64,000 bases of DNA from contig NZ_JAVDDT010000002.1 in assembly GCF_030848495.1 (NCBI RefSeq), positions 186,001 through 250,000 of the forward strand, given 5' to 3'. Shown here piece after piece: positions 1 through 64,000 of this stretch. This DNA comes from Natronospira bacteriovora. GTDB lineage: Bacteria; Pseudomonadota; Gammaproteobacteria; Natronospirales; Natronospiraceae. Under the pieces are notes generated by a model. The model was given only the letters and a program-made list of their open reading frames with translations, was not told the DNA's origin and made no database searches. How positions within the stretch are numbered: position 1 is the first letter of the stretch; the number at the start of each line of letters is the position of its first letter. The position numbers and the translations under genes are program-made.

Positions 1-1587
1 GACGACCCGTTGGCCAGGGCCATGCTGGGGGAGCGCCTGATTCTGCGTGATGTGGTGGAGACCATTGACCGGGCCGCCGAGGACGATCGAGTCAAGGCCC
101 TGATCGCCCGGGTGGGCGGTGCCAGTCAGGGCACGGCGGCCGTTCAGGAGCTGCGCCAGGCGGTGCTCCGCTTCCGCGAAAGCGGCAAACCGGCCATTGC
201 CTATGCCGAGACCATTGGTGAGGTGGGGCCCGGCAACCAGGGTTACTACCTGGCCACCGCCTTCGACGAGATTCACATGCAGCAATCCGGTGATATCGGC
301 CTGGTGGGGCTGATGACGGAAAGCCTGTTCCTGGGCGGCGCCTTCGAAAAGTTCGACGTGGAACCGCGCTTCGATCATCGCCATGAATACAAGAATGCCA
401 AGAACATGTTCACCGAGACCGGCTACACCGATGCTCATCGGGAAGCCGAGCAGACCCTGCTCGATGACATGTTTTCGGTCATGGCAAAGGATATCGCCGA
501 GGCCCGTGGTCTGAGTGTGGATGAGGTGCGGAGCCTGATTGATCGAGGTCCCTTCCTGGGCCGTGAAGCCCTCGATGCCGGGCTCATTGACGGCATTGCC
601 TATCGCAGTGAAATCAACGACTTGCTTGAAGAGCGGGTGGGTGGTTTCGAGCTGATCGAGCAACGGCGTTATCTTGCGCTGGCCGGCCGTCCCCATCAGC
701 GGGGCACCGGTGTGGCGGTGATCCATGGCACCGGCGGAGTGGGCCGTGGCGAGAGTGGATTCAGTCCGCTGTTCGGCAATGTCTTCATGGGCTCGGATAC
801 CGTCAGTCGGGCCTTCCAGAGCGCCATCGACGATGCCGAGGTCAAGGCCATTCTGTTCCGTGTGGACAGCCCCGGCGGCTCCTATGTCGCCTCCGACGCC
901 ATTCTCCACAAGGTGCGCCAGGCCCGTGCGGCCGGCAAGCCGGTGGTGGTGAGCATGGGCAATGTGGCGGCCTCCGGTGGCTATTTCGTGGCCATGGACG
1001 CGGATCGCATCATCGCCCAGCCGGGCACCATCACCGGTTCCATCGGTGTCCTGGGCGGCAAGCTCCTGACCAGTGATTACTGGGAAGAACGCTTTGGCAT
1101 TCGCTGGGAATCACTGGTTACCAGTGACAATGCCACCATGTACAGCAGTGGCCATGACTACAGCGAACAGGGTTGGCAACGCCACCAGGATTGGCTGGAC
1201 CGGGTGTACGAGGATTTCGTGGCCCAGGCCGCCGCCGGCCGGGACATGAGCTACGAGGAACTGGAAGCCTTCGCCAAGGGACGCATCTGGACCGGGCAGC
1301 AGGCTCTGGAACGCGGCCTGGTTGACGGCGTGGGTGGCTACGGTGAATCCATGGCCGCCATCCGCGAACTGCTGGAACTGGACGCTGATGCTCCGCTCAA
1401 GCTCAAGGCTTATCCCGAGCCCAAGGGCTGGATGGGGCTGTTGGGTGGGGGGTCGCCGCAACCCGTGGCCACCAGCGCGGCCGTACAGGCACTGGAGAGC
1501 ATCCAGCCCCTGATGCGCCAGCTGCGTCGCGCGGGCATCGTCGGTGAAAAGGCGATACTCGAAGCGGATATCCCTGAGGTGAAATGA
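1..1587 (+). CDS. sppA: Signal peptide peptidase SppA, 67K type (5' end outside window)
   Basis: The frame is open from base 1, so the N-terminus, including the expected membrane anchor, lies outside the window; 528 residues remain. The family is an inner-membrane serine/lysine-dyad protease that degrades signal peptides left after secretion. Two ClpP-like halves are visible. The candidate catalytic lysine is in the YKNAKNMF segment (codon at 391-393), matching the YKSA lysine of E. coli SppA. The candidate serine is in the AASGGYF segment (codon 973-975), matching the E. coli AASGGYW serine. Both halves end in the usual ALDAGLIDGI and ALERGLVDGV motifs. The stop is followed by a terminator at 1678-1734. 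Identification is strong; only the start is missing. Confidence 0.95.
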   Translation, partial: DDPLARAMLGERLILRDVVETIDRAAEDDRVKALIARVGGASQGTAAVQELRQAVLRFRESGKPAIAYAETIGEVGPGNQGYYLATAFDEIHMQQSGDIGLVGLMTESLFLGGAFEKFDVEPRFDHRHEYKNAKNMFTETGYTDAHREAEQTLLDDMFSVMAKDIAEARGLSVDEVRSLIDRGPFLGREALDAGLIDGIAYRSEINDLLEERVGGFELIEQRRYLALAGRPHQRGTGVAVIHGTGGVGRGESGFSPLFGNVFMGSDTVSRAFQSAIDDAEVKAILFRVDSPGGSYVASDAILHKVRQARAAGKPVVVSMGNVAASGGYFVAMDADRIIAQPGTITGSIGVLGGKLLTSDYWEERFGIRWESLVTSDNATMYSSGHDYSEQGWQRHQDWLDRVYEDFVAQAAAGRDMSYEELEAFAKGRIWTGQQALERGLVDGVGGYGESMAAIRELLELDADAPLKLKAYPEPKGWMGLLGGGSPQPVATSAAVQALESIQPLMRQLRRAGIVGEKAILEADIPEVK

Positions 1588-1617
1588 ACCATCAGACAAT
1601 CAACGTGCCCGACAAGT

Positions 1618-1647
1618 CGTAATCGTAATCGTAATCGTAATCGTAAT
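1618..1647. repeat. Tandem hexamer array, five copies of CGTAAT
   Basis: Five perfect head-to-tail copies of CGTAAT lie between the sppA stop and its terminator. A degenerate continuation (CTTAATCGGGCAATCG) follows. The array is non-coding here and is a candidate slipped-strand site. Confidence 0.9.
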
Positions 1648-1677
1648 CGGCTCTTAATCGGGCAATCGAAGCCAAAC

Positions 1678-1734
1678 AACGAGCTGCAGGCAGAACCGTT
1701 CCGAAGGGTTCCCCGCCTGCAGCTCGTTTTTTTT
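1678..1734. terminator. Strong intrinsic terminator after sppA
   Basis: A perfect 14-bp inverted repeat (AACGAGCTGCAGGC at 1678-1691, GCCTGCAGCTCGTT at 1715-1728) is followed by eight T residues on the plus strand. This is a canonical Rho-independent terminator for sppA. Confidence 0.9.
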
Positions 1735-1740
1735 AAAATC

Positions 1741-1782
<42 letters not shown>

Positions 1783-1806
1783 AAATGCGTCGGGAACGTA
1801 TTTGAA

Positions 1807-1862
1807 CTCGCGCTCTGCGCGAGGCCCCGACCGCAGGGAGGGGTGAGTCTCATGGATGAGAC
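1807..1862. repeat. Two small perfect hairpins upstream of the DUF3634-like gene
   Basis: CTCGCGC-TCT-GCGCGAG occupies 1807-1823 and GTCTCAT-GG-ATGAGAC occupies 1847-1862. Both have perfect 7-bp arms. They could be operators or RNA hairpins in the 300-bp gap between sppA and the next gene. Confidence 0.5.
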
Positions 1863-1887
1863 GAATAACGACAGCGGCTGGGTCTTG

Positions 1888-1893
1888 TATAAT
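1888..1893 (+). promoter_or_regulatory. Consensus -10 box (TATAAT) just before the start codon
   Basis: A perfect TATAAT ends eight bases before the ATG at 1902. If it is used, transcription would begin at or next to the start codon, giving a nearly leaderless mRNA. No clear -35 box is seen at 17 bp spacing. Confidence 0.4.
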
Positions 1894-1901
1894 CCCCCAC
1901 C

Positions 1902-2198
1902 ATGCCTCGATCACTCCCCATCCTCGCCCGTCTGTTCAACGTCAGTGGCCGAATCCGTTTCGCCGATCACGCCATTCGCGAAACTGCCGGCAATGTGCCG
2001 GCCGCCTTCCGTTCTGCCTGCCAGGACATCGCCCGCCTGCACCGGGTGAAGAAGGGGCGGGTGGATATCATCGGCCGGGGCCGGCGTCAGCATCTGCATT
2101 TCAGCCGGGATCTGCCCGCATCGGCTTGCCAGGCGATTGCCAATTGCTGGACACCACCGCCCGGGCCGGAGCGGGGCGGTGCCCGGAAGTCACGTTGA
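1902..2198 (+). CDS. Small DUF3634-like protein
   Basis: This 98-residue protein has the pattern I associate with DUF3634: a short beta region, an FRSACQDIARLH helix, GRVDIIGRGRRQHLHFSRD, and a closing QAIANCW helix. Family members usually start with a membrane helix, which is not obvious here, so the match covers only the globular part. No ribosome-binding site is visible before the ATG, which agrees with a leaderless transcript from the TATAAT nine bases upstream. It is convergent with the diguanylate cyclase gene, whose 3' end is three bases away. Function is unknown. Confidence 0.6.
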   Translation: MPRSLPILARLFNVSGRIRFADHAIRETAGNVPAAFRSACQDIARLHRVKKGRVDIIGRGRRQHLHFSRDLPASACQAIANCWTPPPGPERGGARKSR

Positions 2199-2201
2199 CC
2201 G

Positions 2202-3731
2202 TCAGTCATTGACGTCCTTGTCCGCACCGTCACGGCTGCGGTGGTGACGGGCGTAAAAGGCTTCCTTGTGGGCGTACATGCGGGCATCGGCTTCCGGCAT
2301 GACCCGATTCGGTGGATGCTGATCCGAACCGGCGACACCGACGCTGATCTCCACCGGCAGCTCGGATTGACGCCCGTTGCCGAGGCGAATTCGTCCACTG
2401 GATTCCTGGCAGGCCCCCATCAGGCGTTCCACCGCACGCATGGCGTCCGCTTCACGGCAGTCATGACACAGCACGACAAACTCATCACCGCCGAAGCGTG
2501 CCACTACATCGGATTTGCGAGCATGGCGGCGCAGGCGCCGGGCCACGGTTCGTATCAGTTCGTCACCGGCTTCATGCCCGAGGCGGTCGTTGGCCTGCTT
2601 GAGGCCGATCACATCCAGCATGATGACTGAAAAATCCGCCGCATCATGGCTGCGCTTGCGCTCCATGGCGTCATTCAGCTGTTCCTCCAGATAACCCCGA
2701 TTGTAAAGACCGGTCAGGGCATCGGTTTCCGCCGCCTTGCGCAGCTCCTCGGTGAGCAGTTTGTTCTGCAGGGCCGAGGCGAGCTGATCCACGAACAGCG
2801 TGAGAATTCGTCCAAGAAACTCCGCCCGCTTGCGGTCCATGACCAGATAGCCGCTGGCCTGATCCATGTATTCATGCATGGGCAGAGCCAGGAGCGGGCG
2901 GGGCAAGCCTTCCAGTACCAGAGGCTGACCGCGATCATTGCTGGCATTGTGAGCCGTAAGGCGACGAATCATGCTTTCCTGAAGGTGTTCGGGCACACCC
3001 CGGAACACCGCGTGAAGGAGAAACCGTGGTCGCCCACGATCAAACAGCAATAGACCAAAGGGGTGGCCCGACTGGAGGCGTCGGAAATGCTCCAGCGTGC
3101 GCTCGATCAGTTCCTTGACCGTGCCGGTTTCATTGCTGATCGACGCATATTCCAGCAGGGAGCGAAACACCTCATTGTTCTGCTCGATGGCACGGTGAGC
3201 ACGCGCCAGTTTGGTGTTCTGGCGATAGTAGGTAATGCCCACGCCGAGAATGTAGAGCAGACTGGCGCTTGCCATGTAGAGGGTGACCATCAGGCTGGCG
3301 TGGGGTTCGAACTGGAATCCGCCAAACAGTACCCAGAGCAGGGCGCCGGCAAGAAAGCAGATCGCCGCCAGGCCCAGACGAGCGGGGCCACCGTTGATGG
3401 CGTTGTTGAGCAGGGTGGCGAGCAACAGGGCAAAGGTGATCCACAGGGTGAAGCCGAGTGCGGCCGACCAGACGCCCAGCATGATGCTGTCCGCCAGCAG
3501 GTTCTTCTGTTCAGCAGACTTGGAATCGCGTGCCAGACGGGCATGGGCGAAGGCCAGATGCGGGTACAGGATGAAGGTGGCCACGGCCAGCAGCAGGGTG
3601 GTGGTGCCGAACTCGCGTTCCGCCGTCAGCAGCAGAATGGCCACGAAGGTGCTGCCAAAGCCGAGTGCCCGGGGCAGATAATTGATCCGGGCGATGCGGT
3701 GGATGGATTCGGACTGTTCGGGGCCGGACAT
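2202..3731 (-). CDS. Membrane diguanylate cyclase (GGDEF)
   Basis: Makes c-di-GMP from two GTP. The N-terminal half carries about six predicted membrane helices. A GAF-like linker of roughly 130 residues follows, then a C-terminal GGDEF domain with an intact GGDEF signature (codons at about 2479-2493). An RKSD inhibitory I-site lies five residues before the signature, so product inhibition is expected. The usual DxDxFKxIND metal/substrate segment is altered to DVIGLKQAND but keeps its first Asp and the Asn. An ATG at 3752 is also in frame; I prefer 3731 because a GAGG motif lies six bases upstream. The N-terminal part is a membrane sensor of unknown ligand. Confidence 0.88.
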   Translation of the reverse strand: MSGPEQSESIHRIARINYLPRALGFGSTFVAILLLTAEREFGTTTLLLAVATFILYPHLAFAHARLARDSKSAEQKNLLADSIMLGVWSAALGFTLWITFALLLATLLNNAINGGPARLGLAAICFLAGALLWVLFGGFQFEPHASLMVTLYMASASLLYILGVGITYYRQNTKLARAHRAIEQNNEVFRSLLEYASISNETGTVKELIERTLEHFRRLQSGHPFGLLLFDRGRPRFLLHAVFRGVPEHLQESMIRRLTAHNASNDRGQPLVLEGLPRPLLALPMHEYMDQASGYLVMDRKRAEFLGRILTLFVDQLASALQNKLLTEELRKAAETDALTGLYNRGYLEEQLNDAMERKRSHDAADFSVIMLDVIGLKQANDRLGHEAGDELIRTVARRLRRHARKSDVVARFGGDEFVVLCHDCREADAMRAVERLMGACQESSGRIRLGNGRQSELPVEISVGVAGSDQHPPNRVMPEADARMYAHKEAFYARHHRSRDGADKDVND

Positions 3732-3946
3732 GGCTTGCCTCGCTGCTGGCATGCATCAGGGGGTGTGGCCCCGTCCGTGGTTTATCCGGCCCTGATGGCG
3801 GTGATGGTTTCCCTGTGTATCCGCTCCTGTGACTACCAGAGGTGGTCACGGTTTCTTTTTCGCCATGATTGAAGTCTAGACGCTGCCGGAACGGCCGGTG
3901 GCGCCGTTCCGGACAGCCGGTGGCTCAAGGAGTCTCCAGAGGTTCC

Positions 3947-4333
3947 CTAGAACAGAAGGGCGAGCAGGCCGCCGGCCTGCTTGCTGAAGGCAATGGCCAT
4001 GGTCTGGACGAACAGCAGCACGGCCAGGAAGAACAGGCCCCAGCGCAGGCTGCCCGCCCCGGCCCGGAAAGCGGCGATGCCCACCCCGATGTAGGCGGCA
4101 ACGAACAGCAGCTTGAGCAGCATCCAGCCTTGCGTGAGGAAGGCCCAGCCGGTCATGCCCAACAGGACGATACCGCTCAGCAACAGCAGGGTATCCAGCA
4201 CATGCGGGGCAATTTTCGCGAAGCGGTTGGCCGGTTTCTCGCCAGTGACCAGCAGCCAGCCACCCCGCAGCATGAAACCGAGGATGCTCAACAGGGCTAG
4301 GGTCATGTGCAGATGCTTGATGCCCATATACAT
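3947..4333 (-). CDS. SirB2-like membrane protein
   Basis: This 128-residue protein has four hydrophobic segments and matches the SirB/SirB2 family, with the typical MGIKHLHM start, a PHVLDTLLLLSG core helix and a final QTMAIAFSKQ segment. The Salmonella family name comes from an early link to invasion-gene expression, but its biochemical role is not known. An AAGGAG motif lies upstream of the ATG. The gene points away from the DnaA-box-rich gap immediately upstream. Confidence 0.8.
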   Translation of the reverse strand: MYMGIKHLHMTLALLSILGFMLRGGWLLVTGEKPANRFAKIAPHVLDTLLLLSGIVLLGMTGWAFLTQGWMLLKLLFVAAYIGVGIAAFRAGAGSLRWGLFFLAVLLFVQTMAIAFSKQAGGLLALLF

Positions 4334-4443
4334 GGTGAAAACTCCTTCGAAAAAGGCTTGACAGAATGCTGTTGCGTTGTGGCGACAATGGCCAACGATT
4401 GCTCATTCCAGGGCGTGGGCCGATGATTGGCCGCCCTGGCGCT

Positions 4444-4930
4444 TTATGCACAGGGATATCCACAGATATTGTGGATGAACCGTGTACCGATGGTATCTGA
4501 ACCGCCCGCCCCGGGGCAGTTTCCCGCTTTCCGGTCAACCATCCTCCACAATATACGTTAACCATGCACAGGGGCGATCCCCACCGTGAATGTCATGGCG
4601 AGAATGTATCCGTTGAGCCTCGCGTGTTGTTGCACACCGGCGACATCAGACACCCGCCGACAGGCCTGTCATGCTGGTGAAATAATGCCCATTTCGGTGG
4701 ATGCCTTATCGACTCGAAGGTCCGGTCGGATTATTCACAAGCTTATCCACAGAATCTGTGGAAACTTGTACAACAGGCCGTTATTGCGGTTGGGCCGGTG
4801 GTAATTGAGCGTGGTCGCCGTGAGCAAGCCAGGACAGCTTCTTAGGGGCTATTGTTCATAAAGAGTTTCGTTTTTTTACCGAAGCCGTTATTTTCAGTCA
4901 ATTTTTCCTGAGTTTGAGCTACTATTGGGC
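4444..4930. other. DnaA-box cluster with AT-rich flank: candidate replication origin or DnaA-binding locus
   Basis: This lies in a 730-bp gap (4334-5066) with no convincing gene. Exact TTWTNCACA boxes occur at 4444-4452, 4731-4739 and 4743-4751. One-mismatch boxes occur at 4456-4464, 4470-4478 (reverse), 4628-4636 and 4757-4765 (reverse); weaker ones are at 4542-4550 and 4562-4570. Two blocks share one layout: two forward boxes three bases apart, then an inverted box. In the second block TCCACAGA-A-TCTGTGGA (4746-4762) is a perfect inverted repeat. An AT-rich stretch with T-runs follows at about 4847-4930. dnaA, dnaN, rpmH, gidA and par genes are not in the window, so a DnaA-titration or regulatory locus is the main alternative. 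Confidence 0.55.
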
Positions 4931-5066
4931 TGCAGGTAACAAATTCAGGCCGGATGATCTCCGTTCAGGGGAGTGTCCGGTTTTTCCTGCTCCATCGGCA
5001 AGCTGGCCGCGCGGCACTGGTTTTCGCGGCCAGACTTGACCGGGTGCGGGCCGCTGGAGCGATGCA

Positions 5067-7571
5067 ATGGATTCAGCTTCCGGAACGCTGCGCATGGCCG
5101 TTGCCGCCGTACAGGCGAGGCAGGCCCGTGTGCAGCGAGGTCTGAAGCAACATTTCGAGAACGCGAGGGACTGGCTCAGGGAGCAGCCGGCGCCTGCTTT
5201 CCGACACCTGCTTTTCTGGATCATCGTGGCCGTTGCCATTCCCACCACCGCCTGGTTTCTGACTGCGGCGTGGATTGCCCATGACCGCTACCAGACGGTC
5301 CGTTCCATGAATTACACCGGGCAGCTGGCCGATTTCGCTCTCGCCGGAAATCGCCTGATCCATGCCCTGCAGCTGGAACGTAGCCTCTCTGCGGCCCATC
5401 TTGTGGAAGGCGACCCCTTCTTCTCGGTCCGGCTTGCCGAGGCGCGTCAGGAAACGTCCCGGCACATGCGACAGGTTCAGCATCAGATGCTCAACCTGCC
5501 GGCGGCGCCGCTGACCAGGCAGCTGGACAACTGCATGCAGGAAGTTCGTGGCGTGGAGGAGCGTCTTCAGAGCCTTCGCCACAACATCAATCTCGGTCAT
5601 CTGACGGTCATGGAAGGTGTGGATGGCCTGAGCATCGTCATCGAGGATATTCACGCCTGCCTGTCGGTGGTGGAGCAGGCCAGCAATGAATCCGCCATTA
5701 CCCAGCGCCTGCGGACGCTGCGGGCCTTCGCTGCCTACAAGGATTTTGCCGATCTGGAACGCAGTTATGGTACCGCCCTGCTGGCAGCGGGTATCCCTGA
5801 TCCTGGTGTCTATCGTCAGTTCCTGCACCATGCCGAGCTTCAGGCACCCTACGCACGACGCATCCTGACGGAACAGGATTCGGGGCTGGAGAAGGCCCTC
5901 GGGTATGTGCATGACAGTGAGGTGGAACAGCGCCTGCACGACCTCCGCACGGTGATGACCCAGGCCATTGACGGGCGGAGTGATGCAAACCGCAATGCGC
6001 TGCCGGTTCCGGAAGTCTGGTTTGCCGTTGCCAGCGATCGCCTGGAAGCCTTGCATCAGGCCGAGCGCATGCTGATGGACAAGCTCTCGTCCACGGTGGC
6101 GGGAATTGATGCTTCCGCACGTCAGGATCTGCAGCGGGTGCTGGCCGCCTTCGGTGTCACTGCCCTGGCCGTGCCGCTGTTATCCCTGGGCATCGCCGCC
6201 GGTGTTGGCCGTCGTATTCGCCTGGAGCGTCGTCAGAACCGCAATATCCGCTTTCTGGCAACCCGGGACTTTCTCACCGGTCTCTACAATCGGCGTCGTT
6301 TCGACGAGGTGGCCAGACGGGTCATCGCCAAGGCTCGGCGATATGACCGCAAGGCCGCTCTGCTGATCATCGATCTGCACCGTTTCACGGACATCAACCA
6401 TATCTGGGGTGAGGCCGTGGGCGACGCCGTGCTGCGCGAGACGGCCAGCCGTCTCAAGGTCGTCGCCGGACGTCATGCCCTCATCGCGCGAACCTACGGC
6501 GATGAATTTTCCATTCTGCTGCCTGATTGCAACGATCATGTGGAGGCGGAAGTGCAGGCCCGGCAGATCATGGCCGTGTTCAGTGCGCCCTTCGACCTGG
6601 AACACCGCTCCATCAATATTCAGGCAAGCGGGGGTGGTGCCGTTTTCCCGGATGATGGCAGTGACCAGGAAGAAATGATGGTGGCCGCCCGCCTTGCCCG
6701 GGACGTGGCCAAGGAGTCCAGCAGCGACAGCTTCCATTTCTTCTCTGCCGGAATGTATGAACGTTTCGAATACCAGGTGGTGATCGAGGAGGGCCTGAAA
6801 CAGGCGCTGAGCAACAAGGAATTCGAGGTCTACTATCAACCTCGTTTGCGCCTGCCGGATCAGAAGCTGGTTGCCGTGGAAGCGTTGGTGCGATGGAATC
6901 ACCCGGCTCTCGGTCAGGTCAATCCGGAGGATTTCGTTCCCGTTGCCGAGGCCAACGGCAGCATCGTCCGCATTGGTCGCTGGGTGCTTGAGGAGGCCTG
7001 CCGTCGTGCCGTGGATTGGCAGCGGGACGGCTTGCCGGACTTGCGGGTCTCGGTCAATCTCTCGGCTGTGCAGTTCCACCAGTCCGACATCATTGCCGAC
7101 GTGACCCGTGCACTGGAGAAGAGCGGGCTTCCGGCTGACCGGCTCGAGCTGGAGCTGACCGAAACCGCCGTCATGGCCGACATTGATCAGAGTGCCGAGA
7201 TCCTCCTCAAGCTGCGTGAGCTGGGCGTGATGCTCTCCATTGATGACTTCGGTACCGGATACAGCTCGCTCAGTTATCTGCAGCGATTCCCGGTTCAGCA
7301 GCTCAAGCTCGACAAGAGTTTTGTCCATGGCCTGCCCCAGGATGCCGATGCCGTTGCCATTGCCCGAACCATCATCAACTTGAGCCAGGGGCTTAACCGT
7401 GAAGTGGTGGCCGAAGGGGTCGAGAATGCCGAGCAGGCACAATTCCTGAGTGAGGCCGGCTGCAAGGAAGGGCAGGGCTATTACTTCAGCAAACCATTGA
7501 CGGCCCGTGAGCTGAGCGCCTTCGCCAGCGAAAAATCCAATCTGCCTGCCGAATCGGGATCCGGTTACTGA
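5067..7571 (+). CDS. NIT-sensor GGDEF-EAL protein, probable c-di-GMP phosphodiesterase
   Basis: The 834-residue protein has a membrane helix at about residues 50-72, a periplasmic region, and a second helix near 355-377. GGDEF and EAL domains follow. The periplasmic segment NRLIHALQLERSLSAAHL resembles the nitrate/nitrite-sensing NIT domain. The cyclase signature is YGDEF (residues 477-481), and the I-site position is not RxxD, so cyclase activity is doubtful. The EAL domain keeps its catalytic set: EALVRW (Glu605), NLSAVQFH, ELTETAVM, DDFGTGYS (Asp726-727), KLDKSFV and VAEGVE. It should hydrolyse c-di-GMP, perhaps tuned by the degenerate GGDEF. GGAG lies seven bases before the ATG. An in-frame ATG at 5094 is an alternative start. 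Confidence 0.9.
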   Translation: MDSASGTLRMAVAAVQARQARVQRGLKQHFENARDWLREQPAPAFRHLLFWIIVAVAIPTTAWFLTAAWIAHDRYQTVRSMNYTGQLADFALAGNRLIHALQLERSLSAAHLVEGDPFFSVRLAEARQETSRHMRQVQHQMLNLPAAPLTRQLDNCMQEVRGVEERLQSLRHNINLGHLTVMEGVDGLSIVIEDIHACLSVVEQASNESAITQRLRTLRAFAAYKDFADLERSYGTALLAAGIPDPGVYRQFLHHAELQAPYARRILTEQDSGLEKALGYVHDSEVEQRLHDLRTVMTQAIDGRSDANRNALPVPEVWFAVASDRLEALHQAERMLMDKLSSTVAGIDASARQDLQRVLAAFGVTALAVPLLSLGIAAGVGRRIRLERRQNRNIRFLATRDFLTGLYNRRRFDEVARRVIAKARRYDRKAALLIIDLHRFTDINHIWGEAVGDAVLRETASRLKVVAGRHALIARTYGDEFSILLPDCNDHVEAEVQARQIMAVFSAPFDLEHRSINIQASGGGAVFPDDGSDQEEMMVAARLARDVAKESSSDSFHFFSAGMYERFEYQVVIEEGLKQALSNKEFEVYYQPRLRLPDQKLVAVEALVRWNHPALGQVNPEDFVPVAEANGSIVRIGRWVLEEACRRAVDWQRDGLPDLRVSVNLSAVQFHQSDIIADVTRALEKSGLPADRLELELTETAVMADIDQSAEILLKLRELGVMLSIDDFGTGYSSLSYLQRFPVQQLKLDKSFVHGLPQDADAVAIARTIINLSQGLNREVVAEGVENAEQAQFLSEAGCKEGQGYYFSKPLTARELSAFASEKSNLPAESGSGY

Positions 7572-7651
7572 GACCGGCCTTGGCCCTTCACCGACAGCTG
7601 GACGCGTCTCGGCGATATCCATCCTGAAGGCAGCGATTGATCAGAGGTTCC

Positions 7652-9463
7652 TCAGCCCGCCAATCGCTCGGCCAGGCCGGAATGGCGGCGGGTCTGGCGG
7701 CCGATGGCGGCACGCAGGATGTCTTCAGGGCCGTGCAGGCTCAGGCTTTTCCTGGCGCGGGTAATGCCGGTGTAGAGCAGCTCCCGGGACAGAACCGGGG
7801 TATCCACCGCCGGCAGCAGCAGGTGCACATGCTCGAACTCCGAGCCCTGGCTCTTGTGCACCGTCATGGCGTAGACGCTGTCATGTTGGGGCAGGGCCGT
7901 GGGCAGCAGGGCGCGGGGTTGCTCGCCCGTCTGGAACCAGACCCGCCGTCGCCCGGCCTTGTCCGCCAGGCAGATGCCGATGTCGCCGTTGAACAGCCCC
8001 GCCCGGTAGTCATTGTGCTGGATGATGATGGGCCGGCCCGGATACCAGGTTTCGGCCGGGTCCAGGCCAGCTTCCCGGCAGAGACGCTCGTGGATGGCCT
8101 GGTTGAGGCTGTCGCTGCCAGTGGGGCCGACGCGGGTGGCGGTCAGCAGCTGGATCTCGCCCAACCGGGCCAGGGCGGCCACCGGGTCGCTTTCGCTGAG
8201 CAGGGGGGCATGCGCCGCCGCCACGGTTTCAACCAGGGCGTCGAGCCCGTCGCCGGCGTCCAGCCGCGCTTCGATGGCTTCCGGCGCGGCTTCCCGGATC
8301 ACGCCCATGGCCGAATCGGCATCGCCGGCGTTGACTGACGCAGCCAGTCGGCCGATGGCACTGTCGGCGGTGAAACGGTGGCTGGTCTGCAAGGTGACCA
8401 CATGATCGGCCAGCGGCGGCAAGGGCGGGTCGGCGGTGGGGGCGTCCGACTTGAGCAGGGGCGCGAAGGCCTCGCGCTGTTGGGGACCGAAACCGTTCAC
8501 GCCGGCCGCCCGGCACAGCTCGGCCAGCACCGATCCGGATTCCACCGAGGCCAGCTGGTAGCGGTCACCGAGCAGGATCAGGCGCCCATGGCGCGGCATG
8601 GCATCCACCAGCTTGGCCATCATCGGCAGGTCCACCATGGAGGCCTCGTCCACGATCACCACATCGGCATTGAGGGGGTTGTCGCGGTCATGGCGTGGCC
8701 GGGTGGTGTCACCGCGCAGGCCCAGCAGGCGGTGCAGCGTGGCGGCATCCTCCGGCAGGCTGGGCCCGAGGGCCTCGCTGTCGGGCAGATCCGCCAGGCC
8801 ATTGCGCATGGACTCCATCATGCGCGCGGCGGCCTTGCCGGTGGGGGCGGCCAGGGCGATGGTGGGCACCGGGGTCTGGCGGGCGGCGGCATCCGCGAGC
8901 AGCAGTTTGACCAGGCGCAGCACGGTGTAGGTCTTGCCGGTGCCGGGGCCGCCGGAGATCACGCAGAAGCGGTGGCGCAGGGCGGTGGCGGCCGCCACCG
9001 CCTGCCAGTGGGTCTCTTCATCGCCCACCCAGGCGTAATCAAACAGTTCGCCCTCGCGCTCCAGGGGGGCGGTGTCCACCGCCGCCGGGGCGGTGCCGAT
9101 CATGGCCTTCAGGCGTTCGGCCAGCAGGGCCTCGTATTGCCAGTAGCGATGGAGGTAGAGCCGCTCGCCCTCCAGGATAAGGGGCCGGGCTTCGCCGGGC
9201 TCGCCCACCAGCCGGCTTTCCGCCAGCGACTGGCGCCAGGCGGCCGTCTCGCAGATGGGGTTTTCCTCGGGGATCGCCGGGGGTGCCTGCTCGTCCAGCG
9301 GCAGGCAGGTATGGCCTTCGCCCACGGCCCGGTTGGCCAGCGCCAGGGCCAGTGCCACACGTTCGTCGGCACCATGGCGCAGGCCCCAATCGGCCAGGGC
9401 GGTGTCCACCGCCCGCAGCCGGCCCTCGGCGCAGGCCCGTCGCAATCGTTGGGCAAGACTCAT
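7652..9463 (-). CDS. recD: Exodeoxyribonuclease V subunit alpha (RecD helicase)
   Basis: This is the 5'-3' motor subunit of RecBCD, which resects double-strand breaks for recombination. The 603-residue length is close to E. coli RecD (608). Walker A is SGGPGTGKT (about residues 170-178), Walker B/DEAD-like is VIVDEASMVD, and the C-terminal helicase motif is AMTVHKSQGSEF. The ATG overlaps the recB stop in an ATGA (9460-9463), so translation is probably coupled. It is the last gene of the recC-recB-recD operon and converges on the EAL gene. Confidence 0.96.
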   Translation of the reverse strand: MSLAQRLRRACAEGRLRAVDTALADWGLRHGADERVALALALANRAVGEGHTCLPLDEQAPPAIPEENPICETAAWRQSLAESRLVGEPGEARPLILEGERLYLHRYWQYEALLAERLKAMIGTAPAAVDTAPLEREGELFDYAWVGDEETHWQAVAAATALRHRFCVISGGPGTGKTYTVLRLVKLLLADAAARQTPVPTIALAAPTGKAAARMMESMRNGLADLPDSEALGPSLPEDAATLHRLLGLRGDTTRPRHDRDNPLNADVVIVDEASMVDLPMMAKLVDAMPRHGRLILLGDRYQLASVESGSVLAELCRAAGVNGFGPQQREAFAPLLKSDAPTADPPLPPLADHVVTLQTSHRFTADSAIGRLAASVNAGDADSAMGVIREAAPEAIEARLDAGDGLDALVETVAAAHAPLLSESDPVAALARLGEIQLLTATRVGPTGSDSLNQAIHERLCREAGLDPAETWYPGRPIIIQHNDYRAGLFNGDIGICLADKAGRRRVWFQTGEQPRALLPTALPQHDSVYAMTVHKSQGSEFEHVHLLLPAVDTPVLSRELLYTGITRARKSLSLHGPEDILRAAIGRQTRRHSGLAERLAG

Positions 9464-12400
9464 AGCAGCACCCCCTGTTCGGGCTCAGGACGGGTTCCGG
9501 CCAGCGCCCGGTCCAGCGCCGTGATCAGCGCCGTGGGCGGCTGGTCGCTGAAGACACCGTCTGAATGTTCGCCACCGCGCATGCCCCGGAGGAAGAGATA
9601 ATGCACCCCGCCCAGGTGGGTCTCCGGTTGGTAGCCGGGCAGCCGCAGGGCCAGGTGACGGTGCAGGGCCACGCAATAGATCAGGTATTGCAGGTCGTAA
9701 TGGGCCACGCTCACCGCCTGGCGCAGTCGGGCCGGGGCGTAGTCCGCCTGGTCGGGGCCCAGGTCATTGGTCTTGTAGTCGATCACGTAATAGCGGCCGT
9801 CGGCTTCCACAATAAGGTCGATGTAGCCGTGCATGAGCCCGGCCAGGGTTTCCCGCTGGCGGGCCTCCGGCAGTTCGATGGCGTAACCGTGCCGGTGCAG
9901 CTGGTCCATGACCGTCGCCACCGATTGCCCGCCCAGGCCGAGCATGAATTCCATCTCCGCCAGTCGTTGCGTGGCCGGCACGGCGGCGAGGGGGCCGATG
10001 CCGGGCAGTTGTGTGTGCAGGCAGCGCGAGATCAGCCCGCCCACCTGTTCCAGCAGTGTCTGCCGCGCCCGGCCGTCGGGCAGGACCAGGCCGGCATCAA
10101 CTAGCTGCTTTTCCACATGGCCCTTGTGGGACTCGTCCAGAGGCTGGTCCGGGCCGGGCCAGTCGGCGAAGTCGGCCTTCTCCAGCATGTCGTGGACCGC
10201 AATACCGAAACCGGCACCGCGCAGGCCGATGTCGCCACCGGCGGCGGCCAGTTGTTCATCGGCCACTTCGTCGCCGGCGCCGGTGCCCAGTTCGGTGCCG
10301 GCGGTGGCGTGGGCCGCGCCACGCACCAGGCGTGTAAAGCTGAACACCGACCAGGGCGGCCGCGGCCGCGGCCAGTCCGAACGGGCCTCACCGGCCGGCG
10401 CCGGTGGGCGCGGGGCGCGGGCGTCCGGCGGCAGGGTGTCGGGCAGCGCCTCCAGCCGGATGGCGCCTGGCGCCTGTTCGGCCAGCACGCCCAGGCGCTC
10501 AGCGGTGCATTCGGGCGTCATCCATTTTGGCGCCTTGGTGCTGCGGTCCCGAACATCGGCACTGACCCCGTCGGCCTGGTGCAGCAGCCAGGCCAAGGCG
10601 CCGTTCTGGGCGGTGTTGATCGGGCCCCAGGGCAGGTAACAGGCCTGCTCGGCCCGGGTCAGGGCGACGTACAGCAGGCGGATCGCCTCGGCCCGGTCCT
10701 CGGCGATGGCCTGCCTGGCAGTGTCGTCGCCGGGGCCGGCCAGGAAGTCCAGGCAGGCCCGGCCCTGCTCGTCGTGGTGGAGGAAGGGTGGCTTGTCGGC
10801 CGCCCCGCCGGCGCCCAGCAGCGGCGCGAAGGGCAGCAGGACGATGCCGTACTGCAGGCCCTTGACCTTGTGCACCGTGGCGATGCGGATCAGGGCATCG
10901 TCGGATTCCAGGCGCAGTTGTCGTTCATCGTCGCCGCTATCCCCGCCGGGGTCTTCGATCATGCGGTGGAGCCAGTCAATCAGCCCGTCCGGGCCGAATT
11001 GCTCGCCACTGGCCTGCTGCAGCAGCTCGGCCAGCTGCAGGTAATTGCTCATGCGCCGCTCACCATCCTCCAGGGCCAGCAGACGCGGGGCCTCGTCCTG
11101 CAGCAGGGGCTGCAGCATGGCCAGTACCCCGGCCTGCCGCCAGGCTTCGTGGGCCTGCTGGAAACGGGCGGTGACCTGGCGCCATGCCTCTTCGTCCTCC
11201 GCCAGCCGGATCAGGTCACCCAGGCGGTGGCCCAGGAGTGGCGTGGCCAGGGCCGCCCGCAGGGCGTCCTCGTCGGCGGGGGTGGCCGTGGCCTGGAGCA
11301 GGCGCAGCAGGTGCTCGGCTTCCTCGCTGGCAAACACGCTCTGCTGGTGCAGGCAGACCGCGGCGATGCCGCGCCGGCTCAAGGCCTGTTGCACGGCCGC
11401 CGCCTGGTCATTGGTATTGACCAGCACGGCAATGTCGGCCGGCGCCAGGGGGCGGGGCGCTTCCCTTGCCTTCACCACCTCGCAGCGCCCGTCCAGCAGC
11501 TGATGGATCTGGTGCACGGTGGCATCGATCAGGCGGGGCTCGGCGTTCTTCTTGGGCAGGGCTTCGTCCATCCGCCACAGGGTCATGGCCGGCAGGGGCT
11601 CGCCGTCGCGGCGGATCTCCCGGTCGCCGGCCTTGCGTCCGGCCTTGACCGGCTGAAAGCGAATATCCTCGATCACGAAGGCCTGTTCGCCACCGGCGCG
11701 AAAGACCGTTTCCACCGCATCCAGCACGGACTGGGTGGAGCGGAAGTTGGTGTCCAGGTGATAGCGGGCATCGGCGTCCCGCACTGCCTGCAGATAGGCG
11801 AAGACATCCCCGCCACGGAAACCGTAGATGGCCTGCTTGGGGTCACCGATCATCAACAGCCCGCCACGCTCGCGTTCCCGGTAGATGCGGCGCAGGATGG
11901 CGTACTGCAGCGGGTCGGTGTCCTGGAACTCATCCACCAGGGCCCAGGGCCAGGTGCTGTGCAGGGAGTCGGCCAGGGCTGGCCCGCCCTGTTCATCATG
12001 AATGGCCTCCGACAGGCCGGTGATCATGTCATTGAAACTGTACTTGCGGCGTTCCCGCTTGCGGGCCAGGACCGTTTCCCGGACGTGTGCCAGGGCCTCG
12101 CGCAAGGCGCCCAGGCGGCCCAGGGGCTGGACCTCGGCCAGAGCCCGGCTCAGTGCCAGCTCCTGGGGCCGGAACCAGCTCTCGGCGGGTTTTTTCTTGC
12201 ACAGCGCCCGCACGCCCTCATCCGAGCCCAGTTGCACCAGCCAGTCAGGCAGGCCCACATGCCCGTTCGCGGTGCCCATGACACCGGCGCCAATCTGGCT
12301 GGCCAGTTCCCCGGCGCCACCGGCCCGCTGCAGGGCAGTTTCCAGGCTCTTTTTCTTGAGAAAGGCCTGCTCGGCCTCGCATTGCTCGAGCAGCTCGGCG

Positions 12401-13113
12401 AGCCTCTCGCCTTCGGCTTCCCAGAGACGGCGGGCCCTGGCGGTGAGCTTGTCGATGCGGGCCGGGTCCGGTCCGGTGAGGCTCACATGCGGCTTTCTCA
12501 GGACCGGCTCCAGATCCTTTTTCAGCGCTTCCGGGTCGGGCCAGAGCTGCAGAAAGGCCAGGGCCTGGTCAGCGGGACGGCCCACCACCTGGCCGCGCCA
12601 GTAATCGCTGATCACCTCGGTGAACAGGGGTTGGTCGTCCACCTGTTCACCCCGGTCGAAGGGCAGGGCGCTGTCGAAGGCATTTTCCGCGGCGGCCTGC
12701 TGGGCGAAGCCGTGGATGGTGCTGATGGTGGCCTCGTCCATGCGCGCGGCGGATTCACGCAAGTGGCGGATCACGGCTTCCCGCCCCCGTTGGCCGGCCA
12801 CCCGCTCAATGATGGTCAGGGCGAATTGCTGTTCGTGATCGTCGTCTTCGGCCGAGTCCGGGTCCATGGCCAGCCGGGCGGCCTGGCCCAGGCGGGCGCG
12901 AATGCGTTCCCGCAGCTCCTGGGTGGCGGCACGGGTAAAGGTCATGACCAGAATCTCGCGCACCGACAGCCACTGCTCCAGCAGCAGGCGCAGGTAAAGC
13001 CCGGCCAGGCTGAAGGTCTTGCCGGTGCCGGCGCTGGCCTCGATCAGGCGCAGGCCATGCAGCGGCACCGTGGCCGCGTCGAAACGCTCCCATTGCGGTT
13101 CGCGCCGGCTCAT
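9460..13113 (-). CDS. recB: Exodeoxyribonuclease V subunit beta (RecB helicase/nuclease)
   Basis: RecB is the 3'-5' helicase and the nuclease of RecBCD. It is 1217 residues long (E. coli 1180). The N-terminal UvrD-like helicase has Walker A EASAGTGKT (about residues 25-33), VMTFTRAAT, LVDEFQDTDPLQ and GDPKQAIYGFRG. The C-terminal nuclease has the catalytic VIDYKTND motif near residue 1090, so the nuclease should be active. Its ATG overlaps the recC stop (13110-13113) and its stop overlaps the recD start. The ptrA gene that separates recC and recB in E. coli is absent. Confidence 0.96.
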   Translation of the reverse strand: MSRREPQWERFDAATVPLHGLRLIEASAGTGKTFSLAGLYLRLLLEQWLSVREILVMTFTRAATQELRERIRARLGQAARLAMDPDSAEDDDHEQQFALTIIERVAGQRGREAVIRHLRESAARMDEATISTIHGFAQQAAAENAFDSALPFDRGEQVDDQPLFTEVISDYWRGQVVGRPADQALAFLQLWPDPEALKKDLEPVLRKPHVSLTGPDPARIDKLTARARRLWEAEGERLAELLEQCEAEQAFLKKKSLETALQRAGGAGELASQIGAGVMGTANGHVGLPDWLVQLGSDEGVRALCKKKPAESWFRPQELALSRALAEVQPLGRLGALREALAHVRETVLARKRERRKYSFNDMITGLSEAIHDEQGGPALADSLHSTWPWALVDEFQDTDPLQYAILRRIYRERERGGLLMIGDPKQAIYGFRGGDVFAYLQAVRDADARYHLDTNFRSTQSVLDAVETVFRAGGEQAFVIEDIRFQPVKAGRKAGDREIRRDGEPLPAMTLWRMDEALPKKNAEPRLIDATVHQIHQLLDGRCEVVKAREAPRPLAPADIAVLVNTNDQAAAVQQALSRRGIAAVCLHQQSVFASEEAEHLLRLLQATATPADEDALRAALATPLLGHRLGDLIRLAEDEEAWRQVTARFQQAHEAWRQAGVLAMLQPLLQDEAPRLLALEDGERRMSNYLQLAELLQQASGEQFGPDGLIDWLHRMIEDPGGDSGDDERQLRLESDDALIRIATVHKVKGLQYGIVLLPFAPLLGAGGAADKPPFLHHDEQGRACLDFLAGPGDDTARQAIAEDRAEAIRLLYVALTRAEQACYLPWGPINTAQNGALAWLLHQADGVSADVRDRSTKAPKWMTPECTAERLGVLAEQAPGAIRLEALPDTLPPDARAPRPPAPAGEARSDWPRPRPPWSVFSFTRLVRGAAHATAGTELGTGAGDEVADEQLAAAGGDIGLRGAGFGIAVHDMLEKADFADWPGPDQPLDESHKGHVEKQLVDAGLVLPDGRARQTLLEQVGGLISRCLHTQLPGIGPLAAVPATQRLAEMEFMLGLGGQSVATVMDQLHRHGYAIELPEARQRETLAGLMHGYIDLIVEADGRYYVIDYKTNDLGPDQADYAPARLRQAVSVAHYDLQYLIYCVALHRHLALRLPGYQPETHLGGVHYLFLRGMRGGEHSDGVFSDQPPTALITALDRALAGTRPEPEQGVLL

Positions 13114-16100
13114 GTGGCTTCTCCTTCCGTGCCCGGTGCCTCATCCGCCGGAATCAGGTGAGCGGTCAGGGGCCCACAGATGGCTTCGGCAACCCGGCAG
13201 AAGTCGCTGCTCTCGGCCTCGGCGCCAAGGAAGTACGGGGCCGGCGCCAGCACCAGCCGGAACCAGGGATCCGAAAGTTCCCAGGCTGGTGTCCAGGTGT
13301 TGGCCAGGTAACCGTTGCGTGACTCCAGGGCCTCGTCCGGCGATTTGGGTTCCTTCGTGTGTGCCGGGGACTGTTCTTCGGCAAAGCGCCCGCCCAGGCT
13401 GGGCAGGAAAGGCAGGGGATGCTGGCGGCCTTCATGATGAAGATCCAGCCATCGCTCGAGCTGCTCACGCGCCGCTTCCCGGCTGAGTTCCGCGGCCATC
13501 ACGCTCAGGCTGCCCTCCGCCAGGCCCGCGCACTGGAGTCGGCCGTCGTGGCCGGCCGCCCGCAGGGCCAGATAGTCCAGCCAGAAGGCGAGGCGGTGGC
13601 GGGTGCCCAGCTTGCCCACCTGGATGCGTCGCAGGCCGTCCGGGAAGACGTCCCGCACCACGCCGCGCAGGCGGTGCTCGCCAAGGCGGAGGTCAATGTC
13701 CACGGCCTCGGCCGGGTCGCCGTTGTCATGCCAGGCCTGCCAGGCCGGCAACAGGGCGTTGACGTCTTCAACAAGAGCGCGGTATTCGGGCCGGTCCAGG
13801 GGCGGGGGCGGCAGCACGCCACGGGCGCGGATGAGCGCGTCGGGTTCCGGTGTCAGGGGCCCGTCTTCGCAGGCCCGCTGGAACAGTTCCCGGCGCAGCT
13901 GGTGGGCGGTCAGCCCGTCCACGCGGCGCGGTTCCTCGTCCTCCAGCAGGCTTTCCTTGCTGTCCAGGGCCAGGTGCAGGCATTCGCGGAAGAAGTAGCG
14001 TGGCGGATGATCCACAAAGCGGGCCAGATCCGCCAGACCGACCGTGGTCTCCGTGGGCGGCCGGGCACGGCTGCCGTCGACAAAGTGCGGCGCCGTGGTG
14101 CGGTCGCCGAACTGGGCCCGGGTGCCGGCCAGCCATTCGCCCTGGAAGGTGAAAACCCGTTCCTCCTCCCCGGCGTCGAAATAGCGGCGGCTGAAGGGCT
14201 GCATGGGCTGGTGGGTGATCAGGCGCTGGTGGGCGGCCTTGCGATCCAAGGCGCGCAGGTAATGGCCGTGGAGGAAATCCAGCAGCTCGCCCACCACCGG
14301 CGAGGGCTCCAGCTCCTCGCCACTGCGCACGTCCTGGCCGGTGAAGGAAAGGTAAAAGGTATCCCGCGCCGCCATCACGGCCTGCAGAAAGAGCAGGCGG
14401 TCGTCATCCCGGGTGCTGGCATCCCCCAGGCGCGGGAAGCGGCGGATGAGATTGAAACTGCGATTGCGATCCTGGCGGGGGAAATCACCGTCGTTCATGC
14501 CGAGGATGGCCACCATGCGAAAGGGCACGGCCCGCAAGGGCACCAGGCCGCAGAAGGTGATGCCCGCGCCCAGGAAAGGCTGGCGTTCGCCGCTGTCATC
14601 CAGCGCCTGACCGAGCGCCTCGCGGACCGCCTCCCAGGAAAGGAGCGTGTCCCCGCCCAGGTTGTCGTCCGCTGTGCCCAGTACCTGCAGGGCCTCGTGG
14701 ACCATGGCCATGGCCATGGTCTCCTGGGGCTCTTCGCGGTCAGGGGCGAACAGGTCGTCCAGCATGGCATTGAGCCGCTCCCGCCAGTCCGCCGCACTGG
14801 CCGGCTCAGCCAGGGTGTCGCGCCAGTGGCGCAGGCGCTCCAGCAGCCACCAGAGCTTGCCCAGGGCCGCGGTACCGCCGCCCTCCAGTTCGCTCCAGGG
14901 CGCCACGTCGGCGGTGAGGCGGTCATCGTCGGCCTGGGCCAGGCCCAGCAGCAGACGGTCGAGGCCGAAGCGCCAGCTGTTCTGTTCCCAGTCGCCGGCG
15001 CCGGCCGCCTGACGGGTGCCGGCGTCCAGGCCCCAGCGCACCCCGGCCGCCGCGATCCACTGGCTCAGGCTGTCCAGGTCGGCGCCGTCGAGACCGAAGC
15101 GGCGCATCACCGCGGGCACCGAGGCCAGGCCCATCACTTCGCTGGCCGTCCAGCGCGACAGTGGCAACTCCAGCAGTTCATGCACGCTGCGGGCGATCGG
15201 GTGGGTGGACAGCCGGGCCTGATCGGAAACGGTATAGGGCAGGGCATGGGCCCCCTCCTCGCCACCGAAGACGGCGTGAATGGCCGGGGCGTAGCGGGCC
15301 ACGTCCGGCAGCATCACCAGGATGTCGCGGGGCTGCAGGGACTCATCGGCGGAAAGGCGGTCCAGGATCTGGTCATGCAGTACCTGCACTTCCCGCAGGG
15401 GGCCGTGGCAGGCGTGAATCTGCAGGGAGGCGTCGGGCCCGGCGTCATCGCTCTGGTCGGCCGCAGCGTCCATGCGAATGATGCCCCGCTGCAGGCGATG
15501 CAGCAGGGCATCGCCCTCGGGCGGCCGGTAGGCCAGGGCCTCGCCCAGCTCCGGTTCATGGATGGCCGAGAGCTCATCGGAATACAGCACCCGAAGAAAG
15601 TCCCGGGCCGGCCGGCCCAGACTGGCCAGCAGGGGATGACCACCCGCCACGGCGTCTTCGCCGGGGATACTGTCGGCGGACGGATCCAGGCTTAGGGAGA
15701 CCTTACGGCTGTCGATATCACCCCAGTACTCGGCGCTGGGGTTCGGCAGCAGGTAATGCACGGACACCTCCCGGCCCAGGCCATAGAGCAGGCGCAGGTA
15801 GTCCGGCGGCAGGTTGCCCAGACCGAAGCAGTACAGCCGTTCCGGCCAGGCCTGCCGGTCCAGGCTGTCCGCGCTCTCTTCCAGGCCCTGGGTAAACTCG
15901 GTCAGCAATCGGGCGCGATGGCGTTCGCCCAGGCGGGCGACCAGCGCCCGCCACAAGGGGGCCTGCCAGTCTGCCGGCGCGCGGTCCTCGCCTTCACCGG
16001 TCTCCCATGCCGCCAGCATCTCGCGCCGATAGATCAGGTACTGGTCGAAGACATCGGCCAGTTGCTCGGCCAACTGCCAGCGCCGCAGTTCCGTCGGTTT

Positions 16101-16442
16101 GCCGTCGAGATAATGACCCACCCGCGGGATCGATTCGGCCAGCTCGGGCAGCATGGCATAGAGATGCCAGCGCAGGTTCTCCCGTTCATAGGCAGAGCTG
16201 TCCGGCGAGGCGGGCAGGCTGCTGCTGAGCAGGCGCCAGAAGAACTTCGCCGGCAACAGAAAGTTGAGATTGGCCGCCACGCCATCACTCTCGGCCAGCT
16301 TCATCTGCAGCCAGCGGCCCACGCCCCGGTTCGGCACCAGCACCGTCTCGGTGGCCAGCGGCCCGGCGGGCGAACGCGAGAGCAGAGCGCCCAGCAATTC
16401 CGCCAGGCGCTCCAGATCGTGGTGGTGATAGAGGTGAAACAA
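13110..16442 (-). CDS. recC: Exodeoxyribonuclease V subunit gamma (RecC)
   Basis: RecC is the Chi-recognition scaffold of RecBCD, with inactive helicase and nuclease folds. The N-terminal LFHLYHHHDLERLAELL matches the RecC opening, and VLVPNRGVGRWLQMKLAE and LGMNDGDFPRQDRNRSFNLI are family signatures. I choose the TTG at 16442 (1110 residues): GAAGGAG sits seven bases upstream, and the protein then begins at the conserved strand. An in-frame ATG at 16481 would add 13 residues but has no well-spaced ribosome-binding site. It is the first gene of the operon. Confidence 0.93.
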   Translation of the reverse strand: MFHLYHHHDLERLAELLGALLSRSPAGPLATETVLVPNRGVGRWLQMKLAESDGVAANLNFLLPAKFFWRLLSSSLPASPDSSAYERENLRWHLYAMLPELAESIPRVGHYLDGKPTELRRWQLAEQLADVFDQYLIYRREMLAAWETGEGEDRAPADWQAPLWRALVARLGERHRARLLTEFTQGLEESADSLDRQAWPERLYCFGLGNLPPDYLRLLYGLGREVSVHYLLPNPSAEYWGDIDSRKVSLSLDPSADSIPGEDAVAGGHPLLASLGRPARDFLRVLYSDELSAIHEPELGEALAYRPPEGDALLHRLQRGIIRMDAAADQSDDAGPDASLQIHACHGPLREVQVLHDQILDRLSADESLQPRDILVMLPDVARYAPAIHAVFGGEEGAHALPYTVSDQARLSTHPIARSVHELLELPLSRWTASEVMGLASVPAVMRRFGLDGADLDSLSQWIAAAGVRWGLDAGTRQAAGAGDWEQNSWRFGLDRLLLGLAQADDDRLTADVAPWSELEGGGTAALGKLWWLLERLRHWRDTLAEPASAADWRERLNAMLDDLFAPDREEPQETMAMAMVHEALQVLGTADDNLGGDTLLSWEAVREALGQALDDSGERQPFLGAGITFCGLVPLRAVPFRMVAILGMNDGDFPRQDRNRSFNLIRRFPRLGDASTRDDDRLLFLQAVMAARDTFYLSFTGQDVRSGEELEPSPVVGELLDFLHGHYLRALDRKAAHQRLITHQPMQPFSRRYFDAGEEERVFTFQGEWLAGTRAQFGDRTTAPHFVDGSRARPPTETTVGLADLARFVDHPPRYFFRECLHLALDSKESLLEDEEPRRVDGLTAHQLRRELFQRACEDGPLTPEPDALIRARGVLPPPPLDRPEYRALVEDVNALLPAWQAWHDNGDPAEAVDIDLRLGEHRLRGVVRDVFPDGLRRIQVGKLGTRHRLAFWLDYLALRAAGHDGRLQCAGLAEGSLSVMAAELSREAAREQLERWLDLHHEGRQHPLPFLPSLGGRFAEEQSPAHTKEPKSPDEALESRNGYLANTWTPAWELSDPWFRLVLAPAPYFLGAEAESSDFCRVAEAICGPLTAHLIPADEAPGTEGEAT

Positions 16443-16579
16443 GAGGCCGCTCCTTCGCCGTGCCTGATCATTGCAGGCCATACCTTATCCCATCCGGGCG
16501 ACAGATGATGTCGCTCAGCAGACGGGAACCGGATGGCAGGTCGCCGCCGTTTCGCCGCCGCCGAGCGGGCCGTCTGAAC

Positions 16580-17293
16580 TCAGTTCCCCATTTTGAAAGT
16601 CGCGTTCACGGTTGCACTCAGGGAAATGGGTTCGGGCTCGAAACGGATGGCGGTATCTGCCTGCTCCATGCGAGAGCCGGTGACCATCAAGCGCTCGAAG
16701 CCGCTGGCCTCTTCGGCCCGGATGAGACGGCCCAGCTCACGTTCATCACCACGGGCGATGGCGGCGGCCCGCTGGCGGGCATCGGCGGTGGCTTCGGCCA
16801 GCAGCGCCTGCTGGATGGCGCGGGGATCCTGCAGACGCGACTGCACGCGCTGCAGCTCGCCGGCCCCCGAGACCAGCAGGTCACCGAGCAGGGCGCCCAC
16901 ATCCAGATCGGCATCCACGTTCAGGCGCACTTCCCGGGACAGGCGCATCTCGCCAAGCACCCGGCGCTGCTGTTCACGATCCCAGTGGCTCTCCTGGCGC
17001 AGCTGCACCTCCCAGGCGCGGATATCCTCATCCGCAAGGCCGTAGTCGCGTGCAATCGCCATGATGCGATCGAGGCGGTTCTCCAGCGGCCCGGCCAGGG
17101 CGGTGCCGTCCTCGCCACGTTCCACCAGCAGAAGATGTACCTGGTAGTAGTCGGGCATCTGTTGGCGTTCGGCCGAGCCGGTGACCGTGACGGTGTCGGG
17201 CCCGCCGTTCGTGGTCGCGGCATTGCAACCGGCCAGGGCAACGGCCAGCAGGGTGATCAGCACGCAGCTGAAGGTACGTGGATGGTATTTCAT
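16580..17293 (-). CDS. SIMPL-domain (DUF541) lipoprotein
   Basis: A 237-residue exported protein with a signal peptide ending in the lipobox LAGC. It has the SIMPL/DUF541 layout: the VTVTGSAERQQMPDYY opening, a LGEMRLSREVRLNV core, and an ARQRAAAIARGDERELG helix. The Lys2 and DUF541 relatives are periplasmic proteins of unclear biochemical function. GGGAGGG lies five bases before the ATG at 17293, so I prefer it to the in-frame starts at 17305 and 17317. It is 20 bp downstream of the WYL regulator gene on the same strand, and the two are probably co-transcribed. Confidence 0.8.
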   Translation of the reverse strand: MKYHPRTFSCVLITLLAVALAGCNAATTNGGPDTVTVTGSAERQQMPDYYQVHLLLVERGEDGTALAGPLENRLDRIMAIARDYGLADEDIRAWEVQLRQESHWDREQQRRVLGEMRLSREVRLNVDADLDVGALLGDLLVSGAGELQRVQSRLQDPRAIQQALLAEATADARQRAAAIARGDERELGRLIRAEEASGFERLMVTGSRMEQADTAIRFEPEPISLSATVNATFKMGN

Positions 17294-17313
17294 GTTCCCT
17301 CCCATTTTTTGCT

Positions 17314-18324
17314 TCATTCATAACGGGCGGCCAGGGCCCGGGCACCGGCCGCCATTTCCTCGCGCAGTGACTGAGGCTTGATGACCTCAACCGCGGCTGC
17401 AAAGCCCTGCAGCCACCAGCGCAACTGTTTGGTGTTCTGAACCGTGGCGGTGACGCGAATGCGCTCCCCGTCCAGTTCTTCCAGTGTCTGCTGCTTGCTC
17501 AGCGGCGTCTCCTTCAGATGTTGTGCCGCCTGGGCATCGAAATCGGCCACCAGTTCGATCTCCGGGCCTTCCACAATGTCGATGACACCCGAACGCACAT
17601 AGCCGTGCAGATCGAAACCCTTCGGCCGCCAGGCCGTCTCATCAATCAACTCGGCTTCTTCCATGCGGTGCAGGGCCAGCAGTCGCACGTCCTCGTAATC
17701 CGCGAGGGTGCAGGCCAGGTACAGTAGGTGATCGCGCAGAATCAGGCCGAGTGGATTGATGCGGTATTCACGGCCTTCGCCCCCCTTGGAGGCGGCGTGG
17801 TAAACGGCCTGGAAGCGCACACCCTTGAGCAGGGCATCGTAGGCCACGCGAATGGCGTTCTCATCGCCCCGCGGCGGCAGCAGCGGCTGGCTGCGCGGGG
17901 CAATGGCCACCAGCTCCGACCACTCGCTCATGCCGGGTTCGCGATCGCGGATCTCCTCCAGCACATGCCGTGCCCGGTCCAGGTGCTGGTCGAGAAAGCT
18001 GCGCATGTTGTTGGGCAACAGCGGGCGGGAGAACTCGTTCAGCATGAGAAAGGCCAGGGCCGTGGCCGGGCTCATGCTGGGCAGCTCGATCAGGCGGGCA
18101 TCCCTGGCCCAGGACCAGCCGCGCGGCCGGCCGTCGTCATGGGTGACGGGGAAGTACTCGATGAAGGTATTGAGATCCCGCTCCACCGAGCGCTTGGAGA
18201 TGTTGAAGCCTTCATCCTCCAGGCGATCCCGCAGTTCCCCGGCGGTGGTCTTGTAGGGCCAGCGGGGCAGGCGTTCCAGAGTGCGGATGTAACGCAGGGC
18301 GGTCTTGGCAACGTCTTGGCTCAT
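17314..18324 (-). CDS. WYL-domain transcriptional regulator
   Basis: A 336-residue protein of the YafY/PafBC type. The N-terminal winged helix is TTAGELRDRLEDEGFNISKRSVERDL (about residues 23-50). The central WYL region has RINPLGLILRDHLLYLACTL, followed by a C-terminal extension LRWWLQGFAAAVEVI. WYL domains usually bind nucleic acid or a nucleotide ligand. AGGAG lies nine bases before the ATG. Its neighbour downstream is the SIMPL lipoprotein; its targets cannot be told from the sequence. Confidence 0.88.
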   Translation of the reverse strand: MSQDVAKTALRYIRTLERLPRWPYKTTAGELRDRLEDEGFNISKRSVERDLNTFIEYFPVTHDDGRPRGWSWARDARLIELPSMSPATALAFLMLNEFSRPLLPNNMRSFLDQHLDRARHVLEEIRDREPGMSEWSELVAIAPRSQPLLPPRGDENAIRVAYDALLKGVRFQAVYHAASKGGEGREYRINPLGLILRDHLLYLACTLADYEDVRLLALHRMEEAELIDETAWRPKGFDLHGYVRSGVIDIVEGPEIELVADFDAQAAQHLKETPLSKQQTLEELDGERIRVTATVQNTKQLRWWLQGFAAAVEVIKPQSLREEMAAGARALAARYE

Positions 18325-18416
18325 GATGTCCGGCTCCTTCCGGATTTTCCGCCCGGCCCGTAAGTCCGGCGTGGCGGCAGTTTATCGTCAGTGATTGTGA
18401 ACCATGCCAAGCGGCC

Positions 18417-18433
18417 GCGACAACGGCTGTCGC
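18417..18433. repeat. Inverted motif GCGACA-N5-TGTCGC, copy 1
   Basis: A perfect 6-bp inverted repeat about 90 bp upstream of the WYL gene. The same arms and spacing occur at 24508-24524 and 49429-49445. The surrounding gap 18325-18633 (309 bp) contains no other gene that I can support. Confidence 0.55.
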
Positions 18434-18633
18434 AATGGCCGGGATAATGAAGACTATAGCTCAAGGCAGGGCGTCCGATTGGCGGCGCTAAGCGATCGCA
18501 AGAGCTTGGCGTAACAATCGGGCCCGCCAGGCTCACGAGCCGATTGCCTTGCCCGGCGTTCTACCGGAGGATGGGCCTGAACGCATTGATGTCATGCCCG
18601 GGCGCTGACCGGGCTTCACGGAAGGAGTCTGCC

Positions 18634-18792
18634 ATGTCCATCAACAAGACCCGTGGCCTGCTGTATTGGCTGGCGCGACTGCTCGGCGACGTGAACGCCG
18701 TCAAGCGCGGCCGGGTAGGGCGCCGCATCGGCCGCCGCGCCGCCGGCCGCCTGACCGGGCGCGGCCTGGGGCGCCTGTTCCGCCGCTTCTGA
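18634..18792 (+). CDS. Small Arg-rich protein of 52 residues
   Basis: AAGGAG lies seven bases before the ATG. The protein begins SINKTRGLLYWLARLLGD, then becomes very basic, with GRVGRRIGRRAAGRLTGRGL and a final FRRF. This shape recurs in small conserved hypothetical proteins of many bacteria (an amphipathic N-terminal helix and a Gly/Arg/Lys tail). No function is known to me; nucleic-acid or membrane-surface binding is possible. The good ribosome-binding site and recognisable pattern support it as real. Confidence 0.7.
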   Translation: MSINKTRGLLYWLARLLGDVNAVKRGRVGRRIGRRAAGRLTGRGLGRLFRRF

Positions 18793-18799
18793 TCATTTA

Positions 18800-18891
18800 G
18801 CACTATATAGTGCGCATTTAGAGTCTCCTTGTTGGTACAAAAAGATTATATCGATCAATTAAGCGCGCATTATATGAGTGAAATAATGCGC
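18800..18891. promoter_or_regulatory. hipBA operator region
   Basis: A perfect 14-bp palindrome GCACTATATAGTGC lies at 18800-18813. An inverted repeat GCGCATTAT-N9-ATAATGCGC lies at 18865-18891. A TACAAT -10-like box follows at 18901-18906, and the second repeat would cover its -35 region. The positions suit autorepression by the HipB-like protein encoded 48 bp downstream. Confidence 0.6.
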
Positions 18892-18938
18892 AGGATGAGT
18901 TACAATTAGGTCATGAATTGATCGTTGTGAGACACATC

Positions 18939-19313
18939 ATGCGCACAGTGGATTGGAAGTCTCTGAGTGACGAGGGTGTGCTTGGTACCCTCGGCGAGCG
19001 CCTGGCCCGCCATCGCCTGAACCGGAACCTGACTCAAGCCATGGTGGCCCGTGAGGCCGGCGTGGCCCGGCGCACCGTCTCGCGTCTGGAGAACGGCCAT
19101 GCCGTGGACAGCCACAGCCTGATTCGCATCCTGCGCGCCCTGGACCTGCTGGACCGCCTGGATGCCTTCCTACCCGAACCGCTGCCCAGTCCGCTGGCCT
19201 TGGCCGAACGCCGGGGACAGGAGCGACAGCGGGCCCGGCCGGACGCCGAGCCGGTAGCGAAGGGCGTGGCCGATTCCTCCGGCTGGCGCTGGCCGGATGA
19301 GGAGGACCAATGA
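18939..19313 (+). CDS. hipB: HipB-like antitoxin (XRE family)
   Basis: A 124-residue protein with an N-terminal Cro/C1-type helix-turn-helix (about residues 15-70), containing LTQAMVAREAGVARRTVSRLENG. A longer Pro/Arg-rich tail follows, ending in WRWPDEEDQ. In HipBA modules HipB represses its own operon and neutralises the HipA kinase. The stop overlaps the hipA start in an ATGA (19310-19313). An in-frame TTG at 18918 is possible, but the ATG is preferred. Confidence 0.85.
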   Translation: MRTVDWKSLSDEGVLGTLGERLARHRLNRNLTQAMVAREAGVARRTVSRLENGHAVDSHSLIRILRALDLLDRLDAFLPEPLPSPLALAERRGQERQRARPDAEPVAKGVADSSGWRWPDEEDQ

Positions 19314-20635
19314 GCGGTCGTGCTGCCGAAGTCTGGCTCTGGGGTGCACAGATCGGTGCGGTAAGCTGGGATGCCGAGCGGGCCATCGGTGCCTTTGAAT
19401 ACACCCCGGCGTTTCAGGGCAGCGGCATTGAGATCGCGCCGCTGACCATGCCCCTCAAGCCCGGCACACAGCCGCTGATCTACCGCTTCCCGGAACTGGC
19501 ACGCGAGACCTTTCATGGTTTGCCCGGTCTGCTTGCCGATCACCTGCCAGATCGCTTCGGCCACCGAGTCATTGATGCCTGGCTGGCGCGGGAAGGGCGT
19601 TCACCAGCGGATTTCAGCCCCGTAGATCGTCTGCTTTATATCGGCCGCCGCGCCATGGGCGCGCTCGAGTTTCGGCCGCCCGAAAGCCGGGTGCGCAAGG
19701 CCCAGCCCATCGATCTCGCCGCCCTCGTGGCCCTGGCCAACGACATCCTGGCGGAGCGGGAAGATTTCAGCACCGAACTGGGTCTGGACGAGGCCGAACA
19801 CCGTGAGGCCATGAACGATATTCTGCAGGTAGGGGTCTCCGCCGGTGGGGCCCGGGCCAAGGCCATCATTGCCTGGAACTCCCGGACCAATGAAATTCGT
19901 TCCGGCCAGATCGATGTGCCGGAAGGTTTCGAGCACTGGCTGCTCAAGTTCGACGGCATCAGTCACAATCGTGATCGCGAGGCCCTGGCCGACCCCCAGG
20001 GCTATGGCCTGATCGAATACGCCTATTACCGCATGGCCCGTGCCGCCGGAATTGAAATGAGTGAGTGCCGTCTGCTGCAGGAGAACGGCCGCCACCATTT
20101 CATGACCCGCCGTTTTGATCGCAGCGAGAACGGTGGCCGCCTGCACATGCTCTCCCTCTGCGGCATGGCTCACCTGGATTACAACGAAGCCGGTGCCCAT
20201 GGTTATGAACAGGCCTTCCAGGTCATTGAGCAGTTGGGCATGGGCAAGGATGCCATTGAAGAACAGTTCCGGCGCATGGCCTTCAATGTCCTGGCCCGCA
20301 ATCAGGATGACCACACCCGCAACATCGCCTTCTTGATGGACCGCCGTGGCCGATGGCATCTGTCCCCGGCCTTTGATCTCACCCTGGCCTATAACCCCCG
20401 GGGGCAGTGGACCCATCGTCACCAGATGAGCATCAACGGCAAGCGTGATGACTTCCACCGCGACGACCTCCTGACGGTGGCCGAGCGTTTTCGCATCACC
20501 CGCCCGCGCGCCCGGGACATCCTGAGAACCGTCGATGACGCCATCGCTCGCTGGCCGGAGTTCGGGGAGGAAGCTGGAATCGACGGCGATGGCATCCGTC
20601 AGATCGGCGGCTTGCATCGGCGTCTCTCCGGCTGA
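19310..20635 (+). CDS. hipA: HipA-family serine/threonine kinase toxin
   Basis: A 441-residue HipA fold. The N-subdomain contains LLADHLPDRFGHRVIDAWLA. The P-loop-like GVSAGGARAKAI is followed by WLLKFDGI with the ATP-binding Lys. The catalytic segment is FNVLARNQDDHTRNIAFL, and the metal-binding segment is LSPAFDLTLAYN. HipA kinases in E. coli phosphorylate glutamyl-tRNA synthetase and cause growth arrest; the substrate here is unknown. The gene is translationally coupled to hipB and ends at the terminator at 20658-20685. Confidence 0.9.
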   Translation: MSGRAAEVWLWGAQIGAVSWDAERAIGAFEYTPAFQGSGIEIAPLTMPLKPGTQPLIYRFPELARETFHGLPGLLADHLPDRFGHRVIDAWLAREGRSPADFSPVDRLLYIGRRAMGALEFRPPESRVRKAQPIDLAALVALANDILAEREDFSTELGLDEAEHREAMNDILQVGVSAGGARAKAIIAWNSRTNEIRSGQIDVPEGFEHWLLKFDGISHNRDREALADPQGYGLIEYAYYRMARAAGIEMSECRLLQENGRHHFMTRRFDRSENGGRLHMLSLCGMAHLDYNEAGAHGYEQAFQVIEQLGMGKDAIEEQFRRMAFNVLARNQDDHTRNIAFLMDRRGRWHLSPAFDLTLAYNPRGQWTHRHQMSINGKRDDFHRDDLLTVAERFRITRPRARDILRTVDDAIARWPEFGEEAGIDGDGIRQIGGLHRRLSG

Positions 20636-20657
20636 CCTCGATCAAGCAGGATGCAAA

Positions 20658-20685
20658 AAGAAAGGGGCCACAGGGCCCCTTTCTT
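20658..20685. terminator. Bidirectional terminator between hipA and the DUF411 gene
   Basis: A perfect 12-bp stem AAGAAAGGGGCC / GGCCCCTTTCTT encloses a four-base loop. The A-run at 20655-20659 gives a U-run on the minus strand, so it is best for the convergent DUF411 gene but can serve both. Confidence 0.8.
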
Positions 20686-20706
20686 CAATTCATTCCTGAG
20701 CGGCGC

Positions 20707-21192
20707 TCAGTCCCGGTGATAACTGGCAAACACCGTGGTGCTGCCATCCGGCTGGAAGGCCAGCACGTCGTAGGGGTCATAACGGTCGCCGTGCTCCATG
20801 CCCGGTGAACCGATGGGCATGCCGGGCACCGTCAGGCCGGCTACATCCGGGCGTTCTTCCAGCAGGCGAATGATCTGCTCCGCCGGCACATGACCCTCGA
20901 TGGCGTAGCCGTCAATGAAGGCCGTGTGGCAGGAGGCCAGACCGAAATCCAGCCCCGCCTCGCGCTTCTTCTCGTTCAGCTCCCGGTGGCTGATGTCATG
21001 GGCCGTAACGGCAAAGCCGGCGTCCTTCACGTGATCCACCCAGACCTCGCAGCAACCGCAGGTTTCGGTCTTGTAGACCACCATCTCCGGCAGGCCATCG
21101 GCGCCTTCATTGGCGTCCGAACAGGCCGCCAGGCCGATCAGCAGCAAGGGCAGGGCCAGGAGGAGGGCGGGCAAGTAATTCCGTGCAGTCAT
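20707..21192 (-). CDS. DUF411 metal-binding lipoprotein
   Basis: A 161-residue protein with a signal peptide and lipobox LAAC, then a thioredoxin-like DUF411 domain. The domain has VYKTETCGCCEVWVDHV, where CGCC is the likely metal site, then GLASCHTAFIDGYAIEGHVP and a closing VPGMPIGSPGMEHG. DUF411 proteins are often found with copper or other metal resistance genes. None is adjacent here, so the metal is an inference from the family. The ATG at 21192 directly follows a TTG; GGGGA is upstream. Confidence 0.85.
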   Translation of the reverse strand: MTARNYLPALLLALPLLLIGLAACSDANEGADGLPEMVVYKTETCGCCEVWVDHVKDAGFAVTAHDISHRELNEKKREAGLDFGLASCHTAFIDGYAIEGHVPAEQIIRLLEERPDVAGLTVPGMPIGSPGMEHGDRYDPYDVLAFQPDGSTTVFASYHRD

Positions 21193-21349
21193 CAAGCATC
21201 CCCGAATGTGTTCGCCACGGCGGGCGGTAGAAAAAGGCCAACGCCGGTTTCATCCCTTTTGAGCCGGCCACGCCCGTTCGGTTCCCATAAAAGGCGCGAG
21301 GCCGGCATTCTAGCCGGCCCCGCCGCATTCGTCATGCGCCGGTTCAGCG

Positions 21350-21547
21350 CTAGGACGATTCATACTCGAAGATATCCTCAATCCGGCAGTCGAACAGCCG
21401 GGCCATCCGGAAGGCCGTATCCAGGGCCGGGTCATACTTGCCCTTCTCGATGGCGTTGATGGTCTGGCGACTGACACCCAGCTCATCGGCCAGGGTCTGC
21501 TGGGTCCAGTCCCGCTCCGCTCGCAGTACCTTGAGTCGATTCTTCAT
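21350..21547 (-). CDS. Small XRE-family regulator
   Basis: A 65-residue stand-alone helix-turn-helix with LTLADELGVSRQTINAIEKGKYDP-type sequence (here QQTLADELGVSRQTINAIEK) and the ending CRIEDIFEYES. This compact class usually pairs with a small integral membrane protein. The start overlaps the stop of the membrane-protein gene in an ATGA (21544-21547). The probable binding site is the 16-bp palindrome upstream of the pair at 21970-21985. Confidence 0.85.
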   Translation of the reverse strand: MKNRLKVLRAERDWTQQTLADELGVSRQTINAIEKGKYDPALDTAFRMARLFDCRIEDIFEYESS

Positions 21548-21936
21548 TGGTAGCGCTTCCATACCAGGGTGTAAGTCGCACTCCAGCCCGCCAGGGAGAA
21601 CGCCCCCCACCAGACCGGGTTGATCGCCGGCAGGCCGGCCATGGCTTCCAGAATGCCCCAGCAAAGGGTGCCCGCCGAGAACACCGTCAAAATGGCCACC
21701 GCCGCAATACCGGCCGCCCGCCGCTCCAGTTCATCCCCGCACAGGAACAGCCGCAGACTGGCCCAGACCAGCAGCAGTACCGCCGCCACCGGCAGCAGTG
21801 CCACCAGCGTGTGGCCCGCCCCCTCGCTCAGTACCGAGCCCTGCAGCCAGGTGGCCAGCAAAAGGGCCACCACATAGAAGCCCATCGCCCCCAGAAAGGT
21901 CAGCGTGGCCCGTCGTTTTTTCGTTTGCAGTGTCAT
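21544..21936 (-). CDS. Four-helix membrane protein paired with the XRE regulator
   Basis: A 130-residue integral membrane protein with four predicted helices: FLGAMGFYVVALLLATWL, TLVALLPVAAVLLLVW, IAAVAILTVFSAGTLCW and a C-terminal WGAFSLAGWSATYTLVW. Function is unknown. It is the first gene of a two-gene operon with the small regulator. GAGG lies eight bases upstream of the ATG. I do not recognise a named family with confidence. Confidence 0.75.
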   Translation of the reverse strand: MTLQTKKRRATLTFLGAMGFYVVALLLATWLQGSVLSEGAGHTLVALLPVAAVLLLVWASLRLFLCGDELERRAAGIAAVAILTVFSAGTLCWGILEAMAGLPAINPVWWGAFSLAGWSATYTLVWKRYQ

Positions 21937-21969
21937 GCTCTCATCCTCGTTAAGTTATCCAGTCAAAAG

Positions 21970-21985
21970 GTAAAGCGCGCTTTAC
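21970..21985. promoter_or_regulatory. 16-bp palindromic operator GTAAAGCGCGCTTTAC
   Basis: A perfect palindrome 34 bp upstream of the start of the membrane-protein/XRE operon. It is the obvious candidate for the XRE regulator's own operator. The rest of the gap 21937-22170 has no gene I can support. Confidence 0.65.
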
Positions 21986-22170
21986 AATTTGAAAGGTAGG
22001 CGGCCCTCAGGAAAATGTCAAGTGAGCTAGACAAAAAGACGCGTGAAGATGACTCATTGGTGGTCATCCGACATGGTGTAATTCATGGTTCATAATGGGT
22101 AAGCCAGCCAGAAACTCGCGAACAGCCGCTATTTCGCGGTCCGAATTCTCGAAACCTTCGGGAGGGCGCC

Positions 22171-22656
22171 ATGAAACTGGAAGGTTCCTGTCACTGCGGT
22201 GCCGTGCGGTTTACCTGCGAATCCCGCGCACCCTATCCCTTCATGCACTGCTACTGCAGCATCTGCCGCAAGCTCGTCGGCGGTGGCGGCTTCGCCATCA
22301 ACCTGCACGCCGATGCCAACAGCCTGTCCATCGAAGGGGAAGAGCACATCAGCGTCTACCGTGCCTGGATGAACCACCCCACACGCAGCCAGCGCAGCGA
22401 GGGCGAACGCCGCTTTTGCCGCCACTGCGGCAGCATGCTCTGGGTTCAGGACCCCAACTGGCCCGAGTTGATGCACCCCTTCGCCTCGGCCATCGACACC
22501 CCGCTGCCCGAGCCACCCGAACGGATCCACATGATGCTCGATTCCAAACCCGCCTGGGTGCCCGTGCCCCACGGCGAGTATGACCGCCATTTCGATGGCT
22601 ACCCGGACGAATCACTCGAGGCGTGGCACCAGCGGCACGGCCTGCTCATGGACTAG
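22171..22656 (+). CDS. GFA-family zinc-binding protein
   Basis: A 161-residue protein with the GFA (glutathione-dependent formaldehyde-activating enzyme-like) fold. Cysteine groups are SCHCGAVRF near the start, CYCSICRK at about residues 28-35, and FCRHCGS near residue 86. The Cys pattern should bind zinc. Most GFA-like proteins are not formaldehyde enzymes and have no defined substrate. GGGAGG lies five bases before the ATG. It appears to be a single gene. Confidence 0.85.
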   Translation: MKLEGSCHCGAVRFTCESRAPYPFMHCYCSICRKLVGGGGFAINLHADANSLSIEGEEHISVYRAWMNHPTRSQRSEGERRFCRHCGSMLWVQDPNWPELMHPFASAIDTPLPEPPERIHMMLDSKPAWVPVPHGEYDRHFDGYPDESLEAWHQRHGLLMD

Positions 22657-22761
22657 CGTCACGCAGACAGCCAGCTTCAGGCGATCGTCGTGGCGGGCCA
22701 TGCCCGGGCAACTCTGGCATCATGAGGGCATCTCAGACCCATCCGCCAGCACGGAATCACC

Positions 22762-23514
22762 ATGACCGACATCCCCACGCTCGACGAGAAGAACACCGGT
22801 CAGCTGGACGCGCTCCTGAAGCGTTACAGCAACCAGCCAGAGATTCAGGGCTACCCGGAAGCCGCCGGCTTCCTCTTCGCCATCGTCAACGGCCCCGGCA
22901 AGATGGACCCCGAAGCCTGGATGCCCTTCCTGCTGGGTGAAGAGCCCCCGGAAGTGCACAAGCCGGAAGACATGGACGCCCTGATGGATCGCCTCCTCAG
23001 CCTGTATTACTGGACGGCCAGGGACAGTCAGGGCGAACACGCACCCGGCTTTCCCCCGGGTGTGCCTCTTTCAGACAAGGCCGAAGACAACATCACCGCC
23101 GACGCCCCCCTGAGCCGCTGGTCCCGCGGCTTCATCCACGGCATGGGCGTGGTCGCCCCGGAATGGGAACGCCAGCTGCCGCAAGAATTTCACCAGGACT
23201 TCTATTACGCCCTGATGGTCATGACCGCCTTCGAGAAAAAGGCCGCCGTGGAGGAGCTGCATGAAGACTACCTGGCTGAAGAGGGCCAGGACGAACAAAT
23301 GTCCTTCACCGACTACCTCCAGGAACTGCAGGAATCCCTGCCCGACGCCATGGACTGCTACGCCTTCGTCGGCAACCATGTTCGCCACCACCAGGCCCGT
23401 GAAGCCAAATCAAAAGGTCGCCGAGCAAAGAGCAAACCCGGCCGCAACGATCCCTGCCCCTGCGGCAGTGGCAAGAAATACAAGAAGTGCTGCGGCGATG
23501 CCAGCGTGCATTAG
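22762..23514 (+). CDS. UPF0149/YecA-family protein with SEC-C motif
   Basis: A 250-residue protein. The N-terminal region is YecA/UPF0149-like, with [20 protein letters not shown] at about residues 112-131. The C-terminus is a basic linker followed by a SEC-C zinc motif ([15 protein letters not shown]), as at the end of SecA. SEC-C tails can bind zinc and ribosome or SecB partners. The cellular role of the family is not established. Confidence 0.85.
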
Positions 23515-23635
23515 CCTGCGCACCCCTGGCGACCTTGTCCCCGCCATCATCGAAATCATGATGGACAACGCCCAGGAACACTGGGGCGAAGCCTGCTACC
23601 CCGTCCGCCAGTCCTGACGCGCAATAAACACTGAT

Positions 23636-23662
23636 GTGAGAGGGGCATTCCTGCCCCGACAC
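23636..23662. repeat. REP-like hairpin, copy 1
   Basis: GTGAGAG is followed by the hairpin GGGGCA-TTCC-TGCCCC (23642-23657) and then GACAC. The same sequence with a GTGGGAG head occurs in reverse at 26705-26726. It lies in the 214-bp gap between the YecA-like gene and higA. Confidence 0.65.
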
Positions 23663-23728
23663 AATTGCCCGCAGAACAGCGGCGCTGTAAACGTGCTAAA
23701 CGACCTGCCAGCCGATCGCTTGAGTAAT

Positions 23729-24097
23729 TCAGGAAGCCTCATCCAACGGCTGGATGAGGCTCTCCAGGGGGATGTCCAGGCCAGCATGCAGCCGGCGGAT
23801 CATTTGAAGGGAGAGGCCGCGCTTGCCGTTAAGCACTTCCGCCACCCGACCACTGTGGCCGATGTACGGCTCCAGATCTTTCCGGGTCAAGCCCTGCTGC
23901 TCCATGCGAAAGCGAATCGCGCTGAGCGGGTCCGGTGCATCAATTCGGTGGACACGCGCCTCATAGGCCGCCAGCAGGGTCGCCAGAACATCCAGCTCGT
24001 CGGCCTCCTCGGAACCCGGCTCTGCATCCATCAGCGCCTCGACCCGAGCCAAAGCCGCCTCATAGTCCTGCTCATTGTGAATAGGCCGGATATTCAT
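23729..24097 (-). CDS. higA: HigA-like antitoxin
   Basis: A 122-residue protein. The N-terminal half has a toxin-binding region, and the C-terminal half has a Cro/C1 helix-turn-helix including GLTRKDLEPYIGHSGRVAEVLNGKRGLSLQMIRRLH, which is typical of HigA proteins. It follows higB on the same strand with stop and start overlapping as TAATG. The toxin-first order is the HigBA hallmark. It probably represses the promoter at 24424-24452. Confidence 0.88.
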   Translation of the reverse strand: MNIRPIHNEQDYEAALARVEALMDAEPGSEEADELDVLATLLAAYEARVHRIDAPDPLSAIRFRMEQQGLTRKDLEPYIGHSGRVAEVLNGKRGLSLQMIRRLHAGLDIPLESLIQPLDEAS

Positions 24098-24390
24098 TAC
24101 ACCGTCTCCACATCAATATGATCGTATTCCGCGTGGGTACCGATAAACCGCACGAATACAATCCCATTGTCATATCGCACATGAACAACCAGGCGATACT
24201 TGTTGCCTCCAATGTTGAAAACAACCCGGTTGTTGCCAACGAAGCTGGCTGATCGGTATCGATCCTTGATGTCCTGAGGCTGCCGCCAGCGAGCGGCCTC
24301 GGCTTCCGTATGCCACGCCTTCAGCGGCCCCTCCGCATCGGGATGCTTCTCCCAGAACCGCCGCAGCGTGCGCTTCGCTATCACCCGCAC
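24097..24390 (-). CDS. higB: HigB-like mRNA interferase toxin (RelE superfamily)
   Basis: A 97-residue HigB-type protein with the family pattern RFWEKHPDAEGPLKAWHTEA, WRQPQDIKDRYRSASFVGNNRVVFNIGGNKYRL and FVRFIGTHAEYDHI. HigB cleaves mRNA on the ribosome. The proper start is a GTG at 24390, with GGGGG six bases upstream; it gives the standard family length. An open frame runs further 5' but is not family-like. Confidence 0.88.
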   Translation of the reverse strand: MRVIAKRTLRRFWEKHPDAEGPLKAWHTEAEAARWRQPQDIKDRYRSASFVGNNRVVFNIGGNKYRLVVHVRYDNGIVFVRFIGTHAEYDHIDVETV

Positions 24391-24423
24391 GCGTCCCCCT
24401 TTCTTCTCTGCTCGTTTAGTCCA

Positions 24424-24452
24424 ACCATAGCGACTCCCAAAATGGGAGTCAA
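24424..24452 (-). promoter_or_regulatory. higBA promoter and overlapping operator
   Basis: On the minus strand TTGACT (24452-24447) and TATGGT (24429-24424) are separated by 17 bp. The perfect inverted repeat GACTCCCA-N3-TGGGAGTC (24432-24450) covers the -35 box and spacer. This is the geometry expected for HigA autorepression. Confidence 0.7.
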
Positions 24453-24507
24453 GTCCGCAGCAGGGTCCAATGGATTGGATAAAGGCCATTCCCGACCCCA
24501 TTTGGTT

Positions 24508-24524
24508 GCGACATAGTTTGTCGC
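24508..24524. repeat. Inverted motif GCGACA-N5-TGTCGC, copy 2
   Basis: It is identical in 15 of 17 bases to the copy at 49429-49445. It lies upstream of higB, outside the promoter. Confidence 0.55.
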
Positions 24525-24649
24525 TACCTGCCTCCATACTGGATTCTGAGGTGCACTCCACCCGGTTGGGCCTTTGGCACTGACAGGGAAGCGGTGGGGT
24601 GCATCCCCCTTTTCTGCATGGCAATCCAGTCGAACGCAGGGAGCACCCC

Positions 24650-24838
24650 ATGAACAAGCACACCGAATTCGAAACCGGCACCCAGGCCACCCTGGCCAGC
24701 ACTGGCGAAAAGGCCCACATTCTCTACCGCGTCCACGACGGCCAGACCGGCACCACCCGCTAACGCTGCGTCCTCCCGCCCCAGGCACCGGGGCATCGCC
24801 TCAGAGTCCAGACCATCGCGGCCAAGCGCCTCAGCTGA
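24650..24838 (+). pseudogene. Short gene broken by an in-frame TAA
   Basis: GGGAG lies upstream of the ATG at 24650. The frame encodes 37 residues (ending QTGTTR), then a TAA at 24761-24763. The same frame continues for 24 more codons with protein-like sequence (CVLPPQAPGHRLRVQTIAAKRLS) to a TGA at 24836-24838. A TAC-to-TAA change would explain it. The intact protein would be 62 residues. I do not recognise the family. Alternatively the 37-residue form is the real product. The rest of the 24391-24936 gap holds the higBA promoter and hairpins. Confidence 0.45.
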
Positions 24839-24880
24839 GCACCTACCCAGAGATCGGGAAACACCTGGGCATATTTCATC

Positions 24881-24916
24881 GTTTACATAGAAAGTAAAAA
24901 TGCTAAGCTTGTAAAC
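24881..24916. promoter_or_regulatory. Inverted repeat GTTTACA-N22-TGTAAAC upstream of the XRE-ImmA/IrrE gene
   Basis: Perfect 7-bp arms lie at 24881-24887 and 24910-24916, ending 20 bp before the start codon. TTTACA could also be a -35 box. It is a candidate operator for the XRE domain encoded next to it. Confidence 0.55.
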
Positions 24917-24936
24917 ATTCGAGAGGAGGGATGCTC

Positions 24937-25995
24937 ATGCTGGGCGAACGGATTGAGCGGGCACGCCGCTGGAAAGGCCTGGCGCTTCGCGAGCTGGCCG
25001 CACGCAGTGGTGTCAGCCATACCGCCATTAGAAATTACGAAAAAGGCCTACGCACCCCCGGGTCACGCCAGCTCCTGGCGCTGGCCAAGGCGCTGGGCGT
25101 GCGCACCGAGTATTTCTTCCGTCAGCAACGAATCTCGCTGGCCGATGTGGAGTACCGCAAGCGGGCCAGCACCCCGAAGAAAGTCCTCGACCAAATCCGG
25201 GAGGATGTCATCGAACAGGCCGAGCGCTGGTCCGAGTTGCTGTCCTTCTTTCCCAAGCGGCCTATTAGGAGTTTTGAAGTCCCCAGGCCCCTGCCGGCCG
25301 TAGAGTCGCTGCCGGATGTGGAGCGCGTGGCCGACCATGTCCGACAGGCCTGGCAACTGGGCCATTCACCCATCCCTGACCTGATCGATGTACTGGAAGC
25401 GTTCGGCATCATCGTCATCACCACCGAGATTGACCATGACCAGAAGTTCGATGGCCTTGCGGGCGCCGTGGCCGGAACCCCGGTCATTGTCGTCTCGGAG
25501 CATTGGACCGGTGATCGCCAGCGATTCACCTTGGCCCACGAGCTTGGCCATCGCCTGCTGGAAGGCCATCTCCCGCCCGGGGTGGACGAGGAGAAGGCAG
25601 CCAACCGCTTCGCCGGTGCCTTCCTGCTTCCCGCAAGCCAGGTCCGGGGCCGACTGGGCGAGCAAAGAACCCGCATCGACGCCCAGGAGCTCCTGCTCCT
25701 CAAGCAGGAATTCGGCCTGAGCATGATGGCCGCGCTCTACCGTGCCCTGGATTGTGAAGTGATCACCCGGAGCTATTTCAGCCGGCTGATGAAGCGTTTC
25801 TCAAAGTTCGGCTGGCGCCGAGAGGAACCCGGCGAACCCTATCCCCCGGAACGGACCGTGCTGTTCGAGCATCTGGTCTATCGCGCCCTCTCGGAACAAA
25901 TGATCGGCGAATCCAAGGCGGCTGAGCTGCTCGGCCAGTCCATGGCAAGCTTTCACCAGCAACGGAAGCTGATGACTCATGTTGCTGGTCAGTGA
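24937..25995 (+). CDS. XRE-ImmA/IrrE metallopeptidase
   Basis: A 352-residue two-domain protein. Residues about 1-60 form a Cro/C1 helix-turn-helix (LRELAARSGVSHTAIRNYEKG). An ImmA/IrrE peptidase domain follows, with the zinc motif HELGH at residues 201-205 and the later FAGAFLLPASQV segment. Family members cleave or sense regulators, as ImmA does with the ICEBs1 repressor. Two ATGs, at 24931 and 24937, are possible; AGGAGG (24924-24929) is well spaced only for 24937. The 3' end overlaps the PIN gene by 17 bp, so the two are one unit. Confidence 0.88.
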   Translation: MLGERIERARRWKGLALRELAARSGVSHTAIRNYEKGLRTPGSRQLLALAKALGVRTEYFFRQQRISLADVEYRKRASTPKKVLDQIREDVIEQAERWSELLSFFPKRPIRSFEVPRPLPAVESLPDVERVADHVRQAWQLGHSPIPDLIDVLEAFGIIVITTEIDHDQKFDGLAGAVAGTPVIVVSEHWTGDRQRFTLAHELGHRLLEGHLPPGVDEEKAANRFAGAFLLPASQVRGRLGEQRTRIDAQELLLLKQEFGLSMMAALYRALDCEVITRSYFSRLMKRFSKFGWRREEPGEPYPPERTVLFEHLVYRALSEQMIGESKAAELLGQSMASFHQQRKLMTHVAGQ

Positions 25996-26473
25996 CGCGA
26001 ATATCCTGATCGATCTGATCGAGGGCAGGGTGGTTGCGGAGTTTCTGTCCCTACCAGACGAGATAGCCACGCCAGACTTGCTGTTCGAGGAAGAACTGGC
26101 AGACCACCATGGTGAGCTCCTGGGTATGGGATTGAACCTGGCCGAACTCAGTGGTGACCAGATTCAGCGAGCGGAAGAGTTGGTGGGCAATCATCCGAAA
26201 GCCAGTCGCAATGACTGTCTTGCGTTGACGCTCGCGGAAACAGAGAACTGCACACTATTGACTGGCGACCGAGCCCTGCGTCAGGCAGCCGATGCGCTGC
26301 GTGTCGAAATTCACGGGACAATCTGGTGTGTCCAGCGCATGATTGATTCCGGGCGAATCACCCCTGTTCAGGCGCGGGAGGCCTACCGCCGAATGCGGCT
26401 CGGCAACTCACGCCTGCCGTGGGATGAAGTCAACGCCCAATTGGCCCAGTATGGATTGGAGCTTCCGCGCTAA
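25979..26473 (+). CDS. PIN-domain protein
   Basis: A 164-residue PIN-like nuclease fold. The first acidic residue is in LLVSDANILIDLIEG, and later ones are in KASRNDCLALTLAE and LLTGDRALRQAA. PIN proteins in toxin-antitoxin loci are metal-dependent RNases. It overlaps the XRE-ImmA/IrrE gene by 17 bp, which implies coupled translation; this pairing recurs in bacterial genomes. The peptidase partner probably plays the control role. Whether it is a toxin is an inference. Confidence 0.8.
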   Translation: MLLVSDANILIDLIEGRVVAEFLSLPDEIATPDLLFEEELADHHGELLGMGLNLAELSGDQIQRAEELVGNHPKASRNDCLALTLAETENCTLLTGDRALRQAADALRVEIHGTIWCVQRMIDSGRITPVQAREAYRRMRLGNSRLPWDEVNAQLAQYGLELPR

Positions 26474-26492
26474 AATTACCAAGAGCAGAAGG

Positions 26493-26651
26493 ATGCCCAG
26501 ATCGAAACAGAAAAAGCTGAGATCGACTCGCTTTTCGGAGTTCATCCGGAACGCGTCCGCGCGCGAGAAGAAAAGGGTCTACAAAGAGGTCCTGCAGCGC
26601 GCAACCGAGCGCCAGCGCCGGGTGCTAGAGGACGCTTCAACCAACTCCTAA
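26493..26651 (+). CDS. Small basic 52-residue protein downstream of the PIN gene
   Basis: The ATG is 19 bp after the PIN stop. The protein is almost entirely charged helix: PRSKQKKLRSTRFSEFIRN, then SAREKKRVYKEVLQRATERQ. The FSEFIRNAS...EKKRVYKEVLQRATERQ layout looks like a conserved small family, but I cannot name it. AAGAG lies upstream, with weak spacing. Its position makes it the likely third gene of the XRE-ImmA/IrrE-PIN cassette, possibly an accessory or RNA-binding protein. Confidence 0.6.
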   Translation: MPRSKQKKLRSTRFSEFIRNASAREKKRVYKEVLQRATERQRRVLEDASTNS

Positions 26652-26658
26652 CCACCCA

Positions 26659-26726
26659 GTGGGAGCGACCTCCCGGTCGCGACAGGCAAGACCGAAACCA
26701 GATTGGGTCAGGAATGCCCCTCCCAC
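26659..26726. repeat. Inverted pair of REP-like hairpins
   Basis: The left unit is GTGGGAG followed by GCGACC-TCCC-GGTCGC (to 26683). The right unit, on the other strand, is GTGGGAG followed by GGGGCATTCCTGACCC (26726 to 26705). They share the GTGGGAG head and face each other, which is the arrangement of a BIME. The right unit matches the solitary element at 23636-23662. Confidence 0.7.
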
Positions 26727-26762
26727 AGGGGTCGGGCCACACTTCGCCTGTTCACTTCCTCC

Positions 26763-27146
26763 CTAACCAATCGAAACCGGCCGATGCGCCCGGCCACCAA
26801 CCGAGAAGCTCATCCGAGCCGGCGCCTGATGCCGGCGGAGCCCGGTGAATCGACCCTCCAGACCCAGCACCCAGTACTGATCCGGGCTGTGGTAATAACG
26901 AAACCCCAAGACCCGCCCGAACATGGGGCAGTGGCCCGGGTTCGCCGCCCGCCAGGCCCGGATGAAGGCCCGTAAACCCGCCTCCAGATCCCCGTCATCG
27001 AGGGTCAGTGACCCATCCAGGGGCAGGTCAATGATCTTCCAGCGCCGTTCCCCACCGGTCAGCGCTGCCCCTGTAATCAATCGTGGTAGCGACCGCTCCA
27101 GGTCAATTCCCAGGAAGGGCGGGGTCGGGGATTTGCCAGATTCCAT
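26763..27146 (-). CDS. Hypothetical protein, 127 residues
   Basis: No family recognised. The sequence has a normal composition and a plausible folded core (LPLDGSLTLDDGDLEAGLRAFIRAWRAANPG, then GRVLGFRYYHSPDQYWVLGLEGRF). It has no signal peptide or membrane helix. The start is uncertain because no ribosome-binding site is clear. It lies between the REP pair and the left end of the IS5-family element, 52 bp from the latter, so its promoter may have been disturbed by the insertion. Confidence 0.45.
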   Translation of the reverse strand: MESGKSPTPPFLGIDLERSLPRLITGAALTGGERRWKIIDLPLDGSLTLDDGDLEAGLRAFIRAWRAANPGHCPMFGRVLGFRYYHSPDQYWVLGLEGRFTGLRRHQAPARMSFSVGGRAHRPVSIG

Positions 27147-27198
27147 CGGGGGTCTATGGCGCGAGGCCTCAATTGTTTGGTTCGCAATCCGGAATTAG

Positions 27199-28376
27199 GG
27201 AACCTCTGATTAATTCGGCCATTTTGCGATAATTACCTGTAGCCGTCCATTTAGAGGAGATCGCACAGTGCGTCAGCAAAGTCTTTCGGCCACCGGATTC
27301 GAGAAATACCAGAAACAGACACGGCGAGCCCGGTTTCTGTCGGATATGGATCGGGTGGTGCCCTGGGACGAGCTGGCGGCGGTGATCGAGCCCTATTACC
27401 CGGCTCCGACAGGCCCGGGCCGACGGCCGGTTGGCCTGGAGCGCATGCTGCGGATCTATTTTCTTCAGCACTGGTTCAATCTCTCGGATCCAGGTGTGGA
27501 AGAAGCACTGTACGACTCCAATGCCATGCGGGATTTTGTGGGTATCGATCTGGGCCGGGAACCGGCCCCGGACGAGACCACGGTGTGCAAGTTCCGGCAC
27601 ATGATGGAGAAAAACGACCTGGGCGCCGAGCTGTTCCGGGCCGTGGGCCAGTATTTGGAGGAAAACGGCTTGAAAGTGAGCCGAGGCACGATCGTCGATG
27701 CCACCATCATCAATGCGCCGAGCTCGACCAAGAACAAGAAGAAGGAACGCGATCCCGAGATGCATCAGACTCGCAAGGGCAATCAGTGGTATTTCGGGAT
27801 GAAGGCGCACATTGGTGTGGATTCGAAGACAAAGATGATTCATTCGGTGGCGGCTACTGCTGCCAACACCCATGACAGTCAGCTGCTTGGTGATCTGCTT
27901 CACGGAGAGGAAACCCGGGTCTGGGGTGACTCGGCGTACGCGGGGCAGAAAGCCACCTTAAAAGAAGCGGCCCCGAGAGCCCAGGACTTCACCCAGAAGA
28001 AAGGGAGCCGACACCGGCCACTGAGTGAGGTTGATCGTGGTCGCAATCGAACCAAGTCGAAGGTGCGGGCGAAGGTCGAGCATCCTTTCCACATCATGAA
28101 GCGAGTGTTTCAGCTCACCAAGGTCCGCTATCGCGGCCTGACGAAGAACGCCAATCATGTCTTTGCCAGTTGCGCGCTCATCAATCTGTTCATGGCGCGA
28201 CGACGCTTATTGGCCCTTCCGGGGGATTAGTGTGTCCGGAATCCGGGTTTCGGCCTGGATTCCGGCAAGAATGGCCGGTAAACCGGCCGAGTGGGAGCCG
28301 AATCATGCTTATTTTCGGCACCAACTGCGAATTCAAACGGAAGGGGTGGTCTCAGCGGTAATTGATCAGACCTTCC
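27199..28376 (+). mobile_element. IS5-family insertion sequence
   Basis: It is about 1178 bp long. The left end GGAACCTCTGATTAATT and the reverse complement of the right end GGAAGGTCTGATCAATT match at 14 of 17 bases. The flanks are TTAG (27195-27198) and CTAG (28377-28380). Both fit the YTAR target of the IS5 subgroup but are not identical. It encodes one full transposase and has an inverted repeat (CCGGAATCC / GGATTCCGG) after the gene. Confidence 0.88.
27268..28230 (+). CDS. IS5-family transposase
   Basis: A 320-residue DDE transposase close to that of E. coli IS5. It has the LRIYFLQHWFNLSDPGVEEALYD helix region, the first Asp in TIVDATIINAPSSTKNK, RDPEMHQTRKGNQWYFGMKAHIG, the second Asp in WGDSAYAG, and the Glu in KVRAKVEHPFHIMKR. 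The start is GTG at 27268 with GGAG upstream. The frame is intact, so the element may still be active. Confidence 0.93.
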   Translation: MRQQSLSATGFEKYQKQTRRARFLSDMDRVVPWDELAAVIEPYYPAPTGPGRRPVGLERMLRIYFLQHWFNLSDPGVEEALYDSNAMRDFVGIDLGREPAPDETTVCKFRHMMEKNDLGAELFRAVGQYLEENGLKVSRGTIVDATIINAPSSTKNKKKERDPEMHQTRKGNQWYFGMKAHIGVDSKTKMIHSVAATAANTHDSQLLGDLLHGEETRVWGDSAYAGQKATLKEAAPRAQDFTQKKGSRHRPLSEVDRGRNRTKSKVRAKVEHPFHIMKRVFQLTKVRYRGLTKNANHVFASCALINLFMARRRLLALPGD

Positions 28377-28398
28377 CTAGATTTAACGGATCAGATAC

Positions 28399-28665
28399 TT
28401 AGCATCTTACACCCGTTCTAGGTGCTCTCATGGGGTTGCCCGAAGCCGGGCTGGGCTCGGCGGCAACTACCTCGTGGCCGCGCTCTGCCAACCAGACGGC
28501 ATCGCGACCCGAGCCGGCGCCGATGTCGAGGATGACGGAGCCCTCCGGTTTGGGCAGCAGGTAGAGCAGCCAGTTGTGGACTTCGGGGAACTCCAAGCGC
28601 TTGTATTGTTCGGCAACGTTCTTACCGCGTTGATCGTACCAGTCGATTGGGTTGTGCTCCAGCAT
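28399..28665 (-). pseudogene. Truncated SAM-dependent methyltransferase
   Basis: The 88-codon frame encodes only the N-terminal part of a class I methyltransferase. The opening is IDWYDQRGKNVAEQYKRL, and motif I is LDIGAGSGRDAVWLAERG. After VVAAEPSPA the family sequence stops, and a short unrelated tail ends 23 bp from the right end of the IS. About two thirds of the enzyme is missing. The insertion, or a deletion next to it, probably removed the 3' part. The 28666-28808 gap holds nothing I can support. Confidence 0.7.
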
Positions 28666-28808
28666 GGGGAAAGTATCCGGGCTTGCATCGCTTTGTGCAA
28701 TTCATGATTCCGATAGGAAAGTTCAACAAACTTCCCCAGTAGTAAAACGGCGGCTCCATCGCGGGTTGCCAATGCTGTAGCCGAAGAAGCCTCCGCCGGC
28801 GATGAGGG

Positions 28809-29582
28809 CTAGTGCTCTGCTGCCTTGTGGATGAGCCAGCCCGGGTGCTGGCCTCGTTCGGGGGCGAAGGGGCTTTCCAGGTGCAGGCGTTCGGCTGTTT
28901 GGATCTTGCATTGATCGAGCAGAGTGGCCTGGGCGTTGGCTTCCTTTTCGCTTTGGTGGGTGATGAAGAGCTGGCCGTTGGGGGCGAGTTGGGCGTAGAC
29001 GTGCTTGAGCAGGCGCTCTGGCATGAAGAAGCGTTGCGGTAGCCCCCAGCGGGCCAGGGGTTCGGGGGTGAAGAAGGGCAGGAACCAGGTGATGAGCTGG
29101 AATTGCCCTTGCAGTTGGAGGACGTTGTCGGCGCGGTATTGGCAGCCGGGGTGTGCTCGGGCCATGGCTTCGCCGTGGGCGCGCCGGGTGGTGAGGTCGA
29201 TGTAGCGCAGATGGGCGTCGAGTTCCACGCCGGTCCAGGCGGTGGGCTGCCAGGCGTACAGGCCGGGCAGGTAGGGCCAGCTCTTGGCGCCGATGTCCAG
29301 GGTCCGGGCGTTGGGGCCCGGTTCGGGGTTGGGCAGGTGGCGGTCGAGCAGGTCGAGGACGTAGAGGCTTTCGAGCATTTCCTGGGGGTTGCAGATGTGT
29401 TCCCAGTGGCTGAGCTCATAACGCTGGGCCAGGGCGTCGAGGCGCGCCCGGGCGGGGGCGGGCAGCTCGTCGTGAATGTCCTTCAGGCGGGCGAGGGTTT
29501 TGCGGGGCGGGTGCGACCAGGTCAGGGCCTGCTTGATCTGCCAGTCGATCTCGCGGCGCAGGTTCAGGAGCCAGGCCATCAT
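28809..29582 (-). CDS. Methyltransferase-like protein of unknown role
   Basis: A 257-residue protein. A helical N-terminal region (about residues 1-80) precedes a degraded class I methyltransferase-like core with RTLDIGAKSWPYLPGLYAW, where a normal motif I would be DxGxGxG. GVELDAHLRYIDL follows, then LITWFLPFFTPEPLARWGLP and NGQLFITHQSEKEA. Family relatives are annotated only as hypothetical. The start at 29582 or 29579 is uncertain. It overlaps nothing and follows the small membrane-protein gene by five bases, so they may be an operon. Confidence 0.6.
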   Translation of the reverse strand: MMAWLLNLRREIDWQIKQALTWSHPPRKTLARLKDIHDELPAPARARLDALAQRYELSHWEHICNPQEMLESLYVLDLLDRHLPNPEPGPNARTLDIGAKSWPYLPGLYAWQPTAWTGVELDAHLRYIDLTTRRAHGEAMARAHPGCQYRADNVLQLQGQFQLITWFLPFFTPEPLARWGLPQRFFMPERLLKHVYAQLAPNGQLFITHQSEKEANAQATLLDQCKIQTAERLHLESPFAPERGQHPGWLIHKAAEH

Positions 29583-29587
29583 GGTGC

Positions 29588-29839
29588 CTAGGGCCGCCAC
29601 CAGCCGTCTTCGTGGCGACCGGCCTGTCGCAGGGATTCCAGGCCGAATTCCAGTGCGCCTGCCACGATCAGCATGCCCACCAGCAGAAAGACCACCGGGT
29701 GATCGCGATTGACGATGCCCAGCCAGTCGAGCAGCAGGAGCAGGCCGAGGCCGAGGAGGGCGGCGATGATCAGGGTGATGAAGACGATCCGAAGTCGGCG
29801 TACGGTGTGTTCACGGATTCGGAAGAAGTCGAGTGACAT
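29588..29839 (-). CDS. Small two-helix membrane protein
   Basis: An 83-residue protein with a basic N-terminus (IREHTVRRLR), a first membrane helix IVFITLIIAALLGLGLLLLLDWLG, a second VVFLLVGMLIVAGALEF, and a short polar tail. The family is unknown to me. GGAAAG lies upstream of the ATG at 29839; an ATG at 29851 is also in frame. It is upstream of the methyltransferase-like gene on the same strand. Confidence 0.55.
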   Translation of the reverse strand: MSLDFFRIREHTVRRLRIVFITLIIAALLGLGLLLLLDWLGIVNRDHPVVFLLVGMLIVAGALEFGLESLRQAGRHEDGWWRP

Positions 29840-29880
29840 GATGCTTTCCACGATTGCCGGATGATTCCGGCACAGGGTCG

Positions 29881-29928
29881 CAAGCCCCGGGTGAAAATGC
29901 CAGGCTTTGCGAGCGGTGTCGGGGCTTG
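29881..29928. repeat. Inverted repeat in the leader of the metallophosphoesterase gene
   Basis: Perfect 9-bp arms CAAGCCCCG (29881-29889) and CGGGGCTTG (29920-29928) enclose a 30-nt loop. It ends 21 bp before the start codon, so it may fold in the mRNA leader. Confidence 0.4.
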
Positions 29929-29949
29929 GATTGATCAGAGGTGCCTTGA

Positions 29950-30894
29950 ATGTATGACCTGATTGGTGATGTGCATGGTGAGCTGGATGCCCTGGAGCGC
30001 TTGCTGGTGGCCATGGAGTATCAGCGTGTGCGAGGTGTCTGGCGGCACCCGGAGCGCCGGGCGGTGTTTGTGGGGGATCTGATTGACCGGGGGCCGGCGT
30101 CGCGGGAGGTGGTGGCGACGGTGCGGGCCATGGTGGAGGCCGGGCAGGCCCACTGCCTGATGGGCAATCATGAGTTCAATGCCATTGCCTTTCACACGCC
30201 GGATCCTCGCGGCGGTGATTGTCATCTGCGGCCTCATAGCGAGAAGAACCTGCGCCAGCATCAGGCCACGCTGGAGTCTTACCGAGGGCATGCCGGGCAG
30301 CTGGCGGATGACATCGCCTGGTTCCAGGGCTTGCCGTTCTGGCTGGAGCTGGATGGGGTGCGGGTGGTGCATGCGGCGTGGTCGCCGGAGGCGATGGCGC
30401 TGGTCGAGGGCAGTGGGGTGCGCGATGGTCTGGATTGGCCGATGGCCTTTCCGGAGGCTTTCGATGAGGCCTCGCCTCTCGGGGCGGCACTGTCGGAAGT
30501 GCTGAAGGGCGTGGAATGGGCCTTGCCTGGTGATGCTTTCTTTCATGACAAGGATGGCCATCTGCGCCGGGAGGCCAGGGTGTGCTGGTGGGATGTGGCC
30601 CCGGGCCATCGCTGGCCGGCGGTGGCCATGGGGCCGCCGTCGCTGAAGAAGGCGTTGCCGGATGAAGTGATTCCGGAAGACTATCCACGCCTGCGTTATC
30701 CGGCCGAGGCGCCGCCGGTGTTCTTTGGTCATTACTGGCTGTGGGGCGAGCCTTCGCCCCTGGCTGAGAACGTGGCCTGCCTGGATTACAGCGTTGCCAA
30801 GGGCGGGCAGCTGGTGGCCTACCGCTGGGCGGGCGAGCAGCGACTTCAGCGAGCGCACTTCGTGGCCGTGCCGAGCGAGGGCGGTGGCCCGTGA
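29950..30894 (+). CDS. Calcineurin-like metallophosphoesterase
   Basis: A 314-residue phosphoesterase with the family motifs GDVHGELDAL (residues about 6-15), FVGDLIDRGP near 45, and LMGNHEFNAI near 75. VVHAAWSPEA and FFGHYWLWGE supply later metal-binding His residues. It resembles the ApaH/PrpE type of serine/threonine and dinucleotide phosphatases. Its substrate cannot be chosen from sequence. The stop overlaps the next start in an ATGA (30891-30894). Confidence 0.88.
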   Translation: MYDLIGDVHGELDALERLLVAMEYQRVRGVWRHPERRAVFVGDLIDRGPASREVVATVRAMVEAGQAHCLMGNHEFNAIAFHTPDPRGGDCHLRPHSEKNLRQHQATLESYRGHAGQLADDIAWFQGLPFWLELDGVRVVHAAWSPEAMALVEGSGVRDGLDWPMAFPEAFDEASPLGAALSEVLKGVEWALPGDAFFHDKDGHLRREARVCWWDVAPGHRWPAVAMGPPSLKKALPDEVIPEDYPRLRYPAEAPPVFFGHYWLWGEPSPLAENVACLDYSVAKGGQLVAYRWAGEQRLQRAHFVAVPSEGGGP

Positions 30895-31643
30895 AATCTG
30901 TAGACTCGATTGCCGCACTGGCCAGCTGGCTGCTTTTGCCGGTGGTCCTGTTACAGGGTGCCTACCTGCGCCTGACCGTGCCGCGTTTGGGGGAGGCGCC
31001 GGGTGCGCGTTCCGGGCGTGTGGATGGTGCGGCGCCGGTGCTTCGGCTGCTGGTGCTGGGTGAGTCGACGGCGGCCGGGGTGGGGGCGCCGGATCAGAAA
31101 CAGGCGGTGGCGCGGTGGACGGCCGAGACGGTGGCGGCGCTGAGCGGCCGTGCGGTGGCCTGGCGGGTGCTGGGAAAGAATGGGGCCACGGCGCATTCGC
31201 TGCGTAAGCGTTTATTGGAGCCGGCTGAGGAGGTTGAAGCCGATCTGGCTGTGGTCATTCTGGGGGTGAATGACACCCTTCGCTTTCACGGGCCGCGGCG
31301 TTGGCGGCGGGATCTGACTCGCCTGCTGGAATCACTGCGCGAGCGCTGCGGGCCGGTGCCGGTGGTGCTGGCCTCGGTGCCGCCGATGAACCGCTTTCCG
31401 GCGATTCCTTCCCCGACGCGCCAGGTGCTTGGCCTGCGCGCTGCTCGCCTGGGCGAGGCGGCGGCGGCCTGGGCGTCGGCCATGGAGGCGGTTGCCTATT
31501 CCCCCATGCCCGAGGATTCGGATGCACCACTGGAATCGCTGTTCGGTGTGGACGGCTTTCATCCTTCGGCGGAAGGCTATCGGCGCTGGGGCGAGTTGCT
31601 CGGGCGAGAGGGCTTTGCCTTGCTGGGCAAGCCCGCGCCTTGA
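30891..31643 (+). CDS. SGNH/GDSL-family hydrolase
   Basis: A 250-residue esterase-like protein. An N-terminal hydrophobic stretch (LASWLLLPVVLLQGAYL) is a signal or membrane anchor. Block I is VLGESTAAGVG with the nucleophile Ser, the Asn block is VILGVNDT, and the Asp/His block is VDGFHPSAEG. It acts on ester bonds; the substrate is unknown. It is translationally coupled to the metallophosphoesterase. Confidence 0.86.
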   Translation: MKSVDSIAALASWLLLPVVLLQGAYLRLTVPRLGEAPGARSGRVDGAAPVLRLLVLGESTAAGVGAPDQKQAVARWTAETVAALSGRAVAWRVLGKNGATAHSLRKRLLEPAEEVEADLAVVILGVNDTLRFHGPRRWRRDLTRLLESLRERCGPVPVVLASVPPMNRFPAIPSPTRQVLGLRAARLGEAAAAWASAMEAVAYSPMPEDSDAPLESLFGVDGFHPSAEGYRRWGELLGREGFALLGKPAP

Positions 31644-31703
31644 TGCCTGAACCGCTTGAGTCGGGACGCTGGCACCGCTTGGGCTCGATCCGGAAGGAGA
31701 AAA

Positions 31704-31789
31704 CTATTCACATATGCCTCTATACACCTCCATAAAGTTAGTTTAAACAGCGCTTTATAATCTATAATAACTATTCATTAATCTATTCA
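31704..31789 (+). promoter_or_regulatory. Promoter region of the YjjJ-like gene with three CTATTCA repeats
   Basis: CTATTCA occurs at 31704-31710, 31771-31777 and 31783-31789. Two TATAAT boxes lie between them, at 31756-31761 and 31763-31768. The direct repeats are candidate binding sites for the gene's own winged-helix domain. The region is much richer in AT than its surroundings. Confidence 0.5.
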
Positions 31790-31804
31790 CTTTCTCGGGA
31801 TTCC

Positions 31805-33157
31805 ATGGCGCGAAGGAATGACAGTGTGGAGGCAGTGCTTGCTGTCCTGGAACGGCGGGGCTGGATGCGGGCGGCGGCGCTGTGCGAGGCGCTGGGTCTG
31901 AGCCAGCCGACCCTGTCGCGGCGTCTGCGCCGGGCCGGGGCGGCCGTTTTGCGGTCGGGGGCCGGGCCCCGTACCCGTTACGCTGCCCGGCGGGGCTATG
32001 CCGGGGCGGGGAGCGCGCAGCCACTGTACGCCGTGGACGAGGCGGGTCGGGTGACGCATCTGGCCACCCTGCATGGCGTCGCCCCGAACGGCTTTTACCT
32101 GGAAGCGGGCGATCAATCGGCGTGGCTGCTCGGGGAAGACGGCCGAGGTGCCTATGACGATCTGCCGTATTTTCTCCAGGATCTTCGTCCCCAGGGCTTT
32201 CTTGGCCGGGAGATTGGTCGCTGGCTGGCGGATCGCTTTGCCTGGCCGGGTGATCCCCGCCAGTGGGATGCCGATACGGTAGCGCGTTTTCTACTGAGTT
32301 ACGGTGATGATGTGCCCGGTAATCTGTTGCTGGGCGACGAAGCCCTGGCGCGTTTTGAGCGGCGCCGGCCGTCGCCCGTGGCGGCTCGGGCGAGGGATTA
32401 TCCGGCGCTGGTTGAAAGGATCCTCGGCGAGGGAGAGCCGGGCTCGTCGGCGGGGGGCGAGCAGCCGAAGTTTGCGGCGTTTGTTCCCGACATCGGTCAT
32501 GTGCTGGTGAAGTTCTCCCCGGCCGGCGACAGTAGCGAGGTGCGGCGCTGGCAGGATCTGCTGGTGGCGGAATGGCATGCCCTTGAATGCCTTCGTGCCC
32601 ACGATCTGGCGGCCGCCACGGCTCGGCTGTATGACATTGACGGGCGAATCTATCTCGAGGTGGAGCGATTTGATCGCGTGGGCAGCCGTGGACGGCGCCC
32701 GAACCTGTCGCTGGAAGCGGTGGATGCCGAGTTCGTGGGCAGCCGACGTTCGTGGACGGAGTCGGCACAGCAACTGCACGAGGCCGGGTGGCTGGATTCG
32801 GATTCGCTGGAAAGAATTCGCTGGCTGGACCTGTTCGGTGCCTGGATCGAGAATTCGGATCGCCATCTCGGCAATCTCAGCCTGATGCCCGCTGATGATG
32901 GCTTTGTGCTGCATCCGGTCTATGACATGTTGCCCATGGCGCTTGCCCCGGTGCGCGGAGAGATTCGCGAGCCGGCATTTCGTATGCCTGTCGCATCCCG
33001 GCTGGGAGACGGCATGTCGCTCTGGCAGGCCACCGGGAAAGCGGCGGAAGCCTATTGGCAGGCCCTGGCCGACGAGCCCCGCCTGTCCGAGTCATTCCGG
33101 GCACTGGCGCAAGACCGTGCCCGGCAAATTCATGGCCTGTTACAGGGAAACGGCTGA
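31805..33157 (+). CDS. yjjJ: HipA-family kinase with N-terminal winged helix (YjjJ-like)
   Basis: A 450-residue protein with a helix-turn-helix at residues about 8-45 (RAAALCEALGLSQPTLSRRLRRAG), then a HipA kinase fold. The P-loop-like segment is SSAGGEQPKFAAF, the ATP Lys is in HVLVKFSP, the catalytic segment is WIENSDRHLGNLSL, and the metal segment is LHPVYDMLPM. The single-chain architecture and length match E. coli YjjJ (443 residues), annotated as a HipA-family toxin. There is no separate antitoxin; the fused helix-turn-helix may control expression through the CTATTCA repeats upstream. Confidence 0.82.
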   Translation: MARRNDSVEAVLAVLERRGWMRAAALCEALGLSQPTLSRRLRRAGAAVLRSGAGPRTRYAARRGYAGAGSAQPLYAVDEAGRVTHLATLHGVAPNGFYLEAGDQSAWLLGEDGRGAYDDLPYFLQDLRPQGFLGREIGRWLADRFAWPGDPRQWDADTVARFLLSYGDDVPGNLLLGDEALARFERRRPSPVAARARDYPALVERILGEGEPGSSAGGEQPKFAAFVPDIGHVLVKFSPAGDSSEVRRWQDLLVAEWHALECLRAHDLAAATARLYDIDGRIYLEVERFDRVGSRGRRPNLSLEAVDAEFVGSRRSWTESAQQLHEAGWLDSDSLERIRWLDLFGAWIENSDRHLGNLSLMPADDGFVLHPVYDMLPMALAPVRGEIREPAFRMPVASRLGDGMSLWQATGKAAEAYWQALADEPRLSESFRALAQDRARQIHGLLQGNG

Positions 33158-33185
33158 CAAGAAGCGGCCGGCCGATGATCTTGTC

Positions 33186-34208
33186 TTAAGGCACTATGAT
33201 GATACGGCCGTTCAGCTGACCTGATTGCAGGCACTCGATTGCCTTGGGCGCCTCTGATAAGGGGAAGGTCCTGGCCACGATCGGCGTCAATGTGCCGGCC
33301 TCGAGCATGTCACGCAGGATGTGCATGGCATCACGCTTTTCCATTGTCTCGAAGGCGGGCCAGGGCAGGTGGCGGTCGAACCGTGCCCACAGCATGAGCC
33401 CGAGAAAATACGGTATGCCGCCCAGGGTTCGGCGGCCTTTTTCTCCGTAGTGATCGTGGCCGATGATGATGATCGATCCATCGGGTCTGAGGATGCGTTT
33501 GCCGCTTGAGAGCGTAAGGGTGGATGCAACATCGATGATGAGGTCGATGTCCTGTTCAAGCGCGGTGACATCGTCTTGCGTGTAGTCGATAACCTTGTCG
33601 GCACCCAGCGACCGCATGTAGTCGAGTTTGCTTGGGTGATCCACGCCGATGACAAAGGCGCCGTTGGCCTTTGCCAACTGAATGGCGATGCTGCCCACGC
33701 CGCCGGCGGCACCGTTGACCACGATGCGCTGCCCCGGCTTTGTCCATAGGTGCTTGCGCAGGTTGACCAGGGCAATGGTGCCGGCCGTTGGTACCGATGC
33801 CGCCTTCTCGAAGGTGATGCCTTCGGGTTTGAGGGCCAATACGTGCTGAGGCACGCAGACGTATTCCGCGTAGGCGCCGCCATTGACCCATTGAATCCGG
33901 TCATGGGTTTCGCCGAACACCGCATCCCCGGGCCGGAACTCCGTCACCTCGTTTCCCACCGCCGTCACTTCCCCGGCCATGTCCAGACCGGGAATCGCTT
34001 GTTTCTGTCTTCTCAATCCGGCACCCATGATTCGCATGAGGCGGGGGTAGCCGGTGACGGCATGCCACACATCGGGATTGACCGAGGCGGCCCGCACCCG
34101 CACGAGCACTTCATCCGAAGCCGGTGTCGGGATGTCGACCTCGCGCAAACTCAGCACCTGGTCGGGAGAGCCGTAGCGATCCTGGATGATGGCTTGCATA
34201 CGCGTCAT
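33186..34208 (-). CDS. NAD(P)-dependent MDR-family oxidoreductase (quinone reductase-like)
   Basis: A 340-residue medium-chain dehydrogenase without the structural-zinc cysteines. It has a GroES-like N-terminus with PGLDMAGEVTAVG, and a Rossmann domain with VVNGAAGGVGSIAIQLAKANGA binding NAD(P)H. It resembles the NADPH:quinone reductase/zinc-independent group; the substrate is unknown. GAGG lies upstream of the ATG at 34208, so the longer in-frame starts are not used. Confidence 0.87.
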   Translation of the reverse strand: MTRMQAIIQDRYGSPDQVLSLREVDIPTPASDEVLVRVRAASVNPDVWHAVTGYPRLMRIMGAGLRRQKQAIPGLDMAGEVTAVGNEVTEFRPGDAVFGETHDRIQWVNGGAYAEYVCVPQHVLALKPEGITFEKAASVPTAGTIALVNLRKHLWTKPGQRIVVNGAAGGVGSIAIQLAKANGAFVIGVDHPSKLDYMRSLGADKVIDYTQDDVTALEQDIDLIIDVASTLTLSSGKRILRPDGSIIIIGHDHYGEKGRRTLGGIPYFLGLMLWARFDRHLPWPAFETMEKRDAMHILRDMLEAGTLTPIVARTFPLSEAPKAIECLQSGQLNGRIIIVP

Positions 34209-34356
34209 CTGAAACCTCACATGATCACTTTGGGGACGCGGCCTGCCTTGCAGCCGCACCTGAAGCATCTACCCTTGATGGTTCAGGGGCAATGCATGTG
34301 GCTGATCATAACGCTAACGGCACTCGATGTACCTGAGTGCCTTCAGGAGGTGGAGC

Positions 34357-35415
34357 ATGGCTGTAAAGCAGGGAATGGCGGGATTGCTGCTGTTGGCGCT
34401 GTTACTGGCGTGTGCGCCGGAGGAGACGGAAACCGACGAACGGCCGCGGGATGAGGCGGCCCCCAGCGGCAGCTGGGCGATCATGAGCGCGGTGCCGGAG
34501 GCGCGCACGGAAGTGAGTGTGACCACCGATGGTGAACGGGTGTACATGATTGGCGGCTTCCTGCCGCCAGTGGACGAGGACAGCGATGAACGCCCGCCGG
34601 CCGCCACGGACATGTTCGCCTGGTCGCCGGTGGAGGGCGAGTGGGAGAACCTGGGGCCGATTCCGGGCGGCACCCATCACGCGGGCTTCGTGCACGTGGA
34701 TGGCAAGCTCTACGTGGTGGGTGGCTATTACGACAACACCTTTGATCCGGCCGGCCATGTGTGGATCTATGACATCGCCGCCGATGCCTGGAGCGAGGGC
34801 ACGGCAATGCCCACGCCCCGCGGGGCCCTGGCCTATGCGGTCCTCGATGGGCGCATCCATACCATCGGCGGCACGGTGGCCGATGCGGCCGAGCATGATC
34901 ATGAGGGCCACACCACCGATGCACCGGACGATTCGGTCGGCACTCACGAGGTCTACGATCCGGCCACGGACAGCTGGGAGCGGCTCGCGCCCATGCCTAC
35001 TGCCCGCAATCATCATGTGGCCAAGGCGGTGGATGGTCGTGTCGTGGTGACCGCCGGCCGGGCCGGGCGCAATTTCACCATGACGGAAACCGAGATCTAC
35101 GATCCTTCTGACGATAGCTGGACGGAGGGTGCCCCGTTGCCCACCGGGCGCAGCGGCGTGGCGGCCGAGCGCCTGGGCGAATGGGTGTATGTCTTTGGTG
35201 GCGAGACCTTCGATGAAGGGGCGGCGCGTACCTTTGATGAAGTCGAGCGCTATCACATCGGCCTGGATCGCTGGGAATCCATGCCCGTCATGCCCACGGC
35301 CCGGCACGGCCTGGGTGCGGCCGTGGTGGACGAGGGCATCTGCGTGATCTCCGGCGGACCGGAGCCCGGCTACAGCTTCGGCACCGACAACGAGTGCTTC
35401 ATTCCTGTGGATTGA
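34357..35415 (+). CDS. Kelch-repeat lipoprotein
   Basis: A 352-residue exported lipoprotein (lipobox LLAC). Six Kelch-type blades are visible, each with a hydrophobic strand and a Gly pair: VYMIGGF, LYVVGGY, IHTIGGT, VVVTAGR, VYVFGGE and ICVISGG. The result is a beta-propeller on the periplasmic or outer-membrane surface. Acidic linkers are prominent. AGGAGG lies upstream of the ATG. The binding partner is unknown. Confidence 0.87.
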   Translation: MAVKQGMAGLLLLALLLACAPEETETDERPRDEAAPSGSWAIMSAVPEARTEVSVTTDGERVYMIGGFLPPVDEDSDERPPAATDMFAWSPVEGEWENLGPIPGGTHHAGFVHVDGKLYVVGGYYDNTFDPAGHVWIYDIAADAWSEGTAMPTPRGALAYAVLDGRIHTIGGTVADAAEHDHEGHTTDAPDDSVGTHEVYDPATDSWERLAPMPTARNHHVAKAVDGRVVVTAGRAGRNFTMTETEIYDPSDDSWTEGAPLPTGRSGVAAERLGEWVYVFGGETFDEGAARTFDEVERYHIGLDRWESMPVMPTARHGLGAAVVDEGICVISGGPEPGYSFGTDNECFIPVD

Positions 35416-35469
35416 GCCTGGTGAGGCCGGTGTTGGGGGCAGGTGGCGGTTCCTGCGGGATGGGGCGGC

Positions 35470-35787
35470 TCAGCGGTAGGGACGGAACCATTTCGGCCGC
35501 TGGGGGCGTAGCCCCATGCCGCCCAGAATGAGAAACAGCAGGCCCAGCAGAACCACCACAATGCCCCAGACATCGGCTTCCTCCATCAGGCCCAGCACCC
35601 CGGTATAGATCAGGGTGCCGCCAATGCCCAGGCTGGCCAGCACCAGCAGGGCGACGAAGAGCAGGGGCATGGGGTGATGTCGCACCGAGCCATTGCTGCG
35701 CATGGCATAGCCTTTCTCGGCTCGACACTTGGGGCAGACGACGACGCTGTCGTCAATTTCCGTCTGGCAATAAGGACACTGTTCCAT
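35470..35787 (-). CDS. Zinc-ribbon membrane protein
   Basis: A 105-residue protein. The N-terminal zinc ribbon CPYCQTEIDDSVVVCPKC is followed by two membrane helices (LLFVALLVLASLGIGGTLIYTGVLG and WGIVVVLLGLLFLILGGMGL) and a short basic tail. The start is set at the ATG just before the ribbon. The next gene upstream on the same strand is a diguanylate cyclase, 43 bp away. Function is unknown. Confidence 0.75.
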   Translation of the reverse strand: MEQCPYCQTEIDDSVVVCPKCRAEKGYAMRSNGSVRHHPMPLLFVALLVLASLGIGGTLIYTGVLGLMEEADVWGIVVVLLGLLFLILGGMGLRPQRPKWFRPYR

Positions 35788-35830
35788 GCCTGCATTGTGT
35801 CGGGATGGGAATCGCTTGTCCAACGCTCGC

Positions 35831-37468
35831 CTAGCGATACGGCTTCGTCAGCCGTTCATCGCCCTGGGTAACGATGACCACTCGGTTACGGCCTTGCTTC
35901 TTCGCGTCGTAGCATGCCGTGTCGGCGGCATCAAGGATATCCAGGGCGTCACCACTGTTTGGCCCGAGCTCCACCAGCCCGGCACTGACGGTGACGTGAA
36001 ATTGCCGTAGCTCCCAGCGAAAACGGAAGTTCTCGACGTGGCGGCGAAGTTTCTCCACGATGCCGGTGGCCGCATCCAGCGGGCAGTGACTGAGAATGAT
36101 GGCGAATTCGTCGCCACCGAGGCGGGCAAGGATGTCGCCCTCGCGCAGATTCGAGCGAATGACATCGGAGATATTCATGAGAAAGACATCACCGGCCCGG
36201 TGGCCGCAGGTGTCGTTGATCGCCTTGAAACCATCCAGGTCAATGAAGCAAAGCACATGACGTGTCTGGTCATCATGAGCGCTGGCAATGGTCTGATCAA
36301 GACGACGAGAAAAGGCCCGCCGGTTTAGCAGGCCGGTCAGGGCATCGTGAGTGGCTTCATGGGCGAGCGCTTCCACCTGGCTGCGTTCTTCGGAAGTGTC
36401 TTCCACCACCAGAACATAAGGGCCATGCTGATTCTTTTCCGTCAGACTGAAAGTGAAGCGCAACCACATCGGCGAGTCATCATTGCGAAGATGCTGGCGC
36501 TCCACGATGCTTCGATTGCTGGATGAATCGTATTGATCCCGAACGATCCCGATATCGATCGGCTCCTCTCGATTGCCGGGCATCGAAGAGAGCCGGGAAT
36601 CCACCAGCATGGTGGAAGGGTAGTCAAGAATGTCACACAGGCGACTATTCACATATCGAATGATGCCGCGATCATCCACGATGGCCATGCCGACGCCGGC
36701 ATGTTCCAGTGTTGCCCGAAGCTCCTGTTCCGAGTCACTCAGGCGTCTGGCCGCCCAGCGGAAGAGCATCATGGTGATCAGGGCCACCAGCAACAGAGCC
36801 AGTGCGACAGTAATGAACAGGCTGCGGGTCACTTCCCGGTCTACCTGGCCCAGTGTTCGGAGAAAGGCTGTTTCCTTTTCGCGCAGCACTTGTCGGGTCT
36901 CGCCAAGGCTGGCAAGAATTTCGGCCTGTCGCTCTTCGGCGGCGGCTGCGGTCTGTGGCGGTTGACTCAGGGCTTCCAGATACAGGATGTGTTCATCGGT
37001 GGCACGCCAGATGGACGCGGCCTGGCGAAAATGGGAAACGTTCTGAAAGTAACGAAACATCCAGATCAGGCGGGGGATATCATCTTCATGGCTGCCGCCT
37101 TGTTCGAAGCCCTGCCAGGCGCGCTCAAGATCAACGGGTTCCCGCTCCAGGCTCAGGCGGGCCTGCATGTAACCCGCCGGGCCCGCAATCGCTTCCCGTG
37201 CCTGTTCCAGCATTTCGGGCTCCCCGGTCCTGGCGTAAACACTCAGCGCATGCAAGGCATCTTCCTTGCCCTTGGACCAATGGCTCTCGCTGGTGGCGTA
37301 GGCACGCAGGGCTGATTTCGTCTCCAGCAGACCCCAGCTTGCGCCAAGAGCCAGAATCAGGAGCACAACAATGCCGCCCAGGCCACTGATCATCAGCTGC
37401 CTGGTATTTGATCCTCCGCCCTGGATCCATCCCCCTGGTGGCTTGTTAGCCGTCAGCCATCGGCGCAT
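35831..37468 (-). CDS. Membrane PAS-GGDEF diguanylate cyclase
   Basis: A 545-residue protein with membrane helix 1 near residues 25-47, a periplasmic helical region, helix 2 near 215-237, a PAS domain (LEHAGVGMAIVDDRGIIRYVN) at about 250-365, and GGDEF at the C-terminus. DLDGFKAIND and RLGGDEFAIIL are intact, and the I-site REGD lies five residues before GGDEF, so it should make c-di-GMP under product inhibition. GGAG lies upstream of the ATG. It is divergent from the M20 peptidase gene, with a 250-bp gap that holds both promoters. Confidence 0.92.
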   Translation of the reverse strand: MRRWLTANKPPGGWIQGGGSNTRQLMISGLGGIVVLLILALGASWGLLETKSALRAYATSESHWSKGKEDALHALSVYARTGEPEMLEQAREAIAGPAGYMQARLSLEREPVDLERAWQGFEQGGSHEDDIPRLIWMFRYFQNVSHFRQAASIWRATDEHILYLEALSQPPQTAAAAEERQAEILASLGETRQVLREKETAFLRTLGQVDREVTRSLFITVALALLLVALITMMLFRWAARRLSDSEQELRATLEHAGVGMAIVDDRGIIRYVNSRLCDILDYPSTMLVDSRLSSMPGNREEPIDIGIVRDQYDSSSNRSIVERQHLRNDDSPMWLRFTFSLTEKNQHGPYVLVVEDTSEERSQVEALAHEATHDALTGLLNRRAFSRRLDQTIASAHDDQTRHVLCFIDLDGFKAINDTCGHRAGDVFLMNISDVIRSNLREGDILARLGGDEFAIILSHCPLDAATGIVEKLRRHVENFRFRWELRQFHVTVSAGLVELGPNSGDALDILDAADTACYDAKKQGRNRVVIVTQGDERLTKPYR

Positions 37469-37718
37469 TTCCGCTCCTCCATGCGGCGGGCTTTTCCCTT
37501 GTCATTTCCGAGCATAGCAGTGCGGCTCGAGCGCAATTGGGAAACAGCAGGCCGTTTGACCCGGGAAATGATGCCGTTCGCTCCTGATGCTTTTTTCCCT
37601 GAAATGACCGCTCGGCGTGGGATGAGGCGCTCAGGACGCTGCATGAAATCGGATTGAACTGTCCGCGGGAGCAGGTCACTATGTCTGGCATTGATCAAGT
37701 GGCGGATGGAGAGGAACG

Positions 37719-39110
37719 ATGAATCGGATGCTTTTGGCAATGTTGTTGATGGTGATCGCGCTGCTGGTGTTGGCTTGCGATGACGCCACGGAGATGGACG
37801 CCGGAGAGGCGCCCGATCTTCAGGCTGACGAGCGGACGGATGCCCGGACCGAGGCGGGTCTGGACATTCTTGGTGAGGACATGCTGGCCATGATCGAGGC
37901 CATCAATCCGCAGGTGATCGAGTGGCGCCGGCATTTTCACGAGTTTCCCGAGCTTTCCAATCGAGAGTTCGAGACGGCCGCCAAGATTGCCGAGCATCTG
38001 AACGCCCTGGGCATGGAGGTACAGACCGGTGTGGCCCATACCGGTGTGGTGGGCATTCTGCGTGGCGAGCGGGACGGCCCGGTGGTCGGGCTGCGGGCGG
38101 ATATGGACGCCCTGCCAGTGCCCTCAAGAGTGGATCTGCCGTTCTCGCCCTCGGTCACGGGTGAGTTCAATGGCGAGGAAGTGCCGGTGAGCCATGCCTG
38201 CGGTCATGACGCGCATATGGCCATTCTCATGGGCGTGGCCGAAGTCATGGCGGCCCATCGCGAGCAGATCCCCGGCACGGTGAAGTTCATCTTCCAGCCC
38301 GCCGAGGAAGGCCCGCCGGAAGGCGAGGAGGGCGGTGCCGAGCTGATGGTGAAGGAGGGCGTGCTCAAGAACCCGGACGTGGACGCGGTGTTTGCCCTGC
38401 ACATCATCTCCACCCAGGAACTGGGCACGGTCGAGATCCGCGAAGGCGGCATGTGGGCCAGCGTGGATGATTTTCGTATCACCGTGAAGGGCAAGCAGTC
38501 TCACGGTGCCTATCCCTGGCAGAGCGTGGACCCGATCGTGACATCGGCCCAGATCATCAATTCCCTGCAGACGGTGGTCAGCCGCAATCACAATGTGGTC
38601 GAGCATCCGGCGGTGGTGACCATTGGCCGCATTCGCGGCGGGGTGCGCTCCAACATCATCCCGGAGGAAGTGGAGATGATCGGCACCATCCGCGCCCTGG
38701 ACCCGGAGGCCCGCCTGGTCATAAAGGAACGGGTCCGAACCATTGCCACGAAGACGGCCGAGTCCATGGGCGCCACGGCCGAGGTGGAGATTCCCATGTC
38801 CATCCATTACCCGGTCACCATGAATGATCCCGGTCTGACCCGCGCCATGCGCCCGGTACTGGAATCCGTGATTGGTGCCGAAAATGTTCGCGAGGCCCTG
38901 CCGGTGACCGGCGCGGAGGATTTTTCCTTCTTCTCGCGGGAAGTACCGGGCCTGTACCTGCGCCTGGGTGGCCGGCCGGCGAATGTCTCCCGGGAAGAGG
39001 CCCCCGATCACCACACGCCGGAGTTCCATATTGATGACAGCCGCCTGGACGTGGGCGTTCGGGTCATGACCGCCATGGCCCTGGCCTATCTGCGTGGAGA
39101 GGAGTCGTGA
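37719..39110 (+). CDS. M20-family amidohydrolase/peptidase, lipoprotein
   Basis: A 463-residue exported enzyme (lipobox LVLAC, acidic linker). The M20D fold has the metal ligands in VSHACGHDAHMAI, the catalytic Glu in FQPAEEGPPEG, and a late His in APDHHTPEFHID (overlapping the end). Relatives are aminoacylases and hippurate hydrolases that remove acyl groups from amino acids. Its location on the membrane suggests scavenging of peptides or N-acyl amino acids. Its last 25 bp overlap the convergent TPR-GGDEF gene. Confidence 0.88.
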   Translation: MNRMLLAMLLMVIALLVLACDDATEMDAGEAPDLQADERTDARTEAGLDILGEDMLAMIEAINPQVIEWRRHFHEFPELSNREFETAAKIAEHLNALGMEVQTGVAHTGVVGILRGERDGPVVGLRADMDALPVPSRVDLPFSPSVTGEFNGEEVPVSHACGHDAHMAILMGVAEVMAAHREQIPGTVKFIFQPAEEGPPEGEEGGAELMVKEGVLKNPDVDAVFALHIISTQELGTVEIREGGMWASVDDFRITVKGKQSHGAYPWQSVDPIVTSAQIINSLQTVVSRNHNVVEHPAVVTIGRIRGGVRSNIIPEEVEMIGTIRALDPEARLVIKERVRTIATKTAESMGATAEVEIPMSIHYPVTMNDPGLTRAMRPVLESVIGAENVREALPVTGAEDFSFFSREVPGLYLRLGGRPANVSREEAPDHHTPEFHIDDSRLDVGVRVMTAMALAYLRGEES

Positions 39111-41251
39111 TCGGTCTGATCCATCGGGGTTTGGGCCTTGTGTGATTGGGAAGGCCCAGTGATGGTCATGTGATCGACCTGGCTCTGCTCCACGGCCGCG
39201 GCCAGGTCGTTGCTCAGCTGATCTCGAATTGTCTCGTAGGGGCAGTTTAGACCGAGGATGCCGATGGCCCTGTTTCGGCCGTGGGTCTTGCCGATGTAGA
39301 GGGCCATGTCGGCGATGTGCAGGGCCTTTTCCCAGTCGATGTCGTCTTCGGGGACGCCGGCAAACGGTAGCTGGATGAAACCGCCGGTGGCGGTAACCTG
39401 TATGCGGCGATCATCGTAGATGATCGGCTCTTCAGCGATCACGTTCAGCATCTTCTGCACATGGTCGGGCAGGGCATCGGGGCTCATGTTGCGCAGAAAC
39501 AGCAAAATCTCCTCGCCGCCCCAGCGAATCACCATGTCGGATTCGCGCGTGACTGATTTCAGCCGCCGTGCCAGTTCCTTGAGCACGACGTCTCCGCCGG
39601 CATGGCCGTGTCGATCATTGATGCGTTTGAAGTAGTCCACGTCCAGCAACAGCAGGGCGTCGGGATGGGCCTGGGCCCGGCGCTCGATTCCGCTGCGCCC
39701 GCGCTTCTGCATTTCCTTCTGGAAGGATCGACGGTTGAGCAGGCCGGTGAGGGTATCGTGGACGGATTGATACTCAAGCTTGCGGTTGGCCACGGTCAGG
39801 CGCAGGTTGGCCCGGCGGGCGGCCCGGTAGGCCTGCCAGAGCAGGATCAGGCTCAGAACGACCACGGCCACGAACAGGATGGTGATGCGTTGTTGCAGGC
39901 GGCTGTTTTCAATGACCCGTTCCTGCAGCTCATTGCGTTGTTCCAGCAGTTCGATCTGCGTGGCCTGTTCCCGGGTTTCGTAACGGATCTGCAGTTCGTT
40001 CAGGCTCTTGTCCCGTTCCGACTGGAACAGCTCGGCATTCATGTCCCGTTGTTCGATCAGGGTATCAATGGCTTCGTCGAGGTAGCCGGCCGCCCGGTAA
40101 GCATCGGCCACATAGCCGAGCAGGTCGGCCATGTCTGCCTGACCGTAGAAGGCTTCCAGTTCGCTGCGGGCCGCTTCCATGTCGGCAATCGATTCACTGC
40201 CGGCGCCCTGCATGATCGCCAGATAGGCCAGATTGAATTCGAGCAGGGGGCGAGTGGATTCATTTTCCAGTTCCAGGGCCATGTCCAGAGCACGTTCCAG
40301 CGTCTGCGTGGCGGCTGAATAGTCTTGCATCTGAATCTGGGCGGAGCCGATGTTGTTCAGGCTGGTGAGAACAATGCCCGGACGATCCAGGCGTTCAGCC
40401 CATTGAATGGCTTCCTCATGAACGCCGATGGAGGCTTCATGATCTTCCATCTGGCCGAAGATGTAGCCCTTGAGCAGAAAGAACTCAGGAAGGTACATCT
40501 GATAATCGAGTTCCTGCATCTCCCGGATGCCGCGTTCGGCCATCTGCAGGGCCTGATCGAAATTCCTCAATTCGGCCTGCAACTGGGCAATCTGGTAGTT
40601 GAGGAACTGCCGCCGTACCTGAGTGCGTTCATCATCGGTTTCCCGAACGGCGTCATAGGCCGCGAGAAAATGCGACAGTGCTTCCTCGTACTGGCTGTGC
40701 GAGCGCAATAGCCGCGCGGTGAGCGTGTGGGCGTAGTAACGGATTCGGGGTGAGCGGACGTCCGGCAGCAGTGTTTCCAGGCGCGGGACGTGCACCATGG
40801 CTTCCTTGCTGTCATCCATCCGCCAGAGCAGTTCGATCTGAAAGGCCTTGGCCTCGGCCAGGGTATCTGTCTGTCCGCTGCGACGGGCCAGTGTCAGCAG
40901 TTCGTCCTGCATGGCCACTGCGCGCTCATTGTCCTCAGCCGTTGCCGAGTCGAGCATTCGGTAACCCAGGGCTCGCACCCGGGTGGCCACCGGGGTATCA
41001 GAGCCCATGTCGCCGATGATTGCCTCCAGTACCTCGGCACGCTCTTCCGCCGTGGCGGAGAACAGGCTGATGTACTGATCCAGCCGCTTTTCCAGTTCGG
41101 CGTCGACTTCCGGGATGTCAGCCGCGGTCATGGTGGAAAGCAGAAGCAGGGGCAGCAACAGACTGGCGGTGATGCGCGGGAATATGGAAAATCGCTGGCT
41201 TGGCCCGGTCTGGCTGGTCAAAATCGTTTGCTCGCGTCTGTGAAATTGCAT
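39086..41251 (-). CDS. TPR-repeat membrane diguanylate cyclase
   Basis: A 721-residue protein. A signal or anchor helix near residues 28-45 precedes about eight TPR-like helical pairs in the periplasm. A membrane helix (ITILFVAVVVLSLILLWQAY) near residue 470 and a C-terminal GGDEF domain follow. The signature is GGEEI, where the final residue is usually Phe; DVDYFKRIND is intact and RESD forms an I-site. Activity is likely but not certain. The protein resembles the two-helix TPR sensor cyclases. The 170-bp gap upstream has no other gene. Confidence 0.88.
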   Translation of the reverse strand: MQFHRREQTILTSQTGPSQRFSIFPRITASLLLPLLLLSTMTAADIPEVDAELEKRLDQYISLFSATAEERAEVLEAIIGDMGSDTPVATRVRALGYRMLDSATAEDNERAVAMQDELLTLARRSGQTDTLAEAKAFQIELLWRMDDSKEAMVHVPRLETLLPDVRSPRIRYYAHTLTARLLRSHSQYEEALSHFLAAYDAVRETDDERTQVRRQFLNYQIAQLQAELRNFDQALQMAERGIREMQELDYQMYLPEFFLLKGYIFGQMEDHEASIGVHEEAIQWAERLDRPGIVLTSLNNIGSAQIQMQDYSAATQTLERALDMALELENESTRPLLEFNLAYLAIMQGAGSESIADMEAARSELEAFYGQADMADLLGYVADAYRAAGYLDEAIDTLIEQRDMNAELFQSERDKSLNELQIRYETREQATQIELLEQRNELQERVIENSRLQQRITILFVAVVVLSLILLWQAYRAARRANLRLTVANRKLEYQSVHDTLTGLLNRRSFQKEMQKRGRSGIERRAQAHPDALLLLDVDYFKRINDRHGHAGGDVVLKELARRLKSVTRESDMVIRWGGEEILLFLRNMSPDALPDHVQKMLNVIAEEPIIYDDRRIQVTATGGFIQLPFAGVPEDDIDWEKALHIADMALYIGKTHGRNRAIGILGLNCPYETIRDQLSNDLAAAVEQSQVDHMTITGPSQSHKAQTPMDQTDHDSSPRR

Positions 41252-41424
41252 CAAGTCTACGCTAATTGCCGGTTCCGGGCTAAGCGGGGGTCGGTCGGCC
41301 CCAGCTGAGTGGTCGCGCTTAAGGGACGAGTGGCTTGAAAGGTATCGAGACAGCGATATGCTTTGTCGCGTTTGGGTTGATCGAACCTTGGCGCCAAGTT
41401 CAGGCGTAACAAAACGATGTCGGC

Positions 41425-42468
41425 TCAGAAGAGACGACTGTAGCTGACCGCGCCATAAAGCTCGAAAAGATCCTGGCTGTCGAACTCACGGCTGCGGGCG
41501 ACCGAGGTGTAGGTCAGGCGGTTCCGTCCCCACTGCAAGGCTCCACCACCAAAGATCTCGCCAACCCAGGGGCGGCTGTCGACACTGGGGGTTTCCTGAA
41601 TCAGGCTGCCATCCAGAAAGATGTTGTGGACGACGTAGCGCAGATCCATGCCCCAGAAGGCGTACCAGCCACGATCCGCCAATGGCCGAAACAGGCCGCT
41701 GCCATTGGGTGCGGCCGAGATGCGTGGTGGGCCGAAATCCCGGGGGATATTCCGGCCAATGCGATGGTAGAAGCCGACGCGGCCTTCGGTGATGATATTG
41801 CCCAGCACGAAGCCGGCGCTGGGCGTGAACTCCCACTCGTAGCGGCCATTGCCGGTCGGGCCGCGGTTCATGCGAAGGGCATTGTCGTAGGCCAGGAGCA
41901 GGCCGGCCTCATTGGGCAACTGGGTTTCCCAGCCCACCGGGCGATCCGAGCCTAGGACTTCATGAATGAAGGTCTGGGTGCGCCGGGCTCCCGAGGCCGG
42001 CCCGACCACGCCCACGGCCAGCGTGAGCCGATCCATGCGGCGCCGTTGCACGCTGGCCATGTGAAAACCGAGCCCCAGCCAGCCCGCGTAAGGGCGGTCG
42101 TCCGGGGGCATCTGCGGGTCGGTGATGCTTTCCGGGGTGAAGATGGTCTGGATCAGGCTGGTGCCCCAGAGAATGGCCTCGTCCGTGTCCGGGAAGAGGG
42201 GAAAGGCCCGCGCGGCATTCTGCATCCATTCGGGCAGTTCGCGATCCAGATTGGTCCAGCTCAGGCGCAGACCATTGGTGTAGCCACCGTCCTGACCCAC
42301 GAAGAAATCATTCTCGGCTTCGACGGTGATCAGCTGGCGTGGCAGTGGTTCCGGCACGGTCTCCGCCGTGGCCGGCAGTGATGCCAGGAGTACCACGAGC
42401 AGCAGGCCCGCACGCCGTCGGCGAGGTCTGCGGGGCTGGAAGGATTCAAAGGATTCATCAGTTGCCAT
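41425..42468 (-). CDS. LpxR-family outer membrane protein (DUF2219)
   Basis: A 347-residue protein with an Arg-rich N-terminus and signal peptide, then the LpxR pattern: VEAENDFFVGQDGGYTNGLRLSW, DDRPYAGWLGLGFH, and a C-terminal barrel ending YGAVSYSRLF with the terminal Phe of outer-membrane proteins. LpxR in Salmonella and Helicobacter removes an acyloxyacyl chain from lipid A. Family membership is clear; the reaction here is inferred. The start is taken at the ATG beginning MATDESF because the longer frame has no signal-like sequence. Confidence 0.82.
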   Translation of the reverse strand: MATDESFESFQPRRPRRRRAGLLLVVLLASLPATAETVPEPLPRQLITVEAENDFFVGQDGGYTNGLRLSWTNLDRELPEWMQNAARAFPLFPDTDEAILWGTSLIQTIFTPESITDPQMPPDDRPYAGWLGLGFHMASVQRRRMDRLTLAVGVVGPASGARRTQTFIHEVLGSDRPVGWETQLPNEAGLLLAYDNALRMNRGPTGNGRYEWEFTPSAGFVLGNIITEGRVGFYHRIGRNIPRDFGPPRISAAPNGSGLFRPLADRGWYAFWGMDLRYVVHNIFLDGSLIQETPSVDSRPWVGEIFGGGALQWGRNRLTYTSVARSREFDSQDLFELYGAVSYSRLF

Positions 42469-42721
42469 CAGGGTATCCGTGGCGTCTATTCGGGGGCGTC
42501 CGTTCGGGTGATGCATGCCGTTGGCGGGCAAGATACCATGACCGCGCGGCCTGTGGGATGCCGGATACTCTGTCAACCGGCGCTCTGGTCCATGTCCTGG
42601 GCGCTGCTGATTGCCGTCGTGTTCGCCTCACCCCCCCCCATTTTTTCGCGATGAGCCAAAAAATTTCTGTCATGCGGCAAACCCTGGTGCGATTCACGGC
42701 ACTCAGGGGGTGAATGCCGAT

Positions 42722-42744
42722 CGGAACGGTGGCTGATTGTTCCG
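42722..42744. promoter_or_regulatory. Inverted repeat CGGAAC-N11-GTTCCG upstream of the first secreted paralogue
   Basis: Perfect 6-bp arms lie 38 bp before the start codon. They could be an operator, or a leader hairpin. The GGAAC core also resembles the -35 element of ECF sigma promoters, and an ECF gene lies downstream in the same cluster. The rest of 42469-42781 has no gene. Confidence 0.4.
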
Positions 42745-42781
42745 GCGGCGCTTTCATTTCATGCAATTGAAGGGGGTTGCA

Positions 42782-43348
42782 ATGACAGAAGAGAAGACAT
42801 GGACGATTCGTATCGCGCTCGGCCTGCTGGTGCTGGCCGTGACCATCCATCTTCCGGCGACCGCCGGCGAAAACGGTTTGCCCGAAGGCTGGTTTCCGGT
42901 AGGGGACGGGCCTGCTGTCTATGAGACCGTGGTCAGTGAGGACGCGGGCATGGACGGTCGCGGCCTGATCATTCGCTCCCGGGATCAGGAGGAGCTTCGT
43001 TTTGGCGGTGTCGGGCAGCGAATCGATGCATCCGATTACCTGGGTGAGCGTGTACGCCTCACGGGCTATCTGCGGCCCAGGGGCGTGGAGCAGCATACCG
43101 GCCTGTGGATGCGGGTGGATCCGGTGGGCGGCGGTGATCCGCTGGCCTTTGACAACATGATGGAGCGGCCGGTGAACGGCACCGCGGACTGGAGCCAATA
43201 CGAAGTCGTACTGGATGTACCCAACAACGCCAGCTTTATCTTTTTTGGTGCCTTGCTGGCCGGCAAGGGCGAGGTGAATGTGGATCAATTGAACCTGGAA
43301 GTGGTGGACGAAAGCACGCCGGTGACGGATCTGATGCTTGATAAGTAA
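42782..43348 (+). CDS. Secreted beta-sandwich protein, paralogue 1
   Basis: A 188-residue exported protein with a signal peptide (TIRIALGLLVLAVTIHLPATAG). The mature domain looks all-beta: LPEGWFPVGDGPAVYE, RGLIIRS, RFGGVGQRIDASDY, GERVRLTGYLR, GLWMRVD, LAFDNMMERPVNGT, YEVVLDVP, and GEVNVDQLNLEVVDESTPVTD. This carbohydrate-binding/galactose-binding-like jelly-roll pattern also occurs in other bacterial proteins, but I cannot name the family. AAGGGGG lies before the ATG. It is followed 36 bp later by a close paralogue. Confidence 0.75.
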   Translation: MTEEKTWTIRIALGLLVLAVTIHLPATAGENGLPEGWFPVGDGPAVYETVVSEDAGMDGRGLIIRSRDQEELRFGGVGQRIDASDYLGERVRLTGYLRPRGVEQHTGLWMRVDPVGGGDPLAFDNMMERPVNGTADWSQYEVVLDVPNNASFIFFGALLAGKGEVNVDQLNLEVVDESTPVTDLMLDK

Positions 43349-43384
43349 TGAGGGTCTGGAAGGGTGCTCAGATGGAGGTACGTC

Positions 43385-43981
43385 ATGAATATGAATGAGG
43401 CAAAACACACGGGTTTCAGTGCTTTCCTGTTTGTCGTTTTGACCGCCGGGATCTGTTCAGCCACAGCTCAGGCAGGGAGTGAGTTTGATCTGCCGGAGGG
43501 CTGGGTGCCCGTAGGCGACAGCCGGGAGGCCTATCACCTGGAAATCAGCGAGGAGGCCGGCCGCGAAGGGCGTGGTTTGCGTATACGCTCCCTGGACAGT
43601 GAGGGTGGCCGATTCGGTGGCGTAGCCCAGTTGATTGCCGCGGATGATTATGCGGGTGAACGCGTCAGACTGAGCGGTTATGTACGTGCCATGTCCGTGA
43701 GCGGCTGGGCTGGTCTCTGGCTTCGGGTTGACGGACAGAATGGCAATCAGGTTTTGGCGTTCGATAACATGAATAATCGGCCTATTCGCGGTGACCGGGA
43801 GTGGGATCGCTATGAGGTTGTGGTTGACGTGTCGGAAGAGGCAGGCCGGGTTGTTTTTGGCGCTTTGTTGAGTGGTGGTGGAGAAATCCATGTGGATGCA
43901 ATGGAACTCGAAGTGGTTGATGAGAGTGTCCCTCTCACGCGTGGTCTTCCTCCCAGACAGCCAAGAAACATGAGTTTCTGA
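43385..43981 (+). CDS. Secreted beta-sandwich protein, paralogue 2
   Basis: A 198-residue exported protein with a signal peptide ending near ATAQAG. It repeats every element of paralogue 1: LPEGWVPVGDSREAYH, RGLRIRS, RFGGVAQLIAADDY, GERVRLSGYVR, GLWLRVD, LAFDNMNNRPIRGD, YEVVVDVS, and GEIHVDAMELEVVDESVPLT. About half the aligned residues are identical by eye. The C-terminal tail GLPPRQPRNMSF is unique. GGAGG lies before the ATG. The ECF sigma gene starts 10 bp after its stop, which suggests one operon. Confidence 0.78.
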   Translation: MNMNEAKHTGFSAFLFVVLTAGICSATAQAGSEFDLPEGWVPVGDSREAYHLEISEEAGREGRGLRIRSLDSEGGRFGGVAQLIAADDYAGERVRLSGYVRAMSVSGWAGLWLRVDGQNGNQVLAFDNMNNRPIRGDREWDRYEVVVDVSEEAGRVVFGALLSGGGEIHVDAMELEVVDESVPLTRGLPPRQPRNMSF

Positions 43982-43991
43982 GGCAGACAGC

Positions 43992-44612
43992 ATGTTTTCT
44001 GAGGGGGAAAACAGTGACGATGAGGTATTGCTCGAGGCGGCCCGGCAAGGTTGTCGAGCCGCCTTTGGGCGGCTTCTGGATCAGCATCAGAGGGCTCTTT
44101 ACGCCTTCGTGTTGCGAACGGAGGGAAATGACCGGGAGCTGGCGGCGGATATCGTGCAGGATACCTTTGAAATTGCCTGCCGACGATTGCATCGATTTCG
44201 TGGCCAGTCGCGTTTTCGCACCTGGTTATTGGGCATTGCCGTCAATCGAATTCGGAGCTGGCGTCGGCGACAACGATTGCGTGCACTGCTGCAATGGCAG
44301 GATCTGGAGGATCTTTCCCCTTCCTCCCCGGCCCCATCACCCGTGGCGGCGGCACAACAGGACAGTCAGCGGGTGATGATAGAGCGGGCGTTCTCCAGCC
44401 TGTCGAGGATGCAGCGGGAAGCCCTCTACATGCGTGAATTCGAGGCGCTATCTCACGAAGAGATTGGCCGGGTACTCGGGCTGAAAATCAATACGGTTAA
44501 ATCTCGCATTCATTCGGCACGACAGGCCATGTTGCGCGAGCTGGGGAACATGAAGTCTCAGCTGATCAGTGCAGACGAATGTTCAGAGGAGCGACGCCAT
44601 GAAACGGCATGA
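43992..44612 (+). CDS. ECF-type RNA polymerase sigma factor
   Basis: A 206-residue sigma factor. Region 2 has AFGRLLDQHQRALYAFVLR and LAADIVQDTFEIACRRLHRFRGQSRFRTWLLGIAVNRIRSW. Region 4 has LSRMQREALYMREFEALSHEEIGRVLGLKINTVKSRIHSARQAM. It should direct polymerase to a specific promoter set. It overlaps the next gene by 14 bp and follows the secreted paralogues closely, so it probably governs them or is co-expressed. Confidence 0.92.
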   Translation: MFSEGENSDDEVLLEAARQGCRAAFGRLLDQHQRALYAFVLRTEGNDRELAADIVQDTFEIACRRLHRFRGQSRFRTWLLGIAVNRIRSWRRRQRLRALLQWQDLEDLSPSSPAPSPVAAAQQDSQRVMIERAFSSLSRMQREALYMREFEALSHEEIGRVLGLKINTVKSRIHSARQAMLRELGNMKSQLISADECSEERRHETA

Positions 44613-44988
44613 ACCATCAGAGTGGGAAGCGTTGGTGCGTATCTGGCGTGAGGTTTCGCCGCAGCCGCTTCCTCCGGCAGACCTTCGCAGACGCATCATG
44701 GAGGCCGTGGATGAGAAGCCATCCAGGAACGAAACGCCCCTGGTGGGGCTTGCCCTTGCGGCAACCGTGGCATTGGTGGCCGTACTTGCCGGCGTCGTGC
44801 ATTGGCCGGGCCAGGCACCACGAGACGATGTGCCCGGTCAGCAGCTGCTGGTCATGGAGCCCATGCAGACAGTGGATCCCTATGATCTTGAAATTGATCG
44901 AGACACGCCCTGTGGGCGTGCAGACCAATGTCTGGCGCCAGGCATGGACATCATGCCGCTGGATGCTCACGGCGAACGAATACTGTAA
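44599..44988 (+). CDS. Probable anti-sigma factor (single membrane helix)
   Basis: A 129-residue protein. The N-terminal cytosolic part (EWEALVRIWREVSPQPLPPADLRRRIMEAVDE) is followed by one membrane helix (TPLVGLALAATVALVAVLAGVVHW) and an acidic periplasmic tail with two cysteines (CGRADQC). The position after and overlapping the ECF gene, plus one membrane helix, is the usual anti-sigma layout. The N-terminal part has no HxxxCxxC zinc motif, so it is not a ZAS-type anti-sigma. GAGGAG lies eight bases before the ATG. Confidence 0.7.
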   Translation: MKRHEPSEWEALVRIWREVSPQPLPPADLRRRIMEAVDEKPSRNETPLVGLALAATVALVAVLAGVVHWPGQAPRDDVPGQQLLVMEPMQTVDPYDLEIDRDTPCGRADQCLAPGMDIMPLDAHGERIL

Positions 44989-45030
44989 TGGTCACCGATC
45001 TGATTGCACTGTGGATAAAGGAGCCTTGTA

Positions 45031-46164
45031 TCATTCGGCCAGTTCCACGCGATTGCGACCGTTCTGCTTGGCCTGGTAAAGGGCCTTGTCCGCCCGGATG
45101 ATCACGGTTTCGGTGGTGTCCCTTTCCGAGTTCAGGGCCAGGCCCAGGCTGAGAGTGATGGGCAGGGGGCCCGCGCTGGTGGGGAAGGGGGCTTCCTCTA
45201 CCGCCTTGCGGATCTTTTCCGCCACCTCCAGCGATGCGGATTCATCGGTGTCCTGGACCAGCATCAGAAACTCCTCCCCGCCCCAGCGTGAGACCCGGTC
45301 TTCCCGCCGCAGGGAGGTCGTCAGACGGTTTCCCAGTTCCACCAGCACCTGATCGCCCACGTCATGGCCGTGGGCGTCATTGACCCGCTTGAAACGATCC
45401 AGGTCGGCCATGATGATGGCGTAGCGAACCTCATGCCGGAGTGACCGGGCGTGGGCCGTTGTCAGTTCCTTCGACATGGCGCGTCGGTTGAGCAGCCCGG
45501 TCAGGGGATCGGTCATCGCCGATTCCTTCAGCTGCTGATTGGCCATGAAGCTGCGGATATTGCTGTGATAGATCAGCTCCACGACGATGCAGGCCACCAC
45601 CAGCATGGCCGCCGGATAGACCAGGTGAGTGGTCACCGAGCTCAGTGCCACGCCATTGTGGATCAGCAGAAAGGGCAGGCTGAGAAAGGGCAGGCCATAG
45701 ATGACGGGGATGTCCCGCAGGCCGCGTGTGGCCGCCATGGACACCGCGGCGATGGTGATGATCAGGCCTTGTGAAGTGTAGTCGGCCGGCCCCCCTTGAA
45801 AGACTTTGTCGTTGGCGAATATGCCCACCATCATGGTCATCAGGGCAAAGGCCATGAGCAGCAGCAGGGGCCGCGGCCATGCACCGTCCGGTTGCTTCCA
45901 GCGCAGAAACAGGATGCCCAGGGCGGCGAGGGAGACCGGCAGGCGCCACAAGGCATTGTGCAGATGCAAGTCGTCCTGGCTTTCGTAGATGACGTAATCG
46001 ATGAACTGGAAGGCGGGGAGAAGGATCAGTATGGCCAGGGCGGCCACTACGGCAATGCGCCGGGCCAGCTGACGCTGGAAGGTTTCAAAATCCGCTTGCC
46101 ACGCCGCCGGTACGGTGGGGAAGATCATCGCCATCAATCGTCGGGCGGAGGAGCCAACTGTCAT
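45031..46164 (-). CDS. Six-helix membrane diguanylate cyclase
   Basis: A 377-residue protein. The first 200 residues carry about six membrane helices of a MASE-like sensor, and the C-terminus is a GGEEF domain. DLDRFKRVND and RWGGEEFLMLV are intact, and RRED is an I-site five residues before GGEEF, so an active, product-inhibited cyclase is expected. AAGGAG lies before the ATG. It converges on the anti-sigma gene, with a 42-bp gap. Confidence 0.92.
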   Translation of the reverse strand: MTVGSSARRLMAMIFPTVPAAWQADFETFQRQLARRIAVVAALAILILLPAFQFIDYVIYESQDDLHLHNALWRLPVSLAALGILFLRWKQPDGAWPRPLLLLMAFALMTMMVGIFANDKVFQGGPADYTSQGLIITIAAVSMAATRGLRDIPVIYGLPFLSLPFLLIHNGVALSSVTTHLVYPAAMLVVACIVVELIYHSNIRSFMANQQLKESAMTDPLTGLLNRRAMSKELTTAHARSLRHEVRYAIIMADLDRFKRVNDAHGHDVGDQVLVELGNRLTTSLRREDRVSRWGGEEFLMLVQDTDESASLEVAEKIRKAVEEAPFPTSAGPLPITLSLGLALNSERDTTETVIIRADKALYQAKQNGRNRVELAE

Positions 46165-46275
46165 GTCCGTCTCCTTCGGAATGCCGGGTGCGGGCCTGGT
46201 TCAGGCGTTCATGGCCATCCTTGAGAATTGCTCCCTTTGGCTTCATTTTACCCCAGCGCCTGTATCACTGTCTTA

Positions 46276-48567
46276 TCACTGTCCGCTGCCTTGACTGACG
46301 GTGCCACAGAGGGCCTCCGCACCCACGGCGTCGATCAGGCCGCGAGCATAGTCATAGCCATGCTGTTCGATTTCTTCCAGCTTGCGGAACTGCAGGGTCG
46401 TGGTGCTGCCCAGGGGCGGGGCGAAGCGCACATCGGCCTGGGCCAGGGTGCGTTCTGCCGCCTGATCACTGGCTGCCAGCACCGAATCCATGAGGATGTC
46501 CATGATGCCGGGTACTTCCCGGCGCGCCGGGTGGTTCCTGCCGCGCCAGAGATTGGGCCAGGGCGAGGGGAAATCCGGGCGTTTGGCGGTGATGCCGCGC
46601 GGGGCGCGAACATCGCTGGTGATCAGCCGGGCCACCTGGGGGCGAAGCAGATCCCCCGGCAGGTTGTTGAGCACGCCCCCGTCCACATGCAGTTCCCCGT
46701 TGATGATCACCGGGGTGACCAGGCCGGGGATGGCGCCTGTGGCGCGTACCGCTCGCCACAATGACCCACGCTCGTGAATCATCGGCGACTGCCGGGAGAT
46801 GTTGGTGGAGACACAGCGGTAGCTGCGCCAGAGATCCTCGATCTGGATGTCCCCGTAGGTCTTGTAACTGACGTGATCCAGGCGCTTGCTGCGCAGCAGG
46901 CTGTAGCTGGGCAGGGTGTATTCCCGCCAGGGGTCGGACTTCACGAAGGCCCACTGGGCCTGGGCGAGGATATCCTCCGGCGGCATGCCCCGGGCAAACA
47001 GAGCGCCCACCACGCCGCCCATGCTGGTACCGGCCACCACGTCCACGTGCACGCCGGCTTCCTCCAGGGCCCGCAGGATGCCGATATGGGCGATGCCGCG
47101 GGCACCACCCCCGCTCAGGGCCAGACCGATGGCCCGGCCAGTCAGGCGGCGGGCGAGGGTGGCCAGGTGAAGCGGATCACCGAGGCGTACGTGATGATGT
47201 TCGTCCACCGGACGGCGCTTGAGCCAGTCCGCCGTGTTGCGCGGCAGGTCGGTCTGTTCGGGGTGCAGCAGCAGCAGGCGGATACGCGGGCTGACGCCAT
47301 TGTCGCGACGGGCCTCCAGTTCCCGAAACAGGCGGGTTTCCAGGCCACGGGGGTGAGGGCTGTCTTCACTGTCGGCCAGCAGCAGAATTTCGTCGGCCCG
47401 CTCCAGGCAACGTCGGGTCCAGCCGGTGGGATCGGTGTCGCCATCACAGGGGTCGGTCAGGTAGAAGACCAGTTCGTTTTCCTGTTCCTGCTGATCCAGC
47501 CACAGGCCGAGCCCCATGTGGGCCGGGTCGCCGGGGCTGGCCTGGGCCAGACCTTCCCGCCCCAGGCGGCGGCTCACTTCGGCCGGATCCAGCACCAGGC
47601 AGCGCTTGTGGGCCTTCATGGCTTTTTGCAGCTGCAGCAGAAAGACCTTGGGCACGGCCTTCTGACCGGCTCGAACCACCGCGATGGCACGGGCCGATTC
47701 CTGCTGCGGAACGCGGCCGGACTGGCTGCTCTCCAGGCGTTCGATGACCTGTCGGCTGACGGACAGGGCCAGTTCCGCGTGGCGGCGGGCGAGATGATCG
47801 AAATCCACCCGGGCCAGCCGCAGGACACTGCTGGCATGGGTTGCCACGATTCGGGCAGAGCGTGGCTGGGCCCGCAAGACACCCATTTCGCCCACCATCT
47901 CGCCGGGTCGTATAGTGCCGATGGCCTGGAAACCCGCTTCCGCGTCACCGCGCAGGGCGCGCAGCTGCCCGTTGACCAGGATGTAGAGGCTGTCGCCGGG
48001 ATCACCCTGTTCGAAGAGGCGCTCGCCGGCATTCAGCTCCCGCCAGTCCAGCGCGCCTTCGAGGGCCTGGAAGGCCTCGTCGTTCAGGGTGCCGAAATGT
48101 TTCTGGATGAGGTGGCGAATGCGGTTCTGGCGCAGGCGGCGGATGACCTCCTGTTCCAGCGCCGCACGCACCTGGGGAAACTTGCGCACCAGGGCCTCGA
48201 AGGTCCCGGCCGGCAGGCGGGCGAGGAGGGTGGTGCCCACCGCCCGCACCGTGGCCGAGCGAAAACCGCCCAGCAGCAGGGCCATCTCGCCCACCGGTTC
48301 GCCCGGCATGATGCGGCCACGGCGGCGGGCAGCGGCAAAATCCCGGCCTTCTTCTTCCGGGCCGAGCACATGCAGGGCGCCGGACAGCACCAGGTACATG
48401 GCATCGGCGCTGTCGCCGGCCTGGAACAGGTCCTGACCGTCGCTCAGGCGCACCTCGCCCATGTGACCGGCCAGGGCATCCACCACCGCCGGTTCCAGGT
48501 CCGCGAAGAGGGTTGATGTGCGCAGGCTGTCGGCAATCCGTCGCCGGCCGATATCCCCTTGATCCAT
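46276..48567 (-). CDS. Cyclic-nucleotide-binding patatin-like phospholipase (NTE type)
   Basis: A 763-residue protein resembling neuropathy target esterase. Two cyclic-nucleotide-binding domains lie at about residues 20-140 and 150-270, each with an RxGEMVGEMG-like phosphate cassette (PGEPVGEMALL and PGEMVGEMGVL). A middle region follows, then a patatin domain with the oxyanion motif LSGGGARGIAHIG (about 478), the nucleophile GTSMGG (about 515) and the catalytic Asp in HVDGGVLNN. It should hydrolyse phospholipid or lysophospholipid, possibly controlled by a nucleotide. AAGGAG lies six bases before the ATG at 48567. The longer frame upstream is not family-like. Confidence 0.88.
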   Translation of the reverse strand: MDQGDIGRRRIADSLRTSTLFADLEPAVVDALAGHMGEVRLSDGQDLFQAGDSADAMYLVLSGALHVLGPEEEGRDFAAARRRGRIMPGEPVGEMALLLGGFRSATVRAVGTTLLARLPAGTFEALVRKFPQVRAALEQEVIRRLRQNRIRHLIQKHFGTLNDEAFQALEGALDWRELNAGERLFEQGDPGDSLYILVNGQLRALRGDAEAGFQAIGTIRPGEMVGEMGVLRAQPRSARIVATHASSVLRLARVDFDHLARRHAELALSVSRQVIERLESSQSGRVPQQESARAIAVVRAGQKAVPKVFLLQLQKAMKAHKRCLVLDPAEVSRRLGREGLAQASPGDPAHMGLGLWLDQQEQENELVFYLTDPCDGDTDPTGWTRRCLERADEILLLADSEDSPHPRGLETRLFRELEARRDNGVSPRIRLLLLHPEQTDLPRNTADWLKRRPVDEHHHVRLGDPLHLATLARRLTGRAIGLALSGGGARGIAHIGILRALEEAGVHVDVVAGTSMGGVVGALFARGMPPEDILAQAQWAFVKSDPWREYTLPSYSLLRSKRLDHVSYKTYGDIQIEDLWRSYRCVSTNISRQSPMIHERGSLWRAVRATGAIPGLVTPVIINGELHVDGGVLNNLPGDLLRPQVARLITSDVRAPRGITAKRPDFPSPWPNLWRGRNHPARREVPGIMDILMDSVLAASDQAAERTLAQADVRFAPPLGSTTTLQFRKLEEIEQHGYDYARGLIDAVGAEALCGTVSQGSGQ

Positions 48568-48669
48568 CTTGATCTCCTTTGTCCATAACCCAGTATAGCT
48601 CCATGAAATGAAAGGAAAATGGTTAGGGGAATTTAGCGAAAGCCGGTCCACCTCGGCGGCCAGGATAAA

Positions 48670-48720
48670 GTTATAACGGGTGTGATTACCTGTGCTATGC
48701 TTGGCCTCAGGTGTTATAAC
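48670..48720. promoter_or_regulatory. AbrB/Doc promoter flanked by two GTTATAAC operators
   Basis: GTTATAAC occurs at 48670-48677 and 48713-48720. An extended -10 box TGCTATGCT lies between them (48693-48701). The symmetrical placement suits repression by the antitoxin or the toxin-antitoxin complex. Confidence 0.6.
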
Positions 48721-48736
48721 AAATGAGGTGCCAACC

Positions 48737-48964
48737 ATGGTGAAGAAGCTCAAGCTGCGGGCCATCGGCAATTCCACCGGTGTGGTTCTGCCCAAGGAAA
48801 TTCTCGAGAAACTGCGTGTCACTCAGGGCGACGAGCTGATGGTGCTCGAGACCCCCGATGGCATCACCCTGACCAGCTACGATCCGGAATTCGCCCGGCA
48901 GATGGATGTGGCGGAACGCATCATGCGAGAAGATCGCGACTTGCTGAAAAAGCTGGCTGAGTGA
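48737..48964 (+). CDS. AbrB/MazE-type antitoxin
   Basis: A 75-residue protein with an N-terminal swapped-hairpin DNA-binding domain (LRAIGNSTGVVLPKEILEKLRVTQGDELMVLETPDGI). The C-terminal helix (EFARQMDVAERIMREDRDLLKKLAE) would wrap the toxin. It is 13 bp upstream of the Doc-like gene. The partner is usually Phd in the P1 system; an AbrB-type partner for Doc is also common. Confidence 0.85.
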   Translation: MVKKLKLRAIGNSTGVVLPKEILEKLRVTQGDELMVLETPDGITLTSYDPEFARQMDVAERIMREDRDLLKKLAE

Positions 48965-48977
48965 GGGAGTGAGGGAC

Positions 48978-49400
48978 ATGAGAGATCCGGTCTGGATTTC
49001 AGAAGAGCTTGTCATGGCCATCCACGAACGTCAGTTGTCCGAGCACGGTGGGGGAAGCGGGGTGCGCGATGAGGGCATGCTGGCCTCGGCCTTGGCGCGT
49101 CCGAAGCAGAAAGCCTTCTATGGTGGGGCTGATGTGGATATACCGGGTCTAGCGGCAGCTTATGCTTACGGCGTGGTGCGCAATCACCCCTTTGTCGATG
49201 GAAACAAGCGAACGGCTTATGTTCTTTGCCGTACTTTTATGGTGTTGAACGGCTGGGATATCGTTGGCAGCTTGGCTGACCGATACCCCGTCATTATTTC
49301 ACTGGCCGCCGGCGAACTGACGGAAGAGGCCTTCGCCGACTGGTTGCGAGCGAATGCCCGCCCGGATCAGGTCAGTGAGGCCAGCCCGGAGTATGGCTAA
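48978..49400 (+). CDS. doc: Doc/Fic-family toxin
   Basis: A 140-residue Fic-fold protein with the motif HPFVDGNKRT at residues 70-79. P1 Doc has a related HxFxDxNKRT and phosphorylates EF-Tu; canonical Fic proteins AMP-ylate targets using HPFxxGNGRT. The Asp/Lys pattern here is Doc-like. The N-terminal SGVRDEGMLASALARP segment is also typical. It is preceded by its AbrB-type antitoxin. GGG and a GTG in frame at 48969 leave the exact start slightly uncertain. Confidence 0.86.
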   Translation: MRDPVWISEELVMAIHERQLSEHGGGSGVRDEGMLASALARPKQKAFYGGADVDIPGLAAAYAYGVVRNHPFVDGNKRTAYVLCRTFMVLNGWDIVGSLADRYPVIISLAAGELTEEAFADWLRANARPDQVSEASPEYG

Positions 49401-49407
49401 TTCGGGT

Positions 49408-49450
49408 ATGGCGGGTTTCGCCATTCCTGCGACAGCGTTTGTCGCCGTTT
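49408..49450. terminator. Two hairpins after doc; copy 3 of GCGACA-N5-TGTCGC
   Basis: A hairpin with ATGGCG / CGCCAT arms is followed by GCGACA-GCGTT-TGTCGC (49429-49445) and then CGTTTTC. The second stem plus the T-run could terminate doc transcription. The motif is shared with sites at 18417 and 24508. Confidence 0.5.
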
Positions 49451-49491
49451 TCTGTATCCTGTAGCCCTCTCGCAAAGAACAAGGACGAAGC

Positions 49492-50784
49492 ATGAGTCTC
49501 AAGCTGCTCGCGGTGGGGGATATGCACCTGGGGCGCCGGCCGTCGCGTCTGCCGGATGACCTGGCCGATCAGGGCGGGGCCTTCAGTCCGGCCGTGGCCT
49601 GGTCCCGCCTGGTGGAGGCGGCCATTGAGCAGGGTGTGGACGTGGTCGCCCTGGCCGGTGATCTGGTGGAGCGCGAGGACGATTTCTATGAGGCCGGTCG
49701 GCTGCTGCGCGAGGGCGTGGAGCGACTGGCGGCGGCCGGCATTCGGGTCGTCGGCGTGGCCGGCAACCATGATGTGAAGGTGCTGCCCCGCCTGGTGCGG
49801 GCACTGGATGATTTCGAGCTCATCGGCGCCGACGGGCAGTGGCAGGCCTGGCGGATGGAAAAGCAGGGCGAGTCGCTGACCCTGTGGGGCTGGTCCTTTC
49901 CGCGCCAACAGGTGCTTGAGAGCCCCCTGGCCGGCCAGCGATTCGAACGCGAAGCGGGTCTGAATCTGGGCCTGCTGCATTGCGACCGGGATCAGAGCGG
50001 CAGCCATTACGCGCCGGTCAGCAGCGCCGAACTGCGTGGCGCCGGCCTGGACGGCTGGTTGCTGGGGCATATTCATCGGCCCGACGCGCTGAGCGTGGAA
50101 AACCCTTCCGGCTACCTTGGCTCGGTTTCCGGCATGGATCCGGGCGAGCCCGGCGACCGTGGCCCCTGGTTGCTGGAAATCGAACGCGGGCGTCTGGCGT
50201 CCTTGCAGCAGTGGGTGCTGGCACCGATTCGCTTCGAGCCGCTCACCCTCGACCTGACCGAGCTGGAAGAAGCCGAGGCTGTCCGCAGCCACCTGGCCGA
50301 GCAACTGCGGGAACTGGACACCCGAATCGCCCAGTCTTTCCAGCCCCCGGCGGCCGTGGGCCTGCGTATCACACTGGCCGGACGCAGCCGATTCGGCGAG
50401 CAGGCGCTGGCCATCCTGGAGGGGGAGTGCCAGGGTGCCAACGACCTGAGCCCCGGCGGTGGCAATAGCCGCTACTTCATTGAAAAACTCATTCCCGCCG
50501 CCCTGCCCGAGATTCCTCTTGAGGCCCTGGCTGAACGCCAGAACCCGGCCGGCCTGCTGGCCCGCCGCCTGTTGCTGCTCGACAGCGAGCAGGCGGGCGA
50601 GGCCCGGAGTCGTCTGCTGGCCGAAGGCCGTGAGCGATTGAAGGCCCAGGCCCGTGACCCCCGCTGGCAGGGTCTGGCTGAACCGGCCCTGGACGATGCG
50701 GCGGTGGCCGCCTGGCTGCGCCAGGCCGGTCTGCGTCTGCTGGAACAGATGCTGCGCCAGCAGAACAAGGGGGAGGCGGCATGA
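49492..50784 (+). CDS. SbcD-like DNA exonuclease (YhaO type)
   Basis: A 430-residue calcineurin-like nuclease with the Mre11/SbcD motifs: GDMHLGRRPS near residue 9, ALAGDLVEREDDF near 54, VAGNHD near 88, LGLLHCD and LLGHIHRP. The extended C-terminal part is capping or coiled-coil region. Its gene overlaps the SbcC-like ATPase by four bases (50781-50784). The pair resembles YhaO-YhaN of Bacillus and would process DNA ends. It is distinct from RecBCD, which is also encoded in this window. Confidence 0.87.
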   Translation: MSLKLLAVGDMHLGRRPSRLPDDLADQGGAFSPAVAWSRLVEAAIEQGVDVVALAGDLVEREDDFYEAGRLLREGVERLAAAGIRVVGVAGNHDVKVLPRLVRALDDFELIGADGQWQAWRMEKQGESLTLWGWSFPRQQVLESPLAGQRFEREAGLNLGLLHCDRDQSGSHYAPVSSAELRGAGLDGWLLGHIHRPDALSVENPSGYLGSVSGMDPGEPGDRGPWLLEIERGRLASLQQWVLAPIRFEPLTLDLTELEEAEAVRSHLAEQLRELDTRIAQSFQPPAAVGLRITLAGRSRFGEQALAILEGECQGANDLSPGGGNSRYFIEKLIPAALPEIPLEALAERQNPAGLLARRLLLLDSEQAGEARSRLLAEGRERLKAQARDPRWQGLAEPALDDAAVAAWLRQAGLRLLEQMLRQQNKGEAA

Positions 50785-53700
50785 AGCTCCAATCCCTCAA
50801 GATCACCCGGCTGCCCGGCATCCGCGGCTCCATTCATCTGCCCCCCCTGGACCCCGGTCTTAACCTGATCACGGGCCCCAATGCCGTGGGCAAGAGCAGT
50901 CTCATTCGGGCCCTGGAGTATCTGGTGGGGGAAGTGCGTGCCGGTGACCCCCGTGAGCTGGTGCTGGAAGCCGAATTCGACAATGACGCCCGCTGGACGG
51001 TGAAGCGCACCGCCAGTCATGTGCAGTGGTTTCGTGATGGCGAGGCAGTGGAGGCCGGCCCGCCACTGCCGGCACGCGAGGAGCTGCATTGCTACTGGCT
51101 CAAGGTGGAGGACCTGCTGTCCGATGATGCCCGGCAGGACGCGGCCCTGGTGGCCGAGATTCGCACCGCCCTGGCTGGAGGTTTCGACCTTGCCGCCTTG
51201 CGCCATGGCGAATTCGAGTTCGGCCCGGCCCGCGGCCGCAAGGAGGGGCGCGAGCTGCAGGCGGCCCGCCAGCATCTGAATGAGGTGGACGCGGAAAACC
51301 AGGCCCTGCAGAGAGACGAGCAGAGTCTGGAGCGCCTGCAGCGGGAGGCGGACGATGCCCGTCAGGGCGCCCGTGAGCGTGATGTGCTGCTGGATGCCCT
51401 GGAGCTGGAAAAGACCCTCGGCGAGCGCCGTTCACTGGAGGCCGCGTTGGCCGGCTTTCCGGTGGGCATGGAAAAACTGCGCGGTGATGAACAGGAGCGA
51501 CTGGCCGAGCTGGGTCAGCACATCACGGCGCTGGAGGATGAACAGCGCAGCGCCGGGGAGCAGCTGGCCGCCGCCGAACGGCGACTGGACGCGGCCGGCC
51601 TGGGCGAACAGCGCCCCGCCAGTCATGCGCTCCGGGCCGCCCGCCGGCAACTGGAAGCGGTGAAGGGGCGGGCCGCCGAGATTGCCCGCCAGCAGAAGGA
51701 AGTGGCCGCTCTGCAGGCCGAAGTGGCGCAGGCCCGTCGACCACTGCGGGGTGACGTACTGGGTGAGACGGCCAAGGTGCCGGACGTTGCGGTGGCGACC
51801 CTGGAGCAGGCCTCGGACCTGGCGCATCGCCAGCGCCGGCTGGAAGCCAAGATCGAGCTCATGGACATCCGTGTTCGGGCGGCGAGTAAAGCCCCGGAAC
51901 CGCGCAAGGTGGATGCCCATCAACAGGCCACGGAGGCCTTGCGGACCTGGCTGGCGGTCAATGGCTCAGCGGTGGCGCCTTCACGTCTGTCTGCCGGGCT
52001 GGCGGCCCTGGCGGGTGTGGGCGTCGTCGCGGCTGCCGCCTGGTTGACGGTCTGGTGGTTGCTGGCGCCGGCCGCCCTGGCCCTGTTGGCGGCGGGATTG
52101 CTGTTCCATCGCTCGGCGGGCGGTGGGGATCCCCGCTCATCGGCAAAGGCGCGCTTCGAGCGCAGTGGTCTGGTGGCTCCGGAGAGCTGGCAGCGCGAGG
52201 CGGTGCAGCAGCGCCTGACCGAGCTGGAATCCCAATGGGCCGAGCTGGTGCTGTCACTGCGGCGGTCCGGTGCGACGGTCGAAGATCAGGCCGAGCGTGA
52301 TCGTTTGCAGGAACAGTTGGACGGGCTGCAGGGCGAGAAGGCAGCGCTGGCCGAGGCCATTGGTTTCGACCCCTCCCTGAGTGCCGCCAGCATGGATCTG
52401 GTGGCCCGGGTGGTGGGGCAATGGCAGCGGGCGGAAAGCGAACTGGCAAAGAGCGAGGCCACGCTTCGCCAGTTGCAGGGTGAACAGCAGGCGGCCCTGC
52501 AGACCCTGCAGCAGGCATTGCAGGGCTGGGGCATGAATGTCGTGGCCGAGGCCGCCGCGCTGGAAGAAGCATTGAATGAAGTGGCCGCCCGCTGCGATGC
52601 CATCGAGGAAGCGGAGCGAGAGCGTGCCTCGGCGGAAGATCGACTGGCCCGGCTGAAGCGTCAGCTGGAGGAGCGACGGGCGGAACGTGGCAGCGTGTTT
52701 GCGCGCCTGGGCCTGAAGGAAAGCGATCGCGAGGCGTTGGAACAGCGTCTGGTGCAGCTGCCCCAGTGGCGGGAAACCCAGGACAGCCTGCGAGCCCTGG
52801 ATCGACGCGAGACACAGCTGCGCCAGGCCCTCGGCGATGCCCCCGGCCGCCTGCGGCAGGCGGAAGCGGGCGAGCGGGACGCCCTGCAGGCGGCACTGGA
52901 GCGGGCGCAGGAGGAGGCCAGGCGGCTGGAGTCCCTGCTGGAGGATGCCAGTGCCATTCGTGAGCGCCTGCGCACGGCCGGCCGGGATCAGGCCCTGGAA
53001 AAAGCCATGGCCGAGCTGGCCCGGGCCCGCAATGCCCTGGAGGAGCAGTGTCAGCAGGCCATGCAGGCGGAAGCCGCGCAGTTCCTGCTGGATGATGTGG
53101 AAGCCGAGTATCAGAGCGAACACGAGCCGGCCGTGCTGGCCGATGCCCGCCGGCTCTTTCAGCGCTTCACCCACCATGCCTTTGATCTCACCCTGGACGA
53201 ACAGGCCGGCCTGATGGCGCGTGACCAGGCCTCCGGTGGCCGTCACCCCCTGTCCGAGCTGTCATCCGGCACCCGCATGCAGCTTTTGCTGGCGGTTCGT
53301 CTGGCCTGGACACGCCAGCTGGAACAGCGCTGTGAACCGTTGCCGCTGTTTCTGGACGAAGCCCTGACCACCAGTGACGAGAACCGCTTCCGGGCCGTGG
53401 CCGAGAACCTGGCGGATCTGGCCAGGGACGAGGGACGGCAGATCGTCTATCTCAGTGCGCGGCAACAGGAGCGTGTCCTGTGGGAGCAGCTGGCCGGGCT
53501 CAGTCCGCATCATCTGGATCTGGCCGAAATCCGCTTCGGGTCTTCGGATACCACGGCGGCCGATTTCAGCCTGCCGGCGCTGGAGACACTGCCCGAGCCG
53601 GGCGATGAAACGCCCGAGCAATGGGCGGCCCGGGTCGGCATCGCGGCCATCGATCTCCGGCAGCCGGCGGGTGGCCTGCCGCTATTCCATCTGCTGCGCG

Positions 53701-54224
53701 ATGACCTGCCCCTGCTGCATCGTCTGATGCAGCGCTATCGAGTGCGTACCCTGGGGCAGCTGGAAAGCCTGCTGGCCTCCGAAGTGGCGGAGAAGGCCAT
53801 TCCCGCGGCGGATCAACGCCGGCAACTGGCCGGTCGCTGCGCGGCGGCCCGCGCCTGGCAGCAGGCCTGGATGCAGGGCCGCGGCAAGCCGGTGGACCGT
53901 GCGGCGCTGGAGGCCTCCGGGGCCGTGAGTGACACCTTCATGGAACGGGTCTGCGAGCAGGCCGAGGCCGTGGGGGGCGATGGCGAGGCCCTGATCGAGG
54001 CCCTGGCCAACAAGGCCGTCAGTGGCTTTCGCAACGAAAAGCGCGAAGAACTGGCCGAGTGGTTGCGGGCCGAGGGTTATATCAGTGCCGAGTCACCGCT
54101 GGAGGCGGAGGCACGGCTGCAGCGCAGCGTCTGGCGCACGGCCCGACAGGCCGACGAAGACGATACCCGGCAGCTGGTCGCCTGGCTGGAAACGGGGGCG
54201 GGTCTGGATCAGAACTCGAAGTAA
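50781..54224 (+). CDS. SbcC/Rad50-like ATPase with central membrane hairpin (YhaN type)
   Basis: An 1147-residue SMC-like ATPase. Walker A is ITGPNAVGKSSLI (residues about 31-43). Long coiled coils follow. Residues about 401-442 form a hydrophobic double segment instead of a CxxC zinc hook, as in YhaN. The signature is ELSSGTRMQLLLA near 824, and Walker B is LPLFLDEALTTSDENRF near 853. After the ATPase lobe there is an unusual extension of roughly 220 residues of helical, Ala-rich sequence. It is coupled to the SbcD-like gene. Its 3' end overlaps the convergent thioredoxin-like gene by 16 bp. Confidence 0.86.
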   Translation: MKLQSLKITRLPGIRGSIHLPPLDPGLNLITGPNAVGKSSLIRALEYLVGEVRAGDPRELVLEAEFDNDARWTVKRTASHVQWFRDGEAVEAGPPLPAREELHCYWLKVEDLLSDDARQDAALVAEIRTALAGGFDLAALRHGEFEFGPARGRKEGRELQAARQHLNEVDAENQALQRDEQSLERLQREADDARQGARERDVLLDALELEKTLGERRSLEAALAGFPVGMEKLRGDEQERLAELGQHITALEDEQRSAGEQLAAAERRLDAAGLGEQRPASHALRAARRQLEAVKGRAAEIARQQKEVAALQAEVAQARRPLRGDVLGETAKVPDVAVATLEQASDLAHRQRRLEAKIELMDIRVRAASKAPEPRKVDAHQQATEALRTWLAVNGSAVAPSRLSAGLAALAGVGVVAAAAWLTVWWLLAPAALALLAAGLLFHRSAGGGDPRSSAKARFERSGLVAPESWQREAVQQRLTELESQWAELVLSLRRSGATVEDQAERDRLQEQLDGLQGEKAALAEAIGFDPSLSAASMDLVARVVGQWQRAESELAKSEATLRQLQGEQQAALQTLQQALQGWGMNVVAEAAALEEALNEVAARCDAIEEAERERASAEDRLARLKRQLEERRAERGSVFARLGLKESDREALEQRLVQLPQWRETQDSLRALDRRETQLRQALGDAPGRLRQAEAGERDALQAALERAQEEARRLESLLEDASAIRERLRTAGRDQALEKAMAELARARNALEEQCQQAMQAEAAQFLLDDVEAEYQSEHEPAVLADARRLFQRFTHHAFDLTLDEQAGLMARDQASGGRHPLSELSSGTRMQLLLAVRLAWTRQLEQRCEPLPLFLDEALTTSDENRFRAVAENLADLARDEGRQIVYLSARQQERVLWEQLAGLSPHHLDLAEIRFGSSDTTAADFSLPALETLPEPGDETPEQWAARVGIAAIDLRQPAGGLPLFHLLRDDLPLLHRLMQRYRVRTLGQLESLLASEVAEKAIPAADQRRQLAGRCAAARAWQQAWMQGRGKPVDRAALEASGAVSDTFMERVCEQAEAVGGDGEALIEALANKAVSGFRNEKREELAEWLRAEGYISAESPLEAEARLQRSVWRTARQADEDDTRQLVAWLETGAGLDQNSK

Positions 54225-54754
54225 CGTCCGAGCCGCAGCTGGTCCCGGAGCACCGCCTGCACGATTTCCTCGTCACTGCGGGTGGTGCCGCCAGTGAAAT
54301 GACGAATCATGCGGCCGCTGCCATCGAACACCGCCCAGGCCGGCACCGCATCGATGTGGCCGAACTCGCCCTCCCAGACTTCACCCTCGGGATCGAGGAA
54401 GACTTCGCCACCCAGTTCACGGCCCATGCGTTCATGGCCGGCGTAACTGCCACCGCCCGGCCCGACAATCACCATCATGCCGGTATCGTCATTGGCATTG
54501 AGCTGCTCGCGCACCTTGCGCACCAGGGGAATGCTGCCATTGCAGTGCGGGCACCACGGCGCCATGTACACCAGCACACAGCGCTCGGTACCGATGCAGG
54601 GGTGTTCGGCGTCGGCGCTGGCGGTGAAGCGGTCCAGGCGCTGGGCTGGCGCGGATGCCTCGGTGATGGGCGCGCTGCTCTCATGGGTCATGACAGCCCA
54701 GCCGCCCAGCAGCAGGACCAGAATGGCAATCAGTGCAATGCGGATTTTCATCAT
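54209..54754 (-). CDS. Membrane-anchored thioredoxin-like protein
   Basis: A 181-residue protein. The N-terminal helix (IRIALIAILVLLLGGWAVM) is an anchor or signal. The thioredoxin fold has the active site APWCPHCN; CPHC is common in DsbA-type oxidases. VPAWAVFDGSG supplies the cis-Pro region. It may reduce or oxidise periplasmic disulfides. The ATG at 54754 is directly followed by a second at 54751. Confidence 0.85.
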   Translation of the reverse strand: MMKIRIALIAILVLLLGGWAVMTHESSAPITEASAPAQRLDRFTASADAEHPCIGTERCVLVYMAPWCPHCNGSIPLVRKVREQLNANDDTGMMVIVGPGGGSYAGHERMGRELGGEVFLDPEGEVWEGEFGHIDAVPAWAVFDGSGRMIRHFTGGTTRSDEEIVQAVLRDQLRLGRYFEF

Positions 54755-54894
54755 TGATGTCCGTGGGCATGGATGTACCAGGCCCATGATCCCAGATTGC
54801 TGGCATTCTGTCCCGGTGATTCTCCGAACGGCTGTGCCGGGCAGACGGATGGGTTAATCTGGTCTGGCCTCCCGTCCATTTCAGGAGTGATTTC

Positions 54895-56076
54895 ATGATT
54901 CTTTCCGGCCACCTTGCCCGATGCCTGTTGCTGCTGGCGGTGATGCTGCTGGGCGGCTGTGCCCGTCTGATCAGTGTCGAGCCGGCTCCTGAGTTCTTTG
55001 ATGATATCGAGCCGACATTCACGGTGGGTGTGCCGGAAGAAAACCCATTGGCACCAATACGGACGGAGGGCCTGGGCCCGGAAGAGCTGCGCGCGGTTGC
55101 AATCTATCGGGAGAATCACCGGGCGGTGGTGAATGTCACTTCCCTGAGCGCCTATCGCTTCCGTTTTCTGGGTACGGTGCCTCAGGGCGGAGAGGGCAGT
55201 GGCGCCATCATCGACCGGCGTGGTGTGGTTGTGACCAATCATCATGTGGTGGCGGGCGCCCAGCGGCTGATCGTGACGCTTTACGATGGCAGCCGTTACC
55301 CGGCGGAACTGGTGGGCAGCGATCCGGAAATGGATCTCGCGGTGTTGCGATTTGATCCTCTGGGTCGTCCCCTCAGCCGGGTGCGGATCGGTGACAGCAC
55401 TCAGTTGCAGGTGGGCCAGCGGGTACTGGCACTGGGGAACCCCTTCGGTCTTGACGGCACCCTCGCCGACGGTGTGATTTCCGCGCTGAATCGCCCCGTT
55501 CAACTGCGCTCCGGTTTCATCATCCGGGATCTCATCCAGTCCGATGCGGCCATCAATCCAGGCAATTCGGGCGGACCGCTGTTCAATTCCCAGGGCGAGA
55601 TGGTGGGCATCAATTCCATGATGATCTCACCGGCGGCTGGCAGTGTGGGCATCAGTCTGTCCATCCCCTCGCGCACCGTGGTGCGGATCGTCAATCACAT
55701 CATCAATGAAGGTCGTGTCGTTCGTGGCTGGATCGATATCGAGGGTATTGCCATGAGCGAGCGCCTTGCCCATCTCTCTGGTCGTCCGACTGTGGCGGGC
55801 ATCCTTATCACCCGGACCATGCCCGGGGGGAATGCGGCTCGGGCCGGCATTCGTGACGGAGAGGGGGGCAGGGTCATTCGCCACGGTGGCCATCGAATTC
55901 CGGTGGACGGTGACATCCTGATGGCCATCAATGATGAAGCGGTGGGCAGTGTGGCTGAACTGTTTGCCGGTCTGGAAGCCACCCGGCCGGGAGATCGGGT
56001 CCGCTTGACGCTGATGCGGGGCAACGAAACCATCGAGCGTGAGCTGGAACTGAGCGATCGGCCAAGACGCGAATGA
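54895..56076 (+). CDS. HtrA/DegS-like trypsin-family protease with PDZ domain, lipoprotein
   Basis: A 393-residue periplasmic serine protease, lipobox LGGC. The triad is His in VVTNHHVVAGA, Asp in DPEMDLAVLRF, and Ser in NPGNSGGPLF. A single C-terminal PDZ domain contains GRVIRHGGHRIPVDGDILMAIND. The lipid anchor and single PDZ make it closer to DegS than to DegP in layout. Quality control of envelope proteins is the likely role. AGGAG lies upstream of the ATG. Confidence 0.9.
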   Translation: MILSGHLARCLLLLAVMLLGGCARLISVEPAPEFFDDIEPTFTVGVPEENPLAPIRTEGLGPEELRAVAIYRENHRAVVNVTSLSAYRFRFLGTVPQGGEGSGAIIDRRGVVVTNHHVVAGAQRLIVTLYDGSRYPAELVGSDPEMDLAVLRFDPLGRPLSRVRIGDSTQLQVGQRVLALGNPFGLDGTLADGVISALNRPVQLRSGFIIRDLIQSDAAINPGNSGGPLFNSQGEMVGINSMMISPAAGSVGISLSIPSRTVVRIVNHIINEGRVVRGWIDIEGIAMSERLAHLSGRPTVAGILITRTMPGGNAARAGIRDGEGGRVIRHGGHRIPVDGDILMAINDEAVGSVAELFAGLEATRPGDRVRLTLMRGNETIERELELSDRPRRE

Positions 56077-56077
56077 A

Positions 56078-57115
56078 TCAATCCGGGGTGTGACGTCCGG
56101 CTTGCTGGAAATAGGGAGCCCGATTGCCATGAATCCGGGCCAGGGCCTCATCGCCGATGAGACTGCGCAGCCGATTCAGGGGCGCCAGCGTGTCGTCGTA
56201 TTCCAGGCTGTCCCAGTCCGACCCGAAGAGAACCCGTTCCGGCCCGAGGCGCTGAATGGCCTCGGCCACGGCTTGCCGATTCTGCCGCAGCCGCAGGGCG
56301 GTTCGTCCACCGTCCCAGACATCCTTCTCCCTGAAAAAGGCCCCCGAGAGGTCGAAATAGAGCTTGGGATGGCTGTCCACGGCGGCGGCCAGCACCCGGG
56401 TGGCCCGTGAGGTGGGGCCATCCATGCCGCCGCCGCCGCCCATGTGGGCCAGCTGAACGGTGACATGGCGGGTGAGCGGCAGGGTCTCATCCACGAAACG
56501 CTGCACCCATTCACTGTCATAGCGGTGGCCACGCGTCCTCAAATGGATGAGCAGTGACAGCTCCAGTTCCGCCGCCAGGGCGGTGGCATCGTGCAACGCC
56601 TGAAAATGCGAATCCCGGCTCAGATCCACGGCCGAGTTGGCCATGTGCATCTTGATCCCGACCACGTTCAGTGTCGCGCAGCGGCGAATCTCTTCCAGTG
56701 CGTACTCCGCCAGCGGGCTCACCCCGCAGAAGGCCACCAGGCGATCCGGATGGCGGGCGGCCTGCTCCGCGGTGAAGTCGTTCTCACGCCGCACCTTGTC
56801 GTATTCATTGTCAAAGGCGACTTCCGGAATGGCATACATGTAGCCCAGCGACAGGATGGCGGCCTGGTGGATGCCGTATCGGTCCAGTTGCTGGATCAGT
56901 GCGTCGGCATCCTGGTAACCCTGGCTGAGTTCATGGCGGGCATAGCCCCGGGCCAGCTGCACCCTCGGCAGGGCCTGCGCCGCGATCTCGCTGCGCAGAT
57001 GGACGTGATGATCGGCGGCGGGGACCCGCCCAGCCGGTGGTGACGTGGCGCAGGCACCGAGCAGCAACAACACGATCAGGCAAAGCGAAGCGTAATGGCG
57101 GAGAGGGGGCTTCAT
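56078..57115 (-). CDS. Amidohydrolase-family lipoprotein
   Basis: A 345-residue exported protein (lipobox LLGAC). It has a TIM-barrel amidohydrolase_2 fold with the metal motif DHHVHL near the start, IKMHMANSAVD, VQLAHMGGGGG, and VLFGSDWDSLEYD near the end with the metal Asp. The reaction may be a decarboxylation or hydrolysis of a ring compound. The ATG overlaps the stop of the methyltransferase gene (57112-57115), so the two are translated together. Confidence 0.82.
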   Translation of the reverse strand: MKPPLRHYASLCLIVLLLLGACATSPPAGRVPAADHHVHLRSEIAAQALPRVQLARGYARHELSQGYQDADALIQQLDRYGIHQAAILSLGYMYAIPEVAFDNEYDKVRRENDFTAEQAARHPDRLVAFCGVSPLAEYALEEIRRCATLNVVGIKMHMANSAVDLSRDSHFQALHDATALAAELELSLLIHLRTRGHRYDSEWVQRFVDETLPLTRHVTVQLAHMGGGGGMDGPTSRATRVLAAAVDSHPKLYFDLSGAFFREKDVWDGGRTALRLRQNRQAVAEAIQRLGPERVLFGSDWDSLEYDDTLAPLNRLRSLIGDEALARIHGNRAPYFQQAGRHTPD

Positions 57116-57939
57116 GGTGACGGTGAATCTCTTGTTTGCAGTATCCAAATGGTGCTCTGATCCGTGCCGCTCAAGGCGGGTGATGAACTCAGCTGTTCGA
57201 TTTCCCCATCCCGCATCCGGCCGCGAAAGACTTCCTGGCGCTGATCCAGCGCAAGGCGGAAGCGGAACTCCCGGCCGGAAAGGTGGGTGTCACGCAGGGG
57301 AATCACTTCACCTTGCCATTCTGCCGTGCCACTGAAGCGCTGAAAATCCTGGTGGATGCGGAGTTGCAGTACCCGTTCACCGTCACTGATCTGCCACCGT
57401 CCGCCGATATTCGCGGGCACGGTCCACAGGTGGATGGGGTGGCCACCCACCTGGCGGGTCGCGTCGGCGGGCCAGCGACCCATGCCGAATTCGTGCGAAA
57501 CCACGCGCGTGCCGGCGGGCATGGCGAGAATGGCCGCCTTGAGTCGGCGGTTGAGTTCCGGCAGCAGATAGAGGGTGAGGACATCGGCGGAGGAAAAGTC
57601 CGTCTCGAAGATATCGTCCTGGCTGAAGTGGACCTGGCCCGATACACCGGCCGCCTCCGCGTTTCGTCGTGAAATCTCGACCAGTTCGGCGTCGATCTCC
57701 ACCCCCCAGGCAGTGGCCCCGAAATCCCGCGCGGCGGCAATCGGAATGCGTCCATCCCCGGAACCCAGGTCCACCACCAGATCATCCGGCCCGGTGCCGG
57801 CCAGTTCCAGCATGGCCGTGACCACCCGTTCCGGCGTCACGATGAAGCCCACGTCCGGTTCACGGTCGATGACGGTTGCCGCCAGTACGGTGGACAGGAG
57901 GAGAAGCGGAGCTGTCAGCAGGAAGCGGGCAGGGCGCAT
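57112..57939 (-). CDS. Class I methyltransferase-like protein with signal peptide
   Basis: A 275-residue protein. The N-terminus is a signal peptide (ARFLLTAPLLLLSTVLAAT), yet the body is a class I SAM-dependent methyltransferase with VVDLGSGDGRIPIAAARDFG and AWGVEIDAELVEIS. DVGFIVTPERVVTAML precedes motif I, as in a family of similarly exported proteins. SAM is not known in the periplasm, so either the signal acts as an anchor or the fold has another role. It is first in an operon with the amidohydrolase. Confidence 0.75.
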   Translation of the reverse strand: MRPARFLLTAPLLLLSTVLAATVIDREPDVGFIVTPERVVTAMLELAGTGPDDLVVDLGSGDGRIPIAAARDFGATAWGVEIDAELVEISRRNAEAAGVSGQVHFSQDDIFETDFSSADVLTLYLLPELNRRLKAAILAMPAGTRVVSHEFGMGRWPADATRQVGGHPIHLWTVPANIGGRWQISDGERVLQLRIHQDFQRFSGTAEWQGEVIPLRDTHLSGREFRFRLALDQRQEVFRGRMRDGEIEQLSSSPALSGTDQSTIWILQTRDSPSP

Positions 57940-58078
57940 GGGAGAACCTGTGTGGCTGATTGAATGGCGTTCTGGCAGGGCCAGTATAAACACCGCCGGC
58001 GGGTATGGCCGGGCCCGTGCCGGTCACGGGGTTTCGCCGGCCCGGATGTGGGCCGGGTTCAACCGGCAAGGCAACGAC

Positions 58079-58110
58079 TTGACATTGGTGTGCTACATAG
58101 GTAAAACACC
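58079..58110 (+). promoter_or_regulatory. Promoter of the YggN-like gene with an embedded GGTG-N16-CACC palindrome
   Basis: TTGACA (58079-58084) and TAAAAC (58102-58107) are 17 bp apart. GGTG-N16-CACC occupies 58087-58110, covering the spacer and -10 box. Its inner 22 bp match the perfect palindrome at 61345-61366 in 18 positions. Confidence 0.7.
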
Positions 58111-58143
58111 AGTATGGCATGAGCCATCAATGGAGGTTTTCCC

Positions 58144-58881
58144 ATGACAATGAAGCGTTTTGTGGTGATCCCGCTGCTGGCGGGAGCAATGTTGGCCGGT
58201 GTTGCGCAGGCGGGCGTGTCGTCGGACTGCAAGGCCTCTTTCAGGCCGGATGTCCGTGAGTCCCCGCAGGCGGTGACCCTGCAGGAAGACGGTGGCGACA
58301 TTTTCCGTTTTTCCTACGGTGGCCTGGAGATCAATGGTGAACGCATGACCTTGTCGGCCCGCGGCATGGCGGATGCCCAGGCCTATGAGGACGGCGTGCG
58401 TGAACTCATGGCCGAAGTGCGAGCGATTAGCCTGGAAGCGGTGGACATCGCCGTTGACGCGGTGGAAATCGCCATGACCACGGTCTTTGGCAATGGCGCC
58501 TCGGATCTCAGTCTCGACCTTAGGGCGTTGCGGGCGGAACTCGAGGAGGAGATTCAGACTACCGAGAACTTCAGCTCCGCCGAGTTCGGCGACCGGATTG
58601 ATGAGCGCGTCAATCGCATCGTTGATGAAGCCGTGCCGAAGATGAAAGGGGCGGGCATGCGCCTGGCCCTGGCTGCCGTACTGTTTGGGCCGGAGTACGT
58701 GGAAAAGCGCGTCGAAGGCCTGGACGAGCGCATTGAGGAAGTCGTCAATCAGCGAGCCAGTGACCTTGAGGCGCGTGCCGAAGGTCTCTGCAGCGTACTG
58801 GAGCAACTTGAAGCCCTGGAATCTCGGCTCGACGAAGAGCTTCCCGAGCGCTACTCACTTCGTTTCGTTCGCCCGAACTGA
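58144..58881 (+). CDS. DUF2884/YggN-family periplasmic protein
   Basis: A 245-residue exported protein with a signal peptide ending near VAQAG. It is mostly long helices and matches the YggN/DUF2884 pattern: a Cys near the mature start, then a short beta region followed by helices, with a second conserved Cys in LCSVLEQ. Function is unknown. It has its own strong promoter (58079-58107) and a terminator-like hairpin after it. Confidence 0.82.
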   Translation: MTMKRFVVIPLLAGAMLAGVAQAGVSSDCKASFRPDVRESPQAVTLQEDGGDIFRFSYGGLEINGERMTLSARGMADAQAYEDGVRELMAEVRAISLEAVDIAVDAVEIAMTTVFGNGASDLSLDLRALRAELEEEIQTTENFSSAEFGDRIDERVNRIVDEAVPKMKGAGMRLALAAVLFGPEYVEKRVEGLDERIEEVVNQRASDLEARAEGLCSVLEQLEALESRLDEELPERYSLRFVRPN

Positions 58882-58890
58882 GCCGTATCG

Positions 58891-58923
58891 GATGGCCAGC
58901 CGGTCATCAACCGGCTGGCCATC
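58891..58923. terminator. Hairpin between the YggN-like gene and the beta-lactamase-like gene
   Basis: A perfect 14-bp stem GATGGCCAGCCGGT / ACCGGCTGGCCATC encloses a 5-nt loop. No long T-run follows on the plus strand. It lies between two convergent genes and can act in either direction. Confidence 0.65.
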
Positions 58924-58939
58924 GTTGATTCCCGGCCCC

Positions 58940-60103
58940 TCAGGAAAAATCATCAATGAGAGTCTGAAGCAGCCGCACGGCCGCCCGGTCACTGCTGTCG
59001 TCGGTTCCGTTCATGACGACGGTCACGGCCAGGTCGCCTTCCGGAATCAGCACGATGAAGCACACGAAGGTACCGGCGCTGCCGACATAGACCACGGCCT
59101 GTTCATGCCCGAACCCCCGCTGAACGCCCCAGCTGATTCCGCCCTGAAAGCGGGGCTCCAGCATGGCATCCACAGTGGCCTGACTGATGGATTCTGACTG
59201 TCCGAGCATGGCCTGTAGCCAGCTTGCGCCATAGATACCCATGTCCGACATGCTGGCATGCAGGGCGCCGGCCGGGTTGAGCAGCGCGGCAATCTGGTAG
59301 TCGCCATCGGGATCCACGGGGCGCCACTGCCCGTTCTCGCGACGATGTCCAAAGACGAACCCCTCCGCCCCGGCGCCCGTACCCGGCCAGCCAAGGCCGA
59401 CATGTTGCATGCCTAGGGGACTGGCGATCTGATCCTTTATCGCCTGTTCCCAGCTTGTCCCAGTCCGGCGTTCGATCATGGCCGCCGCCGCCGTGAAGCC
59501 ACCGTTGGAGTAGTGGTAACTCGCTCCCGCTTCTCCCACTGGCGGCTGCAGGAGCATCCAGCCCACCAGTGCCTGGCGCTGCTCCTGCAGGCTGCCGGTA
59601 AAGGCCGGCAATACGGCAATGCGATCATCCTCGATCAGCTGAGGCAGGCCGGATTCATGGGACAGGAGGTGGGCCAGGGTCAGGCCTTCGTAGTCCGGCA
59701 GGGCGTTGTCCCGAAACTCCGGAAAGACGTCCAGCAGTCGGGTGTCCCAGCCGAGCTGTCCGGTCTCTACCGCCTGCGCGGCGAGCATTCCGGTCATGGT
59801 CTTGGTAACCGAGCCGATATGGAAGGCATCATCCGGCTCAATGTTGGCGCCGTGATCAATTCGGCGCTGGCCGCTGACAGCGTGTGCCACCAGCCCGCTT
59901 GAGCGGCTGATCACGGCACCCATGCCGGGAACGTCCGCCTGCCGGCGCGCTTCATCCAGCCTGTTCTGCAGCGTGACCACGGCATCGACATCGAGCGCCG
60001 ACGGAACCGCTGTGTCAGGTGCACCGTCGCAGGCCGAAAGCCCGCCCAGAAGCAGAAGCAGGACGGGGATGACCCGCCCTGAACCGATACGAAACTCCCT
60101 CAT
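58940..60103 (-). CDS. Beta-lactamase-family serine hydrolase, lipoprotein
   Basis: A 387-residue exported lipoprotein (lipobox LSAC). The class C-like fold has the SxxK nucleophile motif in HIGSVTKTMTGM, the YxN-like motif in YHYSNGGFTAAA, and a late GSAG strand. The family includes esterases and D,D-peptidases; actual beta-lactamase activity should not be assumed. GAGG lies upstream of the ATG. The next gene on the same strand is the alpha/beta hydrolase. Confidence 0.86.
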   Translation of the reverse strand: MREFRIGSGRVIPVLLLLLGGLSACDGAPDTAVPSALDVDAVVTLQNRLDEARRQADVPGMGAVISRSSGLVAHAVSGQRRIDHGANIEPDDAFHIGSVTKTMTGMLAAQAVETGQLGWDTRLLDVFPEFRDNALPDYEGLTLAHLLSHESGLPQLIEDDRIAVLPAFTGSLQEQRQALVGWMLLQPPVGEAGASYHYSNGGFTAAAAMIERRTGTSWEQAIKDQIASPLGMQHVGLGWPGTGAGAEGFVFGHRRENGQWRPVDPDGDYQIAALLNPAGALHASMSDMGIYGASWLQAMLGQSESISQATVDAMLEPRFQGGISWGVQRGFGHEQAVVYVGSAGTFVCFIVLIPEGDLAVTVVMNGTDDSSDRAAVRLLQTLIDDFS

Positions 60104-60192
60104 CTCGAATGTCCTCAGGTCATGAAGGGACGGGCCATGCCCTTGCTCCTGCCTCGGAACTTGTCCCGTCACTGCCGGGGTTCAGATCATTG

Positions 60193-61275
60193 TCACTGGC
60201 GGCGAGACAGCCAGGCAATGATTTCTTCCATCAATTCTCCGGAAAGCTCCATTTCACCAAAGACATGCTGACCCACCGGCTTGCCGGGCGCCCGCAGGAA
60301 GAAGTGGTCCTGCTCGGGCAGGATGCGCACCGTGAAGTCCTGGTTGCCGGCGGACAGCAGCGCGGCGGTAAGAGGGCCGGCATTCAGGGCAGCCGAGGTC
60401 AGCCGATCATGGCTGCCGTAGATCGCCAGGGTCGGAACACGGGTTTCGGCCAGGGCCTCACTGGGGTTATCAGCCAGGAAGTGTCGCATCCAGTCGTCGG
60501 TCATGCGGCCGGTGAATCCAGCCAGCATGTGGGCGTTTTCTTCCGTGCTCACATCGATATTGCCCAGGGCGAAGAGCGCAACGGTGTTCTCACGCATGTC
60601 GTCCGCGCTGGCGCCCTCGATGGAAAGGCGTGCGGCCTCGCGCATGTGGGCCTCGACTTGTGCCAGTACCTCCGGATCCTCAATGCCCACACCTTGACGG
60701 AAGCCGGCCACCTGCTGATCCACCCAGACGGTCTTGCCCTGCAGTGCCGGGGCGCCGAGCAGGATGACGAGATCCGGCGGGCTATCCTGCGCGGCCAGTC
60801 GCGCGGCAATACCGGCTCCTTCGCTGTGCCCGATCACGCCAACCTGGCTGAACGTGGCAATGTGACCGTCCCTCAGCCAGTCGAGGGCTGCCCGCATGTC
60901 CACCACCCGGTCCGCTGTGGTGGATTCCCGGGTGGTGGGCCCGGTGGATTCGGCCGTGCCACGATCATCCAGGCGCAACGTGGCGATGCCGGCGCTGGCG
61001 AGTGCTTCAGCCTGGAGCCTGAACAGTGGTGCCCCGGAAATGATGGCATCCCGCGGGTGATCGCCGCTGCCCGTGATCATCAGCATGACGGTGCCGCCCT
61101 CGGCCCCTTCGGGAACCAGCAGGGTGCCTGCCAGAGTGACGGACGGATCCGGCGTGGTGATGCGCACTTCGTGGCTCTTGTGCTGGGCGAGCAATGGCGT
61201 GGAAAGCAGCATCAATGCGGCAATTGCCAGCATTCCGGTCTTGATTAGGCGGTTTCCAGCTTTGTTGTCTGGCAT
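60193..61275 (-). CDS. Secreted alpha/beta hydrolase
   Basis: A 360-residue protein with a signal peptide (GMLAIAALMLLSTPLLA). The alpha/beta hydrolase fold has the oxyanion loop ITGSGDHPRD, the nucleophile elbow VIGHSEGAG, the Asp in AIYGSHDRLT, and the His in LPEQDHFFL. It should cleave an ester; the substrate is unknown. The promoter about 90 bp upstream carries the perfect 22-bp palindrome at 61345-61366. Confidence 0.86.
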   Translation of the reverse strand: MPDNKAGNRLIKTGMLAIAALMLLSTPLLAQHKSHEVRITTPDPSVTLAGTLLVPEGAEGGTVMLMITGSGDHPRDAIISGAPLFRLQAEALASAGIATLRLDDRGTAESTGPTTRESTTADRVVDMRAALDWLRDGHIATFSQVGVIGHSEGAGIAARLAAQDSPPDLVILLGAPALQGKTVWVDQQVAGFRQGVGIEDPEVLAQVEAHMREAARLSIEGASADDMRENTVALFALGNIDVSTEENAHMLAGFTGRMTDDWMRHFLADNPSEALAETRVPTLAIYGSHDRLTSAALNAGPLTAALLSAGNQDFTVRILPEQDHFFLRAPGKPVGQHVFGEMELSGELMEEIIAWLSRRQ

Positions 61276-61344
61276 GTTCAGATCCTCACGTCTTCGATCA
61301 ACTTGATGTCAACGCCTTGGGGAGATTCCCCCAAGGCAGATCTA

Positions 61345-61373
61345 GTGTTATACATATGTATAACACCTGTCAA
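61345..61373 (-). promoter_or_regulatory. Promoter of the alpha/beta hydrolase with a perfect 22-bp palindrome
   Basis: GTGTTATACATATGTATAACAC (61345-61366) is a perfect palindrome. TTGACA on the minus strand lies directly beside it (61373-61368). A -10 box could be TATAAC or TAACAC inside the palindrome, at 15 or 17 bp spacing. With the flanking base it reads GGTG-N16-CACT on the minus strand. A close relative lies at 58087-58110. Confidence 0.7.
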
Positions 61374-61521
61374 GTCTGATCGGTGGCCGGCGCCATGCAT
61401 TCGGGGTCGGTTTTCCGCCCGCCATGTGCCAAGCTTCCCCAAAGAGCGGTCAGTCACGAACATGGACACACCGGCGCTTGTCGTTGTCTCAGCAGGCAGA
61501 GCCTGCAATGAGGAGGTCGGC

Positions 61522-64000
61522 ATGACGGAGAAGGGCAGGGAAATCGAACGCCCCTTGCTGGAGCTGGTCACGGAACTCGCACGCAGCCTTCATCCCGGAT
61601 ACAGCTTTCCCGAGTTGCACCTGGACAGCGACCTGGAAAAGGACGCCGGTCTGGACAGTCTCGGCCGGGTTGAGCTCATGCTGAGAATCCGGCGCCGCTT
61701 TCGGGTCGAGATCGCCGATGAACAGGCGGTAGAGGCGCGTACCCCGGGCGATCTCCTGAAGGCCATCGAAGCCGCCGGGCCGGCCACGGAGGTGACGAGT
61801 GAGGTCACGGTGGACGACGTGGAAAGCGGTGATGGCGAGCCGGTGGAGCCATCGGATGCCGCCACCCTGGCCGAGGTGCTCGACTGGCACGCGGATCGTG
61901 TGGGTGATCGGCAATGCCTGACTCTTTACGAGCCCGGTGGCGATCTCAGCAGCCTGAGCTATCAGCAGTTGCGTGAGGCGTCGGCGGAGCTGGCGGCCGG
62001 TCTGCGCGAACGGGGCCTCGGCCCCGGTGATCGGGTGGCCTTGATGCTGCCCACCGGCCTGGATTTCTTTTTTGCCTTTCACGGCGTACTGCGTGCCGGC
62101 GGGGTGCCGGTTCCCCTGTATCCGCCCGTGCGCATCAGCCAGGTGGAGGATCATTTTCGCCGCATTGCGAGGGTGGTTGAAAACGCCCAGGCGGCCTTTT
62201 TCATTGCCTCCACCGAAACGGTCCGTGCCGGGCAGCTGTTGATGAGTCTTGCGCCGGGACTGTCACATGTACTCACGGCCGATCAATTGCGCGAGGGCAT
62301 GAGCGGTATCCAGCGGGTGCCCCGACGTCAGGAAGAGATGGCCTTTCTCCAGTACACCTCGGGTACCACGGGCGATCCCAAGGGTGTGATTCTCAGCCAC
62401 GCCAATCTGCTCGCCAACATCCGGGCCATGGGGGGCGTGGTGGGCGCATCACCCGATGACCGCTTCGTGAGCTGGTTGCCCCTCTATCACGACATGGGTC
62501 TGATTGGGGCGTGCCTGGGTACTCTGTATTACGGCATTCCCCTGTATCTGATGTCCCCACTGCAGTTCATGGCGCGGCCCCAACGTTGGTTGTGGGCCAT
62601 TCATCGGCATGGCGGCACCCTCTCGGCCGCACCCAATTTCGCCTACGATCTCTGTGCCAACCGGCTCAGGGACGAGGACCTGGAGGGGCTGGATCTCTCC
62701 AGTTGGCGAGTGGCCTTCAATGGTGCGGAACCGGTCAGTCCCAAAACCCTGGAGGTCTTTCAGAAGCGATTCTCCCCCTACGGTTTCGGCGAGAAGACCA
62801 TGAAGCCGGTGTACGGTCTGGCCGAGTCGTCGGTGGGGCTGACCTTTCCACCCATGGATCGTGCACCGCGATTCGATCGCATTGATCGTGATGCCTTTCA
62901 GCGTCGCGGTGAGGCACGACCGGCCGCGGAGGAGGCGCCCGATGCCCGCCTTCTCGTGGCCTGCGGACGCGCCCTGCCGGGGCATGAAATCCGTGTCGTT
63001 GATGAACGCAATCGCCCGCTGCCGGATCGTCGGCAGGGTCATCTCCAGTTTCGGGGCCCGTCCTGCACCCGTGGCTATTTCAGGAACCCGGATGCCACCA
63101 GCGACCTTTTCCATGACGGGTGGCTCAACTCCGGTGACCTGGCCTATCTGGACGACGGTGAGCTCTATCTCACCGGCCGGGTCAAGGACATGATCATTCG
63201 GGGTGGACGGAATTTCTATCCCTATGAACTGGAGCAGGCGGTGTCCGCCATTGCCGGTGTGCGACGCAACAATGTGGCCGTTTTTGCCAGCCGGGGTGAT
63301 GATTCCGGGCCGGAGAAGCTGGTGGTGGTGGCCGAGACGCGGGAACGTGATGTGGCCGAGCAGGAACGGATCCGCGAGGCAATCATCGAGGCCAGCATGT
63401 CGTTCATGGAGTCGGCACCGGACGTGATCTCGCTGCAACCGCCTGAATCCATCCCCAAGACCTCCAGTGGCAAGATTCGCCGCCCGGCCTGCCGCGAACT
63501 CTTCGAAAGCGGTCAACTCGGGCAGCGCGTCGGCCTGTGGCGGCAGATGGCGCACCTGATGGGGAGCGGGCTCTTGCCCACACTGCGGCGAAGCCTGAAC
63601 AAGGCCGGGCGTGGCCTGTTCGCCACCTGGGCCTGGCTGACCGCCATCCTCCTGTTGGTGCCGGCATCCATCCTGCTGCTGGTGATGCCGGGACGCGGCC
63701 TGCGTGCTGCCATAGCGCGAGGCGCCACGCGCTCGGTGCTGTTGCTCACCGGCATGGGCCCGACAATCCGTGGTCTGAATCACCTGCCGGAGGGGCCCTG
63801 CGTTGTGGTTGTCAACCATGCCAGCTATCTGGATGGTCCTCTCATGCGGGCGAGCCTGCCGGGGCCGCTTTATTTCATTGCAAAGCGTGAACTGGCCGGC
63901 ACGGTCCTGGGCCATGTACTGCGCCGCGTGGGTGCGCTGTGGGTGGAGCGCTTTGACCACCGCAAGGGGCTTGAGGATCTGGAGCGGGCCATCGCCCACC
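61522..64000 (+). CDS. ACP-FAAL-PlsC fusion enzyme (3' end outside window)
   Basis: At least 826 residues; the frame runs off the window. Residues 1-80 are an acyl carrier domain with the phosphopantetheine Ser46 in DAGLDSLGRVEL. A fatty-acyl-AMP ligase follows, with FLQYTSGTTGDPKGVILSH near 273, WLPLYHDMGLIG, SAAPNFAYDLC and the C-terminal KTSSGKIRR. After a hydrophobic stretch (about 693-730) a PlsC-type acyltransferase begins, with VVNHASYLDG as the HX4D motif. The likely sequence is fatty acid activation, loading on the ACP domain, and transfer to a lysolipid. AGGAGG lies before the ATG at 61522; an in-frame ATG at 61462 has no such site. Confidence 0.88.
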   Translation, partial: MTEKGREIERPLLELVTELARSLHPGYSFPELHLDSDLEKDAGLDSLGRVELMLRIRRRFRVEIADEQAVEARTPGDLLKAIEAAGPATEVTSEVTVDDVESGDGEPVEPSDAATLAEVLDWHADRVGDRQCLTLYEPGGDLSSLSYQQLREASAELAAGLRERGLGPGDRVALMLPTGLDFFFAFHGVLRAGGVPVPLYPPVRISQVEDHFRRIARVVENAQAAFFIASTETVRAGQLLMSLAPGLSHVLTADQLREGMSGIQRVPRRQEEMAFLQYTSGTTGDPKGVILSHANLLANIRAMGGVVGASPDDRFVSWLPLYHDMGLIGACLGTLYYGIPLYLMSPLQFMARPQRWLWAIHRHGGTLSAAPNFAYDLCANRLRDEDLEGLDLSSWRVAFNGAEPVSPKTLEVFQKRFSPYGFGEKTMKPVYGLAESSVGLTFPPMDRAPRFDRIDRDAFQRRGEARPAAEEAPDARLLVACGRALPGHEIRVVDERNRPLPDRRQGHLQFRGPSCTRGYFRNPDATSDLFHDGWLNSGDLAYLDDGELYLTGRVKDMIIRGGRNFYPYELEQAVSAIAGVRRNNVAVFASRGDDSGPEKLVVVAETRERDVAEQERIREAIIEASMSFMESAPDVISLQPPESIPKTSSGKIRRPACRELFESGQLGQRVGLWRQMAHLMGSGLLPTLRRSLNKAGRGLFATWAWLTAILLLVPASILLLVMPGRGLRAAIARGATRSVLLLTGMGPTIRGLNHLPEGPCVVVVNHASYLDGPLMRASLPGPLYFIAKRELAGTVLGHVLRRVGALWVERFDHRKGLEDLERAIAH

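Follow-up and report, generated by a model that had tools for sequence, protein, structure and literature searches.

A putative tandem pair of DARS-type DnaA-reactivating sequences beside a sirB2-like gene in Natronospira

We have studied a cluster of DnaA boxes in Natronospira bacteriovora, a soda-lake bacterium of the order Natronospirales of the Gammaproteobacteria. We conclude, with a probability of about 70%, that this cluster is a tandem pair of DARS-type sequences, which reactivate DnaA. The window is the whole stretch of 64,000 nt that was analysed (G000:C2:186001-250000, where G000 is this genome; G001 and G002 are the other members of the genus), and positions given without a contig refer to it. 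The cluster is found in a gene-free gap of 733 bp (4334-5066, defined by open reading frames and Pfam), which houses both cores. On one side of the gap there is a sirB2-like gene on the minus strand (3947-4333; PF04247, E = 1.6e-32), which accompanies the cores throughout the genus. On the other side there is a NIT-GGDEF-EAL gene on the plus strand (5067-7571; PF08376, PF00990, PF00563). The flanking genes thus diverge from the gap, contrary to a preliminary description of this DNA. Elsewhere in the window, ARAGORN gives a tRNA-Gln of 97 nt at 10572-10668, probably a false positive, since it falls within a recB-like reading frame (9460-13113) of the opposite strand. Short-period repeats are found at about 1590-1860, past an S49 peptidase gene, where an antisense reading frame contains RCRCRCRC and RLRLRLRL runs.

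Three boxes in the gap agree exactly with TTWTNCACA, at 4444 (+), 4731 (+) and 4743 (+), and five have one mismatch, at 4456 (+), 4470 (-), 4628 (+), 4757 (-) and 4853 (-). The preliminary description had reported three exact boxes, at least four with one mismatch and a density far above chance, and all of this is borne out. In 1000 dinucleotide shuffles of the gap the mean number of exact boxes is 0.063 and none reaches three; with up to one mismatch the mean is 1.09, against the eight present, a number which no shuffle reaches. The two blocks of equal layout which had been noticed there are also confirmed: two forward boxes 3 bp apart are followed after 5 bp by an inverted box, each block with 2 mismatches over 26 fixed bases. 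Core 1 (4444-4478, plus strand) has boxes at 4444-4452 (+, similar to box III of E. coli DARS1 and DARS2), 4456-4464 (+, similar to box II) and 4470-4478 (-, similar to box I); the last two have one mismatch each. Core 2 (4731-4765, plus strand) has boxes at 4731-4739 (+), 4743-4751 (+) and 4757-4765 (-). The cores are in tandem, 287 bp apart. The one-mismatch box TGTTGCACA (4628-4636, +) is additional to them, 103 bp upstream of core 2. This layout has no match in 100 shuffles of the whole window, and the best match in 300 shuffles of the gap has at least 9 mismatches. The shuffles, together with the reversed-pattern controls described below, rule out a chance origin of the cluster.

Each core has a candidate site for Fis on its upstream side. 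The first one, GGCCAACGATTGCTC (4390-4404), agrees exactly with the consensus GNNYANNNNNTRNNC and lies 54 bp upstream of core 1. The second one, GGTGAAATAATGCCC (4676-4690), has one mismatch and lies 55 bp upstream of core 2. No IHF site with up to one mismatch is found in the gap 4334-5066; regulation of the DARS2 type is therefore not supported at this locus.

In E. coli, DARS1 and DARS2 turn ADP-DnaA back to ATP-DnaA. Their core consists of three uniquely arranged boxes: boxes I and II are opposed, ADP-DnaA binds to them head to head and ADP is released (PMC8682772; PMC4245941). Release of ADP needs the core, and in DARS2 it also needs IHF and Fis. In E. coli MG1655 the DARS1 core, read on the minus strand, is TAATACACA-TGG-TTATCCACA-GGAAT-AGTGGATAA and that of DARS2 is TTCTTCACA-ACT-CTATCCACA-GAAAA-GGTGAATAA. 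Both blocks of the window have the same box order, orientation and 3/5 spacing as these two cores: three boxes, with I and II inverted and III beside II. They share with DARS1, found between bioD and uvrB, the lack of a clear IHF site and the location in a non-coding gap, but they differ from it in being a tandem pair, each member with its own Fis-like site. A likeness to DARS2, found between rppH and mutH, may lie in the candidate Fis-type sites near the cores. However, DARS2 has the order core-IHF-Fis, with IHF at -71 and -87 and Fis at -125, whereas the window lacks IHF sites between core and Fis (up to one mismatch in the gap) and has its Fis-like sites at -54 and -55. Neither of the two E. 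coli locations, bioD-uvrB and rppH-mutH, is that of the window locus, which is placed between sirB2 and the NIT-GGDEF-EAL gene near the terminus. In another genome a match to the core only (L138, G149:C1:388382-388416) adjoins uvrB, which is also the neighbour of DARS1 in E. coli.

We searched for the layout with up to 3 mismatches over the 26 fixed bases, using the reversed pattern as a control. This genome has four cores: the two at the sirB2 locus, one at C5:2142, about 35 bp before priA, and one at C6:111395, about 190 bp before rpmE. The layout is present in all three members of the genus, in 14 of 19 genomes of the order and in 139 of 184 of the class Gammaproteobacteria; the reversed pattern has no match in this genome nor in the genus, order or class samples. 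In a sample of the phylum, by a hand count from the table, about 43 of 64 members of the class and 48 of 135 other genomes have it; the latter belong mostly to a few families (f172, f176 and f180). A positive control is provided by matches in this sample such as TAATACACAAGGTTATCCACAGGAATAGTGGATAA, which differ very little from E. coli DARS1. With any length of 1 to 10 bp allowed for both gaps between boxes, the spacing was (3,5) in 140 of the 150 matches listed, and the second gap was 5 bp in 149. A generic cluster of boxes is ruled out by this constancy. The core is not found in the priA-rpmE gap of E. coli, so that placement at priA or rpmE is not universal. Outside the class, the layout is frequent in family f172 (G233 and others), with up to nine cores per genome, and most other sampled families outside the class have none. 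Tandem cores 400-500 bp apart are found in other genomes (G071:C122:3896/4388, G180:C1:2379301/2379702, G191:C122:4451/4875 and G347:C1:5094449/5094914): the arrangement is not unique to this genus.

In many loci the core belongs to a larger element whose geometry is fixed. With positions numbered from the core's first base, the element has a Fis consensus at precisely -66; an IHF consensus (TAANNNNTTGATW) lies at -97 to -99 and the outermost part, a DnaA box without mismatch, at -176 to -179. Examples are L003:1975-2176 (priA), L004:5218-5430 (rpmE) and class loci L032-L061 and L131-L170. The geometry was first noticed on the loci of the order and on the first class loci, and it was then tested on 40 unused class loci. 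Among these, 17 have Fis at -64 to -68, 26 have IHF at -95 to -101, 28 have the outer box at -165 to -182 and 26 have two or more of the three. Shifting the frame in 165 ways on these loci gives mean numbers of 0.21 for Fis, 0.08 for IHF, 0.01 for the outer box and 0.00 for two or more. The class sample contains about 150 families and its loci are related by descent, so that these counts cannot be treated as independent trials. A profile derived from the first set of loci matches 32 of the 40, with matches that begin within its first 30 positions and reach the core. The most frequent neighbours are priA, in 13 of the 40, and rpmE, in six. E. coli DARS2 differs from this class-wide element by the opposite order of Fis and IHF: in the same frame it has IHF at -71 and -87, 3 bp apart as published, and Fis at -125. 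For E. coli DARS1 (L011:2107-2319) this frame shows a match to IHF with two mismatches at -99 and a DnaA box with one mismatch at -177, faintly reminiscent of a worn copy of the element.

The form found at sirB2 is conserved within the genus. A core lies beside sirB2 in the three members, but the gene on the other flank differs: the NIT-GGDEF-EAL gene is not kept in G001 or G002. G001 has one core and G002 has two, 129 bp apart, one of them with 5 mismatches; in 800 kb of samples of G002 the background starts at 8 mismatches, save one other site with 5. A Fis-like site at -54 or -55 accompanies each of the five cores at the sirB2 loci; two of them are exact and three have one mismatch. These sites are 11-12 bp, that is, one helical turn, nearer to the core than -66. 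The sites were compared by position, since MAFFT aligned the three sirB2 gaps poorly outside the cores. The IHF site and the outer box of the common element were not found at the sirB2 loci. Nevertheless, a profile built without the sirB2 loci matches those of G002 (3.3e-11) and G001 (2.3e-8), as well as core 2 of the window (4.3e-6, at 4674-4764) and core 1 (4e-4, core only). The sirB2 form shares with the priA and rpmE elements the core and a Fis-like site; in the window it differs from them by its duplication, besides the nearer Fis-like site and the missing IHF site and outer box. Given the partial match to the profile without these two sites, it is best regarded as a relative of the common element in shortened form. 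A SirB2 homologue with 80% identity is found in the metagenome-assembled genome Natronospira sp. CSSed10_283R1 (PWMQ01000074.1). The genes for Hda and Fis are present in the three genomes of the genus, and DnaA is 63% identical to that of E. coli.

We infer that the cores bind DnaA and Fis, exchange nucleotide and influence the timing of initiation. A pair of ADP-DnaA molecules would face each other head to head on the inverted boxes of each core, which are 5 bp apart, and the box 3 bp further out would bind one more. This arrangement would loosen ADP, as in E. coli DARS; the resulting apo-DnaA could reload ATP and initiate replication anew. In growing cells a Fis dimer may assist, bound roughly one helical turn closer to the core than in the common element. 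The fuller relatives at priA and rpmE and the tandem pair on the terminus side would share the work of recharging. In E. coli transcription across DARS lowers its activity (PMC5010248), and the position between divergent genes may keep transcription away from the cores. DARS is also less effective near the terminus, whereas datA moved to the terminus regains its function when it is present twice (PMC5010248). By analogy with datA only, duplication of the core could offset the low copy number near the terminus.

The cores might instead be mainly promoter elements, on which DnaA works as a transcription factor to control sirB2, the NIT-GGDEF-EAL gene or both. Core 1 lies 110 bp upstream of the start codon of sirB2, the constant neighbour in the genus, and its relatives are 35 bp (priA) and about 190 bp (rpmE) upstream of their genes. 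However, throughout the class the element adjoins many unrelated genes at distances from core to start codon which range from 35 to 300 bp, and the E. coli DARS cores share the layout but are not known for promoter control. We consider that such a main role is unlikely.

A plain sink, which would bind DnaA and delay initiation, or a sink similar to datA, which also stimulates hydrolysis of DnaA-bound ATP with IHF, appears still less probable. The density of boxes agrees with titration, and in E. coli a large share of the titration of DnaA by the chromosome has been ascribed to DARS1, DARS2 and datA taken together (PMC12371093). But the strict 3/5 spacing exceeds the needs of a sink and the terminus side is a poor place for one acting after initiation. 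The window cluster is similar to datA as a group of DnaA boxes away from oriC; datA itself, whose boxes surround an IHF site, is ruled out by its different box layout and by the lack of an IHF site (up to one mismatch) in the gap, which datA needs (PMC10380432). The preliminary description had suggested a second DnaA-binding locus like datA: a second locus is indeed supported, but its three-box cores are of the DARS type.

The same description had proposed oriC, while noting that dnaA, dnaN and rpmH are not near the cluster. They are all found on another contig (G000:C4), where rpmH and dnaN adjoin dnaA and there are exact boxes between dnaA and dnaN, as the comparison it had recommended now reveals. 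Another of its checks, the GC skew, gives a positive value on both sides of the cluster with no change at the site. KOPS (GGGNAGGG) are biased to the plus strand of C2 until a flip at about 510-540 kb; we place the terminus at this flip of skew and KOPS, 320-350 kb past the cluster. In G002 dnaA is at C2:840 kb, with a minus-to-plus change of skew near C2:900-1000 kb, and the plus-to-minus flip of the terminus is at about 820-880 kb of C1. The sirB2 core of G002 is at C1:1,102,671, therefore 220-280 kb from this flip. Provided that the large contigs of G002 are joined in the way the skew indicates, this core would be about 0.45 genome lengths from dnaA. Given the known location of oriC in E. 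coli, DARS1 and DARS2 are about 0.33 and 0.21 genome lengths away from it; the window locus, beside sirB2 near the terminus, is unlike DARS1 with its distance of roughly a third of the genome. The several boxes near modestly T-rich DNA have practically no chance of being a chromosomal or second origin: they lie neither beside dnaA-dnaN nor at a skew minimum, and the AT-rich stretch reported there is present but weak (at most 58% AT per 60 bp, at 4876-4935), with no strongly AT-rich unwinding element.

Besides the lack of an IHF site with up to one mismatch, further points count against a tandem pair of DARS-type sequences. The genome position is unlike that of E. coli DARS1 and DARS2 and is near the terminus, where DARS of E. 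coli is less effective, and core 1 fits the profile on the core alone, with one mismatch in each of boxes II and I. A tentative history, which we hold possible but somewhat doubtful, would make the Fis (-66), IHF (-98) and DnaA box (-177) element the ancestral gammaproteobacterial DARS. DARS1 and DARS2 would then be derived, and the sirB2 form would be IHF-less and late-replicating, its duplication offsetting the low dosage of the terminus.

Sequences similar to DARS1 and DARS2 have been described at similar genome positions in E. coli-like species, where DARS2 is conserved (PMC4245941), and more loosely in many proteobacteria (PMC5010248; PMC4245941; PMC10380432). A literature search, with the original DARS papers outside its reach, gave neither a DnaA-Fis-IHF element at priA or rpmE nor a tandem DARS on the terminus side, which is not proof of novelty. 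The timing of replication through ATP-DnaA has been worked out almost only in E. coli. Our data indicate that most of the class has a DARS core, in most cases as part of a DnaA-Fis-IHF element whose constant spacing is unlike that of DARS2, and that the genome positions of these cores vary widely. Many species are now open to testing whether recharging of ATP-DnaA is general and whether its place on the chromosome determines the timing. The window locus offers a natural case of two tandem cores near the terminus.
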